A DNA stretch of 64,000 nt from an uncultured Clostridia bacterium (GTDB lineage: Bacteria; Bacillota; Clostridia; Christensenellales; UBA1242), in contig CALVYQ010000005.1 in assembly GCA_944372335.1 (NCBI GenBank), positions 1-64,000 on the forward strand, written 5' to 3'. The notes under the pieces are model-generated. The model ran no database searches and had not been told where the DNA came from. It was given only the letters and a program-made list of their open reading frames with translations. Numbering within the stretch: the first letter of the stretch is position 1; every line of letters starts with the position of its first letter. Below, piece after piece: positions 1 through 64,000 of this stretch. The position numbers were made by a program, and so were the translations under genes.

Positions 1-70
1 ATTGAGTGGACTCGAACCACCGACCCCCACCTTATCAGGGTGGTGCTCTAACCGACTGAGCTACAATCCT
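1..70 (-). tRNA. tRNA-Ile (GAU), cut by window edge
   Basis: The minus strand reads as a tRNA starting at position 70: acceptor AGGATTG, D-arm GTAGCTCAGTCGGTTAGAGC, anticodon stem CCACC/GGTGG around the loop CTGATAA (anticodon GAU), and a T-arm with TTCGAGT. The 3' acceptor strand stops after CAAT at the window edge, so the last acceptor bases, the discriminator and any CCA lie outside. This is the only intact-looking copy of the local array. A GAU tRNA-Ile often lies in rRNA operons, but no rRNA is visible here. Confidence 0.9.
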
Positions 71-87
71 ATATTAAATTTTTCTCG

Positions 88-171
88 GAATGAGTGGAGT
101 CGAACCACTGTCTCCAAACCCTAAATTTTTTCTTATCAGGGTGGTGCTCTAACCGACTGAGCTACAATCCT
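88..171 (-). pseudogene. chimeric tRNA-Ile remnant, copy 2
   Basis: The 5' half is identical to the intact tRNA-Ile from the acceptor strand through the anticodon loop (CTGATAA). The 3' anticodon stem is then lost and replaced by an A/T-rich run plus unrelated sequence. A normal-looking T-arm follows (AGTGG TTCGACT CCACT). The 3' acceptor strand (CATTCC) no longer pairs properly with AGGATTG, so this is not a functional tRNA. It looks like a recombinant between tRNA-Ile and the 3' half of another tRNA, later duplicated. Confidence 0.75.
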
Positions 172-187
172 ATATTAAGTTTTTCTT

Positions 188-269
188 GGAATGAGTGGAG
201 CCCGGTCACTGTCTCCAAACCCTAATTTTTTTTTCTTATCAGGGTGGTGGCTGACTGAGCTACAATCCA
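188..269 (-). pseudogene. decayed tRNA-Ile remnant, copy 3
   Basis: Same layout as the copy at 88-171, displaced by 100 bp, with further decay: part of the D-arm is deleted (GCTCAGTCAGCCACC) and the T-loop TTCGACT has become ACCGGGC. The A/T-rich insertion after the anticodon loop and the flank GGGTTTGGAGACAGT are shared with copy 2, so the two derive from one duplication. No function is expected as a tRNA. Confidence 0.7.
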
Positions 270-376
270 TTGTATGTTTAAAGTTGGATTGAATGGAGCC
301 TGTTGTTGTCTTCACGCTTTATTAGGTTAAATGTTTTGCTATGTGAAAAAGCGTGCTTTTAGCGAATACTCTATTA

Positions 377-405
377 ATTATATCCGCAAAGGAGGCGTAT
401 GTCAA
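377..405 (-). promoter_or_regulatory. perfect-consensus promoter for the tRNA array
   Basis: Read on the minus strand this is TTGACA, a 17-bp spacer, then TATAAT, all six bases matching in both boxes. It points towards the tRNA-Ile copies. Such a promoter is typical of stable RNA operons, so an rRNA/tRNA operon may continue beyond position 1. Confidence 0.8.
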
Positions 406-630
406 GCGTTTATCGAAAAAAAATTATTTTTTTAAATAGGATATGATTTTTAAATGTATATTAAAGGGTAAACTATATGATTTTTAAAATTTAAATAAAC
501 TTTTTTAATTATAGTAAATTTGCAGGAAATAGATATAAAAGAACAATAGAGATATAAAATGGAATAAATTTACGTTAAAGTGATTTATATATAAAGTGTT
601 TGCAAATTTTTTGCTAATGATTATGCTCAT
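406..630. other. A/T-rich intergenic stretch
   Basis: Together with 321-376 this makes a gene-free stretch of about 310 bases between the tRNA array and the 85-residue gene. Apart from the promoter at 377-405 I see no open frame with a ribosome binding site, no structured RNA and no clear terminator hairpin. Confidence 0.5.
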
Positions 631-888
631 TTAAATTTTTCTAATTATCTTTTTCAAACGTTTAATTGGAATAGGAAAGTTTTGTTCGTGAACGTGTTTG
701 TCGATTCGCAAAACTTTGGCTTCACGCTCTTCAAAATCGGAAAAGGCAATGGCAACAACATCGCCTTCCTTCATATTTTCAATTGTTGATAAAGCGAATG
801 CCTTTTCGTTAGTGTCTAAATATTCCACTTTGGCAATATCATAATAACCGTATTCTTTAAGCTTTCCGCCGGCTGTCGAATGTATCAT
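631..888 (-). CDS. small conserved-looking hypothetical protein (85 aa)
   Basis: An 85-residue mixed-charge protein with no signal peptide or membrane segment. It is probably a real gene because AGAAAGGAG sits seven bases before the ATG. The N-terminal half, with short Val/Ile/Ala-rich strands (residues 17-50), looks like a small beta-barrel fold. The C-terminal end is strongly basic (KRLKKIIRKI), which could fit nucleic acid or membrane contact, though that is inference. I recognise no family. It is the last gene on this strand before the tRNA region, and a hairpin terminator separates it from the PH-like gene upstream of it. Confidence 0.6.
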   Translation of the reverse strand: MIHSTAGGKLKEYGYYDIAKVEYLDTNEKAFALSTIENMKEGDVVAIAFSDFEEREAKVLRIDKHVHEQNFPIPIKRLKKIIRKI

Positions 889-952
889 TTTTTCTCCTTT
901 CTATAAACTTATTTTAATTCAATATGTATTGACAATTTATGCACTTAAGCCT

Positions 953-984
953 TAAAAAAGAAAGGAAAGTTCCTTTCTTTTTTA
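953..984. terminator. bidirectional hairpin terminator
   Basis: AAAAAAGAAAGGAA/TTCCTTTCTTTTTT forms a long inverted repeat with an A-run on one side and a T-run on the other. It lies downstream of the PH-like gene on the minus strand. Confidence 0.8.
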
Positions 985-1008
985 GTTGTCTTAAATAAAG
1001 TTAGAAGT

Positions 1009-1395
1009 TTAAGATTGAATTTCGGCAACTTGAACACCATTTGCCTTTCTTTCTTCTTCAATGAGTTGAGAGAATAAATCTCTAACTTGATAAGGGCGTT
1101 TAATATTCTTTAAAACAAGTTGAGGCTGTCTTTCATCGTTGCTATACAAAGTAACTGTACCCGTTCCAAAAATTTTATCTGTAAAAGACTGATGAAGAGA
1201 AATATCATACATACGATAAAGATTTACTTCTTCAATATGAGTTGAAAACAAGCCAACATCACGGAAAGTTTTGAACCAAACATCACCATTTTTGATAAGA
1301 TAATAGCGTGTAAAAGAGAGAGGCATACCCATAAAGCGTTTTCTATCTTTCCAAACAAGCTCAGCATTATCACCATATTTTTTCTTTACATTCAT
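1009..1395 (-). CDS. PH-like domain protein (128 aa)
   Basis: A soluble 128-residue protein with the alternating strands and single C-terminal helix of bacterial PH-like domains (YdbT/bPH type). Strands cover LVWKDRKRFMGMPLSFTRYYLIKNG and on to GTVTLYSNDERQPQLVLKNI, and the helix covers residues about 100-116 (YQVRDLFSQLIEEERK). The pattern of a basic first strand, an aromatic YYLIKNGDVWFKT segment and a final VRDLFSQLI helix is typical. GGAGG precedes the ATG. It is flanked by terminators and appears monocistronic. These domains often act at membranes, but no ligand can be inferred. Confidence 0.6.
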   Translation of the reverse strand: MNVKKKYGDNAELVWKDRKRFMGMPLSFTRYYLIKNGDVWFKTFRDVGLFSTHIEEVNLYRMYDISLHQSFTDKIFGTGTVTLYSNDERQPQLVLKNIKRPYQVRDLFSQLIEEERKANGVQVAEIQS

Positions 1396-1475
1396 CTTTT
1401 ACCTCCACTGTATAGATATATCATACATGAAAATGAAGAAAAAGTAAACTATTTTTAAAAAAAATTTAAAAGAAA

Positions 1476-1508
1476 AAATAGAAGAAGCGGTAAGCCTCTT
1501 CTATTTTG
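1476..1508 (-). terminator. terminator of the Cys-rich gene
   Basis: AATAGAAGAAGCGG/CCTCTTCTATT is an inverted repeat immediately downstream of the minus-strand gene ending at 1526. The flanking A-rich stretch becomes the T-run on the minus strand. Confidence 0.7.
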
Positions 1509-1525
1509 TTTATTTTTTGGAATAA

Positions 1526-1735
1526 TTACTTACAAAAGTTTCCGCAGCCACAGTTACTTAAAAGTAAAAGGAAGAGGATTGTGCCACAGTCAACGTTGAT
1601 GCCTTTCATTCCGAATCCGCCACAACCGCAGCATTGAAGTAATAAGATGAGGAAGAGTAGGGAGCAGCAGTCGTTACCACACCCGCCACAATCTCTGTTC
1701 ATATCACCTTGGCAATTGCCTCCAAAAAAGTTCAT
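1526..1735 (-). CDS. Cys/Gly/Leu-rich small protein (69 aa)
   Basis: A 69-residue peptide built from two similar halves: a Cys/Gly/Asn-rich stretch followed by a Leu-rich run (CCSLLFLILLLQCCGCGG and TILFLLLLSNCGCGNFCK). It contains twelve cysteines, many as CGCG or CC. AGGAGG precedes the ATG, and a terminator follows. The Leu runs are short (about 8-9 residues) for full membrane spans. Composition resembles small Cys/Gly-rich spore-coat or bacteriocin-like peptides, but I cannot assign a family. No maturation, export or immunity gene is adjacent, which weakens a bacteriocin reading. Function unknown. Confidence 0.6.
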   Translation of the reverse strand: MNFFGGNCQGDMNRDCGGCGNDCCSLLFLILLLQCCGCGGFGMKGINVDCGTILFLLLLSNCGCGNFCK

Positions 1736-1992
1736 ACGTACCTCCTAAAATTTTTCTTATGTATTTGTGCCGTTGCACATTATCATTCTATTAAAAACTA
1801 GAAAAAGTGTGAAAGTATATTTATGATATCAACAAAAATTTGTTGAATTTAAAAAAGATAGGGGAATTTATGGAAAGAATGATGGAAAACTTATAAAAGA
1901 TTGAAGATATGAAAAGAAAAGTTGTAAAATATCAAAATTTAGAATAAAAGTGAGAAAGTTGCAGAAAATATAAGTGTTTAAAAGGAGGGAAA

Positions 1993-2544
1993 ATGAAAAG
2001 AATTTTAAAAAGTCTAATATCAATGTTTGCTGTTGTGGCAATCTTGCTTGTTGCTGGCATCACGCTTTCTGCCTGCGGAGGTGGAAATAGTTACATAACT
2101 CCGTCAGACGGCGCATCCTTTTCTGGAAGCGATGTTAAGTTTACAAATGCTAGCGATTTCAGTTTAAGGTATTTAGGCGACAACAAGTATGAGGCAAACG
2201 GAAGTGCAAACACCATGACAGCGGAGCAGGCTTCGGCGTGGGGAACGGTGGAAGGCTCAAAATACGTAGTTTTAAACGTTAAAATGGGTGTTGACGGTTC
2301 GGCAATAATCGGTTGGCGTGATGCTGAAACTGCCGATAAGGCCTTTGAAGAGAGCGAAATTGATGGATCGCTTATCAAACGCTCTACTGCAAGCAATGAA
2401 ACAAAGAACTATATTCTAGCAATATCTGACGGCGATGCTTATAGACACGAGGAACTTCCAATTTGGAGAATTGAAGTGACCGAAAAAGACGCCGCAGAAA
2501 CAAAAGTTTTCACTGTTGACTTTTCAAAATTGTATAACGCTTAG
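1993..2544 (+). CDS. putative lipoprotein (183 aa)
   Basis: The N-terminus (MKRILKSLISMFAVVAILL) is a basic start plus hydrophobic core ending in the lipobox LSAC, so residue 28 would be lipidated and the mature protein anchored outside the membrane. After a Gly/Ser linker the rest is a soluble domain of about 145 residues with no recognised family. AAAGGAGGG lies a few bases before the ATG, and a strong terminator follows at 2561, so it is a single-gene unit. The substrate or partner is unknown. Confidence 0.75.
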   Translation: MKRILKSLISMFAVVAILLVAGITLSACGGGNSYITPSDGASFSGSDVKFTNASDFSLRYLGDNKYEANGSANTMTAEQASAWGTVEGSKYVVLNVKMGVDGSAIIGWRDAETADKAFEESEIDGSLIKRSTASNETKNYILAISDGDAYRHEELPIWRIEVTEKDAAETKVFTVDFSKLYNA

Positions 2545-2560
2545 TTTAAATTAACCTTAC

Positions 2561-2591
2561 AAAAAGGATAGCAAATTTGCTATCCTTTTAT
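2561..2591 (+). terminator. terminator after the lipoprotein gene
   Basis: AAAGGATAGCAAATTTGCTATCCTTTT is a near-perfect hairpin followed by T residues, just after the stop codon at 2544. Confidence 0.85.
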
Positions 2592-2662
2592 CATTAATAA
2601 TAATATCGCTAATTAAAATTTATTGTATTTTGATGAGTTATAATTTCACTTAAATTAAATTT

Positions 2663-3265
2663 TTATATCTCGCTTTTAACAAAATAAGAGGCATCGTGTA
2701 GGCAAAGTGGGCAAACAAAGTCCTCAGGCAATGGGTCGCCCTCATAGACATATCCACATACGGAGCAGATATACACCACTTTCTTACTCTGAGTGGTATT
2801 TTTCGGCTTAATATTTGCTTGATAGTAGGCGTAGGTGATGGAAGGAATTTCATTAAGAGAGACTTCTTCTTTTACATCTGCCAAAAATTCGTAATGAGTG
2901 CCAAGGTCACGAGTTTCCACAACTTCTGCAGATATATATGAATTTGTGCCTTGTTTAATATATGGAACGCCGTTTTTTGCATTTTCATAGCCCTTGAAAT
3001 CTTTAAATTTATCCGTGTCCTTTCCGCTTGAAAAGCCGAATCTTTTAATTAAGTCAAAGTCTGCCTCTTCGTTTAAAATTGAGATGTTAAACTTTTTGGT
3101 TGCTAATATTTGCTGTGTGGTGTAGTGGTCTTTGTTGACGGCAATCATAATTCTATTTGGAGTGGAGGTCACTTGCGACAGGGCGTTTATCACACAGCCA
3201 TTTGCCTTTTCCGATTTTGCTGAGAGTATGTATAGCCCGTAGGAAATATTAAACATAACATTCAT
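2663..3265 (-). CDS. flavin reductase domain fused to rubredoxin (200 aa)
   Basis: Residues about 1-150 are a flavin reductase-like FMN-binding split barrel (start MNVMFNISYGLYILSA, then NGCVINALSQVTSTPNRIMIAVNK). Residues about 163-195 are a rubredoxin-like domain with two CxxC pairs, CSVCGYVYEG and CPLCLHD, which would bind one iron. The same fusion is known as high-molecular-weight rubredoxin in anaerobic Clostridia, where it passes electrons to flavodiiron proteins that remove oxygen or NO. No flavodiiron gene is adjacent here. The ATG has AAGGAGA six bases upstream. The fusion itself indicates an anaerobe. Confidence 0.85.
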   Translation of the reverse strand: MNVMFNISYGLYILSAKSEKANGCVINALSQVTSTPNRIMIAVNKDHYTTQQILATKKFNISILNEEADFDLIKRFGFSSGKDTDKFKDFKGYENAKNGVPYIKQGTNSYISAEVVETRDLGTHYEFLADVKEEVSLNEIPSITYAYYQANIKPKNTTQSKKVVYICSVCGYVYEGDPLPEDFVCPLCLHDASYFVKSEI

Positions 3266-3361
3266 AATTCTTCTCCTTGTTTAAAATATGTTAACATGAA
3301 ACGACTTGTTCGGTCAAATTTATACGCTAAAGTTTTAATTTTGTTATTTTTTCTTTTTTAC

Positions 3362-3391
3362 TTGTCTTTTTTTCCGTTTATTTGTTATAAT
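3362..3391 (+). promoter_or_regulatory. promoter of the ESCRT-III/Vps4-like operon
   Basis: TTGTCT, an 18-bp spacer, then TATAAT, placed about 33 bp before the GTG start at 3424. No other promoter of similar quality is obvious between the seven genes, which are separated by 11 bases or fewer or overlap. Confidence 0.6.
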
Positions 3392-3423
3392 AATTTTGAG
3401 TTCATATAAAGGATACAATGTAA

Positions 3424-4206
3424 GTGGATTTAATTAAGTTCAATGGGACAAACGAAAAGCTATTTTCTCGCATTGTAATTAGCGAGCTTTCGCCAAAAAC
3501 GACCTTGATTGTGCCAGAGACGCACAATGCTTTGGTAATTTATAACGGCGAAATGCTTCAAACGCTGTCTAAAGGAAGATATAAACTTGCGGAAATAGTC
3601 AATTTTGACAAAAATGACGCACTGCTTGAGATAATATTTGTGTCCAAGACGGCTAAGCTAAAACTACTGTGGGGAACGCCTAACAAATTTACACTTTTTG
3701 ACCCGGTGCTTAAAAAGTCCTATAAAATCGGAATGAGCGGTGAGTTTGAGGTTCAGGTATCCGACCCTAGAAAGTGCTTTTTATATCTTGTTGGAGCAGA
3801 AACAGATTTAACGGCAGACGCATTACAAGAGAGATTGATGTCTAGGCTGGTGGCGGAGATAGGCGATGCACTTTCAAAGTATGTTGTTGAGAACAATGTG
3901 CGATATGATCAGATTTTTATGTTAAGGCAGAAGATTGCAAATAGTGCGTTAGATAGAATTTCAGCAATTTTTCAAAAAGATTACGGCATTATGGTCTTTT
4001 CGCTTAGCATCTCAAACATCATCTTTGATGAAGACGAAATTATGGTGACAGAAGAAAAGGTGTGTCCAAATTGTAAAACAAAGTTGTCAGCTGATGCAAA
4101 ATTTTGTTACAATTGTGGTGAAAGGCAGGAAAAGTTATGCCCAAAGTGTCACACGGAAAATCAAGCTAATGCTAAATTTTGCAGTAATTGCGGAGAAAGA
4201 TTATAG
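3424..4206 (+). CDS. SPFH-type protein with two C-terminal zinc ribbons
   Basis: This is the first gene of the seven-gene operon (260 aa). Residues about 20-200 look like an SPFH/band-7 type domain: beta strands (TTLIVPETHNALVIYNGEML, YKIGMSGEFEVQVSDP) followed by long helices. Residues 212-260 carry two zinc ribbons, C214/C217/C228/C231 and C239/C242/C253/C256. Similar SPFH-zinc ribbon proteins exist in Bacillota, often labelled as virion core-like. No membrane segment is visible. It starts with GTG at 3424 after AAAGGA, because the ATG at 3418 is followed at once by a stop. SPFH proteins form ring or raft scaffolds at membranes, so a scaffold or platform role for the ESCRT-like machine is my inference. 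Confidence 0.7.
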   Translation: MDLIKFNGTNEKLFSRIVISELSPKTTLIVPETHNALVIYNGEMLQTLSKGRYKLAEIVNFDKNDALLEIIFVSKTAKLKLLWGTPNKFTLFDPVLKKSYKIGMSGEFEVQVSDPRKCFLYLVGAETDLTADALQERLMSRLVAEIGDALSKYVVENNVRYDQIFMLRQKIANSALDRISAIFQKDYGIMVFSLSISNIIFDEDEIMVTEEKVCPNCKTKLSADAKFCYNCGERQEKLCPKCHTENQANAKFCSNCGERL

Positions 4207-4215
4207 GAGGGAGTT

Positions 4216-4611
4216 ATGTTATATGTTTATATAGCCATTGCAGTGGTCATTGTGGGAGTTTCTATTTTCTTCTTGGTGAGAGAAGTTAAGAATCCTAAAA
4301 AGAAGCTGACAGAGGGCGGTGATGTTATAGATAGCAAGCGTAGAATTGAAAAGGCTGTGCAAAATTTAGAGAGCATGGAAGAACTTGTCAAAACAAACGA
4401 TAAGTTAAAAACAAAACTTGCCTCACTGAAAGAGATAATCCGCTTTTTAAATCCTGTTAAAAATGATAAGGTGAAAGTTATTGATGAAAAGATTTTAGCC
4501 CGTCTTGACGATATGAAAATTGAAATTAGCAAAGACGAAAACAGTGAAACGATTTGGCGTATGATTGAAGAGGTGGAAGGATATATTGCACAGAGGACGA
4601 AAGAGGTATGA
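4216..4611 (+). CDS. membrane-anchored coiled-coil protein (131 aa)
   Basis: One N-terminal membrane segment (residues about 3-22, YVYIAIAVVIVGVSIFFLV) is followed by a basic patch NPKKK and a charged helical region (residues 42-131), so the soluble part most likely faces the cytoplasm. The helical part has heptad-like hydrophobic spacing (IEKAVQNLESMEELVKTNDK). No family recognised. It begins nine bases after the SPFH gene with GGAGGG upstream, and its end overlaps the next start by four bases (ATGA), showing translational coupling. It could act as the membrane tether of the complex (inference). Confidence 0.65.
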   Translation: MLYVYIAIAVVIVGVSIFFLVREVKNPKKKLTEGGDVIDSKRRIEKAVQNLESMEELVKTNDKLKTKLASLKEIIRFLNPVKNDKVKVIDEKILARLDDMKIEISKDENSETIWRMIEEVEGYIAQRTKEV

Positions 4612-4961
4612 AAAGAGAACTTTCAGTCGATAAAAATTGCCAAAACTATGAAAGTGTCCTAAACGAGCTTAAACTCGGTTACATAAATTTGGAAGACGGC
4701 CTTTTTAAACTTGCTGAAACAAATTTTGATATGGTGATACTTGCAGATTCCACTTGTGCCGACGCCTATTGGGGATTGATGCTTAGCAAATACAAGATTA
4801 GACGAGAAGAGGCTCTTAAATCTAATGCAACACTCTATAAGGACATCATTAAGCTAAAAGAATACGAAAATGCCATGAAATATGCGGACGAAACAAAAAA
4901 AGCAATATTTAAAAATCTTCTTAGTGAAATATTAAAGTTTAACGAGGGAGATAACTACTAA
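4608..4961 (+). CDS. small TPR-like protein (117 aa)
   Basis: A helical 117-residue protein. Residues about 27-62 (GYINLEDGLFKLAETNFDMV, then STCADAYWGLMLSKYKIRR) fit a TPR-type helix pair in which a repeated load is followed by DAYWG. A closely similar segment occurs near the N-terminus of the last gene of the operon (AEKEFSKIISLYPKAYEAYYGRL), so the two proteins share a module. The start overlaps the stop of the preceding gene (ATGA). It is probably an adaptor, and I cannot name a family. Confidence 0.6.
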   Translation: MKRELSVDKNCQNYESVLNELKLGYINLEDGLFKLAETNFDMVILADSTCADAYWGLMLSKYKIRREEALKSNATLYKDIIKLKEYENAMKYADETKKAIFKNLLSEILKFNEGDNY

Positions 4962-4972
4962 AAGGAGAGGTT

Positions 4973-5578
4973 ATGTGGTGGCCATTTAAAAAAAATAAAT
5001 TTAAAAATATAGTGCGTGAGGATTTGGTCAATTCGATATGCGAACTTGAAAGACAGGAACGCACTGCGGAAGCGGAAATCATGCAAAAACAAAAGGAAAT
5101 AGATGCACTACTTGAAAAAGGCAAGACAGAAAAAACAGAGGATTTAAGATTGTTCTATGCTAAAAAGATAAATCATCTAAAAGAGGAAAAGGCAAGCATT
5201 GTGCAAAGAGGTATGTATCTTTTATACAATATAAGGCTTATGAACAAGCTGAAAGATGCTTATGATTCTAACACCTTTTTTAAGACCAAAACAAAAGTGC
5301 CACTTTCTGAACTTCTTGCCGACCAAAAAGGGCTAGCAAAATTTTTAAACAAGGCGTTAGAAACAAGAATTGCGTCTGAAGATGTGCTTACAAGTGCCGA
5401 TGACCTCTTCACTGAAATACAGGGGGCTTATGATAAAAACGAAAGTATCTATGGGCTTAAAAAGGAAGATGAGGAGCTACTTACAAGCTTTGAAAAAGAG
5501 GGAGCTTTAAAAGATGAAGAGATGATTGGTGTAGGCGAAGAAAAAACAAAAAAGAAAAAAGCAAAGATGGAGGAATAA
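4973..5578 (+). CDS. ESCRT-III/Snf7-like coiled-coil protein A (201 aa)
   Basis: An almost entirely helical 201-residue protein with the size and order of ESCRT-III subunits. A short aromatic/basic N-terminus (MWWPFKKNKF) resembles the membrane-inserting start of Snf7. A long charged helical hairpin follows at residues about 15-100 (LERQERTAEAEIMQKQKEI, then AKKINHLKEEKASIVQRG), then shorter helices. The C-terminal tail changes from acidic to Lys-rich. AAGGAG precedes the ATG. It sits directly before a second such protein (four bases between them) and a Vps4-like ATPase. By itself the sequence could be any coiled-coil protein or a PspA-type protein. The assignment rests on its neighbours as much as on its own sequence. 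Confidence 0.55.
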   Translation: MWWPFKKNKFKNIVREDLVNSICELERQERTAEAEIMQKQKEIDALLEKGKTEKTEDLRLFYAKKINHLKEEKASIVQRGMYLLYNIRLMNKLKDAYDSNTFFKTKTKVPLSELLADQKGLAKFLNKALETRIASEDVLTSADDLFTEIQGAYDKNESIYGLKKEDEELLTSFEKEGALKDEEMIGVGEEKTKKKKAKMEE

Positions 5579-5582
5579 AAAA

Positions 5583-6176
5583 ATGGGACTTTTTAAAACT
5601 AAACAACAAAAGGAAATTCAAAAAAAGATGCTTGTTAAAAGAACGGTAAATTCTATGAATAAGCAGATTGCAAGGCTGGAAGAACAGAAAAAGGTGTTTA
5701 TTGATGCAGCGAAGAGAGCCAAAGAGAAAAATCTTGACGCTCAATTTAATTTGGCTCTTTCTGGCTATCGTATGACCGTGCAACAGCAAAAGCGTGCTCA
5801 AGAGATGCTTTTAAATTTTGAAATTACCGCTCAGATGCGTGATGTCACCATGATGACCACCGAATTTCTAAAGGGTATGAGTGTGATAAGCAAGGAGATG
5901 AGTAAGCTTGCCGATGCTAAGGAATTTGAAAAGATACAGGCTCAATTTGAAGAGGCAATAACCGCTGTTGAAACACAGACTGAGCAAATCGACTCTTTTA
6001 TGGAGATAAGCCAAGAGAGTTTTGCTTCTGCTGGTAAGGCAAAGGACGGCAAGGATATCTCGGCAGATGATTTTGAAAAGTTCATAATGGAAGCTTCATC
6101 AAGCGAGCAAGCATCAAACGAGGATATCGACAAAGAGATTGAAGAGTTAAAGAAAAAAATTGACAGTGAAGCATAG
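5583..6176 (+). CDS. ESCRT-III-like protein B with MIM1-like C-terminus (197 aa)
   Basis: This is the closest ESCRT-III look-alike here. The start MGLFKTKQQKEIQKK resembles the MGLF...K-E start of Vps24/CHMP3. A basic helix with IARLEEQKKVFIDAAKRAKE matches the typical RQIxxIxREEEKVKRSIKEAAKKG region in spacing. Then come helices with repeated Met/Thr (TMMTTEFLKGMSVISKEMSK), an acidic linker and a last helix. In that helix I182, I186, L189 and K190 occupy positions 4, 8, 11 and 12 of a MIM1 motif, the element by which ESCRT-III tails bind MIT domains. The Arg of MIM1 position 7 is Glu here. The basic N-half and acidic C-half match the family. Nine bases later begins an ATPase with an MIT-like domain. 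Confidence 0.7.
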   Translation: MGLFKTKQQKEIQKKMLVKRTVNSMNKQIARLEEQKKVFIDAAKRAKEKNLDAQFNLALSGYRMTVQQQKRAQEMLLNFEITAQMRDVTMMTTEFLKGMSVISKEMSKLADAKEFEKIQAQFEEAITAVETQTEQIDSFMEISQESFASAGKAKDGKDISADDFEKFIMEASSSEQASNEDIDKEIEELKKKIDSEA

Positions 6177-6184
6177 GAGAAATT

Positions 6185-7294
6185 GTGGAAGATATCGAAC
6201 TTCTAAATGACACCTTCAACCTTTATATGCAAAAAGGCAAAGAGGCGAAAGAAAAAGGAAATTATACGCTTGCCAAGCGTAACTTTATGCTTGCTGGCGA
6301 AACGATGATGAAACTTGCAAAGGAAAGCAAAGGTTCTCTTCGTGAAGCAAGAATGAAAAGAGCTAGGCGTATTGTTGAGCTATCGTCAAATATGCAAGAG
6401 AAGAAAAAAGAGGAAAAGGATTCTGGTGATGAAGATATCAAAAAATGGCAGTCAGCAGAGATTCCGAATATCCACTTTTCCGATGTTGCAGGGCTTGAAG
6501 ATGTTAAAAGGGCAATAAAAATTAGAATGATCAATGCCTATCTTCACCCAGAAAAATACAAGCTTTACAACAAAAAAACGGGCGGTGGTGTGCTTCTGTA
6601 TGGGCCTCCGGGAACGGGCAAAACGATGATAGCAAAGGCTATTGCGTGCGAGGTTGGTGCTAAATTTTATTCGGTTAAAGGCTCTGATATTGTCTCTAAA
6701 TGGGTCGGCGAAAGTGAAAAAAACATAAACGCTCTCTTTGAAGAGGCTAACAAGCAGGACAGAGCAATAATTTTTATAGATGAGATGGACAGTTTGCTTG
6801 GTAAGCGTGGGGTGGATACACATAATGACAAGCGTGTCAATGAGTTTCTGCAACAGATTGACGGCTTTAGCGGAAAAAATCCTAATCTTCTTCTTTTGGG
6901 AGCCACAAATAGGCCTTGGGATATCGACAGTGCAGTGCTTCGTTCTGGACGTTTTTCGCAGAAGATATATATTCCTCTTCCAGACGCAAAGGCACGAAAA
7001 TTTATGATTGAAAAGAGCATGAAAAATGTGCCGATTTCAAAGGACTTTGATGTGGAAAAAATTGTGGCACAAACAGAGATGTTTAGTGGTGCAGATATTG
7101 ATGAACTTTGTGACAGGGCAAAGGACGAGCCTCTTTTAAAGGCTATTGAAGAAGATAGAGTGGTGGAGGTGACAAACGCCGATTTTGACAATGTTTTAAA
7201 AGTATTTCCACCAAGCGTCACAGAGGCTGATTTAAAGCTTTTTGACAAATTTAACGCTGAGATAAACAGCCTTATTTCAAGAAAGAAAAAATAG
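6185..7294 (+). CDS. Vps4/CdvC-type AAA ATPase with N-terminal MIT-like domain
   Basis: 369 residues. Residues 1-75 are three predicted helices (NDTFNLYMQKGKEAKEKGNY, TLAKRNFMLAGETMMKLAK, LREARMKRARRIVELSSNM) as in MIT domains, then a charged linker. The AAA core has Walker A GPPGTGKT (140-147), pore loop KWVGESEKN (172-180), Walker B IIFIDE (195-200), sensor ATNRPWD (240-246) and arginine fingers in LRSGRF (252-257) before IYIPLPDAKAR. The tail PPSVTEADLKLFDKF (342-356) matches the C-terminal helix of the Vps4/katanin clade. That combination separates it from FtsH, ClpX and proteasomal ATPases. Vps4 threads and disassembles ESCRT-III polymers, and the two genes before it would encode the substrate. 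It uses GTG after AGGAGA. Confidence 0.85.
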   Translation: MEDIELLNDTFNLYMQKGKEAKEKGNYTLAKRNFMLAGETMMKLAKESKGSLREARMKRARRIVELSSNMQEKKKEEKDSGDEDIKKWQSAEIPNIHFSDVAGLEDVKRAIKIRMINAYLHPEKYKLYNKKTGGGVLLYGPPGTGKTMIAKAIACEVGAKFYSVKGSDIVSKWVGESEKNINALFEEANKQDRAIIFIDEMDSLLGKRGVDTHNDKRVNEFLQQIDGFSGKNPNLLLLGATNRPWDIDSAVLRSGRFSQKIYIPLPDAKARKFMIEKSMKNVPISKDFDVEKIVAQTEMFSGADIDELCDRAKDEPLLKAIEEDRVVEVTNADFDNVLKVFPPSVTEADLKLFDKFNAEINSLISRKKK

Positions 7295-7299
7295 GAAAG

Positions 7300-10200
7300 A
7301 TGAGAGAAAGAGTTTGTAAAAATTGCGGAGGAAAGCGTTATAGTGAAGTTGGACAGAACAGATATAAATGTTTGTTCTGTGGGACTATCTATGTCGATGA
7401 GTATTCTAGCGGTGAAGAAGAGATTTTAATTGTTGGTGCGTATGAGAAACTGAGAGAATATAAGTTTGAAAGTGCGGAAAAAGAATTCAGCAAAATAATC
7501 TCGCTCTATCCAAAAGCTTATGAAGCCTATTATGGAAGATTGCAGGCAAGAAACAGAGTGGTGTATTTTGTCAGCAAGGAGGGTGGCAAACGCTATCCAT
7601 CTTTTTTTGGAAGTGTTATTCCATCATATTTTGAAGATGAGGACTATAAAAAGGCGATAGAGTATGCTCCAAAGGAAATTGCCAAAAGCTATGAGGCACA
7701 GGCAGAATATGTGGAGAGTGTAAGAAAGGAATTTTTGAAAAACAATCTTCCACCTTATGAAGTAGTTTTTAATGCAAATGCTAAATCTAAAAATTACGAT
7801 AAGGTCAAAGAGGCTTTAGGACAATTTAAAACCTTTTGTCGGGAGGAAGCAAAAAAATCTGAAGGTAATCTTGAAGCACGGCTATTTCAGGCTATCTCTA
7901 CTTGTAAATGCGAAGTTTTTTTAGTCGAAGATGAAAAGGATTTAGCATCTCCTAAACTAAAAAATCTTTATGACCGATTTATTTATAGGATAGAAACAAA
8001 AGAGCGTTTTCCTTCCTCTTTCATTGTTGTATATGATGAAAAAAAAGTGAAACTCGAAAGCATAAAAAAGCTCTTTCCATTTTTACAAGTACTTATTTCT
8101 GTCAACGATATATCTTTCATCTTAGATTTAATAAATCAGATTACCAAGGCAATTGAAAGAAATTACAACGAAACGGTTACGCTTTCAAAACGCACCGTGG
8201 AGCAAGCTGAACCGACAAAGGTAGAACCAACGCCTGTTATAGCAAAGGAACTTGGGCACTATAACGTGGAGAATATTCCGCTTTCCGACAAGAACAAGAC
8301 TAAGTGGATTTTTTATAGCCTCAAAAATGGTGATTTTGCTACAGCTGAAAAGCTTATTGATGAAGAGAAGTCAGAAAATCGAGGAGAAATCTACTTTGCT
8401 TCACTTCTATGTCAAGAAAAAATAAAAACGCCGGAAGAATTTTTCGCAAGTTTGGATAATTTTAAAAACAAGGAACTTCTTGAGGATATTTTAAAATACT
8501 CAGACAAGGAGTTTGCAAATAACTTTTTAAATCGATGGGAAGAACTTGTGGTTAAAGAGGACGATGCGGACACGTATGTTACATATCTTCCTTTTCTTCT
8601 TCCTTATGATAACTCTTGGAGAAGTGAATTTTTAAAAAATGCTGAGGAAAAGGCAATAGCTTCGCAAAACAATGCACTTATTGAATGTGTTGAAAAAGCG
8701 CTAAGCGGAGATGAGATTGTGAACTTCTATTTTCAACTTGCTCAAGAGTCCGGAAACGAAGAGTATTATAACAAGATATTAAAAATTAATAACGGACACG
8801 CACCAAGTTTATATGCACTCTTTATGCATCATTTTTCGACTGTCACTGATAAGCTAACTTTTCGTGAAGATGAAGCAATAAAAAATGTGTTACAATTTTG
8901 TTCGCTTGAGCAGAAAGAGGGCTTTTTGAATAATCTTATAAACTTGATACTTGATGTGTGCTACTATGACTTAGATAGTGCGGAAAAACAACTTGATTAT
9001 TATCTTTCATATTATGACAATCCTCAACCATCACTTATCAAGATTGCTAAATTTTTAAAGGAACATGGCTTCTTCCGTTTGGCAGAAAAATATATAAGTA
9101 TAGCAATCGGCAATGACAAGAAAAACGCTTCGCTTTATTGGGAGCTTATTGAGATTAAGGCTCACGCAAGGAGCGAGGCAGAACTACTAACCACAAATGT
9201 GAAAATTTCAGAGATGGACGATTGGTCAAGCGTGCTTAGTTACGCCAGCGAAGAGGAAGCGGAACATTATGCCCAAATTGTTGCAAATGCCAACACAAAT
9301 AATGCTAAAAAAATCTTTCGTGATGAAGTTTTAGATAAAATAAAATTAAAGAAAAAGTTGCAAGAGTTTATCAGTCGAAATGATAGGATATTAAGCGAGG
9401 TGGAAGATAAGACAACTGCCGGATATTATCATGAGCAAATTCACGCCTTTGAAAATTACTTTGAAAAGATCGACAGTGCAAACAATCTAGAAGAGTATTT
9501 AAATGTGGTAGATAGAGTGCAAGAGAGACTTAGTGCTATGGGGCTTACTCTAGATAGTTCAATCAGTCTTGCAGATATTGCCACAAAGAAAGAGCGTTAT
9601 GCTACAATCGTTAAAGAGGCCAAATCAAGAGAGGATAAATATCTTACAGATGAAGAGGTGGCAAGACGTAAGAAAAAGAGAGATTTGACATTATTTGCCT
9701 GTCTTTGCTATGCACCTATGCTCTTAGTGACTTTACTTCTCATCTTTGTTCTTATTTTTCCTAAGGGAATGTATCTTGGCTTGTCTCAGGACGCAGTTAT
9801 TGTGCTGACGCTTTTGTCGGTACTTCTTGGGATAGGAGCTTTTATATACAATCTTGCCAAGAAAAATACCACAGAATTTTATCGTATTTCCAGACTTGTT
9901 CTTTTTGCACTTGGAATAGTTAATTTATTTTTAATGCTAATCGGCTTCTATATCTCTCCGCCAAATTTAGAGGCAAATTCGGCAAGGGAATTTTCTAAAC
10001 TTGCTCACAATGCAAAATATGCCAATATTTTAGTCATGGACGATTTTGATATGGCAAATTATAGTTGGACACCTTTCACTTTCTATGGAGAAATTGATGG
10101 TAATGGGCATAGGATTTATAATCTTTCTTCAAACGCTCTCTTTCAAAATTTAGATGGGAAAGTAAGCGATTTAAATGTGGAGTTTATAGACTATATCGGC

Positions 10201-10968
10201 ACAGAATTTTATGGTATGGCAAAAGTGTTAAATGGAGAGATAGAAAATTGTTCTGTTAAAGCAAATATACAACTTCAAGGCGAGGGGATGTCTAGTGGAC
10301 TTGTTGGAGATATGCGTGGCGGAGAAATCTTCCATTCAACTGCGGAGCTTGTGGTAAATATTAGAGGGAAAGTGACCTTAGGTGGGCTTGTCGGCAACAT
10401 GAGAGAAGACGCTATCTTAAGAGAAACTTATGCAAGTCTTTCTGGGACAGTCTTAGGAGAAGGCAACATTGGCGGGCTTGTCGGCGAAAACAATGGTGGT
10501 GTGATTGAAGAAAGTTTTGCTCATACTAATTTAGATGCCACAATAGACAACTCTAATATTGGCGGACTTGTCGGATTAAATCGTGGCGATATCGTAAATT
10601 CGTATGCACAAGGAGCACTTTTAGTTAATGGCGGAATAAACGATGTTGGCGGACTTGTAGGAGAGTTTTTCAGGCGTAATCGTGTGATTGAAAAATCGTA
10701 TAGCAATGTCAATATCAATGCCGAGTTTGGTGCTATCGTTGGAAGATATGAGGAAGGTAAAATACAAAATTCTTTTGCTTTTTCTGAGAGTGAACTATAT
10801 CTATCTAAAAATATAAATGACCTTCTTGCACAGAATCCTGTCAATTCAAGAGTGATTAGTAGCGTTTCTGAATTTACCAACACCTTTGGACTTGACGAAG
10901 AAACATGGATAATTTCAAATGGAAATGCTCCAACTCTTGTCTGGTTCGAACGTAGTGGAAATATTTGA
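7300..10968 (+). CDS. zinc ribbon-TPR-membrane-GLUG repeat protein (1222 aa)
   Basis: Last gene of the operon, six bases after the ATPase. Domains in order: zinc ribbon (C6, C9, C24, C27); a TPR-like module (about 45-85) shared with the small TPR-like protein upstream; a long helical region to about 790; two or three membrane segments (about 798-820, 830-850, 866-890); then an external part with four GGLVG repeats at residues 1028, 1058, 1088 and 1117, spaced 29-30 residues, which are GLUG motifs of beta-helical surface proteins. The soluble TPR/zinc part would be cytoplasmic and the GLUG part outside. It could link the internal machine to the cell surface (inference). A terminator follows. 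Confidence 0.75.
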   Translation: MRERVCKNCGGKRYSEVGQNRYKCLFCGTIYVDEYSSGEEEILIVGAYEKLREYKFESAEKEFSKIISLYPKAYEAYYGRLQARNRVVYFVSKEGGKRYPSFFGSVIPSYFEDEDYKKAIEYAPKEIAKSYEAQAEYVESVRKEFLKNNLPPYEVVFNANAKSKNYDKVKEALGQFKTFCREEAKKSEGNLEARLFQAISTCKCEVFLVEDEKDLASPKLKNLYDRFIYRIETKERFPSSFIVVYDEKKVKLESIKKLFPFLQVLISVNDISFILDLINQITKAIERNYNETVTLSKRTVEQAEPTKVEPTPVIAKELGHYNVENIPLSDKNKTKWIFYSLKNGDFATAEKLIDEEKSENRGEIYFASLLCQEKIKTPEEFFASLDNFKNKELLEDILKYSDKEFANNFLNRWEELVVKEDDADTYVTYLPFLLPYDNSWRSEFLKNAEEKAIASQNNALIECVEKALSGDEIVNFYFQLAQESGNEEYYNKILKINNGHAPSLYALFMHHFSTVTDKLTFREDEAIKNVLQFCSLEQKEGFLNNLINLILDVCYYDLDSAEKQLDYYLSYYDNPQPSLIKIAKFLKEHGFFRLAEKYISIAIGNDKKNASLYWELIEIKAHARSEAELLTTNVKISEMDDWSSVLSYASEEEAEHYAQIVANANTNNAKKIFRDEVLDKIKLKKKLQEFISRNDRILSEVEDKTTAGYYHEQIHAFENYFEKIDSANNLEEYLNVVDRVQERLSAMGLTLDSSISLADIATKKERYATIVKEAKSREDKYLTDEEVARRKKKRDLTLFACLCYAPMLLVTLLLIFVLIFPKGMYLGLSQDAVIVLTLLSVLLGIGAFIYNLAKKNTTEFYRISRLVLFALGIVNLFLMLIGFYISPPNLEANSAREFSKLAHNAKYANILVMDDFDMANYSWTPFTFYGEIDGNGHRIYNLSSNALFQNLDGKVSDLNVEFIDYIGTEFYGMAKVLNGEIENCSVKANIQLQGEGMSSGLVGDMRGGEIFHSTAELVVNIRGKVTLGGLVGNMREDAILRETYASLSGTVLGEGNIGGLVGENNGGVIEESFAHTNLDATIDNSNIGGLVGLNRGDIVNSYAQGALLVNGGINDVGGLVGEFFRRNRVIEKSYSNVNINAEFGAIVGRYEEGKIQNSFAFSESELYLSKNINDLLAQNPVNSRVISSVSEFTNTFGLDEETWIISNGNAPTLVWFERSGNI

Positions 10969-10980
10969 TTTTTTTGCATA

Positions 10981-11010
10981 AAAACTTATGTGTTTTTCAT
11001 AAGTTTTTTT
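10981..11010 (+). terminator. terminator of the ESCRT-III/Vps4-like operon
   Basis: AAAACTTATG, a short loop, then CATAAGTTTTTTT: a clean hairpin with T-run immediately after the stop at 10968. It closes the seven-gene unit. Confidence 0.85.
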
Positions 11011-11137
11011 CTTTAATTCATATATTTTTTTAATAATTTGATGCAGCAATTTGCAATTTTGCTTGCTAAAATTTTCGGAAAATGATAAAATTTATATGCT
11101 AAATTTTTGGCTATAAAGATTAAAAGAGGCGAAAAAT

Positions 11138-12892
11138 ATGTTTAAGGTATTTAAATACCTAAAATGGGTTGATTATCTTTATCTATTCTTTGTGGTAGGA
11201 CTAATTGTTTTACAAGTTTGGCAGGATTTAAAATTGCCAACATATATGGCAACGATAATTAGGTATCTACAACAGTCAGATGTGCCTAACCGTGTTAGTC
11301 AAATTCTCATAAACGGTGGGTATATGCTTGCCTGTGCAGTTGGAAGTCTTTTGTCGGCGGTTATTGTCAACTTTTTCGTGGCAAAGATAAGTGCAAGATT
11401 ATCTGCAAATCTTAGATTTGCTCTATATGCAAAGGTGGAGAGTTTTTCGCTTACAGAACTCAACAAATTTTCCACAGCAAGCTTGATAACAAGAACTACA
11501 AACGATATAAACAACGTTCAAATGCTTATTGCTATGGGCACTCAGTCACTCATAAAAGCACCAATTATGGCAGTTTGGGCAATTCTAACAATTGTTGGAA
11601 AGGGCTGGCAGTGGTCGGTGGCAACAGCAGGAGCAGTTGTGGCACTTGTCATAATCACACTTGTAGTTTTCGTCTTTGCTGTTCCAAAATTTAAAAAGAT
11701 TCAGACTTTAACAGATAACTTAAACCGTGTAACACGTGAAAACTTGACAGGTATAAGAGTTATCCGTGCATCTAATGCAGAGAAATATCAAAACGATAAG
11801 TTTGATGAATGCAACACAGCTCTCACAAAGAACAACCTTTCTGCCAACAGAATAATGGCGATAATGAATCCGGGAATGTCACTTATAATGACAGGGCTGA
11901 CGCTTGCTATATATTGGATTGGAGCATATATTGTCAAAGATCCTGTTGTCGATATTTCAAATATGTTGACCTTTACCTATTATGCAATGCAGGTTGTTAT
12001 GGCGTTTATGCTTCTTATTGTTATCTTCATTTTACTTCCACGTTCACTTGTGTCTGCTAGAAGAATAAATGAGGTATTATCCACCCACAACTCCATAATC
12101 TCTGGCAATTTTAAAGATGAAAAATTCTATGATGAAGCTGTTGGCAAGGAAGATTATGTGGTGTTCAAAAACGTCTCCTTTAAATATGCTGATGCCAATG
12201 AATATGTTTTAAATGATATATCTTTTAGCGTCAAAAAGGGAGAAACTGTGGCGTTTATAGGTTCAACGGGAAGTGGAAAAAGCACGCTCATAAATCTTAT
12301 TCCAAGGCTATACGATGCCACTGAGGGTGAGGTTCTAATAGATGGCGTCAATGTCAAAGACTATGACTCAAAAACACTCAACAAAAAGATTGGATATACT
12401 CCTCAGCGTGGGGTTCTATTTAGCGGAACGGTGAAATCAAATATAGATTTTGGAGACAACAATGCAGACGAGGAGACGATTAAAAACTCTTTGAAGATTG
12501 CACAAGCATCTAACTTTGTTTCAAAGATGGAAGGAGGCTTAGACGCACGCATAGCCCAAGGCGGAACTAATGTCTCTGGAGGACAAAAACAGCGTCTAAG
12601 CATCGCACGTGCCATTGCAAGAAAGCCGGATATCTTCATCTTTGATGACAGTTTCTCAGCACTTGACTTTAAAACCGACAGAAAGCTTAGAACAGCTCTT
12701 AGAAAGAACACCGAGGGCACAACAAAATTTATTGTGGCTCAACGAATTGGAACAATCAAAGATGCCGACAAAATCATCGTGCTTGACAGTGGTAATATGG
12801 TAGGAATTGGAACGCATGAGGAGCTTCTTAAAAATTGTCCTGTCTATAAAGAGATTGCTTTGTCACAACTTTCCGAGGAGGAATTACAATGA
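11138..12892 (+). CDS. heterodimeric ABC exporter subunit, degenerate-site partner (584 aa)
   Basis: A full half-transporter: six membrane segments (residues about 15-310) then an ATP-binding domain with Walker A GSTGSGKST, signature VSGGQKQRL and Walker B IFIFDDSFSALD. The residue after the Walker B Asp is Asp instead of the catalytic Glu, as in the degenerate-site partner of heterodimeric exporters such as TM287/288 and BmrCD. Its stop overlaps the start of the second subunit by four bases (ATGA). The pair probably exports peptides, drugs or lipids. The substrate cannot be read from sequence. It has its own start region, separate from the operon before it. Confidence 0.9.
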   Translation: MFKVFKYLKWVDYLYLFFVVGLIVLQVWQDLKLPTYMATIIRYLQQSDVPNRVSQILINGGYMLACAVGSLLSAVIVNFFVAKISARLSANLRFALYAKVESFSLTELNKFSTASLITRTTNDINNVQMLIAMGTQSLIKAPIMAVWAILTIVGKGWQWSVATAGAVVALVIITLVVFVFAVPKFKKIQTLTDNLNRVTRENLTGIRVIRASNAEKYQNDKFDECNTALTKNNLSANRIMAIMNPGMSLIMTGLTLAIYWIGAYIVKDPVVDISNMLTFTYYAMQVVMAFMLLIVIFILLPRSLVSARRINEVLSTHNSIISGNFKDEKFYDEAVGKEDYVVFKNVSFKYADANEYVLNDISFSVKKGETVAFIGSTGSGKSTLINLIPRLYDATEGEVLIDGVNVKDYDSKTLNKKIGYTPQRGVLFSGTVKSNIDFGDNNADEETIKNSLKIAQASNFVSKMEGGLDARIAQGGTNVSGGQKQRLSIARAIARKPDIFIFDDSFSALDFKTDRKLRTALRKNTEGTTKFIVAQRIGTIKDADKIIVLDSGNMVGIGTHEELLKNCPVYKEIALSQLSEEELQ

Positions 12893-14673
12893 GTAGGCGT
12901 ATAGTAACCGGAGAAAAGCCGGCAAAAGGACAATTTAAAAAGTCCATGGCAAAACTTATAAAATATTGCAAAAAATTCTATTGGCTTATCGGTGTCGCTC
13001 TTGCTTTAGGAGCAATATCTGTTGTCTGCCAAATAATCTCACCGAACCTCATAAGTGAACTTACAGAAATCATAAGCGAGGGGCTTGTAGGTGGAGGAGT
13101 TGACTATTCAGCTGTCACACGCACAGCACTGACCATGCTTACACTTGCTTTGTTTATGGCTGTTCTTGGATATTTTCAACACTTCATCATGGCAACTGCC
13201 ACACAAAAGATAGTCTTTAAATTCAGAGACGATATTTCATGGAAGATTAATAAGCTTCCTCTGCAATATTTCGACACGCATCTATATGGTGACACACTAA
13301 GTCGAGTGACCAACGATGTTGACACGATAGGGCAGACAATGAATCAATCTGTGTCCAGCCTTTTCTCTAACATAATTCTGTTTGTTGGCGTTGTGATTGC
13401 TATGTTTGTCACACAATGGATAATGGCATTTACAGTTATTGTGGCAACCTTAATTGGTTTTGTTATCATCGTGCTTTGTCTATCAAAATCACAAAAGTAT
13501 TTCATTATGCAACAGAAAAACTTGGGCGACCTCAATGCTCATATTGAAGAGGTATATTCTGGACATAATGTTGTGAAACTCTTTAATGCGGAAAAGGATA
13601 AGGGCGAGGAATTTACAAAGATTAATAAAAAGCTATACTTAAGTGCTTGGAAATCACAATTTTTATCAAATGCCATGATGCCTATTATGGGCTTTGTTGG
13701 AAACTTTGCGTTTGTTGCAGTGTGCGTGGTGGGAGCTGTGCTTGCCGCAAACGGAACGATAGGCTTAGGCCCAATTGCAGCATTTATGATTTACGCTAGA
13801 ATGTTTGCTAACCCACTATCTCAAATTGCTCAATCACTTACAAGTTTGCAATCTACATCTGCGGCTTGCGGTCGTGTTTTTGAATTTTTGGAAGAAAAAG
13901 AACTTGAAAATGAAGAAAACAAAACCGAGATGCTCACAGATGTTAAGGGTGAAATTGAATTTGACCATGTGAGATTTGGTTACACTGAGGACAAAATCAT
14001 CATAAAAGACTTCTCTGTCAAGGTGTATGCGGGTGAGAAGGTGGCAATTGTTGGGCCTACCGGTGCAGGCAAAACAACCCTTGTAAATCTTCTTATGCGT
14101 TTTTATGAGATAAATTCTGGTGATATACGAATTGATGGCAAGTCGATTAAAGATTTGACACGGGAAAATATCCATGACCTATTTGGAATGGTGCTTCAAG
14201 ACACTTGGCTTTTTCAGGGTACAATCAAGGAAAATTTAAGATACAACAAGGGAAACGTCACCGATGAGCAGATAATTGAAGCGTGCAAGAGCGTTGGGGT
14301 TGACCACTTCATTCAAACGCTCCCGCAAGGATATGACACCGTGATTGACGATGCTGTGAACCTATCAGCAGGGCAAAAACAACTCCTAACCATTGCAAGA
14401 ACAATGGTGGCAAACAACCCTATGCTTATCTTAGATGAGGCAACCTCATCAGTTGATACAAGAACGGAAGAGCTCATACAAAAAGCTATGGATAAACTTA
14501 TGGAAGGACGTACATCTTTCATAATCGCCCACCGCCTTTCCACAATTAAAAATGCCGACATAATTCTTGTTTTGAAAGATGGTGACGTTATTGAAAGCGG
14601 AAATCATGAGGAGCTTATGGCAAAGGGTGGCTTCTATGCCGATTTATATAACAGTCAGTTTTCTGAAAACTAA
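12889..14673 (+). CDS. heterodimeric ABC exporter subunit, catalytic partner (594 aa)
   Basis: Second half-transporter, with an N-terminal cytoplasmic extension of about 30 residues, six membrane segments (about 33-320) and an ATP-binding domain with Walker A GPTGAGKTT, signature LSAGQKQLL and canonical Walker B LILDEATSSVD including the catalytic Glu. The canonical site complements the degenerate site of the preceding subunit, so the two form one exporter. GAGGAGGAATTAC within the end of the preceding gene is the ribosome binding site. No obvious terminator hairpin follows the stop, so read-through into the next small gene is possible. Confidence 0.9.
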   Translation: MSRRIVTGEKPAKGQFKKSMAKLIKYCKKFYWLIGVALALGAISVVCQIISPNLISELTEIISEGLVGGGVDYSAVTRTALTMLTLALFMAVLGYFQHFIMATATQKIVFKFRDDISWKINKLPLQYFDTHLYGDTLSRVTNDVDTIGQTMNQSVSSLFSNIILFVGVVIAMFVTQWIMAFTVIVATLIGFVIIVLCLSKSQKYFIMQQKNLGDLNAHIEEVYSGHNVVKLFNAEKDKGEEFTKINKKLYLSAWKSQFLSNAMMPIMGFVGNFAFVAVCVVGAVLAANGTIGLGPIAAFMIYARMFANPLSQIAQSLTSLQSTSAACGRVFEFLEEKELENEENKTEMLTDVKGEIEFDHVRFGYTEDKIIIKDFSVKVYAGEKVAIVGPTGAGKTTLVNLLMRFYEINSGDIRIDGKSIKDLTRENIHDLFGMVLQDTWLFQGTIKENLRYNKGNVTDEQIIEACKSVGVDHFIQTLPQGYDTVIDDAVNLSAGQKQLLTIARTMVANNPMLILDEATSSVDTRTEELIQKAMDKLMEGRTSFIIAHRLSTIKNADIILVLKDGDVIESGNHEELMAKGGFYADLYNSQFSEN

Positions 14674-14748
14674 TAAAAAAGAGATTAATTCGCTTCTTAA
14701 TTTGTATATTTTCTAATTATTCTCACAAAATACCAAACGGAGGTATTT

Positions 14749-15204
14749 ATGAGAAGATTGTTATTTTCTTTAATAGGAGTGCCAATGATGTTGAGTGCAA
14801 TACTTGGAATTTTAGATGTCTTTCCGTATGGAGATATGAGCTTCATTGCAAATGGTGAGGTTATAGAAATCACCGATGAGCAAAAGGCGGATATTCAAGA
14901 GGAATTTTTGAAATATATCGAAAATGCCTATGATACGCCAGCACTCGGTGTAACTTTTCCAGAACTATATGATAAAATGATTAAAGAGGGATATTTTCTC
15001 AATTTTAAGTTTGATGCATATTACGAATTTAACGGCTTAGGCTTCGATGAATTGACGATTAAGGTGGAAGAGGACGGTTACGGCTTTAACGTCTATCGTG
15101 GAATAGACGGAAAGTTTCAAGGCAGATGCTTCTATATCAACACCGAAAATTCTTCAGCCGGCCTTTATAAAATTTTAGACGAAATAATTTCTTCTAAAAT
15201 TTAA
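14749..15204 (+). CDS. small membrane-anchored hypothetical protein (151 aa)
   Basis: The N-terminus (MRRLLFSLIGVPMMLSAILGIL) is a hydrophobic signal or anchor without a lipobox Cys. The remainder is a soluble acidic domain (residues about 30-151) rich in Phe/Tyr, with strands YYEFNGLGFDELTIKVEED. It would lie outside the membrane. GGAGGT precedes the ATG by six bases. It lies 75 bases after the ABC exporter with no clear terminator between them, so it may be cotranscribed. No family recognised. Confidence 0.6.
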   Translation: MRRLLFSLIGVPMMLSAILGILDVFPYGDMSFIANGEVIEITDEQKADIQEEFLKYIENAYDTPALGVTFPELYDKMIKEGYFLNFKFDAYYEFNGLGFDELTIKVEEDGYGFNVYRGIDGKFQGRCFYINTENSSAGLYKILDEIISSKI

Positions 15205-15211
15205 CAATATA

Positions 15212-15242
15212 AAAATATGCATAAAGATATGCATATTTTTTT
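15212..15242 (+). terminator. terminator before pflB
   Basis: AAAATATGCATA, loop AAGA, TATGCATATTTTTTT: perfect stem with T-run, eight bases after the stop of the 151-residue gene. Confidence 0.85.
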
Positions 15243-15261
15243 AAATGTTATATGATTTTAT

Positions 15262-15290
15262 TTGACTAATAATTTTGGATATTATACAAT
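15262..15290 (+). promoter_or_regulatory. promoter of pflB-pflA
   Basis: TTGACT, a 17-bp spacer, then TACAAT. The start of transcription would be near 15298, about 70 bases before the ATG of pflB. I see no obvious Rex or other operator palindrome in this short leader, but a weak one could be missed. Confidence 0.65.
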
Positions 15291-15366
15291 ATATAGGTAT
15301 AAAACTGAATAGAAATTGCCAGATAATGTGTTTTTGGCGAAAATTAAAAACAAAAGGAGAAGAAAG

Positions 15367-17604
15367 ATGAAAGAAGAGATTGTCGATGTTTATAAGGGCT
15401 TCAATGGTGGTAATTGGCAGGAGAATATTGATGTTGCTGATTTTATCAAGCAAAATTATAAGGAATATAAGGGAGATGATAATTTCCTCGCTCCTATCTC
15501 TCCAAAGACTAAAAAAGTGTGGGAGAAGTGCGAAAAACTTTTGCAAAAAGAGGCAAAGGTGGGGCTTCTTGATGTCGAGCTTAACGCTGTTTCTGGTATA
15601 ACAAGTTTTAAGCCGGGCTATATTGATAAGAAAAATGAGGTTGTGGTAGGCTTGCAGACGGATAAGCCATTAAAGCGAATTGTCAATCTCTATGGTGGTA
15701 CAAGAATGGCGGATAAGGCACTTGAAGCATACAATAAAAAGCTTAATCCAACACTTGAAAGCCACTTTAAAGAATTCAGAAAAACGCATAATGACGGTGT
15801 GTTTGATGCCTACACTCCAGAGATTAGACGTGCAAGAAAAGCTGGACTTTTAACCGGACTTCCAGATGCTTATGGAAGAGGAAGAATTATAGGTGATTAT
15901 CGTAGAGTGGCACTATATGGCGTTGATAAGCTCATCGAATTCAAGCAAAAAGATTACGCAAAGATTGATGTCTCTTCTGAGGAGAATATTAGACTTAGAG
16001 AGGAAGTTGCAGAGCAAATTAAAGCACTTAACAAGCTTAAAGAAATGGCAAAAAGCTATGGATATGACATCTCTAAACCGGCCACAAATGCGTATGAGGC
16101 TGTTCAGTGGCTATATTTTGCCTACCTTGCTGGCGTAAAAGAGGATAATGGTGCGGCAATGAGTTTAGGTCGTACTTCTACTTTCCTTGATATTTACATT
16201 GAAAGGGATATGCAAAGAAAACTGATGACAGAGAAAGATGCTCAAGAACTTATCGACCAATTTATCATAAAACTTCGTCTTGTAAGGCATCTACGAACAC
16301 CAGAGTATGATGAAATTTTTGCCGGTGACCCAACTTGGGTGACTGAGAGTGTTGGCGGTATGCTTGATGACACACACAGTTTAGTTACAAAAAATTCGTT
16401 TAGATATCTTCATTCTTTAATTAACCTCAATCCATCACCAGAGCCAAACTTGACCATTTTGTATTCCTCAAAATTACCTGCAAACTTCAAGCGTTATTGT
16501 GCAAAGATTTCTATTAAGACCGATGCTATTCAATACGAAGGCGATGATGTTATGCGTCCAATATATGGCAGTGACTATGCAATTGCGTGCTGTGTTTCAG
16601 CTATGAAAGTGGGAAAACAGATGCAGTTCTTTGGTGCACGTTGTAACCTTGCAAAAACGCTTCTATACTCCCTTAATGGTGGAGTTGATGAAAAGAGTGG
16701 TGCTCTTGTTGTTGAAGGCTTAAAGAAAAACAAGGAGAGCGTTTTAAATTTTGATACCGTTTGGAAGAATTATTTAAAGACCATGAAACTTGTGGCTAAA
16801 ACCTACGTTGATGCGATGAATATCATTCACTATATGCATGACAAATATGCCTACGAAGCTATCCAAATGGCACTTCATGACACGAATGTAGAGAGGCTTA
16901 TGGCTTTTGGTGTGGCTGGATTTTCTGTTGCAGTTGACTCACTTTCTGCAATAAAATATGCGAAAGTTAGCCCAATTAGAAATGATGAAGGAATTATTGT
17001 TGACTTTAAGATAACAGGTGATTTTCCAAAGTTTGGTAATGATGATGACAGAGTAGATGAAATTGCTGTTGAACTTGTTAAAGCGTTCAAAGCTTGTCTT
17101 GATGAAAATAAAACTTATAGAAAATCTATTAAAACTTTGTCGCTTCTTACCATCACTTCAAATGTTATGTATGGCAAAAAGACGGGTGCGACTCCAGACG
17201 GTAGGCGTGCAGGCGTGCCTTTTGCACCGGGGGCTAATCCTATGCATGAGCGTGACACGTCGGGGGCTCTTGCTTCTCTTAACTCTGTTGCTAAAATTCC
17301 ATACTGTAACTGTTGCCAAGACGGCATTTCAAACACCTTCTCTATCGTTCCAGATGCACTTGGCAAGGACGATAAGGCAAGGGTAAAGAATTTGGTTAGT
17401 ATTTTAGACGGTTACTTTGACCAAGAAGCACAACACCTCAATGTCAACGTTTTAAATCGTTCTCTTCTTATTGATGCCATGAACAATCCTTGGAAGTATC
17501 CAAACTTGACGATAAGAGTGAGTGGTTATGCTGTCAACTTCAATAAACTTTCTCGAGCTCATCAAGAGGAAGTGATTGCAAGAACCTTCCACACTTCAAG
17601 ATAA
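15367..17604 (+). CDS. pflB: formate C-acetyltransferase (pyruvate formate-lyase)
   Basis: A glycyl radical enzyme that converts pyruvate and CoA to acetyl-CoA and formate in the cytoplasm of anaerobes. 745 residues from the ATG at 15367, the usual length; this start is chosen over an upstream TTG because AGGAGA lies seven bases before it. The adjacent active-site cysteines C408-C409 lie in [10 protein letters not shown], and the radical-bearing glycine is G720 in RVSGYAV, 25 residues from the end. The activase gene follows 26 bases downstream. Together with the rubredoxin fusion this indicates fermentative anaerobic metabolism. Confidence 0.97.
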
Positions 17605-17630
17605 AACTAAAATAGTTAGGAAAATATATA

Positions 17631-18332
17631 ATGGTAAAAGGGAATATAGATAGTTTTGAAACTATGGGACTAGTAGATGGGCCGGGCGTGAGATTTGTTG
17701 TCTTTATGCAGGGCTGTCCGCTTAGGTGTGCTTACTGTCACAATCCAGAGACTTGGAGTGACAAAAAAAAGATAGAAATGACTGCCGAAGAGCTTGTTAA
17801 AAAGATATTGAAATATAGGCCATACTTTGGTGATGAGGGTGGAGTGACGTTCTCAGGCGGAGAGCCACTTAGGCAACCAGAGTTTTTGCTTGAAGCATTA
17901 AAAGAATGTAAGAAGCAAAATATACATACTTGTTTAGACACTTCTGGCTTTGGAGAAAACTATGAGGAAATCTTAGATTATGTTGATTTAGTTATTTTAG
18001 ATGTTAAAGCAATAGTTCCAGAAAAATATAAAGCTCTCACTGGTCAAGCAATTGATAAATACAATAAATTTTTAGAAACTTGTCAAGAAAAGGACAAAAA
18101 GCTTTGGCTAAGGCAAGTGATAGTGCCGGGCTATAATGATACAAAAGAAGATGTGTTAAAGCTTAAAGCTTATATAAAAAACATCAAAAATGTAGAGAAG
18201 GTGGAACTTCTTCCATATCACAGTATGGCGAAAGAAAAATATAAAAATTTAGGCATAAAATATAGACTAGATGATGTTGTTGATATGGATAAAGAAAAAT
18301 GCAAACAACTTGAAAAATTATTAAATAATTAA
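17631..18332 (+). CDS. pflA: pyruvate formate-lyase activating enzyme (radical SAM)
   Basis: Radical SAM enzyme of 233 residues that abstracts a hydrogen from the glycine of PflB to create its radical. The iron-sulfur cluster cysteines are C29, C33 and C36 in CPLRCAYC. The N-terminal GNIDSFETMGLVDGPGVRFV and the later VTFSGGEPL (SAM-binding GGE) are typical of the activases. Length is normal. It follows pflB in the same transcription unit and a strong terminator closes the pair. Confidence 0.95.
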   Translation: MVKGNIDSFETMGLVDGPGVRFVVFMQGCPLRCAYCHNPETWSDKKKIEMTAEELVKKILKYRPYFGDEGGVTFSGGEPLRQPEFLLEALKECKKQNIHTCLDTSGFGENYEEILDYVDLVILDVKAIVPEKYKALTGQAIDKYNKFLETCQEKDKKLWLRQVIVPGYNDTKEDVLKLKAYIKNIKNVEKVELLPYHSMAKEKYKNLGIKYRLDDVVDMDKEKCKQLEKLLNN

Positions 18333-18376
18333 AATAAAAACTTTAGAAAAATTAAAAAATCAATAAATTATTCAAA

Positions 18377-18410
18377 AAAACACTAAAAAATTGCATTTTT
18401 TAGTGTTTTT
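18377..18410 (+). terminator. terminator of pflBA
   Basis: AAAACACTAAAAAA, loop TTGCA, TTTTTTAGTGTTTTTT: long A/T-rich hairpin with T-run. The following 170 bases to 18587 are almost pure A/T and carry no gene. Confidence 0.85.
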
Positions 18411-18587
18411 TATTGTTTTTTAAATATTTTTTATTAAATTTTAAATTTTTAATTAAAAAGTGGCTTTTATAAGGAAAATAAAATTTAAAAATTAATCATA
18501 AAAAATATTTAAATAATTTTATTTTATTTTTTATAATTAAATATCTATTAAAAATATCAAATTTAGAATTAGTGATATATTTTTAAT

Positions 18588-20150
18588 TTATAAATTATTT
18601 TTTAAATACAAAGTTAAAATATTTAATAATTTTTTTGCGTAATTTTCATCTTTATGGAAAAGATATATCTTTAATTTTGGCTCAGTGCCACTAGGACGAA
18701 GAATGAAAGAACCATCTTTTATTTTAAATTCCAAAAAATTTTGTTTTGGAAGTTTTGTGTCATCGTTTTGATAATCAATGATTTTCAAAGTATCTAATTT
18801 TAATTCTTTTAGTTTTGTCTTTCTGATTTTTTCAATTATATAATTAGAATTTTCAATCTCAATTGAGTCAGCAAGCGATGTCATTTTGCCATATTTATTA
18901 TAGATATCCTCTAGTTTATCGATAAGCGTTTTTCCACCTCTCTTTAATTTTTCGGCAATTTCAGCAATGAGCAGCGAGGCAGAGATACCATCTTTATCAT
19001 AGGCATCTCTTACGCAGTAGCCACAACTCTCTTCATAGATTAGAACGATATTTTCTCTGCCATATACACTTGCCAATTCCTTTGCCTTGCTTCCCATACT
19101 CATAAAGCCGGTGAGCGTCTTGTATAGTTTGGCATTATTTTTCTTGCAAATTTCATCTATCAACGGACTTGTCACCACGCTTGTGACGATAATCTTATCT
19201 TTTGTGCCAGAAAGAAGATGGTCAGCAAAGATATATCCAACCTCATTTCCGCTAAGTTTTACAAACTCATTATTATGCTTTACCATAACGCCAAGCCTGT
19301 CAGCATCTGGGTCAGTGGCAATGATGATTTCACTTTTGTTTTTCTTTGCCACTTTTTTTGCTTCATTAAAAGCTTCTTCAAATTCTGGATTAGGATAAGG
19401 GCAGGTGGTAAAGTTAGGATCTTGTTTCGTTTGCACTGATTTAAATTTAAAACCATTATAGCCCAAAAGTTTTTTGACAGCCTTGTAGCCTGTTCCGTTT
19501 AAAGCGGTGTAAGTGATTTTTAAACATCTCTTCTTATTTTCATATATGCCATCAAGGAAACTATCTATTATGCCACTTTCAACATATTTAACTTTGCCAA
19601 GTCTTTTTTTATATATCTTATTGTAGCACAAAGTTTCATCTGTCTCATCGAATAATTTTGTTAGCTTTGCTTGTATTTCTTTATCTATTTGAATTCCGTC
19701 AGCACCATATATTTTTATACCGTTATATTCCTTTTTGTTGTGGCTTGCTGTTATCATTATTGATAAATCGCATTTATAATAGGTTGTTGCAAAAACAAGC
19801 ACAGGGGTAGGACAAAAATCTTTAAACAAAAGAGTATCCACTTGATAGGCTTTTAAAGTTTTAGCAAATAGTCTAGAAAAAAGCTTGCTGTTTTTTCGTG
19901 TATCAAAGCCGATGATGACCTTGGCGTTTTTATCTTTTAAATATTCACCAACTGCACTTGCAAGCTTACAAACGGTGAGCTCGTTGATTTTGTTAGTTCC
20001 AAGTTCCATAATTCCTCTAATTCCTGCCGTGCCGAAAGAGAGAGAAGAGGAAAAGTTTTCTTTAATTTTTTTCTCATCTAAATTTCTAAGTTTTTTGGTT
20101 ATCTTTTCGTCTTTAATATTATTTAACCAATAAGAATAACTATCTTGCAT
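18588..20150 (-). CDS. phosphoglucomutase/phosphomannomutase
   Basis: A 520-residue alpha-D-phosphohexomutase that moves phosphate between C1 and C6 of glucose or mannose, supplying sugar-1-phosphate for glycan and glycolipid synthesis. Visible motifs: TAGIRGIMELGTN near the N-terminus, the phosphoserine loop MITASHNKKEYNGIKIYG, the metal-binding loop ATDPDADRLG, the sugar loop in YEESCGYC, and the phosphate-binding LRPSGTEPKLKIY near the C-terminus. Length fits the PgcA-type bacterial family. It is a lone minus-strand gene divergent from the glycosyltransferase at 20305. Glucose versus mannose preference cannot be decided. Confidence 0.9.
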   Translation of the reverse strand: MQDSYSYWLNNIKDEKITKKLRNLDEKKIKENFSSSLSFGTAGIRGIMELGTNKINELTVCKLASAVGEYLKDKNAKVIIGFDTRKNSKLFSRLFAKTLKAYQVDTLLFKDFCPTPVLVFATTYYKCDLSIMITASHNKKEYNGIKIYGADGIQIDKEIQAKLTKLFDETDETLCYNKIYKKRLGKVKYVESGIIDSFLDGIYENKKRCLKITYTALNGTGYKAVKKLLGYNGFKFKSVQTKQDPNFTTCPYPNPEFEEAFNEAKKVAKKNKSEIIIATDPDADRLGVMVKHNNEFVKLSGNEVGYIFADHLLSGTKDKIIVTSVVTSPLIDEICKKNNAKLYKTLTGFMSMGSKAKELASVYGRENIVLIYEESCGYCVRDAYDKDGISASLLIAEIAEKLKRGGKTLIDKLEDIYNKYGKMTSLADSIEIENSNYIIEKIRKTKLKELKLDTLKIIDYQNDDTKLPKQNFLEFKIKDGSFILRPSGTEPKLKIYLFHKDENYAKKLLNILTLYLKNNL

Positions 20151-20304
20151 ATATACCTCAAAATTATTATAAAAAAGTCAAATTGAATTGTCAAACTTAT
20201 TCTTTTATAAATTTTTTTTAAAATATTTCTTATTTGCTTTGAATAATCGACTTTTTAATATATAATGAAATTTAAGAAACGCCAATGTTTCCAAGGGAGG
20301 AGTG

Positions 20305-21459
20305 ATGAAAGTTTTAATTTTAACCGTTTCGGCTGGAGAGGGACACAACTCAATGAGCCGAGCGATCTCTAATTATTTAAAAACAACATATAAAGATGTG
20401 GAATTGAGGCAGGTTGACCTATATAAAGATGGTCCAATGACTGCAAAGAAGAAGCAAGCGGGTTGGATGGTCAATGATGGATATTTTACTTTGGTTAAAT
20501 ATTTTCTTAAACTTGCAAATAGTCAATTTGAAAGATTGAAGCGAAGAGATATAACAAAAGATGCTTTTACTCTTAGAAGCACATTCATAAAACCTGCAAG
20601 GCCGTATGTAGAGGAAGTTATCAATGAGTTTAAACCAGATGCTGTTTTCTGTGCACATACATTTGCTGCGATAATACTTAGCGATTTAAGAAAGGAAGGC
20701 AACGAAAACGCATTAAAGGCACGTGTTGTTACGGTGGTATCCGATTTCGATGTTGCACCATATACAGAGCTGTTGACAGAGGTTGATTATATCATCACGC
20801 CAACTGATGATTTTGACAATGATTTAACAAGGCGTGGCTTTGATTTAAGTAAGCGTATCAGCCTTGGTATTCCAATTCAAGAAAAATTTGGACTATATAT
20901 TGACCAAAAAGAAGCAAGAAGAGAGCTTGGGTTAGATGAAAATAAAGACACTGTTATGTTGATGAGCGGTGGTGTGGGCTTTGGTAACACGGCAAAAGTT
21001 GTTTTAAATTTAAATAAATGCCAACATGATTTTCAAATAATCTGTGTGTGCGGTCGCAATGAGAAACTTAAAAAGAAATTGGAAAAACTTCAGAAAAGAG
21101 GAAGAATAAAAAAGGAGACAAAAATTTTAGGCTTTGCCAATAATATAGATGTTATAATGAGTGCCTCTAATGTTCTTATTGGGAAACTTGGAGGACTCTC
21201 GACCAGCGAGGCGTTTGCTAAATATCTGCCTGTGATAAGTTATAAAAAACTACCATTTCAAGAATATGACAATATGCTCTACTTAAAAAAGCAAAATGTC
21301 TGTGAGTATATAACCAAAAATGGCAAAATTTACGAACTTGTTGACACAGTTTTAGATAATAAAGGCAAATATTATGAGCATTTAGAGAAAATTAGGCGTC
21401 CAAATGCCACAAAAAATATTGGTGACCTTCTTTACAGCGGAAAACTTCAAAATACCTAA
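20305..21459 (+). CDS. glycolipid-type glycosyltransferase (MGDG synthase/UgtP-like)
   Basis: 384 residues from the ATG at 20305, preferred over an adjacent GTG because GGGAGG sits five bases before it. The N-terminal LILTVSAGEGHNSMSRAI is the glycine/His loop of MGDG synthase and UgtP, which bind the diacylglycerol acceptor. The C-terminal GKLGGLSTSEAFAKYLPVI is the UDP-sugar-binding region of the GT28-like family. Products would be glycosyl-diacylglycerols in the inner leaflet, possibly anchors for lipoteichoic acid. The divergent phosphohexomutase could supply the sugar phosphate (inference). A terminator follows. Confidence 0.85.
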   Translation: MKVLILTVSAGEGHNSMSRAISNYLKTTYKDVELRQVDLYKDGPMTAKKKQAGWMVNDGYFTLVKYFLKLANSQFERLKRRDITKDAFTLRSTFIKPARPYVEEVINEFKPDAVFCAHTFAAIILSDLRKEGNENALKARVVTVVSDFDVAPYTELLTEVDYIITPTDDFDNDLTRRGFDLSKRISLGIPIQEKFGLYIDQKEARRELGLDENKDTVMLMSGGVGFGNTAKVVLNLNKCQHDFQIICVCGRNEKLKKKLEKLQKRGRIKKETKILGFANNIDVIMSASNVLIGKLGGLSTSEAFAKYLPVISYKKLPFQEYDNMLYLKKQNVCEYITKNGKIYELVDTVLDNKGKYYEHLEKIRRPNATKNIGDLLYSGKLQNT

Positions 21460-21473
21460 ATTATTAAAAATAA

Positions 21474-21501
21474 AAATCAAGCAAACAAGGCTTGATTTTT
21501 T
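21474..21501 (+). terminator. terminator after the glycosyltransferase
   Basis: AAATCAAGC, loop AAACAAG, GCTTGATTTTTT: hairpin with T-run. It lies between two convergent genes. Confidence 0.85.
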
Positions 21502-21516
21502 ATTAAATATAAATTT

Positions 21517-22017
21517 TTATCTATTCTTTCCCGGAGCGAAGATGACAGTCAGTAGTGATATTGCCATTGTTGCAATCATGCCCCAACCTATGCTGAACGT
21601 GATGCCGTTTATTATTGGAAGCTCTGACCAACTTCCGCCCATTATGACTTCGTTGCAATAAACTGCAAGCATGATTCCGGCAAGTGCGGTGAAGATAAAG
21701 AAGAAAAGGGCGAACCAGCGTGCACTGACATAGGACTTATTCTTCGTTGCCTTCGTGATAAGATTGATTAGTGTAATGATAAGCATAATGCCAGCAAAGA
21801 CAAGAGCAAGAATCAATGCGACTGCGGCAACTGTTAGGTATGCGTGTTGGTCGCCGTCAAATCTAATCATATCAAAAAGTGATTCGTCAAGAAAAGTGTA
21901 GCCGTCCAAGTTTCCTTCGCCATTAAAGTTATAGATGCCAAACGCAGGTTGAGTGAAAAGCACTATTGCACCGACCCCTAAGATTATTGTGATTATAGAA
22001 AAGATGATTGTAAGCAT
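21517..22017 (-). CDS. four-segment membrane protein (166 aa)
   Basis: A 166-residue membrane protein with four hydrophobic segments (about residues 2-24, 62-86, 101-122 and 141-163) and an external loop of about 35 residues after the first. AGGAGG lies six bases before the ATG. The last segment ends in FAPGKNR. Topology is that of small four-helix integral membrane proteins. I recognise no enzyme motif. It is convergent with the glycosyltransferase and divergent from yqzL-recO. Confidence 0.6.
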   Translation of the reverse strand: MLTIIFSIITIILGVGAIVLFTQPAFGIYNFNGEGNLDGYTFLDESLFDMIRFDGDQHAYLTVAAVALILALVFAGIMLIITLINLITKATKNKSYVSARWFALFFFIFTALAGIMLAVYCNEVIMGGSWSELPIINGITFSIGWGMIATMAISLLTVIFAPGKNR

Positions 22018-22121
22018 TTTAACCTCCTAAAAGCAATATATAGATATGTTATAATTTTTTATTTATTTTGTCAAGCATATCGCAAAAATATTAAAGAGAA
22101 TAAAAAAGCTTAAAATTTTAT

Positions 22122-22149
22122 TTGACATATCCTTCTTTTAAGTTATAAT
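22122..22149 (+). promoter_or_regulatory. promoter of yqzL-recO
   Basis: TTGACA, a 16-bp spacer, then TATAAT, ending 47 bases before the ATG of the small gene. Confidence 0.75.
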
Positions 22150-22196
22150 AAGAATAGAAAAGAGGAAATTTTCGCAAACTAGAAAAGGAGGTGGGT

Positions 22197-22322
22197 ATGA
22201 AAGGAAAATTTAATTCTGAATATCACTATTTATGCTGGTTAGCTTTTAAAGCAACAGGAAATCCGAAGATTATGCAAGAGTATCTTGCAGAAAAATATAA
22301 GAATAAAGAGCGTGATAGATAA
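22197..22322 (+). CDS. yqzL: YqzL-like small protein (41 aa)
   Basis: A 41-residue frame with an excellent ribosome binding site (AAAAGGAGGTGGGT before ATG). The core YLCWLAFKATGNPKIMQEYL keeps the W..F..TG....YL pattern of YqzL, a tiny protein of unknown function encoded directly before recO in Bacillus. The next gene here is recO, so order supports the match. The family is known for its conserved position rather than for a role. Confidence 0.7.
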   Translation: MKGKFNSEYHYLCWLAFKATGNPKIMQEYLAEKYKNKERDR

Positions 22323-22384
22323 ATTTAATCGGCAATTTGAAAATAATATAATAGAAATAGTTTGAATATCAAATAAGGAATAAT

Positions 22385-23104
22385 ATGAGTTTAAATTTAA
22401 AAGCAATTGTAATTAGAGGAAATAATGCAAAAGAGAAGGATAAAAATATTCTTCTTTTTTCTCTTGAAGAGGGCAAGCTTTGGGTGACTTTCAAGGGGGT
22501 AAGAGGTGACAAAGCTAAGCTGAAATATGCGAAAGAACAATTCTGTTTTGGTGATTATATAGTGGAAGAGGGCAAGCTTAATAATGTTGTTGTAGGCGTG
22601 GATATTATTGAAGATTTTAATGAGATAGCAAAGGATATAGATAAGTATTTTGAGGGAAATGCCATGCTTGAAATTGTGGAAAAATTGGATTTTGAGGGGG
22701 CAAAAGAGCGTTACGAGGTGTTTATGTCGCTTATTAACGCTCTGAAAATTTTGGCTTTTCATAAAGTCACACATTTAGCGGTACTCTTAAAGTTTATGCT
22801 CAATATTTTTGAAATTTATGGCATGAAACTATATAGTGAAAAATGCTCCTGTTGTGGTGGAGAATTTCATGATAACATTTACATAAATCATCAAATCGGC
22901 GAGCTTGTTTGCTCTTCTTGTAAAACTTTTCAAAGTGAGCTTATTGGGAAAGGGGAATTTAATTTGATAAGGCTTTTATCTAGTTTGTCTTATGAAAAAT
23001 TGCCTAGCTTCCCAGAAGAAGTAGGACAAAAAACATTAAAACTACTTGTAAAAAATTTTTATAACAGGTTTTCAGGGAGTTTAAAATTTGTTGGTATCTT
23101 TTAA
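22385..23104 (+). CDS. recO: DNA repair protein RecO
   Basis: 239 residues, the normal size. The N-terminal OB-fold begins with LNLKAIVIRGNNAKEKDKNI and contains KLWVTFKGVRGDKAKLKYAK, typical of RecO. The C-terminal half is helical and holds a four-cysteine zinc site, CSCCGG and CSSC. RecO with RecR loads RecA on single-stranded DNA covered by SSB in gap repair. It follows yqzL as in Bacillus. Its last four bases overlap the end of the convergent gene at 23101. Confidence 0.9.
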   Translation: MSLNLKAIVIRGNNAKEKDKNILLFSLEEGKLWVTFKGVRGDKAKLKYAKEQFCFGDYIVEEGKLNNVVVGVDIIEDFNEIAKDIDKYFEGNAMLEIVEKLDFEGAKERYEVFMSLINALKILAFHKVTHLAVLLKFMLNIFEIYGMKLYSEKCSCCGGEFHDNIYINHQIGELVCSSCKTFQSELIGKGEFNLIRLLSSLSYEKLPSFPEEVGQKTLKLLVKNFYNRFSGSLKFVGIF

Positions 23105-23976
23105 TTCAACTTATCCACTGAGATATCCACAATTTGACCTTTTTTAGTTTCAAAGCGGACAAAGTTTTTGGCGTTTTCGCTTATCACTATGAAGTCGTCT
23201 GTGGATAAAGGAAGAAAATTAACTACATTGCCTAAAAATTTTGCGAGATTATCTTCGTTTATCTTCAAACTTGCGTCCAAAAGATTTTTTGCAAAGTGGA
23301 AATCTTTGACTTTAATTGCCTCCAAAAATCTATAAGGAGAAAGCTCTTCAATGGCTTTACTTTTATCATATTCAAAGGACATATTTTCCACTTTAATCTT
23401 ATCATCAGCAAAACTATATGATGCTTTTTTAATTCTGTTTTCATAGTCATCTAATCGGTTGCTTAGATTTAATGTGTTCTTTTCAAATTCAATTTCATTG
23501 CCTTCAAAGTGAGATAGATGGCAATTTGTCGTGTTAAAGACATAGAGGTCGTGTGTGAACTCAATGCAAGCAAAATTGCCTTTTTTAAATACCTTGTAGT
23601 TCGTGGTGTCGTGCGGGCACGAGTATGAAACAGAGTAGTTTTTGTATTCAAATGTAATTTCCTGTTGTGTCACTGATATTTCGCATTTCTCACCATTAAA
23701 AAAAAGGTGTTCTTTATTGGTCACAACGAGATTATTTTCCTCATTTAAGAGTAAAAGTGTAAAATCGTTTACATCGTACACTGAATATCGAGAAGTGTTT
23801 TGTAAATTATTTAAATTGATATAAAAAGGGATATTCCTTCTTGAATAAACAGCGGGATAGACAAAAAGCTTATCCTCATCGACAATTTCAAGCTTATCAT
23901 TTTCATCAAGCTCAAACGAAGCTTCATCTGTTTTTACAAGACATGGATAGGTGGATTTCAAAATAATCTTTTTCAT
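23101..23976 (-). CDS. hypothetical protein, all-beta N-terminal region (291 aa)
   Basis: A soluble 291-residue protein of strand-rich composition (KIILKSTYPCLVKTDEASFE, then NFACIEFTHDLYVFNTTNCH) with a helical stretch near the C-terminus. No signal peptide or membrane segment and no recognised catalytic motif. Its 3' end overlaps recO by four bases in convergent orientation, so the two mRNAs could interfere. The ribosome binding site before the ATG is weak. I cannot name a family. Confidence 0.55.
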   Translation of the reverse strand: MKKIILKSTYPCLVKTDEASFELDENDKLEIVDEDKLFVYPAVYSRRNIPFYINLNNLQNTSRYSVYDVNDFTLLLLNEENNLVVTNKEHLFFNGEKCEISVTQQEITFEYKNYSVSYSCPHDTTNYKVFKKGNFACIEFTHDLYVFNTTNCHLSHFEGNEIEFEKNTLNLSNRLDDYENRIKKASYSFADDKIKVENMSFEYDKSKAIEELSPYRFLEAIKVKDFHFAKNLLDASLKINEDNLAKFLGNVVNFLPLSTDDFIVISENAKNFVRFETKKGQIVDISVDKLN

Positions 23977-24064
23977 AGAATAAGTTATGATAGTTTTTTG
24001 CTAGGTATTCTTTCTTTTTGCTGACTATAAGGTAAAACATTTTGAAAATTGTCGAATTTCACTC

Positions 24065-24093
24065 TTGACAAAAGTGTGTTTTTATATTAGAAT
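24065..24093 (+). promoter_or_regulatory. promoter of the 199-residue gene
   Basis: TTGACA, a 17-bp spacer, then TAGAAT, placed 20 bases before the ATG at 24114. The leader holds only the ribosome binding site GAGGAGGA. Confidence 0.75.
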
Positions 24094-24113
24094 GAAAGTA
24101 TGAGGAGGAGGAT

Positions 24114-24713
24114 ATGGGTGCTTTTAGCGAGTATTTGACAGAAAGTGAGCTTAATACTGTCAACAAGGTGTTGGCAGATAAAGGCTTGAAATCAATCATG
24201 AACAGACTTTTTTCTGGTTTTCCAGAGAACGTGAGAGGAGAAATATTCACCAATCAACTTGATGATCGTGAGCGATATTTTGATAAAGAAGGCAGGCAGG
24301 TTTCTGGTGGAATGGAGGCGGTGTTTACTTTAAACAATAATAGTGCCTATCGTAGTTTTGCCTATGAAAATGGGAGTGTGGAATTTAAATTAACACTAAA
24401 TAAGTTGCTTTTTGACAATGGTTCAAACAATGCCTATAATAGTAAAGCCATGAAAAAAAGATTTGGTGTGGAACTAGAAATAGGGTATCTTCCACGTGTC
24501 ATTGTTTCCTATAAAGGAAAGCCAGTGCCGATGAGAGAAGGCGAATTAAAACAATATCAAATAACCGAGATGGAATATGTTTTGTTTGAAAATGTGAACA
24601 ATCATGATCAGAAGTTATTTGCCTCTCAAAGAAAGAAAGTGTATGTTCCAGAGCAAGTATATGAAATTTCAAATTCAATCAATTTTGACAATGCAAAAGG
24701 AAAAGATAATTAA
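24114..24713 (+). CDS. hypothetical protein (199 aa)
   Basis: A cytoplasmic 199-residue protein without membrane segments. Residues about 1-40 are helical (SELNTVNKVLADKGLKSIMN), the rest mixed alpha/beta with a central repeated-looking beta region (SVEFKLTLNKLLFDNGS). Strong promoter, GAGGAGGA ribosome binding site and a clear terminator show a real, self-contained gene. No family recognised. Confidence 0.65.
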   Translation: MGAFSEYLTESELNTVNKVLADKGLKSIMNRLFSGFPENVRGEIFTNQLDDRERYFDKEGRQVSGGMEAVFTLNNNSAYRSFAYENGSVEFKLTLNKLLFDNGSNNAYNSKAMKKRFGVELEIGYLPRVIVSYKGKPVPMREGELKQYQITEMEYVLFENVNNHDQKLFASQRKKVYVPEQVYEISNSINFDNAKGKDN

Positions 24714-24765
24714 AAAATTTTAATTTTATAAAATTATCTTTTAAAAAGGATAATTATTAGAAGAA

Positions 24766-24808
24766 AAAAGCCCTAATCATGCGTTATTTAGCGTTGTTTA
24801 GGGCTTTT
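24766..24808 (+). terminator. terminator with branched stem
   Basis: AAAAAGCCCTAA pairs with TTAGGGCTTTT around a loop that can itself form a small inner stem (GCG...GCG region), followed by T residues. Confidence 0.8.
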
Positions 24809-25050
24809 ATATATTTTTATAAAAGATTTTATAAATTAATTCAAAATTATTTTAATATTTTGAAAAAAAATAGCATTAAATGTGTTCTATTTTGAAATAA
24901 TGAATAAAATAAAGTAGCATTTTTTCAATATATATTTTCTCTTTTTGAGCTATTTTGTCCTATTTAGAAAATTTATTATAAATGCTTTTCTTTTTTGAAA
25001 AAATATGTTAAAATACGCATAAATTAAGAAATTAAGATATGAGGTACTAT
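24809..25050. other. A/T-rich leader of the giant surface-protein gene
   Basis: About 240 bases, part of a 330-base gene-free stretch, almost pure A/T. I see no consensus promoter of good spacing, though TTGAAA and TAAAAT elements occur near 24995-25012. No hairpin RNA or small gene is visible. Confidence 0.4.
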
Positions 25051-28000
25051 ATGGAAAGATTACATTTTGGTTTAAAATTTATTTTGGCATTTATGGTGGT
25101 GTCAATGCTGTCACTAGGCATGGCTTTTCAAGTAAGCAATCTAGGCTATGTCAAGGCAGAAGAAATTGAAGAAGTCGAAAATAATGCGGAGGGGGGAATT
25201 GCGACTTTCGCAAATGTAGAGTACGCTCAAATCGAAGTGGTTTTTCGCACAGACGAAACTCTTTACACATCAATCACCACAGCTGATGCATTAAAAGAAA
25301 TATTGGAGGTTCGTGGATATAGCGAGATAGGAGTGTCAGAGTATAATGTTATTGCTTCTTCTGATTACTCTGTTACGGTTAATAATGTGGCGTCTAATTG
25401 GGAGCTTTCAACTACAAGTATCAACACAATTGAAGTTTCCTATTTAAATCCATCAGGATCGACGCTTACAGATTCAATAAATGAAATCGCAACGGCAGTC
25501 ACGCTTGGAAGCTTACAAGTTTCGATTGATGAAGGGGCGGTTATCTATAATTCCGAAAGTAGCTATGGTTTTCAAAGGCTGAGAGGATATCTGACCGTTA
25601 TAGGCTATAACAACGATGGCACTTTATATAATGACGGCGAGGCGATTGTGGACTATGACCTCACTGGTGAATTTATTGTGGGCGAAAATCAACCTTTCAC
25701 CGTTACTTATAATGGTGTAAGTAAAGTTTTTTATTTAAATATTTTAGAAAATGAAATTGTCAGCCTTGCTGTCGATAATTCTGGATTAAGTGGTCAGGAG
25801 ATTTATTCTAGCACCGCTTTAAACAATATTAAAAGATATATCGAAGTTACTGCCACATATTCTGACGGGTCAACGAGTGTTCTTACAAGTGGGGAATATG
25901 ATTTAGACGGAAGCTTGTATGCAGGGCGTGAGGAAGTTTTAGAAGATACTTTCACAACAAGTTTAAGGGTAACGGTGAGAGATGAAGATGATGAAGAGTC
26001 TAACTATGTGGCATCTCTTCCGTTTGATGTTAAGGTTATGCCTGCAATTCCAACAGGTATTATGGTGACAACAGGAGATGATTATGTCGATTCATACCGA
26101 GCGTATGAGACTTTGCAGCGAACAGGAATAACAGTTATTGTTACATTTGAATCTGTTGGTGGTGAGAGACTTCCAAACAAAAGCGTGACGAATTATGATG
26201 TTGTCTATCAAGGACAGGACGCAGACGGAACTCCTGCCACGAGTTTGAGAGTTGATGATGAATACGTGACGATAAGTTACACTGAAAATGGCGAGACGGT
26301 AACAGATGAGTGGACTTGTTATGTCTATGTTTCGCCAGCACAATATGCAAAGCCAACAATGAACTCCACGCCTAGTCTATATGACGGCGAAGAAAAGATA
26401 AAGGTTGTAAATGGCTTTGACCCAAATGTTATGGAGGTGGTGTCCTACACAACAACCTCTTATCGTATCAATGAAGGAGATAATACCGTCTCATTTAGAG
26501 CAACAGAAGCAGCTATTTATGAAATTGTAATCGGACTTTCAAATGATAACTATGTTTGGAGCGATAATAGCACCGGGAATGTGACTTTTACTTGGGAGAT
26601 AAGAAAGGCAACGATTGAAAGCTCTGACGTTATAATTTCAAGCATTAATTATGGAGAAACTTTGGCTCCGTCAGTTTCGGCGAACCCGGGGAATGCGGAA
26701 GTTTCCTATTATTACTATGGCACTTCCTTTGACGGCACTTGGCAATATCAAAATTATGAAAATGCAGTAACCACTCAGCCAACTTCCGCTGGAAATTATT
26801 ATGTCTATGCCGTAATTGCTGAGTCGTTAAATTATAGTTCTTACACTACGCAGGTGACGACATTTAAAATAAATATTGCCAATAACACAATTACAGCTGA
26901 AAATTATGAATATGACTATGATGAACAAAATATCAATGCTGTTCGTCCAAGTTTCTCTACGTATTTTACGCTGGAAACTAACTATACAGTTGAATATTTC
27001 AGTGGAGAACAAAGTGTCGGGATAACCACTTATAATGCACAAAATGTGGCACAAGGTGAAGAGTTTTTCCCAACAGAGGCCGGCGAATATAGAGTTGTCA
27101 TCACTGTGTCAAGGTCAGAAAATTATTATCAATCTGAAAAAGAAATCGTGCTTACAATCAACAGAAAAGAGGTGGCAAAGCCTACTTTAAGCAAAACTTC
27201 TTTCACTTATAATTATGGTGAGTTATTTACAACTGAAATTGTGGGCGATGGCCTAGATAGCTATTTCACATTAGACGACAGCAATAATTTAAGTGCTTCA
27301 AATGCAGGAAACTATACAGTAATTCTAAATTTAACAAACAACTATGCTTGGAGTGGTGATGCATCGAGAAGTTTGACGCTTTCTTGGAGCGTTGCAAGAC
27401 TAGAAATTTTAGCACCAAGTGCAGATTTAAATAGTTTTACCTATTCTGGTGAAGAACAAACATACACAATAGGCAATTTTAATACCTCCGCCATGACTAT
27501 AACAACATCGGATTCTTTAACTATTGTCACAAATGATGACGGCATGACAGGGGAGGTGCGTGCAACTAATGCTGGTATATATGAGTTTACTGTTTCCATT
27601 GCTGACACAAGAAATTTCACTTGGCAAGACTATGAGGACGGGCAGACTTTTGATTTTACATTTACAATCAACCGTTTAGATGTGGAAATTCCAACAGCTA
27701 TCAATGTTCAGTATAATGGAGAAGAGCAGACAGCTAATGTTGTGACAAACGAATACTACACAGTTTCTGGTAACACCGGAACAGATGCCAAAGAATATAC
27801 CATTGAACTTCAATTGAACAATAATTACAAATGGGCAGGACTTGACACAACAGTAAGAAATCAAACACTTTCTTGGGAGATAACTAAAAAAGAGATTGGC
27901 ATAAGTTGGAGTGGACTTTCAACAACATATAATGGAAACAGCTATGCGCCAACAGCAACACCAACGGGAACATATCCTCGTGATGAAATATCACTAACGG

Positions 28001-31000
28001 TGCTTGGAGCAAACACTGAGGCAGGAACGCACACAGCTTATGTTTCAGCTATCACGGGAACAGGAAGTGGAAACTATTCTCTTCCACAAGATGTAGATAC
28101 AGAATATACAATTCTGCGTCTTGCTGTTGCTATGCCTGAAATCTTAAATCCAACTTCTTACGTCTATACCGATGGCGAAGAAATTTATGTTCAAATAACT
28201 GAAAACGGTGTGGAAGAGGGTTATTACACTATTCTCTCTGGTGAGTATGGAATAGATAGTGGAGATTATAATCTTGTACTTCAACTTACAGACAACTATC
28301 AATGGGATAGAGAATTAGATACATTTGCTAATTTAACTTTACCATGGCATATCAGCGAGCGTGTGATAAGTGCAATCGTAAAGGATAGTTCTACCTTCAC
28401 ATATTCAAGTGCTGACAATGTTTATCAAATTGGCAATTTTGATAGTGTTGCTTTGAACTTACTTGCAGATGAAGAAAATCCAACCGGACTGACAATTTCC
28501 ATGGCTGATGGATTATATACCGGAGAGTTACACGCAACTATGGCAGGCACTTATATTGTCAATGTTGAATTAAAGAGTGATAACTATGTTTGGGCAGAAG
28601 ATGTTTTAGAGGAAGATAAACAAATAACCTTTACGGTTAATCGTGCAACTGTTGAAATGCCAACTGTGACAGGCGAATATCGCTATACCGGCGAAAATAT
28701 CACAAATAATGTTCAAAACACAAGCACCTACACTGTTTCTGGGAACACGGAACGTGTGGTTGGCTCTTACACCACCATCGTTACACTTAGAAACACAAGA
28801 AACTATATGTGGACAGATTTAACAGATGCTCCGCTTAATCTTCAATGGCAAATTTTGAAAGCACAACTCACTCGTGTTACAGCAGACGCAACAGCCTATA
28901 CCTATGACGGCACGCCAAAGACATATATGCCGGTTAATTTTGATTCACAAACGATGTCAATTTCTGGTAATTCTCAAACTCTTGCAAACGAAAGTGGATA
29001 TACCGTGACAGTTTCTATTATTGACACAACAAACTATGAATGGCTACCGGCAGAGGGAAGTCTTGAGGGTGATATTAATCCTATATCTTTCAACTTTGTT
29101 ATCAATAAGGCGGGAATTGATATAAGTGCTGTTGTTTCCGAACCTATTTTAGAGGGCGACGTTGACCCAACTGATAGAGGCATACCTTTCCAAGATGCTC
29201 CTGTATCTCTTATAGTTGATGTGAACGAAGCATTATTTAACTATGCAGATGTTAGGTATTTAAATTCTAGCTTTGAAGAGATTAGTGCTGAGAATATTGT
29301 ATCTTACGGCGTTTATTATGAAGTTTTAGAACTAGTCGATAGTGATAATTATAAATTTATAAACTATAATGCCCGAGATATCTTGGTGGAAGAGGGCGGA
29401 CAGATAAGGCTCTATTTCCAAATCACAAGAGTGCAATTCAATATGGGGCTTTCTATTCCGACTGAGATTACCTATGGCACGGAATACAACTACTCCATTT
29501 CAAATAACCCTGGCGGTGGTAGTGTTTCTGTGACTTACTATGATATGAGTGGAGATAGTCCTGTTTTACTAGAGGAGAAGCCTGTTGATGTGGGCGAATA
29601 TCGCATAACCGTTTCCATATCTGAAAGCGGGAACTACACAAATATGGAAGCTTCTATGAATTACACTATTTTACCTAAATTAATCACTGTTACAATAAGT
29701 GTTGAAAATGGAGTTTATGGTGAGTGGCAAGGAGCTGAGATAACAGAGATTTCCGGACTTATGGAAGGCTACGAGCAACTTACGGCTGAGGACTTTACTT
29801 TAAATTACATTGGAATAAATAGCACTTCATATAGTTCTCAAACACCACCTCAAAATGTTGGAGATTATCTTGTGTCAGCAGAACTAAAGGAGAATATTTT
29901 AAATTATTATATTGAGGAAACACAAGAAGAATTTTCTATATCAACAGCAACCTTAACAATCACTTTTGATGATATTGATGTGACCTATGGTGATAGCGTT
30001 GAAAATTTGAAAAACAATGTTATATATAGTGGTTTTAAATTTGTAGATGACGAAATCTCCACAGGAGTTGATGAGGCTTTAACGCTTCAAACTTCCTATC
30101 AGCCAAATGAAGAATATGGCAGTGTAGGAAATCATGCAGTGACAATTTCCTTAGGTGAGTTTGTGGCAGATAATTATTCATTTAATATTGTCAATGGCAA
30201 TATCATTGTTTCTCCAAAAACTATCTCTCTCAATGTCACCGTTCAAAATGAGGTGTTTGACGGTGAAAGCGTGCAGGCGAGTGCTGAGGCTAGTGGGCTA
30301 GTTGGTGATGACGATGCAGAAATCGTGCTTAAGTATTATGGCACTCAAATGAACGGCACGGCATACTTCACAAAAGAAACGGCGTCAGAAACGGCACCAA
30401 GCTTTGCAGGTAACTACTTTGTTATTGCAGAAATTGAGAATGGTAACTATGTTTTAGATAAAGCTTATGAAGATATTGCTTTCACAATTTCCAAGTTTGA
30501 AACAACCGTAGAATTTGCAAGTTCAGAGGATACTTTTGTATATAATGGAGCAAGCCAAGAAAACAAAATCACTGCAAGTTATCAAGGTGTTTCTGGTAAG
30601 GTTGATATTTCATATTCAGTTAGTGGTGACTTTAAAGATGTTGGTGAATATCTTTTCTCAGCCACACTAAGCGAAGACGAACTTAACAACTATGATTTTG
30701 AAAGCACAGAGGCAAATTTTGAAATATTGAAATACAGTGTTTCTGTTAAAGCAGATGACAGCAACATGATTTATGGCAACAGTGTTCCTCTTCTTTCTTG
30801 GTCATATTCTGGCGACAATCATTTTTTTGAAGATATCACATTCAGTGCTGTGGCTCTCGATGAAGAAGGTGTGGCAGTAACAAATGAAAGTGTTGTTTCT
30901 GACGTTTATCACACCGAGATTGTTGTTCCAACAGAGGGAGAAGTCTTTGAAATGCTTAAAAACTATGAGGTAGAATATTTAGATGGCGAGTTTGTCATCG

Positions 31001-34000
31001 ACAAGCGTGAAATTTCCATCACAATTTCAGCACCAAGCAGAGACTTTAATGGTCAAATCTTTGCTACCCCTCAAGTTACAGTTAATTCTTTAGGAGTGGA
31101 GGAAAGTTTAGGTATTGCAAATGATGATGTTTTAAGTTATTCATTCTCGTATGTTGGCACTTTGGGCACAGGGCATCTTGATAGTGCTGTTGCTCCAACT
31201 TATGCAGGAACTTATGAAGTTACAGTTTCCTTCAATAGCAACAATTTACTTAGCAACAACTACACATTAATTGGAAATCTAACTCAAAGCTTTGAGATAA
31301 GACAGCGTTCAAGAACTGTCACATGGCTTCCAACTGATAGAAACTTTGTTTATGACGGACTAGTTAAAGAAGTTTCTGCTTCTTATGAAACTTTAATTAC
31401 AAGTGGAACAGGAACGGCAAGCCTCAATATAACGATAAGAAAAGAGGGTGTTATTTCAGAACTTCTAAATGCCGGCACTTACACATTGACGGCTGAATTT
31501 GCCACCGAACTTGAAAGAAGAAACTACACACTCTCAGAAAGCACAAGTCAGATTGAGGTGATAATTGCAAAAGCGGATATTGATGAAATCGTTTGGCTTG
31601 ACGAAAGCTTTGTATATAACGGATTAGATCAAAGCGTAAATGGTGACGATGATGTTGTGTTTGCTACATTTGTTGGTGCACAAAGCCTTTCACATAATCT
31701 CGAGATTTCCTCAATAACAAAGGAAAATCTTCCTTCTCAGTTTATAGAAAGTGGAAGATATCTAGTAACTGTTAAATTGTCAAGCGAAGATGAGGTTAAC
31801 TATAATATAACAACACAAACAAGCAATGAATATACGATTGAAAACGCAACAATCGTGGTAAATTCTATAACAGGTTACACAGGCGTCTATGATGCAGAAG
31901 AACACAGTGTTATAGTTGGTGAGCCAAACTTAACTTATGTTGAAGAGGCAGGAACACCGATAATTTCCTATCGTTTTGAAGAGGAAACGGAATATTTACA
32001 ATCGTTAAATGTGAAAGATGCTGGAACAAGAACTGTAGAATATCAAGTAGTTCTAGCAAATCATAATACGCAAACAGGTTCTTTCCAAGTAGTTATTTCG
32101 CCTAAGAATTTAACTTTACAAGCAAACGGAGAAATATACTTTGGGAATGCAATCTCAACCTCTGCCGAGGACTATGTAATTATTGCTGTAAACGATACAT
32201 CGTTTGCTGGCAGTGAAGGTTTAAACAATCTTCAAGGCACACCTCAATTTTCAAGTAGTGACTATGTTGTTATGGACGATGTTGGAGATTATTCTTTAAC
32301 TCTTTCGGGTTATACTTCAAATAACTATAACATCTCTTATGATGACGGCGTTTTACAGGTGAAGAAAAGACCAATCACAGTGACGATAATTTCTGGACTT
32401 GGTCATATATATAACAGAACGCCTGTTTCACTTAACGCAGACTCTCATTCTTCAATTTCAAATGGTATTGAAGGCGTCTTAAACAGCACAATCTATAATC
32501 TTGTCTATGAAACCTCAGACGGCGAACCTATTGTTATGACAAGTTCGACAAATCAGGGACTTTACAATATCGATGCTGAGCTTATCGACTCAAATTATGA
32601 GATTGTTGAGGTGCTAGGCGGATATGAGGCGTATGAGATTAGTCCTAAAGTTGTTACGATAAGAATCGATACCCCAACCGGAGTTTATGATGGTACGCAG
32701 AAGATGGCTGGTTATGAAGTGACCTCTGGTGACAACGTTTCAGTGTCTTTACGATACTCTGGAATGACCTTTGCTGGCGAAAGCTATCCAAACGGCTCGA
32801 CTTGGACGGAAGAAGCTCCAACGGAAGCGGGAAATTACACAGTGACAGCAACGATTGACAATGACGAGTTTGGAAACTATACAATCTATGAAGCTTCTGC
32901 CACCTTTGAAATTTCAAGAAGAAGTGTCACAATAAGAATCAATGACCAAACTGCAGAATATTCTGGACAGGTGCCAACAGTTTCCTCAATTTTGGATATT
33001 AACTACTCCGTTGTTGGTGAGGTTGGAATCTGTGAAGGTGATGCTCTTAATATCGTTTTGAGTATTCCACAAAACAGCATAAATGCTGACACATACACAA
33101 TTTCGGGTACTCATGACAATGCAAACTATTACATCACTTTTGTTGAAGGCGAATTTGAAATTCTTAAAAAGGATTTAACAATTACTGCCGATGATAAGTC
33201 GGTTGTGTATGGCTTTAACTTTGTCGATTACACAGTTTCATATTCTGGCTTTGTTGAGGGTGAAAATGAAGAAACAGAAAATATTTTCAGTGAGATACCA
33301 ACTGCAACAAGCGACTATATAGCCGGAGACAATATCGGTCAAATGGATATTTACTTTGAAAGTGAAAGCATAACTTCAACAAACTATAACTTAATCTTTG
33401 TAGATGGAAAGTTGACTATCGAAAAGATGCCTATAACAATTCAAATTTTACCTCAAACTTCAGCCTACACAGGTAACAAGCCAACTGTTTCCTCTAATAT
33501 GACAGAAAATTATCTTGTGACAAGCGAAAATCAAATATTCAACAGTGACAATTTAAATATAACTTTAGATGTCGCTCAAGATTGTATAAATGCAGGGTCT
33601 TATGATATCATTCCAAGTTACAATAATGCAAATTATGATGTAACCTTTGAAAACTATATAAATGCCTACACAATAGACAAGGTAACCTTAACTGTTACGG
33701 CTGATGATATCTCTGTTCAATATGGCAATAATCCGCTGAACACCTATACAATAACAGGATTTGTTAACAATGAAGATGAGAGCGTGATAGAAGGACTTTC
33801 ATCAATTCAAATGACAAATGAGGACTTTGTTGTTGGAGCAAACAATGGCGAAACTTTCACGATTTCTATAACCGGCTCACTAAGTGCAACAAACTACAAT
33901 TTTTCCTTTGTAAATGGAAATTTAGAGATTGTAAAACGAGAAATTAATATTGCCTTTGACTCATCTCAATTTTATAACTCCATGCCAAATGTTTATGGTG

Positions 34001-37000
34001 AGTATGGCGTTAGCGAAATTAACAAGGCAAGTGCTTATGTGGTAGGCGAACTTGTTGGCGAAGATACGGCAGGTGACGAAGAGGGAAATGATATACAATT
34101 TATTTATAGATATTTTGGAACAGCAAATGATGGCGTGACAGAATATGATGGAGATGTTATTCCAACTCTTGCCGGCTCATATCAAGTGGAAGTGGAAATT
34201 GTAAGCGACAATTACACTCTTATCGGAAACAACATGGCAACTTTCATCGTTATCAAACAGCGTGTTACTTCGCCAGCTTGGCAAACAGAAATTTATCCGG
34301 CAGATGGAAGTGAACACACAAACACTCTTATCTATGATGCTGAAGTGTCCTTTGTTTCGACAAGCTCACACCCAATTTCAAACGATAACGCCGGCACTGT
34401 GACTATGACGGCAAGTGCAGGCGGGAATTATTCCGTAACACTCGAACTTATTGACCCATATAACTATGTTTGGGCAGACACCACAGGCTCTTCCACCGGT
34501 GATGATCCACAAATAACAATTGTTTGGACGATTTCTCAAAACAACGATAATTATATTGAGATTACAGGTGTCTATGTTGGTGAAGAACTCGTGTCTGTTG
34601 TGGAAGGCAATGAAGGACGCTTATGGTTTGATCATACTTGGACTTATGGAGATAGTTTCCAAAATCCAGAAATAGATGCGAACTACGGAAGAGATTTTGT
34701 AACTTTTGCCTATTATTATGCAAGCTCAAACTCTAGGATTGAAACAACTTTGCCGTTAAATGCAGGCGAATATTATGTTGTTGCCACAATCGCAGGAACT
34801 CCTGATTATAATGGTGTTACGTCAGAGAGAGTATATTTCAATATTATGAAGCAGGAAATTGCCCTTCCAACAATAAGCGGTGAAAGAGAAGTTATATATA
34901 ATCATGGACAAGGAATACGGAAGGATATTATAAACTATAATTACAACTTGATGTTTGTGGTTCAAAGTAATGTTAACCTAGTTATAGATGAAGCTTGCTA
35001 TGTTGAAGAAGAAAATGTGGGAGAATATTATCTATACATCTCGCTCATTGATTCAGCAAATTACGCTTGGCGAGATTGTGAGGATGATATTATTGAGGTA
35101 CGATTTGAAATCACACCGTACATCGTTTCCAATCCTACTGCCACTCAGGAAGAATTTGTTTATGACGGGACATTAAAATCTTTGAATATCAATAACACCG
35201 AAGCAGATTATTATGAAATTATTGGAAATTCTGCAACGAATGCAGGCTCATACACAGCTGTTGTAGCTCTCTTAGATAGAAATAACTACGTTTGGGAAGA
35301 TGGTGAAAATTCTAATAATTTAGAATTTGGCTGGTTGATTTCTAAACAACAGGTGACAAAGCCAACATGGAGTACTCAAACTTTCACATATAGTGGTAAT
35401 GAACAAGAATTTATTGTCAGTGGCACAAATGAGAACATGACGATTAGCGGTAATTTTGGTACAAACGCTGGTTCATATTCGTTAAAAATATCCTTAAATG
35501 ATAAAGATAATTTTGAATGGACGGACGGAACAACCGATGATTTAACTCAGCGCTGGTCGATTTCTCAGAAAATTTTAACTCAGCCACTTATCAATAACAG
35601 TGTTTATAATCATGGAGAAGTTGTAACAAGTCAAATTTTAAATTTTGATGTTCAATATATGCAAATTGTAAGCACCGGAAATGCCTTTGTCACAAACTCA
35701 TTGCAAGACGAAAGAACAACATTCTTTGTTAATGCAAGACTTAGTGGAAATTATCAAATATCAATTAGTTTATATGACACTTTAAACACAAGGTTTAGCG
35801 GAACAAGCGAAACAACCTTGAATCTCACTTGGTTAATTTCACCATTTGAAGTGACAAAGCCTTCATTAAGTGAACAAAATTATGAATATAACGGAGAAGA
35901 ACAAAGTTATCAACTTGCAGAAAACGATTATTATGAAATCGTATCGGGTGGAACAGGCTTAAATGTTGGTATTAACACAGTTACAATCTCGCTTATTGAT
36001 AAATCAAACTATGTTTGGTCAGATAGCAAAGACACCGAAAATATCTCAATCAATTGGTCAATCTATGCCTCAGATGATAACGAGATTACACTTGAAAATG
36101 AAGAGGAAATTTTAGACGGTTGGACTTATGGTGAAACTGTAACGCCTATACTTTTCGACACATTTGGCGGAACGATATCGGTGGAATATTTTAAAGAAGA
36201 CGGCACGTCTCTTGGGAATATCATGCCGTTAGACGCAGGTGAATATTATCTTATCGCAAAATCTACTGCTAATTCTGAAAACTTTAATGATGCAGTATCT
36301 GAGCAAATTAAATTTACAATAAGAAAAGCATCTTATGATATGCGTGGTGTGTTTATGTTTGATGATTCATTCACTTACGATGGAAACGCTCACCATACTT
36401 TCGTTTTAGGAGAGCTTCCAGAGGGCGTTGAAGTTGAATATATTGGCTCTGCCACAGATGTTGAAGATGGTAGGGTAGAGGTTGTAGCATCATTCACTTC
36501 TACCAACGAAAACTATCTCGACCCAGAAAGCTTAACTGCATACGTGACAATTCTTCCTCTTGAAGTTAATGTTGTATGGAAGGAGCAAAGCTTCATCTAT
36601 AACGGAAACATTCATGAATATGCAGAAATTGCCTACTATCTTGATATAAATGAAGATAAGATTTACCTTGACGCAACAACTATTGAGGAGTTTAAAGATG
36701 TTGGTAGGTATGAATTTACGGTGAGTGAAGCAACTGACGAAAACTATCTTCTTGTTGGAAATTTGGCAAATACCTATGAAATAGAAAAGCGTGATGTTCA
36801 AATACAGGTGCTTGCTGACGGCGAAGAGGAAATGGAATTGACATTTGGAGAAGAAAATCCTGTCATCACATATCGCCTTGCAAATAATAACTTTGTAGAT
36901 GATGTTTCAGTTTCAGTAGCTAGTTTTGAAGGAGTGAATGTTGGAAGATATGAAATATCTGCAGAGGTAAATGCAAGCGAAGAAGTTTTAGAAAATTACA

Positions 37001-38739
37001 ATATATCAATTTTAAGTGCGGTGGTAAATATCTTGCCTCGCACAGCAGATATATCAATCGAAGCAAATGGCGGAAGATATAACAATGTAACCCCAGCAAC
37101 GGCAACCTCTGATGATATTATTGATGAGACAGAGATAACTTTAACCTATAGAGGTTGGTCAAATAACAGAGAAGTATATTATAATGGTGCTATAGTGCCA
37201 TCACTTGCAGGAAGCTATATTGTTGAAGCGAGTGTAGATAGCAATAACTATACACTAGCCGGAGAACTTACAGCTATGTTCTTCGTAGATAAGGCAGTGG
37301 TTGCAACTCCAACAATAGAAAATCATGTCTATGACGGAAAAGAACATAGTGCTAACCTAAATCAAAATTCGCTCTATCAAATTGAAAGTGAAAAGGGAAT
37401 TGATGCCGGCGAATATGATGTCAACCTCACTCTTAATGATGCATTTAACTATAAGTGGAGTGTCAATGGCATAATTGTTGATGGAGCTACAGTTACACTT
37501 TCATTCAACATCACAAGGGCAGAAAATAGCGTGACAAGTCCAACGATTCTTGGTTGGACTAGTGGAGATTACAGTGAAGAGTTAGGTCCTCAAAATTCAG
37601 AGGCAGTATTTGGAACTGACACTATTGAATATCTTTATTCAACAAGTGAAAACGGAGAGTATGTGCGTACAATACCTCAAACAGCTGGAAGATATTTTGT
37701 AAAAGCCTATGTGCCAGAAACAAACAACTATTATGCTTGCTATTCCGATGCTGTTATATTTGAAATTACGGCATCAATCGTTGAAATTATCCCTCCTATT
37801 ATAGAAAATGGCGGTTGGACTTACGGCGAAAATACTCCTAATATTGATGTTGATATGGAATATGACGGCGTGCTTGTTCTAACCTATTATGAAGACAACA
37901 ACGGTGTGCTTGGCAACCTTATTCAAGGAGTACCGCAAGCTGCAGGTAAATATTGGGTTGTAGCAAGTATATATGGTGATGAAAACTATGCTGGAATTTC
38001 TTCCGAACCTGTGCAATTTGAAATCGCTAAACGCTCAGTTGACGTCCCAACAATCGAAGCTTCTTCAGAATGTTTAGATGAACAACTTGAAAATGCCATA
38101 GAGAATCTTGACTTAAACTATGTTGATATTTTTGGCAGTGGTTTAAAATTTGAAGATGGAAAGGTATATTTAACTGCTTCAAGTGCTGGAACCTACAGTG
38201 TAACAGTTGCCCTTAGAGATAAGCAAAACACCACTTGGCAAAATGGCACCACAGATGACATCACTCTCACTTGGGAGGTGACGGAGCAAGAGGAAGAAGA
38301 GTCGCTTTTGTGGCTTATCATAACTCTTTCCGCTCTTATCTTAGTTGTTATTATTTGGATAATTATAAATGCTGTTTTAAAACACAAATACACATCTAAG
38401 AAAGATGTTAAGACTTTATCAATCTCACCTCTACTTCTCGCTCCAATATTTATCACAAATGAAATTATTGTAAGTGTGGTACTTGGCGGAATTTTAGGTA
38501 TTCTTTTAGTCGTAGGAATAGTTTTACACATCAAAAGAAAGCGTGCAAAAAAAGAAAGCGAAAAGAAAGAAGATATCATTCTTTTAAGTAACAACGAATT
38601 AGTCCGCACTAAGCGTAAAAGAGGAAGAAAGATTGTTCGTAGCACAAAAATAAAAAGGCGTAGAACAAAAAAGGAAATTAACGAGGCTAAGAAAGAAGAA
38701 AGGAACGATAATACAATTAATTTATATGAAAATCTATAA
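25051..38739 (+). CDS. giant Ig/MBG-repeat surface protein (~4560 aa)
   Basis: One uninterrupted frame of 13.7 kb. I place the start at the ATG of 25051 (MERLHFGLKFILAFMVVSML), a signal peptide preceded by GAGGT; an in-frame ATG at 25039 lacks a site. After a first region (about 40-430) the protein is a string of beta domains of about 80-100 residues, in two flavours. One ends in W-x-I/V before a new unit (TFTWEIRKA, LSWSVARLE, LQWQILKAQ). The other is MBG-like and ends in DG/NG-x-L-x-I-x-K (FVDGKLTIEKMPI, FVNGNLEIVKREI). The C-terminus has two membrane segments (around LLWLIITLSALILVVIIW and VVLGGILGILLVVGIVL) and a very basic tail. It is probably an adhesin or stalk. No LPXTG motif is seen, so anchoring is by the membrane segments. 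Confidence 0.9.
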   Translation: MERLHFGLKFILAFMVVSMLSLGMAFQVSNLGYVKAEEIEEVENNAEGGIATFANVEYAQIEVVFRTDETLYTSITTADALKEILEVRGYSEIGVSEYNVIASSDYSVTVNNVASNWELSTTSINTIEVSYLNPSGSTLTDSINEIATAVTLGSLQVSIDEGAVIYNSESSYGFQRLRGYLTVIGYNNDGTLYNDGEAIVDYDLTGEFIVGENQPFTVTYNGVSKVFYLNILENEIVSLAVDNSGLSGQEIYSSTALNNIKRYIEVTATYSDGSTSVLTSGEYDLDGSLYAGREEVLEDTFTTSLRVTVRDEDDEESNYVASLPFDVKVMPAIPTGIMVTTGDDYVDSYRAYETLQRTGITVIVTFESVGGERLPNKSVTNYDVVYQGQDADGTPATSLRVDDEYVTISYTENGETVTDEWTCYVYVSPAQYAKPTMNSTPSLYDGEEKIKVVNGFDPNVMEVVSYTTTSYRINEGDNTVSFRATEAAIYEIVIGLSNDNYVWSDNSTGNVTFTWEIRKATIESSDVIISSINYGETLAPSVSANPGNAEVSYYYYGTSFDGTWQYQNYENAVTTQPTSAGNYYVYAVIAESLNYSSYTTQVTTFKINIANNTITAENYEYDYDEQNINAVRPSFSTYFTLETNYTVEYFSGEQSVGITTYNAQNVAQGEEFFPTEAGEYRVVITVSRSENYYQSEKEIVLTINRKEVAKPTLSKTSFTYNYGELFTTEIVGDGLDSYFTLDDSNNLSASNAGNYTVILNLTNNYAWSGDASRSLTLSWSVARLEILAPSADLNSFTYSGEEQTYTIGNFNTSAMTITTSDSLTIVTNDDGMTGEVRATNAGIYEFTVSIADTRNFTWQDYEDGQTFDFTFTINRLDVEIPTAINVQYNGEEQTANVVTNEYYTVSGNTGTDAKEYTIELQLNNNYKWAGLDTTVRNQTLSWEITKKEIGISWSGLSTTYNGNSYAPTATPTGTYPRDEISLTVLGANTEAGTHTAYVSAITGTGSGNYSLPQDVDTEYTILRLAVAMPEILNPTSYVYTDGEEIYVQITENGVEEGYYTILSGEYGIDSGDYNLVLQLTDNYQWDRELDTFANLTLPWHISERVISAIVKDSSTFTYSSADNVYQIGNFDSVALNLLADEENPTGLTISMADGLYTGELHATMAGTYIVNVELKSDNYVWAEDVLEEDKQITFTVNRATVEMPTVTGEYRYTGENITNNVQNTSTYTVSGNTERVVGSYTTIVTLRNTRNYMWTDLTDAPLNLQWQILKAQLTRVTADATAYTYDGTPKTYMPVNFDSQTMSISGNSQTLANESGYTVTVSIIDTTNYEWLPAEGSLEGDINPISFNFVINKAGIDISAVVSEPILEGDVDPTDRGIPFQDAPVSLIVDVNEALFNYADVRYLNSSFEEISAENIVSYGVYYEVLELVDSDNYKFINYNARDILVEEGGQIRLYFQITRVQFNMGLSIPTEITYGTEYNYSISNNPGGGSVSVTYYDMSGDSPVLLEEKPVDVGEYRITVSISESGNYTNMEASMNYTILPKLITVTISVENGVYGEWQGAEITEISGLMEGYEQLTAEDFTLNYIGINSTSYSSQTPPQNVGDYLVSAELKENILNYYIEETQEEFSISTATLTITFDDIDVTYGDSVENLKNNVIYSGFKFVDDEISTGVDEALTLQTSYQPNEEYGSVGNHAVTISLGEFVADNYSFNIVNGNIIVSPKTISLNVTVQNEVFDGESVQASAEASGLVGDDDAEIVLKYYGTQMNGTAYFTKETASETAPSFAGNYFVIAEIENGNYVLDKAYEDIAFTISKFETTVEFASSEDTFVYNGASQENKITASYQGVSGKVDISYSVSGDFKDVGEYLFSATLSEDELNNYDFESTEANFEILKYSVSVKADDSNMIYGNSVPLLSWSYSGDNHFFEDITFSAVALDEEGVAVTNESVVSDVYHTEIVVPTEGEVFEMLKNYEVEYLDGEFVIDKREISITISAPSRDFNGQIFATPQVTVNSLGVEESLGIANDDVLSYSFSYVGTLGTGHLDSAVAPTYAGTYEVTVSFNSNNLLSNNYTLIGNLTQSFEIRQRSRTVTWLPTDRNFVYDGLVKEVSASYETLITSGTGTASLNITIRKEGVISELLNAGTYTLTAEFATELERRNYTLSESTSQIEVIIAKADIDEIVWLDESFVYNGLDQSVNGDDDVVFATFVGAQSLSHNLEISSITKENLPSQFIESGRYLVTVKLSSEDEVNYNITTQTSNEYTIENATIVVNSITGYTGVYDAEEHSVIVGEPNLTYVEEAGTPIISYRFEEETEYLQSLNVKDAGTRTVEYQVVLANHNTQTGSFQVVISPKNLTLQANGEIYFGNAISTSAEDYVIIAVNDTSFAGSEGLNNLQGTPQFSSSDYVVMDDVGDYSLTLSGYTSNNYNISYDDGVLQVKKRPITVTIISGLGHIYNRTPVSLNADSHSSISNGIEGVLNSTIYNLVYETSDGEPIVMTSSTNQGLYNIDAELIDSNYEIVEVLGGYEAYEISPKVVTIRIDTPTGVYDGTQKMAGYEVTSGDNVSVSLRYSGMTFAGESYPNGSTWTEEAPTEAGNYTVTATIDNDEFGNYTIYEASATFEISRRSVTIRINDQTAEYSGQVPTVSSILDINYSVVGEVGICEGDALNIVLSIPQNSINADTYTISGTHDNANYYITFVEGEFEILKKDLTITADDKSVVYGFNFVDYTVSYSGFVEGENEETENIFSEIPTATSDYIAGDNIGQMDIYFESESITSTNYNLIFVDGKLTIEKMPITIQILPQTSAYTGNKPTVSSNMTENYLVTSENQIFNSDNLNITLDVAQDCINAGSYDIIPSYNNANYDVTFENYINAYTIDKVTLTVTADDISVQYGNNPLNTYTITGFVNNEDESVIEGLSSIQMTNEDFVVGANNGETFTISITGSLSATNYNFSFVNGNLEIVKREINIAFDSSQFYNSMPNVYGEYGVSEINKASAYVVGELVGEDTAGDEEGNDIQFIYRYFGTANDGVTEYDGDVIPTLAGSYQVEVEIVSDNYTLIGNNMATFIVIKQRVTSPAWQTEIYPADGSEHTNTLIYDAEVSFVSTSSHPISNDNAGTVTMTASAGGNYSVTLELIDPYNYVWADTTGSSTGDDPQITIVWTISQNNDNYIEITGVYVGEELVSVVEGNEGRLWFDHTWTYGDSFQNPEIDANYGRDFVTFAYYYASSNSRIETTLPLNAGEYYVVATIAGTPDYNGVTSERVYFNIMKQEIALPTISGEREVIYNHGQGIRKDIINYNYNLMFVVQSNVNLVIDEACYVEEENVGEYYLYISLIDSANYAWRDCEDDIIEVRFEITPYIVSNPTATQEEFVYDGTLKSLNINNTEADYYEIIGNSATNAGSYTAVVALLDRNNYVWEDGENSNNLEFGWLISKQQVTKPTWSTQTFTYSGNEQEFIVSGTNENMTISGNFGTNAGSYSLKISLNDKDNFEWTDGTTDDLTQRWSISQKILTQPLINNSVYNHGEVVTSQILNFDVQYMQIVSTGNAFVTNSLQDERTTFFVNARLSGNYQISISLYDTLNTRFSGTSETTLNLTWLISPFEVTKPSLSEQNYEYNGEEQSYQLAENDYYEIVSGGTGLNVGINTVTISLIDKSNYVWSDSKDTENISINWSIYASDDNEITLENEEEILDGWTYGETVTPILFDTFGGTISVEYFKEDGTSLGNIMPLDAGEYYLIAKSTANSENFNDAVSEQIKFTIRKASYDMRGVFMFDDSFTYDGNAHHTFVLGELPEGVEVEYIGSATDVEDGRVEVVASFTSTNENYLDPESLTAYVTILPLEVNVVWKEQSFIYNGNIHEYAEIAYYLDINEDKIYLDATTIEEFKDVGRYEFTVSEATDENYLLVGNLANTYEIEKRDVQIQVLADGEEEMELTFGEENPVITYRLANNNFVDDVSVSVASFEGVNVGRYEISAEVNASEEVLENYNISILSAVVNILPRTADISIEANGGRYNNVTPATATSDDIIDETEITLTYRGWSNNREVYYNGAIVPSLAGSYIVEASVDSNNYTLAGELTAMFFVDKAVVATPTIENHVYDGKEHSANLNQNSLYQIESEKGIDAGEYDVNLTLNDAFNYKWSVNGIIVDGATVTLSFNITRAENSVTSPTILGWTSGDYSEELGPQNSEAVFGTDTIEYLYSTSENGEYVRTIPQTAGRYFVKAYVPETNNYYACYSDAVIFEITASIVEIIPPIIENGGWTYGENTPNIDVDMEYDGVLVLTYYEDNNGVLGNLIQGVPQAAGKYWVVASIYGDENYAGISSEPVQFEIAKRSVDVPTIEASSECLDEQLENAIENLDLNYVDIFGSGLKFEDGKVYLTASSAGTYSVTVALRDKQNTTWQNGTTDDITLTWEVTEQEEEESLLWLIITLSALILVVIIWIIINAVLKHKYTSKKDVKTLSISPLLLAPIFITNEIIVSVVLGGILGILLVVGIVLHIKRKRAKKESEKKEDIILLSNNELVRTKRKRGRKIVRSTKIKRRRTKKEINEAKKEERNDNTINLYENL

Positions 38740-38748
38740 TTAAAATAA

Positions 38749-38786
38749 AAAAATAACTAAAACTAATTTAAAGTTTTAGTTATTTT
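38749..38786 (+). terminator. terminator of the giant gene
   Basis: AAAATAACTAAAAC, A/T loop, GTTTTAGTTATTTT: long perfect stem with T-run, ten bases after the stop. Confidence 0.85.
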
Positions 38787-38995
38787 GTTTGATTTAATGA
38801 ATTAATTTTTGGTAATGTATAATTAATTAAAAAATTTCGTGAAGGACAAAAGTTTTAGTTTTCTTTATCTTTTAATATGGTATATTAGCGAGTGGCATGA
38901 ATTTAGTTATAAAAAATACAATTTAGATATATTTTCAGGACGAAGCTGTTTATAGAACACAATTTAAAAAATTTTAAAAAAATGCTTAAAATTGC

Positions 38996-39024
38996 TTGAC
39001 ATAAAAATTTATATTTTGTATATT
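38996..39024 (+). promoter_or_regulatory. promoter of tracrRNA and cas9
   Basis: TTGACA, a 17-bp spacer, then TATATT. Initiation is expected near 39031, directly at the predicted tracrRNA. I see no second promoter between the tracrRNA terminator and cas9. The rest of the gap 38787-38995 is A/T-rich with nothing recognisable. Confidence 0.75.
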
Positions 39025-39030
39025 ATTAAC

Positions 39031-39134
39031 GTAACTTTATACCATACCAAAGAGATAAAGGTTACTAAAAAATGGGATTTCCCTTCGGGGACCCGCAAAG
39101 CTCTAAGCTCGCAATTTATTTGCGGGCTTATCTT
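39031..39134 (+). ncRNA. predicted tracrRNA of the type II-C-like locus
   Basis: About 104 nt between a consensus promoter and the cas9 ribosome binding site. Order: a probable anti-repeat with GTAACTTTATACCATACC; ATAAAGG, as in the AUAAGG that follows the anti-repeat in Neisseria-type tracrRNA; a UUCG-capped hairpin (TCCC TTCG GGGA) inside GGG/CCC; then CCGCAAAGCTCT, very like the CCGCAACGCUCU of the Neisseria tracrRNA; and a final hairpin CCCGCAAA/TTTGCGGG with a T-rich but interrupted tail (CTTATCTTTT). The 5' part can also pair with itself (GTAAC-TTTAT with ATAAAG-GTTAC). Position and motifs make this assignment fairly secure. Confidence 0.75.
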
Positions 39135-39152
39135 TTAAAAGAAGGAGGATAG

Positions 39153-42100
39153 ATGAAATATAGGCTAGCTTTAGATATCGGCATAGCATCGGTTGGTTGG
39201 TGTGTGTTGGCTCTTGATGAAAAAGAAAATCCTTGCCACATAGAAAATTTGGGTGTAAGAAAATTCGTGCCTGCAGAAGTGCCAAAGACAGGGGATTCAC
39301 CTGCCGTGCAAAGAAGACAGGCTCGAGGAATTAGAAGGAATATCAGACGCAAAAAGATGCGACTTTTAAAGTTATCAGCTTTTCTTAAGGATACGATTTT
39401 AGAAGGGAAAGACTTGACCTTTGTGCCTTGTGATATTTATAAGTTACGTGCTGAGGCTTTGGATAGAGAATTGTCGAATGAGGAACTTGCACGTGTTTTA
39501 TATTCTATTTTTAAGCATAGAGGATTTAAGTCAAATAGAAAAAGTGAAGTTCTAAATCAAGAAACTGAAAAGGAACTTTCTGCTATCAACGCCAACAGCG
39601 AAAAGGTTAAAAACTATCGCACAGTTGGAGAAATGTTCTATAAATGCTCAGACTATTTTGAAGAAAGAGAAAGGCAAGTGGGCGATGAAATCAAAAAATA
39701 TCGAGTATATTATATTCGCAATAAGGCGGATAAAGAGAGCGTTAACAGAACCTTGCTTCGTGATGATGTTTTAAATGAAATTTCAACAATTCTAGGAATT
39801 CAAAAGAGATATAATAAATTGATAACTCCAAAATTTATTGAGAAGATTGAGCATTATTTTACATACCAAAAGTCCTACGATGAAGGGCCAGATTTTCCAA
39901 GTAAATATCGTGTTAGTTTTAATGTTGGTCATTGCACATTCTTTCCAGAAGAAAGTAGAGCTCCAAAAGGAGCGTTTAGTTATGAGTATTTTACCGCTCT
40001 TTGCGATATCAACAATTTGAAAATAAATGGCAGGATACTCACAAAAGAAGAAAGAGAGAAATTGATAGAGGCTTTCTTGGCAAGTAAAGAGGTCAAAAGT
40101 GATAAAATCAAAAAACTTTTAAATATTGGCGAAAATGACCGCTTGACTGGCAAGAGCGGACTTGATAAAAAGGGCAGAGTGATTTTTAAACGCCCTTTTT
40201 CCTATGATGTTTTAAAGATTTTAGATTTAGATAATCCATTAGAGCATCAAGACCTTATCGATGAAATTGCCAGAATATTCTCATTATATAAGATGGACGA
40301 CAGACGCTTAAAAGAACTTTCTCAAAATGAATTGACAAAAAAGCTTCCACAAGAAAAACTTTCAGAGTTACTAGTGCTTGACACCAATAAATTTGGCAAT
40401 TTGAGCATAAAAGCTTTAAAACTTCTCTTGCCACACCTAGAACAGGGAGATATTTACACAACGGCAGTTGAAAATGCAGGCTTGGAACAGAAATTTGGCA
40501 CAAGAATGAAGAAATTAAAATACAATTTGTTGCCCGAAATTGAAGATATCACTTCACCTGTTGTTAAGCGTTCTGTGTCGCAGACGATAAAGACGGTCAA
40601 TGCGATAATTGATAGATGTGGCTCTCCAACCTCCATATATGTTGAACTTGCACGTGATATGAGTAAGTCGTTTGAAGAACGAAAGAAGATAGAAAGAGAG
40701 ATAGACGAAAATTTAAAAAATAAAGAAGAGATAATAAAAAGGTTAAAAGAAGAATTTGGTATTTTAGCACCAACAAGCGAAGACGTTTTAAAATTTAGGC
40801 TATATGAAGAACAGGGTGGAGTGTGTCTTTATAGTGGAAAAGAACTACTAAAAGTTTTGGGTTCAATGGCGAATATTCTATCAAACAACAACACTCAAGT
40901 TGACCATATTATTCCTTATAGCCGTTGTTATGATGATAGTTACTCAAATAAAGTGCTTGTGTTAAGTGACGAAAATGCCATGAAAGGCAACAGAATTCCT
41001 TATGAATATTTTGGACATGATGAAGCTAGATGGAAAAGCTTTGAAGAACGCATTTTGGCAAACAAAAATATCTCTCCAAAGAAAAAGGCAAGACTATTAA
41101 AAAATTCTCTTTCTAAAGCTGAAGAGGAGGAGCTAAATAGCCGTGCTCTCAATGATACACGATATATATCAAGGTTCATCAAAAATCTTTTTGAAAATCA
41201 TCTTGTGTTTAATGGTGATAATAAGAGACCGGTGAGAACGGTCAATGGAAGCATGACTAATTTTATGCGAAGGTTGTGGCGTCTTCCTAAAAACAGATTC
41301 GAGGACGACAAGCACCACGCTGTTGATGCCTGCATAATTGGCTGTGTTGATAACGGCATGGTTATAAGAGTATCTAAATATCTTCAAAAGTGCCATACAA
41401 GAAAATTAAAAGACAGAGATGTTCTAATTGATAAATCAACAGCCGAAATTTTCAATGATGAGATGATAATAAAAGAATTTGGCGAAGATTATCAGTTACC
41501 TTATCCTAACTTCAAAGAGGAACTTCTTGCTCGAACCGCAAACGCTCTTTCAAAGGAAACTTTGATAAAATTAGGTTATACTGAGGAAGAAGTGGAGTCA
41601 GCAAGGCCTATCTTTGTCAGCCGAATGGTAAATCACAAAGTGACAGGAGCTATGCATACCGAAACGGTCAGAAGTAAAAAACTTTTAGATTCCAATCCTG
41701 GAAAACTGACAGCAATAACAAAGACATCAATAAAAGATTTGAAAATAAGACGCCTGCCAAATGGTGAGTTTGGTGACATAGAAAATTATCCTCAGAAGTT
41801 TATCGATGATGACCCTGTGCTATATAAGGCACTTCGTAGTCGCTTGATTGAGTTTGATGGCAATGCGAAACTTGCTTTTAAAGAGCCATTTTACAAGCCT
41901 TCAAAATCGGGCAAATTTATGAACGAGGTTAAGAAGGTGAAGCTAGAGACCACTGTCGGCACTGTGATTGAAAAGAATGGTGGTCTTGTGGAAAATAAGT
42001 CCATGATAAGGATTGATATCTATGAAAAGGCGGGTAAGTTTTATCTTATTCCGGTATATGTGATAGATTACTATAACAAGAAGTTACCAAATAGAATATG

Positions 42101-42446
42101 CAAGGCTCATAAGATAGAGGCAGAGTGGACAGAGTTAGATGACAGCTATACATTTAAATTTTCTCTCTTTCAAAACGACCTTATAAAGCTTGCCAGCAAA
42201 AATGGTTTTAATTTTAAGCCACTAGATAAGAAAGCAGAAAAGGAAAGCGTCAATCTAAATGAAATTTTTGTTTACTATAACAGCACCGATAGGAGTAGTG
42301 CGGCAATAAATGTGCAAACTGTTGACGGCAAATATTCTTGTGATGGAATTGGTATTCAAAATTTATTATTGTTTGAAAAATACGAGGTTGGCATTTTGAG
42401 TGATATTCATAAAATTGAAAAAGAGAAGCGTAAGGAGTTTAAATAA
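39153..42446 (+). CDS. cas9: Cas9, compact type II-C-like nuclease (1097 aa)
   Basis: An RNA-guided DNA endonuclease of 1097 residues, in the compact size range of type II-C. RuvC-I is LALDIGIASVGW with D8. The Arg-rich bridge helix is RRQARGIRRNIRRKKMR (about 54-70). RuvC-II is YVELARDM with E498. The HNH domain has VDHIIPYSRCYDDSYSNK with H585. RuvC-III is DDKHHAVDA with H722 and D725. All catalytic residues are present, so the enzyme should be active. AAGGAGG lies before the ATG. Stop and cas1 start overlap (TAATG). No csn2 or cas4 is present, which fits type II-C. Confidence 0.97.
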   Translation: MKYRLALDIGIASVGWCVLALDEKENPCHIENLGVRKFVPAEVPKTGDSPAVQRRQARGIRRNIRRKKMRLLKLSAFLKDTILEGKDLTFVPCDIYKLRAEALDRELSNEELARVLYSIFKHRGFKSNRKSEVLNQETEKELSAINANSEKVKNYRTVGEMFYKCSDYFEERERQVGDEIKKYRVYYIRNKADKESVNRTLLRDDVLNEISTILGIQKRYNKLITPKFIEKIEHYFTYQKSYDEGPDFPSKYRVSFNVGHCTFFPEESRAPKGAFSYEYFTALCDINNLKINGRILTKEEREKLIEAFLASKEVKSDKIKKLLNIGENDRLTGKSGLDKKGRVIFKRPFSYDVLKILDLDNPLEHQDLIDEIARIFSLYKMDDRRLKELSQNELTKKLPQEKLSELLVLDTNKFGNLSIKALKLLLPHLEQGDIYTTAVENAGLEQKFGTRMKKLKYNLLPEIEDITSPVVKRSVSQTIKTVNAIIDRCGSPTSIYVELARDMSKSFEERKKIEREIDENLKNKEEIIKRLKEEFGILAPTSEDVLKFRLYEEQGGVCLYSGKELLKVLGSMANILSNNNTQVDHIIPYSRCYDDSYSNKVLVLSDENAMKGNRIPYEYFGHDEARWKSFEERILANKNISPKKKARLLKNSLSKAEEEELNSRALNDTRYISRFIKNLFENHLVFNGDNKRPVRTVNGSMTNFMRRLWRLPKNRFEDDKHHAVDACIIGCVDNGMVIRVSKYLQKCHTRKLKDRDVLIDKSTAEIFNDEMIIKEFGEDYQLPYPNFKEELLARTANALSKETLIKLGYTEEEVESARPIFVSRMVNHKVTGAMHTETVRSKKLLDSNPGKLTAITKTSIKDLKIRRLPNGEFGDIENYPQKFIDDDPVLYKALRSRLIEFDGNAKLAFKEPFYKPSKSGKFMNEVKKVKLETTVGTVIEKNGGLVENKSMIRIDIYEKAGKFYLIPVYVIDYYNKKLPNRICKAHKIEAEWTELDDSYTFKFSLFQNDLIKLASKNGFNFKPLDKKAEKESVNLNEIFVYYNSTDRSSAAINVQTVDGKYSCDGIGIQNLLLFEKYEVGILSDIHKIEKEKRKEFK

Positions 42447-43333
42447 TGGCTTTTTACAACCTTTTTGTTGCTAACGATGCACATATCAGCGTCAAGAACA
42501 ATCAATTGAAATTGAAAAACAAAGAAAAAGAAGAGACTTATCCGATTGAGGATATAAACAGCATTGTCTTAGAAAATTTGCAGACGAATATCACCACATA
42601 CACCCTTTCAAAACTTGCACAAAGTAAGGTGGTTGTGTATTTTTGTGATGAAAAGCATCTGCCTTGTGCTTATCTTTTGCCATATTATTCGCACTTTAGT
42701 CAAAGCAAAACTTTTGAAACGCAGATAAATCTACCTGTGCCATTAAGGAAAAATTTATGGAAAGAAATTGTTAGACATAAAATACAAAATCAAAATATCT
42801 GCCTCAAACTTTGTGGCAAAAAAGAGATGCTGTTGCCTTATTTAAAAAAACTAAAAAGTGATGATGCTACAAATATGGAAGCGGTATCTGCAAGTGTCTA
42901 TTTTAGGGAACTCTTTGGTGATAAGTTCACTCGTGAGCAGGACAATAGCATAAACTCTGCTCTTAATTATGGTTATGCCATAATTCGTGGGGCAGTGGCA
43001 AGAAGTATTGTGGGACACGGCCTTCTTCCTTTTGTTGGGCTTAAGCATTCCAACACCTTCAATAACTATAACCTTGCAGATGATTTGATGGAAGTCTTTC
43101 GACCTTATGTTGATTTATGCGTATTTGAAAATTATGATTTAAAATTTAACTTAGAGTATAAGGCGATGCTTTATAACCTTTTAAATTCTGACTGCGACAT
43201 GGGCGGTGCAAAATACACTCTTTCCTATGCCATAGAACTGTTTGTTCAAACTTTTTCTCTTTCGCTCAGAGAGAAAGAAATGCTATTAAAGTTTCCAACG
43301 CTATCAAAGCTTAAAAGACACGAGTATGAGTAA
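42446..43333 (+). CDS. cas1: Cas1 spacer integrase
   Basis: 295 residues, type II-like Cas1. The metal-binding residues of the integrase site are present: E145 (in NMEAVSASVYF), H201 (in GLKHSNTFNNYN) and E216 (in DDLMEVFRP). The N-terminal beta domain includes IEDINSIVLEN. With Cas2 it inserts new spacers next to the leader of an array. It starts at the last base of the cas9 stop codon and overlaps cas2 by eight bases, so the three proteins are made together. An array to receive spacers is not in this window. Confidence 0.95.
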   Translation: MAFYNLFVANDAHISVKNNQLKLKNKEKEETYPIEDINSIVLENLQTNITTYTLSKLAQSKVVVYFCDEKHLPCAYLLPYYSHFSQSKTFETQINLPVPLRKNLWKEIVRHKIQNQNICLKLCGKKEMLLPYLKKLKSDDATNMEAVSASVYFRELFGDKFTREQDNSINSALNYGYAIIRGAVARSIVGHGLLPFVGLKHSNTFNNYNLADDLMEVFRPYVDLCVFENYDLKFNLEYKAMLYNLLNSDCDMGGAKYTLSYAIELFVQTFSLSLREKEMLLKFPTLSKLKRHEYE

Positions 43334-43649
43334 TAAGATTATGAGATTGTTAGTGTTTTTTGATTTGCCTGTTAAAACAAAACAAGAGCGAAAGCAGGCA
43401 ACAGATTTTAGAAAGTTTTTGATTGATGATGGATACTATATGATTCAATATTCTCTCTATGGCAGAATATGTGGCACGATTGAAAATGCCGAACTGCACG
43501 AGCAGAAATTATATTATCATCTTCCAAAAAGCGGGTCGATAAGGTGCTTGACGGTGACAGAAAAACAATATGCTAGCATCAAGGTATTATTAGGCAACAA
43601 ACACAAAAAGGATAGACATATAGCAGAAGGACAACTATCATTCTTTTAA
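43326..43649 (+). CDS. cas2: Cas2
   Basis: 107 residues with the Cas2 ferredoxin-like start MRLLVFFDLPVKTKQERKQA and the later MIQYSLYGRICG and GSIRCLTVTEKQY segments. Cas2 dimerises and bridges two Cas1 dimers for spacer acquisition. Length is normal for type II. It overlaps cas1 by eight bases and is followed by a terminator and not by direct repeats. Confidence 0.95.
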   Translation: MSNKIMRLLVFFDLPVKTKQERKQATDFRKFLIDDGYYMIQYSLYGRICGTIENAELHEQKLYYHLPKSGSIRCLTVTEKQYASIKVLLGNKHKKDRHIAEGQLSFF

Positions 43650-43668
43650 AAATTAAATAAAAATAAGC

Positions 43669-43700
43669 AAAAATCCTAGATAAAATTTAGGATTTTTTAT
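43669..43700 (+). terminator. terminator of cas9-cas1-cas2
   Basis: AAAAATCCTA, short loop, TTAGGATTTTTT: hairpin with T-run 20 bases after cas2. The stretch from here to lysS holds no direct repeats. Confidence 0.8.
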
Positions 43701-43791
43701 TTTCCATAATGGTCAACAAAATATTTATAAATTAGATTTTTAATTTTAGTTTTAATCATAAATTGACATGATTGTTAAATATTGCTTTTGC

Positions 43792-43820
43792 TTGACATTA
43801 TAGCTTTTTTATGTTATAAA
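43792..43820 (+). promoter_or_regulatory. promoter of lysS
   Basis: TTGACA, a 17-bp spacer, then TATAAA, about 35 bases before the ATG. The short leader leaves no room for a T-box, so this gene is probably not T-box controlled. Confidence 0.7.
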
Positions 43821-43854
43821 TAAATGATTAATTTATATTTTTTCGGAGGCGAAG

Positions 43855-45312
43855 ATGGAAGAAAATTTAAGTAATGAAATTACTATCAGAAGACAGAAAA
43901 TCGAAGAGTTAAAGAAGATTGGAGAGATACCATATAAGGAAAAATATGATAGAACCTGCACAATCAGCGAGGCAAGAGAAAAATTGGGCGAGCGTGTGAA
44001 GATTGCTGGCAGAATAGTTTTTCGTCGTATTATGGGCAAGTTTGGCTTCTGTCAGATAAGAGATGTATATGATAAGATACAAATTTCAGTTGGAAGAAAT
44101 GAATTTAGTGAGGAAGACTACAATTTCTATAAAAAGATGATAGATATTGGTGATTCTATCGGCGTTGAAGGTGAGGTATATGCCACACAAACGGGCGAAA
44201 TAACTGTTAAAGCAGAAAAAATCACTCTTCTTTCTAAAACTCTTCGTCCTTTACCTGAAAAATTTCATGGCGTGGTTGACACAGAAATTAAATATCGTCA
44301 GAGATATCTAGACTTAATCACTAATGAAGATTCGAGAAAGGTGTTTCTCACAAGAAGCAAAGTAGTGTCTTTCATAAGAAGATTTTTGGAGGATAACGGC
44401 TTCATTGAGGTGGAAACTCCAATTCTTCAAACGAGTGTTTCAGGGGCAAGTGCAAAGCCATTCTTTACTCATCATAATGCTCTTGACATCGAGTGCAATT
44501 TGCGTATAGCCACAGAGTGCCATTTAAAGCAGTGCATAGGTGCAGGTATTGATAGAGTTTTTGAACTAGGCAAAGATTTCAGAAATGAGGGTATGGATCC
44601 ATCCCACCTTCAAGAATTTACTCAGGTTGAGTGGTATGCTTCCTATTGGAACTATGAAAACAACATAGAATTTTTCCATGATATGTTGATTAAACTTATG
44701 AAAGAATGCCTTGGCACAACAAAAATATTCTATCAAGGCCAAGAGATTGAGTTTGATGGCGAGTGGCCAAGAATAGACTATGTTGCAAAGATGAGAGAAC
44801 TTTTAGGCTGTGATTTTCTTGATATAAACGATGTTGATGAACTTAAAAAAATAATTGTTGATAGGAAACTTTTTGGATATGCAGAGCTTGAGGAATGCAA
44901 AACTGTGAGAACCCTTATTGACTACGTTTATAAGAGAAAAATAAGGGCGGGCATTGTCAATCCAACCATTCTATACAACTATCCAGCATCTCTTATTCCT
45001 CTTGCAAGAAGAAATGATAAAGATGACAGAATTATAGATGTCTTTCAAGTGGTTGCAGGTGGAGCAGAACTTGTTAAGGCGTATTCTGAGCTTGTTGACC
45101 CAATCGTGCAGAGAAAGACGCTGGAACTTCAACTTGAAGAAAAGATGGCGGGCGATGAGGAGACTATGGACGTTGACGAAGATTTCCTTCTTGCTATGGA
45201 ACATGGTATGCCACCAATTTCCGGCTTAGGCTTTGGTATTGACCGATTCTTACAATTCATCTTCGACCGACCAAATATAAGAGATGTTGTTTTGTTCCCA
45301 CTTATGAAATAA
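43855..45312 (+). CDS. lysS: lysyl-tRNA synthetase, class II
   Basis: 485 residues, normal for bacterial class II LysRS. It charges tRNA-Lys with lysine in the cytoplasm. The N-terminal OB-fold (residues about 55-150, VKIAGRIVFRRIMGKFGFCQ) binds the anticodon. The catalytic core shows motif 2 FRNEGMDPSHLQEFTQVEWY and motif 3 GLGFGIDRFLQFIF. GGAGGCGAAG precedes the ATG. It stands alone between two terminators. Confidence 0.97.
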   Translation: MEENLSNEITIRRQKIEELKKIGEIPYKEKYDRTCTISEAREKLGERVKIAGRIVFRRIMGKFGFCQIRDVYDKIQISVGRNEFSEEDYNFYKKMIDIGDSIGVEGEVYATQTGEITVKAEKITLLSKTLRPLPEKFHGVVDTEIKYRQRYLDLITNEDSRKVFLTRSKVVSFIRRFLEDNGFIEVETPILQTSVSGASAKPFFTHHNALDIECNLRIATECHLKQCIGAGIDRVFELGKDFRNEGMDPSHLQEFTQVEWYASYWNYENNIEFFHDMLIKLMKECLGTTKIFYQGQEIEFDGEWPRIDYVAKMRELLGCDFLDINDVDELKKIIVDRKLFGYAELEECKTVRTLIDYVYKRKIRAGIVNPTILYNYPASLIPLARRNDKDDRIIDVFQVVAGGAELVKAYSELVDPIVQRKTLELQLEEKMAGDEETMDVDEDFLLAMEHGMPPISGLGFGIDRFLQFIFDRPNIRDVVLFPLMK

Positions 45313-45339
45313 TAGAAAGAATATTTCTTTCTATTTTTT
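45311..45339 (+). terminator. terminator of lysS
   Basis: AATAGAAAGAA/TTCTTTCTATTTTTT hairpin with T-run immediately after the stop. Confidence 0.85.
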
Positions 45340-45602
45340 ACTATATTTATATATTAAAATTTTTATATATATTTTTTATATATAAAATATAAATTTCATA
45401 TATTAAAAATAAAGATTTTATATAATAAAAACAATTTTTTTTTAATTATTTTATAAAAATAAATGATTTTTTTATTAAAAATTAAATTTTTATTAAAAAA
45501 TTACTGCATAAAAATAAAATTTATTTATTAAAAATTAAATTTTTATTTAATTAGACAAATAGTATAATTATATGATATACTAATTTTTGATTAAAGGATT
45601 TT
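45340..45602. other. nearly pure A/T spacer with short repeats
   Basis: About 260 bases with hardly any G or C. The words AAATTAAATTTTTATT and AAAAATAAA recur several times, and many short inverted repeats are possible. No open frame with a binding site is visible. A promoter for the ABC-2 genes probably lies near the right end (TATACT around 45576). Confidence 0.6.
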
Positions 45603-46517
45603 ATGAGCCATATAATAGATATAAAAAATTTAAAAAAATATTTTGGAAACACAAAGGCGGTTGATGATATCTCCTTTTCTGTTGAGGAGGGAGAATTGTT
45701 TGCCTTTTTGGGGCTTAATGGAGCCGGTAAAAGCACAACCATAAATATTCTCGTTGGTGTGCTACAAAGAGATAGTGGCGAGTGTTTTGTCAACAATCAG
45801 TCGGTCGATGATATGTCTAAAATATTGCCAAACATCGGCATAGTCTTTCAATCCTCCGTGCTTGATAAAAAACTCTCTGTCTATGATAATTTAAGATATC
45901 GGGCAATGCTCTATGGATTAAGTAAAAAGGAATTTGAAAAGAATTTAGAATATTTTGTTGACAAGCTTGACTTAAAAACAATTCTAAAAAAACAATTAGA
46001 CAAACTTAGCGGAGGACAAAAGCGAAAGGTCGATATTGTGAGGGCACTACTGCATAAGCCTAAGATTTTGATACTCGACGAGCCAACAACAGGCCTTGAT
46101 CCAAAGACCAGAAAACTTGTTTGGGATATGATAAATGAGCTAAGAAAGACGACAAATCTAACAGTGCTTCTCACAACTCATTATATGGAAGAAGCGAGTG
46201 TGGCTGACAATGTTGTGATAATTGATGGTGGTAAAATTGTGGCTGAGGGTTCGCCGTTAACTCTTAAAAATAGATTTGCAAGTGACTATATAAAAGCCTA
46301 TAAATACGACAAAAAGCTTTTAGAAGTTTTGCAAAATTCTAATATACCATATAAAAAAGAAAGGCAAGTTTTGGAGATAAAGTTTAAAAACACAGAAGAA
46401 GCAAAAATCTTTTTAGTTGAAAATAATGTACTTTTTAAAGATATTGAAATAGTCAAAGGCTCTATGGACGATGTCTTTTTGTCGGTCACAGGAAAAGAGT
46501 TAAAGGAGAATATATGA
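45603..46517 (+). CDS. ABC-2 type exporter, ATP-binding subunit
   Basis: 304 residues. ATPase domain in residues 1-220 with Walker A GLNGAGKST, signature LSGGQKRKVDIVRAL, Walker B ILILDEPTTGLDP and the switch His in LTTHYMEE. The C-terminal 80 residues form the small regulatory domain seen in DrrA/NatA-type subunits. It energises the permease encoded next, whose start overlaps its stop by four bases. The family exports drugs, polysaccharides, lipids or sodium. The substrate is unknown here. Confidence 0.92.
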   Translation: MSHIIDIKNLKKYFGNTKAVDDISFSVEEGELFAFLGLNGAGKSTTINILVGVLQRDSGECFVNNQSVDDMSKILPNIGIVFQSSVLDKKLSVYDNLRYRAMLYGLSKKEFEKNLEYFVDKLDLKTILKKQLDKLSGGQKRKVDIVRALLHKPKILILDEPTTGLDPKTRKLVWDMINELRKTTNLTVLLTTHYMEEASVADNVVIIDGGKIVAEGSPLTLKNRFASDYIKAYKYDKKLLEVLQNSNIPYKKERQVLEIKFKNTEEAKIFLVENNVLFKDIEIVKGSMDDVFLSVTGKELKENI

Positions 46518-47425
46518 ATAGGCAGTCTGAATTTAGAAAACTCACCTATTTGACTTTACGAAATATAAAGTTATACTTTAAAGACAAAATGACTTTTTTG
46601 GTGTCGCTTATAACGCCATTAATTTTGCTTATTCTTTTTGTCACCTTTTTAAATTCGACTTATGAAAGCAGTCTTCTTTCAATAACAGAGGGCTTCAATT
46701 TGGAGCAAAGACTGATTGACGCTTTTACGGGCGGTTGGTTATTTTCTTCTGTTCTTGCAACCTCGTGCATAACCGTTGCTTTTTGTTCGGGTATGATGGT
46801 TATCGACAAAATCAACAAAGCAAATATAGACTTTATGGTATCACCGGTTAAAAAAAGCACCTTGCAATTAAGTTATGTGTTAGCAAATTTATTTTCAACG
46901 CTCATCATTGCCTTCACATTACTCACTATAGGGCTTATCTATCTTGCTTGCGTAGGTTTTTATATCACCTTTGTTGATTTTTTGCTTATAGTGTTTGGAA
47001 TTATTATAACTTCATTATTCGGCACAATACTTGCCAATATAATCTGGACTTTTACTCGTACACAGGGAGTGGTAAGCGGTGTTTGCACTTTGGTGTCGGC
47101 TCTCTATGGCTTTATTTGTGGTGCATATATGCCGATATATAGTATGGCCAAAGGTATGCAAAATTTTGTTTCGCTCTTGCCGGGAACTTATGCAACTGTA
47201 TTGTTTAGGCAGGGCTTTTTGAATGGCGTGTTAAGAGAAATGGGGGAAACTTTGCCAAGCGAAACGATAGCGGGCGTGGCTGGTGGATTTGATATAAAAT
47301 TATCATTTTTTGGACACGATGTGTCAACTCTTGGTCTGATTTTGGTGATAACAATTTCAACAGTTGTTTTGCTCGGCGTCTTTTTGCTTATTAATACTAT
47401 TAAAAAGCATACAAAAAAGGCTTGA
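46514..47425 (+). CDS. ABC-2 type exporter, permease subunit
   Basis: 303 residues with six membrane segments: one near residues 25-45 (FLVSLITPLILLILFVTFL), a large external loop, then segments around 75-95, 115-140, 150-175, 180-205 and 270-295. Topology and the central GLIYLACVGFY...LFGTILANIIW region fit DrrB/NodJ-type ABC-2 permeases. GGAGAATAT precedes the ATG, which overlaps the ATPase stop (ATGA). Transcription probably ends or weakens here, but no good hairpin is seen after the stop. Confidence 0.85.
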   Translation: MNRQSEFRKLTYLTLRNIKLYFKDKMTFLVSLITPLILLILFVTFLNSTYESSLLSITEGFNLEQRLIDAFTGGWLFSSVLATSCITVAFCSGMMVIDKINKANIDFMVSPVKKSTLQLSYVLANLFSTLIIAFTLLTIGLIYLACVGFYITFVDFLLIVFGIIITSLFGTILANIIWTFTRTQGVVSGVCTLVSALYGFICGAYMPIYSMAKGMQNFVSLLPGTYATVLFRQGFLNGVLREMGETLPSETIAGVAGGFDIKLSFFGHDVSTLGLILVITISTVVLLGVFLLINTIKKHTKKA

Positions 47426-47449
47426 AACTTGTTTTTAATATGATATAAT
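47422..47449 (+). promoter_or_regulatory. candidate promoter for a leaderless small frame
   Basis: TTGAAA, a 16-bp spacer, then TATAAT. Initiation is expected within a base or two of the ATG at 47456, so any translation would be leaderless. Confidence 0.5.
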
Positions 47450-47455
47450 AGCCTT

Positions 47456-47707
47456 ATGAAAGCCCAAACGAAAGCTAAATATAATATAACGATTGAGAAT
47501 GAATCAAAAAGCAAAAGGTTGTTTCTTAAATATAAGGACGATATTTTAGAATATGCGTATTTTATTTCAGAAAATAATCTTGATTTTGATGTTAATATAA
47601 AAATAATTTTTAAAAAAATAAAAAGTAAAAAAGAATTTGTAAAAAATGAAATAGATGATGCTGAAACACTGTCTTTCAATTGCAAGAAGAATGGAGCCTT
47701 TTCTTAA
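47456..47707 (+). CDS. possible small protein (83 aa)
   Basis: An 83-residue frame, Lys/Ile/Phe-rich (KSKRLFLKYKDDILEYAYFI, then VNIKIIFKKIKSKKEFV). There is no Shine-Dalgarno site, but a promoter places transcription start at the ATG. The composition may just reflect A/T-rich DNA, so it could be spurious. No family recognised. Confidence 0.3.
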   Translation: MKAQTKAKYNITIENESKSKRLFLKYKDDILEYAYFISENNLDFDVNIKIIFKKIKSKKEFVKNEIDDAETLSFNCKKNGAFS

Positions 47708-47896
47708 AAACACTTATGGAAAAGGGCTAAAACGCAAACTATGGCTACTAGGTAAATTGCTTGTGGAAAATTTTTTAGATATAATATTGGGCCAATAAAA
47801 AAGAACGGTTATGTTATTGAGGCCTACTTTTTAGAGTGAATTTAATTGTATTTCATAATAATAAAATTTATTTATGTATAATAAAAATTTGTTTTG
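47708..47896. other. intergenic remainder
   Basis: No frame with a binding site. One short frame translates to RYNIGPIKKNGYVIEAYFLE before a stop (47778-47839), which looks protein-like and could be a worn gene fragment, but it is too short to support. Confidence 0.3.
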
Positions 47897-48763
47897 TTAT
47901 TTTTCCATTAAAGGGCAATCTTCTGGCGCAGGGTGTTTTTCGTTAGTCCTTAGTGTTCTATTTAATAATTTGCATGAGTACTCCTCTTCATTTAGATAAT
48001 TATGAGAGGTAGGAGCTTTTGTGCGAACCATAAACATACATTCTGTGCAAGCTTTAGGCCTTGTCATGGCACAAGGAAATTTATTATTCTTTAGCATAGT
48101 TTTATTTTTATTATTTTCTGTTGGCGTTTTGAGCATTATGTTCTCACCAAAGACTTCTTTATAATAATAAGTTAACTTTTTAAACATATCTAAGTCTTTT
48201 AGTTCAGAGATTGACTCTATTGTTGCTTTGTAGTGTTCTTTGATGTTCTCTTTTGAAGAATTGAATTTTGACCAAACGTCTTCACCTCGTTTTCCATCAA
48301 AATAAATAGATTTAATGTTTGACAGACAATCAGCACATTTAATCATTTTCGCTTCGTATGGAGCATTTGCAATTCTCATTGCTTGTATTGCCTTTCTCTC
48401 TTTATATGGCAGGTGTTTATCTTCACTTAAAACATCGACATATTCTTTCACTTTCTCACCGAACAAGTTATGTATTTCTTCTAGTGTTGTGCCGGTATCT
48501 TCCACTGTGTCATGTAAAACTCCAGCAATCAATGTGTACATATCAGCGTCATGTTCTTGAAGAATTTGTGAAACTTCATAAATATGAACAATATATGGCC
48601 ATGGTGAGGCTTTTCTTCTCTGCTTGCTATGCCTTTGACACGCAAATTCAACAGCTCTATTATATATACTGTCATTTTCCTTGCAAACTGTCAATTTACG
48701 CTCTAAAACTATCTGTTTTTCTAGCCAATCTTCAAAAACTTGTTGAAATTGATTTTTGTTCAT
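47897..48763 (-). CDS. HD-domain hydrolase (RelA/SpoT hydrolase-like) with Cys-rich tail
   Basis: 288 residues. Residues about 30-190 show the HD fold of the (p)ppGpp hydrolase family (SpoT, MESH1): AVEFACQRHSKQRRK, PYIVHIYEVSQIL, then VLHDTVEDTGTTLEEI with the metal-binding HD, and MIKCADCLSNIK with a second Asp. No synthetase, TGS or ACT domain follows, so it would be a stand-alone hydrolase. The C-terminal 60 residues carry cysteines CAMTRPKACTEC...C...C, which may bind metal. This tail is unusual for the family. GGGAGA precedes the ATG. It is divergent from a LysR gene 87 bases away. Confidence 0.75.
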   Translation of the reverse strand: MNKNQFQQVFEDWLEKQIVLERKLTVCKENDSIYNRAVEFACQRHSKQRRKASPWPYIVHIYEVSQILQEHDADMYTLIAGVLHDTVEDTGTTLEEIHNLFGEKVKEYVDVLSEDKHLPYKERKAIQAMRIANAPYEAKMIKCADCLSNIKSIYFDGKRGEDVWSKFNSSKENIKEHYKATIESISELKDLDMFKKLTYYYKEVFGENIMLKTPTENNKNKTMLKNNKFPCAMTRPKACTECMFMVRTKAPTSHNYLNEEEYSCKLLNRTLRTNEKHPAPEDCPLMEK

Positions 48764-48850
48764 ATCTTTTCTCCCTTTACACTTGCATTATACACCATTT
48801 TATGATATAAGTAAAATATATAATAATTATGATAAATATAAGGAGTAGTT

Positions 48851-49693
48851 ATGGATAGTTTGGATAGATTTAGAGTGTTTTATGAGGTAGCTAAGGCTGG
48901 CAATATCACAAAGGCGAGCGAAACTCTCTACATATCACAACCCGCAGTCTCTCAAACGATTAAAAAATTGGAGGAAGAGTTGTCGATAAAGCTTTTTAGT
49001 AGAAACAAGAAAGGAGTGACTTTGACAAAACTAGGCAAAGAAATTTTTGATAAGGTTGAAAATGCCATTTTGTCTTTAAAATCTATCGACAGAATTGTTG
49101 AAGAGGAAAATGAATTATTGACAGGGAAAATATATATTGGTGCGGGCTCTAATGTTGCACGAGAGCTTTTGCCGAAAGCAATAAAGGAGTTTTTAGATGT
49201 CTTTCCAAACATATTAATAACACATATAGAAGATGTGCAGTCCAACATGATTGATATGTTAAGAAAGGGAGAGATTGATATTGTCATCTCCCAGAAAAAA
49301 GAGGTGGGTGACAACATAAAATTTGTGCCATTAAAATCACATAAATATGTCTTTATCAAAGGGAAAAATTTAAAAAACTTAAGATTGATAAAGCTAAGCA
49401 AGGGCTCTTATACTCATCAACTGATGGAGGACTATATTACGCACGAAAAGTTGGAAAAAATTCCAAATATTGGTGTAACAGGTTATAGGTTGGCTATTGA
49501 TTTGGTAAGGTTAGGAGTGGGCATGGCTTTAGTGCCGGAGCATTTAGTTTCTGACTTAATAAAATCTGGCGAGATAGAGGTGGTGTTTGAAAACTATAAA
49601 CTGCCAGATATCACTTTTGGCTATTACTATAATTCAGCACTTTTGACTCCAGCAACTAAAGTTTTTATAAAATTTTTAGATAGATTGGCTTAA
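48851..49693 (+). CDS. LysR-family transcriptional regulator
   Basis: 280 residues. The N-terminal winged helix-turn-helix is RFRVFYEVAKAGNITKASETLYISQPAVSQTIKKLEEELSIKLF in outline (residues about 6-50), followed by a linker helix and a substrate-binding domain from about residue 90 (GKIYIGAGSNVARELLPKAI). LysR proteins often control the divergent neighbour, here the HD hydrolase, with the operator in the shared 87-base gap. AAGGAG precedes the ATG. The effector is unknown. Confidence 0.9.
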   Translation: MDSLDRFRVFYEVAKAGNITKASETLYISQPAVSQTIKKLEEELSIKLFSRNKKGVTLTKLGKEIFDKVENAILSLKSIDRIVEEENELLTGKIYIGAGSNVARELLPKAIKEFLDVFPNILITHIEDVQSNMIDMLRKGEIDIVISQKKEVGDNIKFVPLKSHKYVFIKGKNLKNLRLIKLSKGSYTHQLMEDYITHEKLEKIPNIGVTGYRLAIDLVRLGVGMALVPEHLVSDLIKSGEIEVVFENYKLPDITFGYYYNSALLTPATKVFIKFLDRLA

Positions 49694-49739
49694 AAAAATT
49701 ATATTTGGGCTTGTGTTACGATTAAAATAGTGGTATAGT

Positions 49740-50531
49740 ATGACCATTATGATTGAATTAACGTGGTATGGAACAGCGACTATAATGCTAAACATTGATG
49801 GAGAGAAAATTCTATTTGACCCATTTTTTAGAAGAAACAAAAAATTAGAACAGCCAAATATCAAAGAGTTCTGTAAGGCTGATTATATTTTCAACACCCA
49901 TTCTCATTTTGACCACTTGTGTGATGTGCCAATGATTTTGAATAAAAGCAAGGCGAAATTATATGGTTCACGTCCAGCATATTTGCGACTTAAAAAGCAG
50001 GGCGTTGATGTCGAAAAAAAGGCAGTTTTTTTTAAGCATTATGAAACTCGCCACACGAAAAATGCCACTATTAAAGTTTATCCAAGCAAGCATATAAAAA
50101 ATAATGTTGGTATCGTGCTTTTAACCGCATTAAAAATTCTTTTCACCTTTCAAATTCACAAGGCAATTAAACTGTTAAGTATGCATCATAAGTTCTTAAT
50201 GGGTGGCGAAATTATGGCATTTGAGATAAAGGCAGATAACAAAAAAATTTTAATTTTTGGTTCCGCCGGAATAGATAAAAGTGCAAAATTGCCAAATGAT
50301 GTTGATGTTCTTGTGTGGCCTTTTCAAGGGCGAACAAATATGAGCAAATATTCGTTACCAATCATTGAAAAGCTTAATCCAAAGGTTGTCATTCTTGACC
50401 ACTTTGACAATGCTTTTCCTCCTGTTACAGGCAATGTTAAAACGGAAAAATTTGTGGAAATAATGAAAAAGAAAAATCCAAATATTAAAATTATTGTGCC
50501 AACCTATAAAGAAAAAATTATATTAAATTAA
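49740..50531 (+). CDS. metallo-beta-lactamase fold hydrolase (UlaG-like)
   Basis: 263 residues. The metal-binding motif is HSHFDH (NTHSHFDHLCDV, near residue 59), followed by later His/Asp positions including KHYETRHT and the final LDHFDNAFPP. The start ELTWYGTATIMLNIDGEKILFDPFF is typical of the UlaG-like lactonase branch. The substrate is not predictable. Two ATG starts are possible (49740 and 49749) and neither has a clear binding site. It lies 46 bases after the LysR gene and may be read with it. Confidence 0.8.
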   Translation: MTIMIELTWYGTATIMLNIDGEKILFDPFFRRNKKLEQPNIKEFCKADYIFNTHSHFDHLCDVPMILNKSKAKLYGSRPAYLRLKKQGVDVEKKAVFFKHYETRHTKNATIKVYPSKHIKNNVGIVLLTALKILFTFQIHKAIKLLSMHHKFLMGGEIMAFEIKADNKKILIFGSAGIDKSAKLPNDVDVLVWPFQGRTNMSKYSLPIIEKLNPKVVILDHFDNAFPPVTGNVKTEKFVEIMKKKNPNIKIIVPTYKEKIILN

Positions 50532-50558
50532 AAAAAGAGAATTTCTCTTTTTTATTTT
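50531..50558 (+). terminator. terminator after the MBL gene
   Basis: AAAAAAGAGAA/TTCTCTTTTTT hairpin with T-run overlapping the end of the gene. Confidence 0.85.
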
Positions 50559-50658
50559 TTAAAATAATTGTAAATATTTGTATAAAATTGTTTGGAAGTT
50601 TGTTTGAATTGTGATAAAATGGAAAATGTCAATCGTAATTGCTTAAAAGGAGGCGAAT

Positions 50659-50700
50659 TTGACTATTTTGCAATCTGTTGACAGTTATATATATTTTTAG
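50659..50700 (+). CDS. possible 13-residue leader peptide
   Basis: AAAAGGAGG is followed five bases later by TTG and thirteen codons (MTILQSVDSYIYF) ending in TAG, and that stop codon overlaps the AGGAGG of the next gene. The strong binding site before such a short frame suggests a leader peptide coupled to translation of the Spo0A-like gene. It could also be a chance site. Confidence 0.25.
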   Translation: MTILQSVDSYIYF

Positions 50701-50709
50701 GAGGAAAAT

Positions 50710-51099
50710 ATGAGTGAACATGATAAGATGGTCAAGGTTATTAGATTTGCATTGGTGAAAATTGGTTGCAAGATAAATCATTTGGGCTTTCAATATCTAT
50801 GCTACGCAGTCGAGCTTGTAATTATGAAGCCAAGTGCAATACATAACCTGTTAAAGGAAGTGTATCAAAAAATATCAGATGAATATCATGTCGGCAACAG
50901 AATGACTGTGCATAGTTCAATACGTAATGTGATAGAACTTACATACGAAACAGGAAGTTTTTTAGAAATAAACAAACTATTTAAAACAGAGATATACACC
51001 TTAAACGATAAGCCGACCTGTGGAGAGATAATAGGCTTACTTGCCGAATACTACACTTTAAAGCTCTATAAGGAAGAAGAAATTTTTAAGGATTTTTAA
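50710..51099 (+). CDS. orphan Spo0A C-terminal-type DNA-binding protein (129 aa)
   Basis: A 129-residue protein consisting only of a domain like the effector half of Spo0A. VIRFALVKIGCKINHLGFQY matches the start of that domain (helical, I..IG...H..GY.YL). Then VHSSIRNVIELTYETGSF matches the recognition helix region ([20 protein letters not shown] in Bacillus), and TLNDKPTCGEIIGLLAEY matches KPTNSEFIAMVADK. The phosphorylated receiver domain is absent, and the good AGGAGG site shows this is the true start. In Spo0A this domain binds 0A boxes. Here it would act without phosphorelay control. It is a lone gene ending in a terminator. Confidence 0.8.
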   Translation: MSEHDKMVKVIRFALVKIGCKINHLGFQYLCYAVELVIMKPSAIHNLLKEVYQKISDEYHVGNRMTVHSSIRNVIELTYETGSFLEINKLFKTEIYTLNDKPTCGEIIGLLAEYYTLKLYKEEEIFKDF

Positions 51100-51100
51100 A

Positions 51101-51127
51101 GATGATATTTTAAATATCATTTTTTAT
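51101..51127 (+). terminator. terminator of the Spo0A-like gene
   Basis: GATGATATTT/AAATATCATTTTTT hairpin and T-run just after the stop. Confidence 0.8.
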
Positions 51128-51288
51128 AAAATAATGCCCTAGAAAAGATGTTAAATATTATTTATGAATTTGTTGCCGGGAAAATAAAACTTTAATTGAA
51201 ATAACCAATTTAATATTTATGTTAAAAATCATTAAATTAAGTTTAACTTATTTGTAAAAAAAGTTTAAACCAGCAATAAAATTTTTTG

Positions 51289-51317
51289 ATTACACATTAT
51301 TTGTGTAATATTTTTTT
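51289..51317. terminator. possible terminator between convergent genes
   Basis: ATTACACA, loop, TGTGTAAT followed by a T-run on the plus strand. The nearer gene is the minus-strand exporter at 51333, so its use is unclear. Confidence 0.45.
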
Positions 51318-51332
51318 ACTTTTTGGATAAAT

Positions 51333-53078
51333 TTAAGTGCTAAACTGAGAGTTGAAAATTTCGTAATAAAAGCCTTCTTTTTTTAAAAGTTCCTCATGTT
51401 TTCCTTGTTCAATAATCTTTCCATCTTTCATAACTAAAATAACATCTGCGTTGACTATTGTTGACAATCTGTGAGCCACAATAAAGCAAGTTTTTCCTTT
51501 CATAACCTCATCTATTGCTTTTTGAATTTTTAACTCTGTCCTTGTATCGACATTGCTGGTTGCCTCATCGAGAATTAAGAGAGGTGGTTGTTTTAAAATA
51601 ACCCTTGCGATACATAGAAGTTGTTTTTGGCCAGCACTTATATTGTCTGCACGCTCAGAAATAATGGTGTTATATCCATCAGGCAATCTTTCAATAAAAG
51701 AATGTGCATTTGCAAGCCTACAGGCTTCAATAACTTCGTCCATGGTCGCATCGGGCTTTCCATAAGCCACATTATCACGGATTGTTGCGTTATACAGCCA
51801 AGATTCTTGAAGAACCATACCATAGTATTCTCGAAAAGATTTCCTCGTCACTTTCCTTATGTCCTTTCCGCTGAGTTTTATGCACCCTTTATCCACATCA
51901 TAAAAACGCATTAATAGATTAATTAAGGTGCTTTTTCCACAGCCTGTAGGCCCTACAATAGCAATCCTTTGACCTTTTTTAACCTCTAAATTAAAATTTT
52001 CTATTAGACTAATAGATGGGTCGTAGGAAAACGATACTTCTTTTAAAGATACTTCTCCATTGCAAGTTTTTAGAGGAGGACTATTAAGGTCAGAGATTTC
52101 GTTGGTTTCATCTAATAAGTCGAAAACTCTTTTAGAACTTGCAACTGCAATATTTAAATCAGCAAAGATACTTGTTAAGTCATTGAAAGGTTTAGTATAA
52201 TTTTCGCTATAATTTAGAAAAGAAAGAATTTTCCCGGGAGATAGCAATAAATTCACAGCCATAACAGCACCAACAACACAAACAACGCCATTTAAAATAC
52301 CATTTACAAGGCGAGAGGTTGGGTTTGCGAGTGAGGCATAATAGACAGATTTTTCGCTTGCCTTATACAGATTTTTGTTCAATATATCAAAATTCTCATT
52401 TGACTTTGACTCACTGTTATAGGCTTTTAGAACTTTCATATTGGCAATCATCTCTTCAGTGTATCCGCTAATATCACCTTGAAGTTCAACACGCTTTTTG
52501 TATAGTTTTTTGCTTCGCTTTGTTATAGTAATTGCTAAAATTAAAGAAAAAGGAGAAACAAAAATCACTATTAAGGCCAAAATCCAATTAAGCAGAAACA
52601 TGAAGACTATAACTATTAAAATTTGAAAAATTCCGTTAACGATTGACTTAAAGCCGTTTAATAATCCATCTGTTAGATTTTCGACATCAGCTACCATTGT
52701 GTTCATCAAATCACCATGAGGTTTGTTGTCGATAAATTTTACAGGAACATTATTTAGTTTGTTGTATATGGCGTCTCTTAGTGACTGTCCGGTTTTAAAG
52801 GTTAAAATGTTTGCATAAAAAGAGCCGAACCAATCAAAGAATGAGCTTCCAACAGCTAGAATGGCAATAATTATCAAATATTTGCTAAGTTCGGCAAAAT
52901 TGACGTTGTTCATTTCTAGCATTGTATCCAATGCATATCCGGAAAATAAAGGTATCAGCATATTGCAGACGATTGCAAACATACTAAAAAGTATAGAGAT
53001 AAAAAACACAGTCTTGTGTGGTTTGATATACGGTAAAAGTTTGGAAATTAATTGTTTGATTGATGTCCTATTTTTCAT
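51333..53078 (-). CDS. second heterodimeric ABC exporter, catalytic partner (581 aa)
   Basis: 581 residues: six membrane segments (about 20-310), then an ATP-binding domain with Walker A GPTGCGKST, signature ISAGQKQLL and canonical Walker B LILDEATSNVD. It follows its partner gene by six bases on the minus strand. It resembles the catalytic partner at 12889 in motif choice (xSAGQKQLL, DEATSxVD), so the two pairs in this window are probably paralogues. Exported substrate unknown. Confidence 0.9.
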   Translation of the reverse strand: MKNRTSIKQLISKLLPYIKPHKTVFFISILFSMFAIVCNMLIPLFSGYALDTMLEMNNVNFAELSKYLIIIAILAVGSSFFDWFGSFYANILTFKTGQSLRDAIYNKLNNVPVKFIDNKPHGDLMNTMVADVENLTDGLLNGFKSIVNGIFQILIVIVFMFLLNWILALIVIFVSPFSLILAITITKRSKKLYKKRVELQGDISGYTEEMIANMKVLKAYNSESKSNENFDILNKNLYKASEKSVYYASLANPTSRLVNGILNGVVCVVGAVMAVNLLLSPGKILSFLNYSENYTKPFNDLTSIFADLNIAVASSKRVFDLLDETNEISDLNSPPLKTCNGEVSLKEVSFSYDPSISLIENFNLEVKKGQRIAIVGPTGCGKSTLINLLMRFYDVDKGCIKLSGKDIRKVTRKSFREYYGMVLQESWLYNATIRDNVAYGKPDATMDEVIEACRLANAHSFIERLPDGYNTIISERADNISAGQKQLLCIARVILKQPPLLILDEATSNVDTRTELKIQKAIDEVMKGKTCFIVAHRLSTIVNADVILVMKDGKIIEQGKHEELLKKEGFYYEIFNSQFST

Positions 53079-53084
53079 TTTAAC

Positions 53085-54803
53085 CTACCTAGTTTGTGAC
53101 CGGTATATTTCAAGATAAACTTCACAATTTTTTAATAATTCTTGGTGTTTTCCCATTCCTACAACGTTCCCGTTATCTAAAACTATTATTAAATCGGCAT
53201 TTTGAACGGAAGTGGCTCTTTGAGAGATTAAAACAAGAGTGGTATCTAATTTCTTTAGTGCTTTTCTTAGTTTGCTATCTGTTAAAAAGTCAAGTGCAGA
53301 ATTGCTATCATCTAATATCAGCATATCAGGCTTATTTATGATTGCTCTGGCAATTGTTAAGCGTTGCAATTGTCCGCCACTTATATTTTTTCCTCCGGCT
53401 AGGATTTGATGGTCAAGTCCGTCTTTCCATTTTGAAACAAAATCATAAGCCTGACTGATTTTTAAGGCTTCATTTATCTCTTCATCTGTTGCATCTTTGT
53501 CACGAAGTTGCATATTTTCTCTTATACTACCTTTAAAAAGAGAGCTTCTTTGCTGAACAATACTTAAATCTTCTCTCAGACACTTTAAAGAGATATCCTT
53601 TACATTTACTCCCTTAAACAAAATTTCTCCACGATTTGCATCGTAAAAACGAGCCATTAAATTTGCTATCGTAGTCTTTCCACTTCCCGTTCCGCCAATA
53701 ATACCAATTGTCTGATGTGGATAGATAGAGAAGGATAAGTCTTTGATAAAAGAAGGGGTTTCTTTATCATTTGCATAATTAAAGGAAACATCTTTAAATT
53801 CCATAATGGCATCGTACTTTAATTTTTTTGTTTCAAGAGCATCAGGCTTGTCTTGTATGCTAGGTATAACAGAAAATACCTCTTTTATGCGGTTCAGACT
53901 TGCATTTGTTCGGACAATCATGATTATAAGTTGTGACATGATTAAAAGTGAGAGAGTGATCATGGTTACATAGTCGATAAGTGCCAAAATTTCGCCTTGT
54001 TGCATATTGCCAAGGTTAACTTGCCAACCACCAAGCATCAAAATGGCAATGGTGACAATATTCACAAACAAAAGCATAAGCGGGCTTAGAAGTGCTGATA
54101 TTTTTGAAATTTTAATACTTGTTTTTGTGTAGTCAGCACTTGCAATATTAAATCGTTTTTCTTCATCTTCTTGTTTATTAAAGGCACGAATTACACGGGT
54201 TCCTTTGAGATTCTCTTGTGTGATTTTTCCGACCGTATCTAATTTTTCTCGCATCATTTTATAATACGGAGATGTCTTTTTTGTGTATATCCAAAGGATA
54301 ACGCAAACAACAGGAATTAAAACTAAAAATACTATTGACATCATCGGATTGATTATCAAACTTATTACAAATGCACCTAAAAGCAAAAATGGTATTCTAA
54401 TTAATAGTCTTAAAGATAGCCCGACAGCATTTTCCACTTGATAGACATCGTTCATTATTCTATTTACAAGCGAAGCCGTTCCAAATTTATCAAGCTCTGT
54501 ATGAGAAAATTCTGAAATTTTTTTAAATAAATCTTTTCTTAAGCTGGTTGAAACTCCGGTGCTTGTCAAGGAGGCACATTTTTGGCTTATCAAATTAAAA
54601 AGGAAGCCGGCTATATTGACAATTAATATAATGATTCCTAATTTGATAATATAATCTATATCATTGTTTTTGACGCCAACATCAACTATTTTTGCAACTA
54701 TAATTGGATTGCAAAGTTCAAGGATAGTTCCAAGCAGTTTAAAGAAAGGGCCAACAACTATATACCATTTGTATTCTTTTAAGTATTTTTTTAACATTTT
54801 CAT
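53085..54803 (-). CDS. second heterodimeric ABC exporter, degenerate-site partner (572 aa)
   Basis: 572 residues with six membrane segments and an ATP-binding domain containing Walker A GGTGSGKTT, signature ISGGQLQRLTIARAI and Walker B MLILDDSNSALD, where Asp replaces the catalytic Glu. This is the non-catalytic partner, as in the pair at 11138-14673, and gene order (degenerate first) is the same. No ribosome binding site is seen before the ATG. The promoter just upstream puts initiation at or next to the start codon, so the mRNA may be leaderless. Confidence 0.9.
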   Translation of the reverse strand: MKMLKKYLKEYKWYIVVGPFFKLLGTILELCNPIIVAKIVDVGVKNNDIDYIIKLGIIILIVNIAGFLFNLISQKCASLTSTGVSTSLRKDLFKKISEFSHTELDKFGTASLVNRIMNDVYQVENAVGLSLRLLIRIPFLLLGAFVISLIINPMMSIVFLVLIPVVCVILWIYTKKTSPYYKMMREKLDTVGKITQENLKGTRVIRAFNKQEDEEKRFNIASADYTKTSIKISKISALLSPLMLLFVNIVTIAILMLGGWQVNLGNMQQGEILALIDYVTMITLSLLIMSQLIIMIVRTNASLNRIKEVFSVIPSIQDKPDALETKKLKYDAIMEFKDVSFNYANDKETPSFIKDLSFSIYPHQTIGIIGGTGSGKTTIANLMARFYDANRGEILFKGVNVKDISLKCLREDLSIVQQRSSLFKGSIRENMQLRDKDATDEEINEALKISQAYDFVSKWKDGLDHQILAGGKNISGGQLQRLTIARAIINKPDMLILDDSNSALDFLTDSKLRKALKKLDTTLVLISQRATSVQNADLIIVLDNGNVVGMGKHQELLKNCEVYLEIYRSQTR

Positions 54804-54810
54804 ATTTTTA

Positions 54811-54839
54811 ATTATATATTATTGACACTATTTTTGCAA
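54811..54839 (-). promoter_or_regulatory. promoter of the second ABC exporter
   Basis: On the minus strand: TTGCAA, a 17-bp spacer, TATAAT. Initiation would fall near 54804, next to the ATG at 54803. Confidence 0.65.
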
Positions 54840-55005
54840 ATAAATAATGTTTTTAATAATTAAACTATAAAAAATAAGATTTAGTTTTGTATAAACATAT
54901 TTTAATATTTTTGATTTTTGCATTATTTTTAACTCTTATAGTCAAGCTTATTTAAAGTTCTATAAAAAAGTTATTTAATTGATTTTAAATATTAAAACAA
55001 AACGC

Positions 55006-55034
55006 TTGCATTCAAATGAAAGATGTGGTATATT
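55006..55034 (+). promoter_or_regulatory. promoter of tRNA-Leu
   Basis: TTGCAT, a 17-bp spacer, TATATT, giving initiation about 13 bases before the tRNA. Confidence 0.65.
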
Positions 55035-55053
55035 TATTATTAGCCTAAAGTTT

Positions 55054-55136
<83 letters not shown>

Positions 55137-55139
55137 GAA

Positions 55140-55178
55140 CGCTAGACTTACGTAATTTACGTTTGTCTAGCGATTTTT
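55140..55178 (+). terminator. terminator of tRNA-Leu
   Basis: CGCTAGAC...GTCTAGCG with an inner ACGTAA/TTACGT stem, then a short T-run. Confidence 0.75.
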
Positions 55179-55209
55179 AATATTAAAATGGTTAGATTTT
55201 AAATTTTTA

Positions 55210-56235
55210 TTATTTTTCTCTTTCGTCAGTGTGTGCTGCTTGAGCTTCGCTATTCTTTTTTAGCGTGTCTATTTGTTGAAGGGTATATGCATGAGCCGCT
55301 TCACGTATTTCTTGTTTAGCTCTTATCATTTTTCCATCTTTAAAATAATTATCAGCCCATTCTTTGTAACTGTCAATCGTTTTTGTGATAGTTTCAAGCT
55401 CTTCCATGCTTTCTTGTAAAGTTTTATTTTCAGCTTGCTCAATTTGTCTTTCAATTTGTTCAACTTTTCCTCTGATTTGTGCTTGACTCTGTGTTACACC
55501 TGCACCTTCTAATCTCTTTAAGGCGTCAAGGTATATACTACGAACAAATCCTAAATCGCCACCACTTTCCATGACAGCCTTTCTTTTAGCTTGAATTTTG
55601 TTGTTTATATTTGCCAAGTCTTCTAGATATTTCACGAGAAGTTCATTAGTTGACATATCGGCGTTTAAATATTGGTTTTCCTTAGATAATCCTATAAGGG
55701 CAGTTTTGGCATTTGAATATTTTTCTGTTAATTGATTAAAAGCTTCTTCCACAGTTTTGTTTTTATGTGTCGAATGATAAGCTGAAAGTAGTTTGGTATA
55801 TACAGCTTGTTGCTGTGAGTAATTTTTTATTGGTAAGCCGTATTTTTGCATAAAATCTGACCTTTTTGATTTTACAAGATAAAACACATTGTCCGAATAA
55901 CTACTCATTTGCCCAGAGCTTCCAACAAATTCATTGGCAAGTGCACTACTTTTAAGAATTTTGCTAAGTTGTCTTGCCTTTTTTTGAATTATCTTGTTAG
56001 CCATAGCGTCTAACTTAAGCATTTCTTTAGCAAGTTTTCCGTCACCATATTTCTCGCATACAAAACTTAGTTCCGACAAATTTGGCATGGAGATATTTTT
56101 TAAATCTTCCACTAAGTCAATAGCTTTTTTTATCTTTCGCCCATCTCTTTTCCATTTAGAATTAGAAAGCTCAATTAAAGCTGATTCTAATTTATCAAAA
56201 TCTTGTTTTTTATCTCTTTCATTAATTTTTGGCAT
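55210..56235 (-). CDS. coiled-coil hypothetical protein (341 aa)
   Basis: A soluble, highly charged helical protein. Coiled-coil character is clearest at residues about 10-50, 200-225 and 250-300 (KVEQIERQIEQAENKTLQES, then MEELETITKTIDSYKEWADN). There is no signal peptide or membrane segment. The ATG has AAGGAGAATAAA upstream. No enzyme motif or known family. It stands alone between tRNA-Leu and the small gene at 56396. The first half (SVCEKYGDGK, KKARQLSKILKSSALANEF) does not resemble the ESCRT-III-like proteins of this window. Confidence 0.6.
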   Translation of the reverse strand: MPKINERDKKQDFDKLESALIELSNSKWKRDGRKIKKAIDLVEDLKNISMPNLSELSFVCEKYGDGKLAKEMLKLDAMANKIIQKKARQLSKILKSSALANEFVGSSGQMSSYSDNVFYLVKSKRSDFMQKYGLPIKNYSQQQAVYTKLLSAYHSTHKNKTVEEAFNQLTEKYSNAKTALIGLSKENQYLNADMSTNELLVKYLEDLANINNKIQAKRKAVMESGGDLGFVRSIYLDALKRLEGAGVTQSQAQIRGKVEQIERQIEQAENKTLQESMEELETITKTIDSYKEWADNYFKDGKMIRAKQEIREAAHAYTLQQIDTLKKNSEAQAAHTDEREK

Positions 56236-56395
56236 TTTATTCTCCTTTTGAATTTATTATAACAAAAGCTGAATAAGATGGCAAATGATTATGATAAAAT
56301 CCTTCGACAAAAATAGTTTTTAATGTCTAAAAGTAGCTAAAAAGATGCTAAAAGGTAGTGATATAATGAGAAAATCACACTTAAAGGAGGACAGT

Positions 56396-56719
56396 ATGCC
56401 ATATATTATAACTGAGCCGGTAAAGATTCCGGGAACTAAATTGGGATATGCAATTTATCCTTTTCAAAATCATTTTTTAGATAAAACTAGGCCGTTAGAT
56501 GAAAATATGTTTAAACTATACATTTTTGAACTTCAGGCTAGCAAATTTATAGAGGTCAAGAAAACTCTGTATCAAAAAGAGCTTTTTTTGAGTATGCGAA
56601 ATTCCAATTTGGTCGATTGTGAGTTAAAAAAATTTATCATGAACAATGAAGAATATATCACCAATCTTGATGAGATGATGATATTTTTATCACCAAACGT
56701 AAAAAAGATGAGGCTGTAA
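56396..56719 (+). CDS. hypothetical protein (107 aa)
   Basis: The ATG at 56396 is preferred to one at 56345 because AAAGGAGG lies five bases before it. The 107-residue protein is soluble: an N-terminal strand region (MPYIITEPVKIPGTKLGYAI), then helices with basic and acidic residues. No family recognised. It lies upstream of comEC with a 51-base gap and could be cotranscribed. Confidence 0.55.
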   Translation: MPYIITEPVKIPGTKLGYAIYPFQNHFLDKTRPLDENMFKLYIFELQASKFIEVKKTLYQKELFLSMRNSNLVDCELKKFIMNNEEYITNLDEMMIFLSPNVKKMRL

Positions 56720-56770
56720 GCAATTTTCACTTTATTTTTCAAATATTTTATGCTATCATATTAACCGAAG

Positions 56771-58840
56771 ATGAAAACATTTTCTTACATCAATCCAAGG
56801 CCGTTTTTTTATTGTTTTTTAGCGTTACTCTTTTCTATTTCGGTGACGCAATATATCTTTGATCTCAGCATACAACATATCGTGCTTTTTGTCAGTATAT
56901 CGGTTGGACTTATTGCCGGGCTTATCTGTTTTAAAAAGTTTTTTATGCTGTTTTTGATTTTTGCCACTATGTTGTTTGGTGGTTGCTGGTATTTTGTCGG
57001 AATTAACTCGTATAAAATTGACAATTTTGATGGTACTGTTTCGGTGACAGGCAGGCTATCTGATAATGTTGAGTACGAAGAGGAAGAGACGACCTATCTT
57101 TTAAAAGATGTTATAGTCAATGGTAAAAGTGTTAAAAATGTTGAACTGACAATCTTAGGAGAGGGAAGAAACTTAAGTGTTGGAGATGTTATAGAGTTTG
57201 AAGCGGAGCTTAGTGAGGTAGCTCTATTTAGTCTAAACTTCTTTAATCTTACATATTACAGGAACAAGACAGGTTATGTTGCAGAGGTCGATTTAAACGA
57301 TGTCAATGTTGTGGATAACGAAATTAAACTGGTGGAAAAATTTAGGCTCAGAGTTAAGGATTTACTTGTTGAAAATATGAGTCCTGATGACGGAGCAACT
57401 GCGTATGCTGTGCTATTTGGATACACAAATGATATCTCAGACGATACCTACTCTGCTTATCAAGACGCCGGCATCTTGCATCTTCTTGCAGTATCGGGCT
57501 TAAACGTCACCTTTTTAATTTCGCTTATAGGCCTTTTCTTGAAGATATTAAAGATTAACAGATTCACCAATTTTATAACTTGCTTTATCGTTTTAATTGT
57601 CTATGCATATCTTTGCTCGTTTGCTCCGTCCATTCTCCGAGCGGGGATTATGGGTATCATCTTTCTTGCCTGTCAACTTTCAGGCAGATGTTATGACAGT
57701 TTAAATACATTAGGCATTGCAGGTGTGCTTGTTTTAATCACTTCACCGCTTTTTGCCTTTGACATCGGCTTTTTGATGAGTTATTTTTGTGTTATGGGAA
57801 TAATCTTGTTAAGCCCTATTTTATCAAGTTTTCTTAGAAAGATATTTCCAAAGTTTGTAGCAGACGCCTTATCAGTTTCCATAAGTGCCACCATTGCTAT
57901 TTTGCCATTTTTAGCTATGATGTATTCCAAACTCAATCTTCTTACCTTTTTCACCAACCTTTTAACTGTGCCACTTTTCTCAGTTGCCTATCCGTTTTTG
58001 TGTGTGGCAACAATAATCTGTCTTATCTTTCCTTTTATGGGATTTTTGCTGACGCTGTGCGGATATATATTTACGCTGGTAAGTTTAATAGCTCAGTTTT
58101 TTGCTCAAACTCCTCTTTCCATTCAGTTAGCTCCATTTAATGTTGCGATATCCGGCTTTATCTTTCTTATGCTCTTCTCTATAAGTCGATTTTTCATGGC
58201 ATCAACACGTGGAAAGGTGGTGGCTTTTACTAGTCTTGCTTCCATTATCACAATAGCAGGTTGCGTCTTTGCCTATATTCCTATGTGCAGTGCCGGAGTT
58301 CTATATGTTTATATGCACGATAATTCCTTTGTTTTACTTACCAATTCTAAAAATGAAACATTGATACTTGATGCGACTTGGAATTTTTCTGATGTCAATA
58401 ATGCCCTTATTGAAATAAATGCACACGAGGTCATTGCTAATATTCAGATAAACAATGTTTTGCCAGCAAGTTCGCAGGAGTTTTTGCATATCACAAACTA
58501 TTCTCATGTTGATATCACAAATCGTGAAGGCACAGAAGCGTTATCTTACAACTCAGATTATTATCTAGGTGATTTCAGAATACGATATATAACTTTTGAA
58601 AATGAGCTGATTGGCTTAGAGGTAGAATTTGATAACATGATAGTCTTACGGCCTTGTTCGGAGCTTTCTCAAGAGGCATTAGATTACCTTTCTCTTTTGC
58701 CGTATGATTTAATCTTAGCTTATCAGCCAAATGATGCCTTTTTAGATTTTAATGGAAAGGTTCTTTCAACAACGGGCAGTGAAGAAGATATTTATCTTAC
58801 AATTAAAGACAACAAATTTGTTTATAGGAGGACATTTTAA
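56771..58840 (+). CDS. comEC: ComEC/Rec2-family DNA uptake channel
   Basis: 689 residues. N-terminal membrane segments and an OB-like domain (residues about 80-190) are followed by the competence domain with many membrane segments, including LLAVSGLNVTFLISLIGLF and CSFAPSILRAGIMGIIFLAC, both hallmarks of ComEC. The C-terminal 180 residues occupy the place of the usual MBL-type nuclease domain, but I find no HxHxDH motif (segments read VLYVYMHDNSFVLLTN and LILAYQPNDAFLDFN), so this domain is degenerate or lost. It forms the channel for single-stranded DNA in natural transformation. Its stop overlaps holA (TAATG). Confidence 0.85.
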   Translation: MKTFSYINPRPFFYCFLALLFSISVTQYIFDLSIQHIVLFVSISVGLIAGLICFKKFFMLFLIFATMLFGGCWYFVGINSYKIDNFDGTVSVTGRLSDNVEYEEEETTYLLKDVIVNGKSVKNVELTILGEGRNLSVGDVIEFEAELSEVALFSLNFFNLTYYRNKTGYVAEVDLNDVNVVDNEIKLVEKFRLRVKDLLVENMSPDDGATAYAVLFGYTNDISDDTYSAYQDAGILHLLAVSGLNVTFLISLIGLFLKILKINRFTNFITCFIVLIVYAYLCSFAPSILRAGIMGIIFLACQLSGRCYDSLNTLGIAGVLVLITSPLFAFDIGFLMSYFCVMGIILLSPILSSFLRKIFPKFVADALSVSISATIAILPFLAMMYSKLNLLTFFTNLLTVPLFSVAYPFLCVATIICLIFPFMGFLLTLCGYIFTLVSLIAQFFAQTPLSIQLAPFNVAISGFIFLMLFSISRFFMASTRGKVVAFTSLASIITIAGCVFAYIPMCSAGVLYVYMHDNSFVLLTNSKNETLILDATWNFSDVNNALIEINAHEVIANIQINNVLPASSQEFLHITNYSHVDITNREGTEALSYNSDYYLGDFRIRYITFENELIGLEVEFDNMIVLRPCSELSQEALDYLSLLPYDLILAYQPNDAFLDFNGKVLSTTGSEEDIYLTIKDNKFVYRRTF

Positions 58841-59772
58841 TGAAAACACTTGCACAGAGATTAGCAAAAAAAATAGAACACAGTTATCTCATTCAAGGCG
58901 AGGATATTCTATTGTATGATAAGGCGTTAGAACTTATCAAAAAGGCGTGTCATATTGAGCTTGAAGAATTTAATTTTACCAAATTTGACGATGATAATTT
59001 TAAGACCGATGTAGTCATGGATACATTGGAGACTTTACCATTTGTTGGAGAAAAAAAGATTGTTTTACTTAAAAATCTGACAAAAATCCCAGAAGATTTT
59101 AAGAAGAAACTTAATGCCTATTTAAAAGCTCCACAGCCTTCCACCTGCCTTGTTATATTTGACTTTTTCAATAATTTTAATTTTATCATAAGCGAAAAAG
59201 TCAGTGCAAAAAGGCTAGATGAGGTGAGTTTAGGAAAAATTGTGGAAGCGGAACTTGAAAAGGCTGGCAAGAGCATTCAAAAGGAGGCAACTGTTCTTCT
59301 TCTCTCCTATTGCTGTGACTATTATTCGCTTATTGCCAATGAACTTGAAAAACTTAAAAATATAGATAATGATGTCATCACAAAGAAAGATATTGAGAAC
59401 ATGGTAACTAAGGAAACGGAATTTTCTGTGTTTGAGCTTAGCGAGGCACTGTCTAAAAAAGATGCAAACAAGGCGGTGGAACTTTTAAGTTTGATGGAGA
59501 AAGACACAAAGACTTTTTCTTTAATTCTCAATCATTTTAGGCGTATGTTTTTTGTTGCTATATCTAAGGAGAGCGACATAGAACTTAGTAAGCTTCTTTC
59601 CGTTAAGGAGTATGCTATAACAAAAGCCCGAGCACTAGGCAAGAATTTTTCAAAAATACAATTAAAAAATATCTATGAACTTTTATCAGAGGTGGATTTT
59701 TATATCAAAAACGGACAAATGCAAGTTGAAAATGCGTTATATTATTTGATTTTTGGCATTCTTTATTGTTAG
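58840..59772 (+). CDS. holA: DNA polymerase III, delta subunit
   Basis: 310 residues. N-terminal region HSYLIQGEDILLYDKALELI is the HolA start (degenerate P-loop position), followed by LPFVGEKKIVLLKNL and the C-terminal helical collar region (SLILNHFRRMFFVAIS). HolA is the wrench of the clamp loader that opens the sliding clamp. In many Bacillota it lies directly after comEC, as here. AGGAGG precedes the start, which overlaps the comEC stop. Confidence 0.9.
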   Translation: MKTLAQRLAKKIEHSYLIQGEDILLYDKALELIKKACHIELEEFNFTKFDDDNFKTDVVMDTLETLPFVGEKKIVLLKNLTKIPEDFKKKLNAYLKAPQPSTCLVIFDFFNNFNFIISEKVSAKRLDEVSLGKIVEAELEKAGKSIQKEATVLLLSYCCDYYSLIANELEKLKNIDNDVITKKDIENMVTKETEFSVFELSEALSKKDANKAVELLSLMEKDTKTFSLILNHFRRMFFVAISKESDIELSKLLSVKEYAITKARALGKNFSKIQLKNIYELLSEVDFYIKNGQMQVENALYYLIFGILYC

Positions 59773-59827
59773 AATATTAAAAATATGAATATATTGAAAA
59801 GTTGTAAAGATAAAAAAGGAGAAAACT

Positions 59828-60427
59828 ATGGAAGAAAGAGATTTGGAGGAAATAAAAGAGGAGTTTAAAGAGATATTTTTTGACAACATCGAGCGTGACG
59901 GAGCAGAAGAATTGTTGGAATTTTTAGAGCGTTCAGATTTTTTTAAAGCACCTGCAAGCACACGCAATCACTCAGCCTATGAGGGTGGACTATGTGAGCA
60001 TAGCATCAATGTCTATAAAAGATTTGTCAAATTGCTCACTTCCGAATATGGTAACTATGAAGAAAAGATATCTAATGAAAGCGTAGCAATCATTGCACTT
60101 CTGCACGATATTTGCAAGGTGAATTTCTATGTAAAAGATTTAAAAAATGTCAAAAAAGATGGAGTTTGGACGCAAGAGCCTTATTATAGAGTGGAGGATA
60201 GCCTGCCTTACGGACACGGCGAAAAGTCGGTGTATATGATTTCTGGCTTTATGAAGTTGACCCGTGAAGAGGCAATGGCAATAAATTGGCACATGGGTGG
60301 CTTCGACCCAAGAGTAAGAGAGGGCAGTGTTAGGCTCACCGATGTATATTATCGCTATCCAATTGCCTTCATTTTCCATATTGCCGACAATATGGCAACC
60401 TATCTTGATGAGCAACCGACAAAATAG
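59828..60427 (+). CDS. HD-domain hydrolase (199 aa)
   Basis: 199 residues with the metal-binding pattern of HD phosphohydrolases: NHSAYEGGLCEHSINVYKRF, then ALLHDICKVNFY (the HD pair), PYGHGEKSVYM, NWHMGGFD, and IFHIADNMATY with the last Asp. The order H...HD...H...H...D fits the family found in YhaM-like exoribonucleases and related nucleotide hydrolases, without an OB domain. AAAAAGGAGAAAACT precedes the ATG. The substrate cannot be told. Confidence 0.8.
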   Translation: MEERDLEEIKEEFKEIFFDNIERDGAEELLEFLERSDFFKAPASTRNHSAYEGGLCEHSINVYKRFVKLLTSEYGNYEEKISNESVAIIALLHDICKVNFYVKDLKNVKKDGVWTQEPYYRVEDSLPYGHGEKSVYMISGFMKLTREEAMAINWHMGGFDPRVREGSVRLTDVYYRYPIAFIFHIADNMATYLDEQPTK

Positions 60428-60549
60428 TAAAAGATATTTTAAAGAAAAAGTTTTTTATGATATGTATATTGTTAGAAAAGAGTATTCTTGTGTGGAGAGA
60501 AAAAAGTTAAAATTTAAAGCGAAACGGGCGTGTTTTTTCCGAAAAGGTA

Positions 60550-60578
60550 TTGACACTGCCCGCATTTTATTATATAAT
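60550..60578 (+). promoter_or_regulatory. promoter of the 1053-residue gene
   Basis: TTGACA, a 17-bp spacer, TATAAT: full consensus. It ends 26 bases before the GTG start at 60605, indicating strong expression. Confidence 0.85.
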
Positions 60579-60604
60579 ATAGACAACAAAATAGGAGGTT
60601 AGTT

Positions 60605-63600
60605 GTGAGTGATATTTTAAAACCTTATGGAGAGGATAGAGAACCTATAAAAGTTGAAGGTTACACCGTTTCTTTGTCACCAAAGGAGTGGTTAACACGT
60701 GACCTACAAGACTTTTTCTTAGACTCTCAAATGGACGCTGTTAAATTAGGTGATTTTGAAGTTGATGGTAGTATTGATTATTCTAGAAAAGCTGATAAGG
60801 GGAAAATAGGCTTAGAATCTAGCAGAGTTTCCAGCGAGATATCAAAACTTCAAGATCCTGTTGAAGTTAAGGTGTTGCGTGAAGAGAAGTCAAGTATGTT
60901 CTCTGTTGATACCACAGATGTATCCTTATATATGTTTGGCTTAGACACAAAGATAAAAGCGAACAAAGCTGATGTCGGAATTTCAAAAGATAGCCAACTT
61001 GTTGGAAGAGCATTTCTAGTTCCAAAAGCATCAAGCACCGTAAGCGAGCTACCAAGTGGCTACGAAGCAGAAAAGAAATATAAAGATAATGATGGCAACA
61101 TTGTTATTTATCATGAACAAATCGATGGCGATGGGAAGAAGTCTTACATCGAAGAGACAATAAAAGTCACACAAGCTCAACTTGTAAAAAATATGGGCAT
61201 TGAGAAAAAGAAAGGTCAACCATCAAGATTTGTTGTTGTTCCTGAAAATGTAACAAAAAATTGGGACGGAAAAGTTGGACAATCTTCAAAAAAAGATATT
61301 AATAGTGGTAATGGTCTTCTTGCTGATTTAGGTGATGATAGAGATAGTGTAAACAAAAATCTACTTAGAGGCGAGGCTTTAACTTATGTTTTTGAAACTG
61401 AGTTAAAGGAAAAAGCTCCAATCAGAATTAAAGAACCTAAGGTTGTTGAGCTTCCAAAGAAAAAAGTAGAAACAAAACTTCCAGAGTTTGTTGATGGCTC
61501 AGGAAAAGTCTATGGATATTGGAAATTTAAAGGACAGATTCCAACCGCTGTTGTTGGCGATTCAAGAGTTCGTCCTTTCCGTGAAGCAAAAAAGACACAA
61601 CTTGCTTCAATCAAAAAACAAAATAAGCAAAATGAAAAGATAGAAAGAGAGATTGAGGGTATTGATGAGTGGCTCCTTGCAAATCCAGGTGCCACAAACA
61701 AGCAAATCTCTGACAAACAAAGAAGAAGAGCAGAACTTGTTGACAAGATAACTGAAGATAGAACAATGCGTATCTATGCAGTTGAAAATGAGGGTGGCAA
61801 CAAGAAGATTGACTTCTATGTTTACCTCGGCGATGAAAGACATGCTCCAAAGACTGCTGATGATTTTAAAACAAACAGTGGAGTTTATAAAATTCGTAAA
61901 GCAGGCTTTGAGATCATGAATAAAACTCGCACTCCTGTTCTTGAAGTCTATGGCAAGCCTCATGAAAACGAATCGGGCAAGATTGTGTATGACGGAACAA
62001 GAAGAATTGTCGATGTAACAAGGGGCGGAAATGAGGAGTTGAATGCCTTTTGTGATGCATTTGCAAAGGCAGAGAAAGATGCTGAAAACACAACCGCCTT
62101 TGATGAAGCTTTCTATCTTGATAAGAGTGTAAGAAAACATATAAGCAAAGAATTGGCAGAAGATTTAGATAGACAAAAGAACGCATACTATGAATCTGTG
62201 AAAGGGTCAGCAAAGGTTAAAAAGCAAGACACCTCAGAGATGTCTAAAGAAGATAAAGTGAGAGCGAAAGCAAGATATAAAGCTGAGAAGGCTAGAGCTA
62301 AGACTGAAAAAACAAGAGCAAAAGATACTTCGAGTGGATTTAAGTCAGGTTTTTTTAAGAGTGGATTTCCAGAAAAACTTGCCACACTTGCAATTGGTGT
62401 TGGAATTGGAGTTGGGGCTATGGCTATTGCAACACAGGGTGTTGATATAGCAAACAGCAATCAACTTAGAGATATGGCAGAAACAAACGCAGAATCACAT
62501 ATCGCTCAAGTTCTTGAAGATGATGCAGTGGCTAGAAGTGTAAGTTATAACGCATTTGAAAATGAGGCAGAGCCAACACTATTTAACTATAAAGCAGAAA
62601 ATAGTGCCGATAATATAGTCATTGACTCAGCAAGCGAAAGCAATATTCAAAAGATGTTTGCTTCAGATAACGCAACAACCTTTGGATATGATGTTCAAAA
62701 AGATGTTGAATCGACAATACAAAGTGAAGGCTGGAGAAACGCAGCTAGAATGGCAGTTAGCAATTGGGCAGGCTTTGATTACTCTAAAGAGGGTGTTGAA
62801 GGTGCTTATTCAGCTCTTGGAAGTATGGCTGGTCAAGAGGTTAAAGAAAATGGCGTTACGCTTTCAGACAGCGAAGTTGTATATCCTGATTTAGGCACAA
62901 CTGAGGCTTCCTTTGTCAACTACTTAGAGTCACTTGGAGCAAGCGAAGAGATAGCAACAACTGCAGCAACCGCTTACGCAAACGCTTTCACAACCTCTTA
63001 TTCACTAAGCGAAGATCTTACGACCGCTCCAGAAGAAGAGCCGGATAATGAATTAGATACCACAGACGGAAGTCTCCAAGAGACATTCAGTAGTATTGTT
63101 GGTGAGTCAGTTCAAGTTATTCATGCGAATTATGATGAAACTAACAATCACGGAGTTATCTTTGGCTTAGATTCTGATAAAAATCTTGTTGGAGTAAAAT
63201 TTAATAACGGACCAGACTTTAACATAAAGGTAACTAATGCTGTCGGCTTTGAAGCAGCACTACTTGAAGCAGCTGCTGTTGATGGTTGTGAAATAATGGA
63301 ATTTAAGCCTGTTGAATGGTTAAATTTAAGTCAGTCAGAAATAGATAAAGCCTATAATTATCTTGGCGATGTATATGGCGAAAGTGCTGGACTATTCTAT
63401 AATGTAACACCTGTTAAGGCTGACAATGCAACTAAAGCTCATTATGGTGTAAATATTGTAAGTGTTGCAGAAGCTACTCTTGATGTTACTATTGAAAGCG
63501 TCAATGTATATCCTGAGACTTACAAAACGGCAACTGAGGAAGATGTTTTCAAGACGGCAGTAAGCGAAGCAACAGATGGCAAATATGCAGGGGCAAGTGG

Positions 63601-63766
63601 TCACTACACAGATCCTAATGAGCCTACCATGGAAACAACAATTGCAAACGAACTTGATCCAACAACAAAAGCTCAAGCAGGAGAAGCATTACAAAAACAA
63701 ACTCCAACTCTCAATCAAGGCGGAGTGATACCTGTATCAAAAGAATCAAAAGAGCGTGAGAAATAA
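60605..63766 (+). CDS. single-pass membrane protein of unknown function (1053 aa)
   Basis: GTG start after AGGAGG. Residues 1-590 are soluble and charged, with coiled-coil stretches near 360-390 (KKQNKQNEKIEREIEG) and a long basic linker (about 545-590, RAKARYKAEKARAKTEK). One membrane segment at about 592-612 (LATLAIGVGIGVGAMAIATQ) follows; the basic linker before it predicts an inside N-terminus. Residues 615-1053 would be outside, acidic and Ala/Ser/Thr-rich. No signal peptide and no known domain. It might be a large envelope protein with a sizeable cytoplasmic part. No family recognised. Confidence 0.7.
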   Translation: MSDILKPYGEDREPIKVEGYTVSLSPKEWLTRDLQDFFLDSQMDAVKLGDFEVDGSIDYSRKADKGKIGLESSRVSSEISKLQDPVEVKVLREEKSSMFSVDTTDVSLYMFGLDTKIKANKADVGISKDSQLVGRAFLVPKASSTVSELPSGYEAEKKYKDNDGNIVIYHEQIDGDGKKSYIEETIKVTQAQLVKNMGIEKKKGQPSRFVVVPENVTKNWDGKVGQSSKKDINSGNGLLADLGDDRDSVNKNLLRGEALTYVFETELKEKAPIRIKEPKVVELPKKKVETKLPEFVDGSGKVYGYWKFKGQIPTAVVGDSRVRPFREAKKTQLASIKKQNKQNEKIEREIEGIDEWLLANPGATNKQISDKQRRRAELVDKITEDRTMRIYAVENEGGNKKIDFYVYLGDERHAPKTADDFKTNSGVYKIRKAGFEIMNKTRTPVLEVYGKPHENESGKIVYDGTRRIVDVTRGGNEELNAFCDAFAKAEKDAENTTAFDEAFYLDKSVRKHISKELAEDLDRQKNAYYESVKGSAKVKKQDTSEMSKEDKVRAKARYKAEKARAKTEKTRAKDTSSGFKSGFFKSGFPEKLATLAIGVGIGVGAMAIATQGVDIANSNQLRDMAETNAESHIAQVLEDDAVARSVSYNAFENEAEPTLFNYKAENSADNIVIDSASESNIQKMFASDNATTFGYDVQKDVESTIQSEGWRNAARMAVSNWAGFDYSKEGVEGAYSALGSMAGQEVKENGVTLSDSEVVYPDLGTTEASFVNYLESLGASEEIATTAATAYANAFTTSYSLSEDLTTAPEEEPDNELDTTDGSLQETFSSIVGESVQVIHANYDETNNHGVIFGLDSDKNLVGVKFNNGPDFNIKVTNAVGFEAALLEAAAVDGCEIMEFKPVEWLNLSQSEIDKAYNYLGDVYGESAGLFYNVTPVKADNATKAHYGVNIVSVAEATLDVTIESVNVYPETYKTATEEDVFKTAVSEATDGKYAGASGHYTDPNEPTMETTIANELDPTTKAQAGEALQKQTPTLNQGGVIPVSKESKEREK

Positions 63767-63770
63767 AAAC

Positions 63771-63805
63771 AAAAATAGTTAGATTTTAAAGTCTAACTAT
63801 TTTTA
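63771..63805. terminator. bidirectional terminator
   Basis: AAAAATAGTTAGA/TCTAACTATTTTT hairpin with A-run and T-run, between two convergent genes. Confidence 0.85.
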
Positions 63806-63999
63806 TTTATAATATTTAAAAGATTTTTTAATTTCAGTTTGTTTTGCTTTTTATATGCTAGATAAAATGTAACAGAAGCCTCTTCATCTAAAATAGGCAA
63901 ACTCATCCTATCTAGCTCAGAACGCAAGGGCAAGGTGATGTTTGTGGAAAAGTTTGGAATTGTTGAGGCGTTTATTATCTCATACAGATTCTCCATAGA
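63793..63999 (-). CDS. C-terminal end of a possible LysR regulator, cut by window edge
   Basis: The frame stays open to the window edge, so the real start lies outside. The visible 68 residues end in SLPILDEEASVTFYLAYKKQ...LKNLLNIINKNS, which resembles the last strand and helix of LysR substrate-binding domains (PLP..........YLAY....L.......). With so little sequence the assignment is tentative. Confidence 0.4.
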   Translation of the reverse strand, partial: SMENLYEIINASTIPNFSTNITLPLRSELDRMSLPILDEEASVTFYLAYKKQNKLKLKNLLNIINKNS

Positions 64000-64000
64000 T

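What the first reader, a model, noticed from the sequence alone, without database searches (positions are those of the whole stretch)
3424..10968. Seven-gene operon that looks like a bacterial ESCRT-III/Vps4 membrane-remodelling system
Seen: one promoter, seven genes with gaps of 11 bases or fewer or overlaps, one terminator. Order: SPFH-zinc ribbon protein, membrane-anchored coil, TPR-like protein, two ESCRT-III-sized helical proteins, a Vps4-clade ATPase with an MIT-like domain, and a zinc ribbon-TPR-membrane-GLUG protein. Known: in eukaryotes and Asgard/TACK archaea, Vps4/CdvC disassembles ESCRT-III polymers by binding MIM tails through its MIT domain. Bacterial PspA/Vipp1 are ESCRT-III relatives but have no Vps4-type partner. 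Inference: this is a complete ESCRT-like module in a bacterium, with its own membrane scaffold and surface partner. It could act in division, vesicle release, envelope repair or phage response.
Basis: partly seen in the sequence, partly recalled or inferred. Interest (0 to 1): 0.95.

Follow-up and report, generated by a model that had tools for sequence, protein, structure and literature searches.

The report
Bacterial ESCRT-III and Vps4 membrane operon
A Clostridia genome carries a seven-gene operon in which a relative of ESCRT-III, the membrane-cutting filament protein of archaea and eukaryotes, sits right beside a relative of its recycling motor Vps4 and near a membrane-scaffold (SPFH) gene; together they likely form an ATP-driven membrane-remodelling machine, a pairing that published surveys say bacteria lack.

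Summary
Seven same-strand genes (3424-10968) are packed with gaps of at most 11 bases. Gene 6 is a Vps4-type AAA ATPase: its N-terminal domain matches the Asgard Vps4 MIT domain (HHalign E 6.2e-9), and an AAA tree splits it together with archaeal Vps4/CdvC from CDC48, PAN-like and FtsH ATPases (98/97). Gene 5 with its paralogs matches Asgard ESCRT-III over nearly full length (E 1.1e-8, 2.1e-10 with more sequences). In the same test PspA scores 1.1e-8, while gene 5 versus PspA gives 0.0038. The window protein alone gives no Snf7 hit. Gene 4 is ESCRT-III-like only by a weak fold match. The order SPFH, gene 2, gene 4, gene 5, ATPase is kept in 48 of 48 loci that hold all five genes, titled Caccovivens, Coproplasma, Christensenellaceae and other Clostridia, plus one Bacilli MAG. 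Some paralogs are fused to FtsK or RuvB-like motors. Published surveys confine ESCRT-III plus Vps4 systems to archaea and eukaryotes, so this is a new, bacterial variant. Most likely it is an SPFH-anchored membrane-repair or remodelling machine, like PspA-YdjGHI with its own disassembly motor. Polymerisation, the MIT-tail contact and the role are inferred, not shown.

The parts
3362..3391 (+). promoter-like site (TTGTCT, 18, TATAAT) upstream of gene 1
   Evidence: not beyond chance in number
3424..4206 (+). gene 1: SPFH (Band_7_1) protein with C-terminal double zinc ribbon; inferred membrane scaffold
   Evidence: Pfam PF13421 9.9e-14, PF12773 4.1e-12; homologue in 50 of 57 loci
4216..4611 (+). 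gene 2: short helical protein with one N-terminal TM-like segment here (some relatives lack that N-terminal part)
   Evidence: homologue in 48 of 57 loci
4608..4961 (+). gene 3: small protein sharing a module with gene 7 homologues; found in the closer relatives only
   Evidence: 31 of 57 loci; cross-hit
4973..5578 (+). gene 4 (helA): helical-hairpin protein, possible second ESCRT-III-fold subunit
   Evidence: model md92cdc48a213; Foldseek top 11 rows all ESCRT-III/Vipp1, best E 0.16; no sequence match
5583..6176 (+). gene 5 (helB): ESCRT-III/Snf7-superfamily protein
   Evidence: HHalign of the family vs Asgard ESCRT-III E 1.1e-8 and 2.1e-10; Pfam Snf7 in 17 of 44 family members at E <= 1, not in the window member; predicted helices 7-48, 52-107, 112-150, 161-171, 180-196
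6096..6173 (+). last 26 residues of gene 5, with a MIM1-like helix
   Evidence: pattern in 49 of 54 homologues, shuffled mean 0.34; also in 16 of 30 Asgard ESCRT-III and 9 of 21 PspA tails, so not diagnostic
6185..7294 (+). gene 6: Vps4-type AAA ATPase
   Evidence: NCBIfam CdvC 9.2e-62 over residues 5-357; tree; Walker A, Walker B and SKWVGESEK present
6218..6403 (+). MIT domain of gene 6 (residues 12-73 aligned)
   Evidence: HHalign vs Asgard Vps4 N-termini prob 95.9, E 6.2e-9
7300..10968 (+). gene 7: large protein with N-terminal CxxC pairs, three TM-like stretches and GLUG repeats
   Evidence: homologue in 46 of 57 loci
10980..11008 (+). A/T-rich hairpin followed by T's, likely the terminator
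   Evidence: z -3.47

Best explanation
This Clostridia operon encodes an ESCRT-III-family protein next to a Vps4-family AAA ATPase with an MIT domain, together with an SPFH-zinc-ribbon protein, and the set likely works as a bacterial ESCRT machine that remodels or repairs the cytoplasmic membrane. Shown by sequence: the family membership of genes 1, 5 and 6, and the conserved gene order. Inferred: (1) genes 1 and 2, and perhaps gene 7, form the membrane platform; (2) gene 5, probably with gene 4, polymerises on the inner face through its basic N-terminal half; (3) the MIT domain of gene 6 binds the MIM1-like tail helix of gene 5; (4) the ATPase ring threads and strips subunits, so that the filament changes shape and is recycled. 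The most likely use is envelope repair or stress, as in PspA-YdjGHI of Bacillus subtilis, but with a dedicated disassembly motor that PspA lacks. It is accessory, and FtsZ likely remains the divider.
For: ATPase: CdvC profile over residues 5-357; MIT by HHalign E 6.2e-9, reversed controls 0.0032 and 0.0015; Vps4_C over the Pfam cut-off in L064, one of two homologues scanned singly; tree split {gene 6 family + Vps4/CdvC} vs {CDC48, PAN-like, FtsH} 98/97, 98/95 in an earlier tree without PAN-like rows whose bootstrap had not quite settled; Walker A, Walker B and pore loop intact in the window. ESCRT-III: HHalign 1.1e-8 over columns 3-194 (reversed 0.0067; best of 20 block shuffles 0.02); 2.1e-10 with 47 Asgard sequences. 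An Asgard ESCRT-III profile run over 6606 ORFs (set size) gave 18 hits outside the archaeal ESCRT loci at E <= 10: 9 PspA, 8 of this family (best 7.7e-5 and 1.2e-4, the rest 0.011-0.16) and one 155-aa ORF from a weak PspA hit. Pfam Snf7 is the commonest Pfam hit of the family at E <= 1: 17 of 44, best 2.8e-8; it is not among the 25 of 31 families listed for helA. Basic N-half, acidic C-half as in Asgard ESCRT-III, unlike PspA. Coupling: helB in 53 of 57 ATPase loci, the four misses being contigs that begin inside the ATPase; 48 of 48 in order. Repair role: a band-7 protein with C-terminal zinc ribbon is given as the Bacillus PspA partner (PMC11237479, passages; named YdjL there, presumably YdjI), and YdjI is needed for PspA membrane localisation (PMC8581546, passages); 0 of 61 genomes (own and relatives) have PspA; FtsZ is in 58 of 61 genomes of the genus sample, own included; helB is in the own genome plus 14 of 36 congeners.
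Confidence: 0.78

Rival explanations
1. A cargo-sorting or vesicle-forming ESCRT, like the archaeal Meth_adaptin loci: SPFH-zinc-ribbon and the large TM protein gather cargo, and ESCRT-III/Vps4 buds it away from the cytoplasm.
For: PMC10936438 (passages) describes Vps4/ESCRT-III loci with an SPFH + coiled coil + zinc ribbon protein; gene 7 has TM-like stretches and GLUG repeats.
Against: No adaptin, GOLD or winged-helix profile hit over cut-off in the window operon, though genes 2 to 5 are unannotated; no evidence of vesicles; a thick wall would hinder release (recalled, not checked for this host).
Confidence: 0.25
2. A division or septum-closing helper that acts with FtsZ; the FtsK-fused paralogs would couple DNA clearing to membrane scission.
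For: ESCRT-III/Vps4 divides many archaea (PMC7615534, passages); paralogs fused to FtsK_alpha + FtsK_SpoIIIE.
Against: helB absent from 22 of 36 congeners, while FtsZ is in 58 of 61 genomes of the genus sample; the window operon has no FtsK fusion.
Confidence: 0.12
3. An anti-phage or other conflict system that uses an AAA ATPase, as in IetAS or other ATPase-protease pairs.
For: PADLOC IetA models hit gene 6 (best 3.7e-40), with weaker TRIP13, DolB and mad8 hits; one relative's locus holds a trypsin-like protease (L203); patchy distribution.
Against: The best IetA model covers residues 88-326, the AAA part (a weaker one starts at 40), with 136.5 bits against 217.7 and 209.1 for CDC48 and CdvC; NCBIfam IteA 117.9 bits, cut-off 510; the other six proteins have no PADLOC hit at E <= 0.01; no phage record matches helB and no viral contig was confirmed.
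Confidence: 0.1
4. Genes 4 and 5 are ordinary coiled-coil substrates or adaptors, and the similarity to ESCRT-III is convergence of helical sequence.
For: Helical-bundle noise in fold searches; no significant PDB sequence hit to ESCRT-III; the narrow helB profile finds no Asgard ORF.
Against: Reversed and block-shuffled profiles are five to six orders of magnitude weaker than the real match; three other helical families from these loci (helA, gene 2, the 345-aa proteins) do not match Asgard ESCRT-III; Snf7 is the commonest Pfam hit of the family; the partner ATPase independently has an MIT domain.
Confidence: 0.08

Closest known systems
Archaeal ESCRT-III/Vps4 (Asgard) and CdvB/CdvC
   Same: ESCRT-III-family protein encoded near an MIT-AAA Vps4 ATPase; C-terminal tail helix; ATPase grouping
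   Different: In Bacillota; no winged-helix or other ESCRT profile hit in the operon; SPFH, gene 2 and large gene 7 partners; gene 6 family and the 12 archaeal Vps4/CdvC rows sampled form separate clades
PspA-YdjGHI of Bacillus subtilis
   Same: SPFH protein with C-terminal zinc ribbon and membrane partners encoded with an ESCRT-III-superfamily protein (PMC11237479, PMC8581546, passages)
   Different: No Vps4 in that operon; helB family matches Asgard ESCRT-III (1.1e-8) much better than PspA (0.0038)
Meth_adaptin ESCRT loci of Methanobacteriales (PMC10936438, passages)
   Same: SPFH + zinc ribbon protein together with ESCRT-III and Vps4
   Different: Archaeal; adaptin-appendage and GOLD proteins described there, no such profile hit here
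Vps4-like ATPases transferred to bacteria (PMC11237479, passages; e.g. ACB74714.1)
   Same: Vps4-type ATPase in bacteria beside membrane proteins
   Different: There snf7 is reported as displaced by an unrelated TPR-6TM protein; here an ESCRT-III-family gene is kept. That protein was not available for my tree
IetA (PADLOC)
   Same: AAA domain
   Different: Much weaker match than CdvC or CDC48; partner protease not found in the operon

Membership tests
Vps4/CdvC ATPases | N-terminal MIT domain | tested here: met
   HHalign prob 95.9, E 6.2e-9, reversed controls 0.0032 and 0.0015; Asgard MIT profile: L069 1.7e-9, window 0.0086. Pfam MIT is under cut-off (L064 16.5 of 30 bits)
Vps4/CdvC ATPases | AAA domain groups with Vps4/CdvC against CDC48, PAN, FtsH | tested here: met
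   98/97; katanin, spastin and eukaryotic VPS4 were not in the tree; the PAN-like and CDC48 labels are mine, from length and position
Vps4/CdvC ATPases | Vps4_C oligomerisation region | tested here: inconclusive
   Window 20.8 bits vs cut-off 21.3; L064 22.6 bits, over cut-off
Vps4/CdvC ATPases | Catalytic Walker motifs and KW pore loop | tested here: met
   All present in the window; by pattern Walker A 35 of 36, Walker B 34 of 36, SKWxGESEK 19 of 36 family members
Vps4/CdvC ATPases | Disassembles ESCRT-III filaments with ATP | not testable with these tools
   needs biochemistry
ESCRT-III superfamily (gene 5) | Profile homology to ESCRT-III/Snf7 | tested here: met
   Wide family profile: HHalign 1.1e-8, 2.1e-10; Pfam Snf7 in 17 of 44 members at E <= 1, not in the window member; narrow profile only 0.0017
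ESCRT-III superfamily (gene 5) | Long alpha1-alpha2 hairpin, alpha3-alpha4, short alpha5, tail helix | tested here: inconclusive
   Predicted helices fit in number and length, pLDDT 66.5; fold searches not decisive
ESCRT-III superfamily (gene 5) | Basic N-terminal half, acidic C-terminal half | tested here: met
   Median +9 / -13 in 54 helB; Asgard (30) +9.5 / -18; PspA (21) -1 / -2
ESCRT-III superfamily (gene 5) | MIM motif for the MIT domain | tested here: inconclusive
   Loose tail pattern 49 of 54, shuffled mean 0.34, but also 16 of 30 Asgard and 9 of 21 PspA; strict pattern 32 of 106, 1 of 30 Asgard, 5 of 21 PspA
ESCRT-III superfamily (gene 5) | Polymerises on membranes | not testable with these tools
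   needs biochemistry
ESCRT-III superfamily (gene 4) | Profile homology to ESCRT-III/Snf7 or PspA | tested here: not met
   HHalign 0.044, 0.055, 0.10, 0.093; Snf7 not among the 25 of 31 Pfam families listed for 39 members
ESCRT-III superfamily (gene 4) | ESCRT-III fold | tested here: inconclusive
PspA/IM30 | PspA_IM30 profile | tested here: not met
   No PspA hit for the seven window proteins; HHalign family vs PspA 0.0038 over 17 columns; 0 of 61 genomes, own included, hit by PF04012
IetAS defence | IetA with an IetS protease | tested here: not met
   gene 6 matches IetA less well than CdvC; no PADLOC hit in the six other proteins

The most novel reading that the evidence does not exclude
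Bacteria have their own branch of the ESCRT-III/Vps4 machine, sister to the archaeal Vps4 systems. It diversified by duplication (up to three ESCRT-III paralogs in one locus) and by fusing the ESCRT-III domain to FtsK-type DNA pumps and RuvB-type motors, so that filament-driven membrane scission or anchoring is coupled to DNA translocation.
Probability: 0.35. Interest if true: 0.97.

Novelty: new variant of a known kind. Interest (0 to 1): 0.9.

Why it matters
[quoted passage not shown] An MIT-Vps4 plus ESCRT-III operon, kept in order across many Clostridia MAGs and a Bacilli MAG, removes that boundary. It gives a bacterial setting in which to ask how an SPFH scaffold, a filament and a disassembly motor act together, and it makes the origin of ESCRT (transfer between domains, or an older root) testable with a new outgroup. 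One search for ESCRT-III with FtsK or RuvB (15 of 93 papers listed) showed no paper on such fusions.

Tried and rejected
Rejected: PspA membership; anti-phage IetAS. No phage record matches helB, and no viral contig was confirmed. A plasmid search with gene 6 matched 2153 records, all under 60% identity; only five were listed, four of them over about 70% of the query (the AAA part) and one over 98% at 27% identity; their organisms are haloarchaea as far as I recall, and they were not followed. PDB sequence searches with helA and helB gave no significant ESCRT-III chain. A strict MIM1 regular expression proved useless as a discriminator. Testing whether the 345-aa protein of paralog loci equals gene 2 + gene 4 gave only suggestive values (gene 2 part 5.1e-4, helA part 0.042, joined 0.0013). 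Looking for an empty site failed: in loci L274-L284 the flavin-reductase-like neighbour was found, but none of the other eleven queries taken from the window matched beside it. A phylum-wide sample found the family only in the own genome (1 of 398).

Rows dropped or chosen by me: of 80 loci, L024-L080 (57) were analysed; the 23 others (L081-L103, archaeal but for L098) were used at most as outgroups. A1 holds 43 of the 54 helB and A2 39 of the 52 helA sequences at hand, mostly near-duplicates left out. A4 holds 44 sequences that I chose, out of 128 helB-profile hits. Of 31 Asgard ESCRT-III loci 30 gave an ORF that passed a length filter; one of them (L132) looks like an off-frame ORF; one search used 47 ORFs chosen by profile instead. 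For MIT, 9 of the 13 ATPase ORFs extracted were used (two lacked the N-terminus with the chosen start, two were divergent). For the tree, near-duplicates and some long or divergent rows were dropped, among them the long-branch L209; the tree, with L209 kept, shows the same split (98/95).
Full report
What is there. Seven ORFs lie on the + strand at the stated coordinates, with spacings of 9, -4, 11, 4, 8 and 5 bases. Gene 1 is an SPFH protein (Band_7_1, 9.9e-14) with a C-terminal double zinc ribbon; gene 6 is an AAA ATPase; gene 7 carries GLUG repeats. Gene 2 has one and gene 7 three TM-like stretches. Genes 2 to 5 have no Pfam or NCBIfam match over cut-off. The hairpin after gene 7 folds well (z -3.47); the promoter site is not beyond chance in number.

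Gene 6 is a Vps4-type ATPase. Of the NCBIfam profiles, CDC48 (2.8e-64) and CdvC (9.2e-62) score best, and among those listed only CdvC is matched from residue 5 to 357, N-terminal domain included. [quoted passage not shown] reversed controls 0.0032 and 0.0015), and an Asgard MIT profile run over my ORF set finds the family with E down to 1.7e-9, the window ATPase at 0.0086. Pfam's own MIT model stays under its cut-off (16.5 of 30 bits in L064). The Vps4_C region is borderline in the window (20.8 bits, cut-off 21.3) and over cut-off in L064. In a maximum-likelihood tree of 82 AAA domains the gene 6 family is one side of a branch (96/92), Vps4/CdvC is another (100/97), and the two together are split from CDC48, PAN-like and FtsH rows with 98/97. 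Rooted on those, gene 6 is sister to the archaeal Vps4/CdvC rows sampled (12). Eukaryotic VPS4, katanin and spastin were not available, so I cannot say which branch of that wider group is nearest. Walker A, Walker B and the SKWVGESEK pore loop are present in the window; the pore-loop motif is shared by CDC48 D2 domains.

Gene 5 is an ESCRT-III-superfamily protein. The window sequence alone finds nothing, but the family does. Searching the order gave paralogs (41 of 396 genomes, 22 of 142 genera; three of the 41 are weak, 5.8e-7 to 3e-4). The narrow helB alignment gave only a hint against Asgard ESCRT-III (prob 15, E 0.0017), and its HMM found no Asgard or PspA ORF up to E 10. A 44-row alignment with the paralogs matches Asgard ESCRT-III over columns 3-194 with E 1.1e-8, while the reversed profile gives 0.0067 and the best of 20 block-shuffled profiles 0.02; the same test for PspA versus Asgard ESCRT-III gives 1.1e-8. 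With 47 Asgard sequences it is 2.1e-10 (PspA was not run against that set). Against PspA the family reaches only 0.0038. In the other direction, an Asgard ESCRT-III profile run over 6606 ORFs (set size) gave 18 hits outside the archaeal ESCRT loci at E <= 10: nine PspA, eight of this family (two under 0.001) and one short ORF from a weak PspA locus. Pfam Snf7 is the commonest Pfam hit at E <= 1, in 17 of 44 members, best 2.8e-8; the four scores that I saw singly are under the cut-off. AlphaFold2 gives helices 7-48, 52-107, 112-150, 161-171 and 180-196 (pLDDT 66.5), the ESCRT-III order of helices as I recall it. Fold searches are not decisive: CdvB and VIPP1 rows are at ranks 4, 8, 11 and 14 without significant E, and the first VIA row is a fusion with the ESCRT-III protein Shrub, tied with unrelated coils. 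Charge is split as in Asgard ESCRT-III. The tail ends in a helix with a MIM1-like pattern in 49 of 54 homologues (shuffled mean 0.34), close to the MIM1 consensus (recalled) but with E in place of R at one position; the same loose pattern is in 16 of 30 Asgard ESCRT-III and 9 of 21 PspA tails, so it is compatible with, not proof of, an MIT contact.

Conservation. In 57 loci found with gene 6 (L024-L080), helB is found in 53, helA in 51, SPFH in 50, gene 2 in 48, gene 7 in 46 and gene 3 in 31. The four loci without helB begin inside the ATPase gene. All 48 loci with the five core genes have them in the same order and strand; they include L025 (Caccovivens), L049 (Coproplasma), L057 (Christensenellaceae) and L068 (Bacilli). 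helB lies within 150 bases of the ATPase in 40 of 53; in at least nine of the other 13 a gene 7-like ORF lies between. In the genus, helB is in the own genome and 14 of 36 others, and FtsZ is in 58 of 61 genomes, own included, so the system is accessory and probably not the main divider.

Variants. In some relatives the ESCRT-III-like domain is fused to FtsK_alpha + FtsK_SpoIIIE (L202, L204; FtsK_SpoIIIE alone in L205) or to RuvB-like motors (L206, L208); L203 and L211 hold fusions of similar length that were not scanned. Up to three helB-like genes sit in one locus. Some ATPases carry two AAA modules behind an MIT-like N-terminus (sequences; L216 is hit by the Asgard MIT profile at 0.008). 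Neighbours include a trypsin-like protease (L203) and an FtsH-type protease (L209).

How it most likely works. By homology, helB (and probably helA) would polymerise on the cytoplasmic membrane, the SPFH, gene 2 and gene 7 proteins would place and anchor the filament, and the ATPase would bind helB tails by its MIT domain and pull subunits out. For the Bacillus PspA operon, a band-7 protein with a C-terminal zinc ribbon is described (PMC11237479, passages) and the SPFH protein YdjI is needed to bring PspA to the membrane (PMC8581546, passages). The same scaffold type here, and the fact that none of 61 genomes (own and relatives) has a PspA match, favour a repair or stress role. Archaeal loci with SPFH-zinc-ribbon, ESCRT-III and Vps4 (PMC10936438, passages) are the closest full parallel and favour cargo or vesicle formation instead; I rank that second.

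Novelty. [quoted passage not shown] PMC7615534 (passages) that bacteria lack a clear Vps4 homologue; PMC11237479 (passages) reports transferred Vps4-like ATPases in bacteria with snf7 displaced, and some bacterial PspA or Snf7 members with other AAA ATPases. Searches of the held open-access library (listings; passages of five papers read) showed no description of this operon; most subscription papers and all preprints are outside that library. I therefore file it as a new variant of a known kind: ESCRT, in bacteria.

Noticed in passing
L204:9769-11670, L202:10506-12419, L205:6719-8254: ESCRT-III-like domain fused N-terminally to an FtsK/SpoIIIE-type DNA translocase, in the position where FtsK usually has its membrane part (recalled).
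   Followed up: partly
L206:4966-6633, L208:1301-4186: ESCRT-III-like domain (Pfam Snf7 24.5 and 19.9 bits, under cut-off) fused to RuvB-like AAA motors; a separate RuvB-like protein stands next to helB in L210.
   Followed up: partly
L216:6287-8377, L209:4584-6689: ATPases with an MIT-like N-terminus followed by two different AAA modules (one looks SpoVK/CbxX-like, recalled) in helB loci.
   Followed up: no
L203:9110-10285, L209:9921-11264: Trypsin-like protease with Sel1 repeats, and an FtsH-type (M41) AAA protease, inside paralog loci.
   Followed up: no
window 1526-1735 (-): 69-aa Cys/Gly-rich small protein conserved next to the operon in L026, L028, L033, L061 and L075.
   Followed up: no
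window 11138-14673: Pair of ABC exporter-like genes kept downstream of the operon in the close relatives checked (L024, L026, L028, L033, L061, L075).
   Followed up: partly
L074: Short contig titled Candidatus Gastranaerophilales with genes 6 and 7 at high similarity; more likely a binning error than a cyanobacterial carrier.
   Followed up: no
own genome and 60 relatives: No PspA/IM30 match in any of 61 genomes, with or without the operon.
   Followed up: no
G029: A 98% complete congener without an FtsZ match (and without helB); assembly gap or real loss not checked.
   Followed up: no
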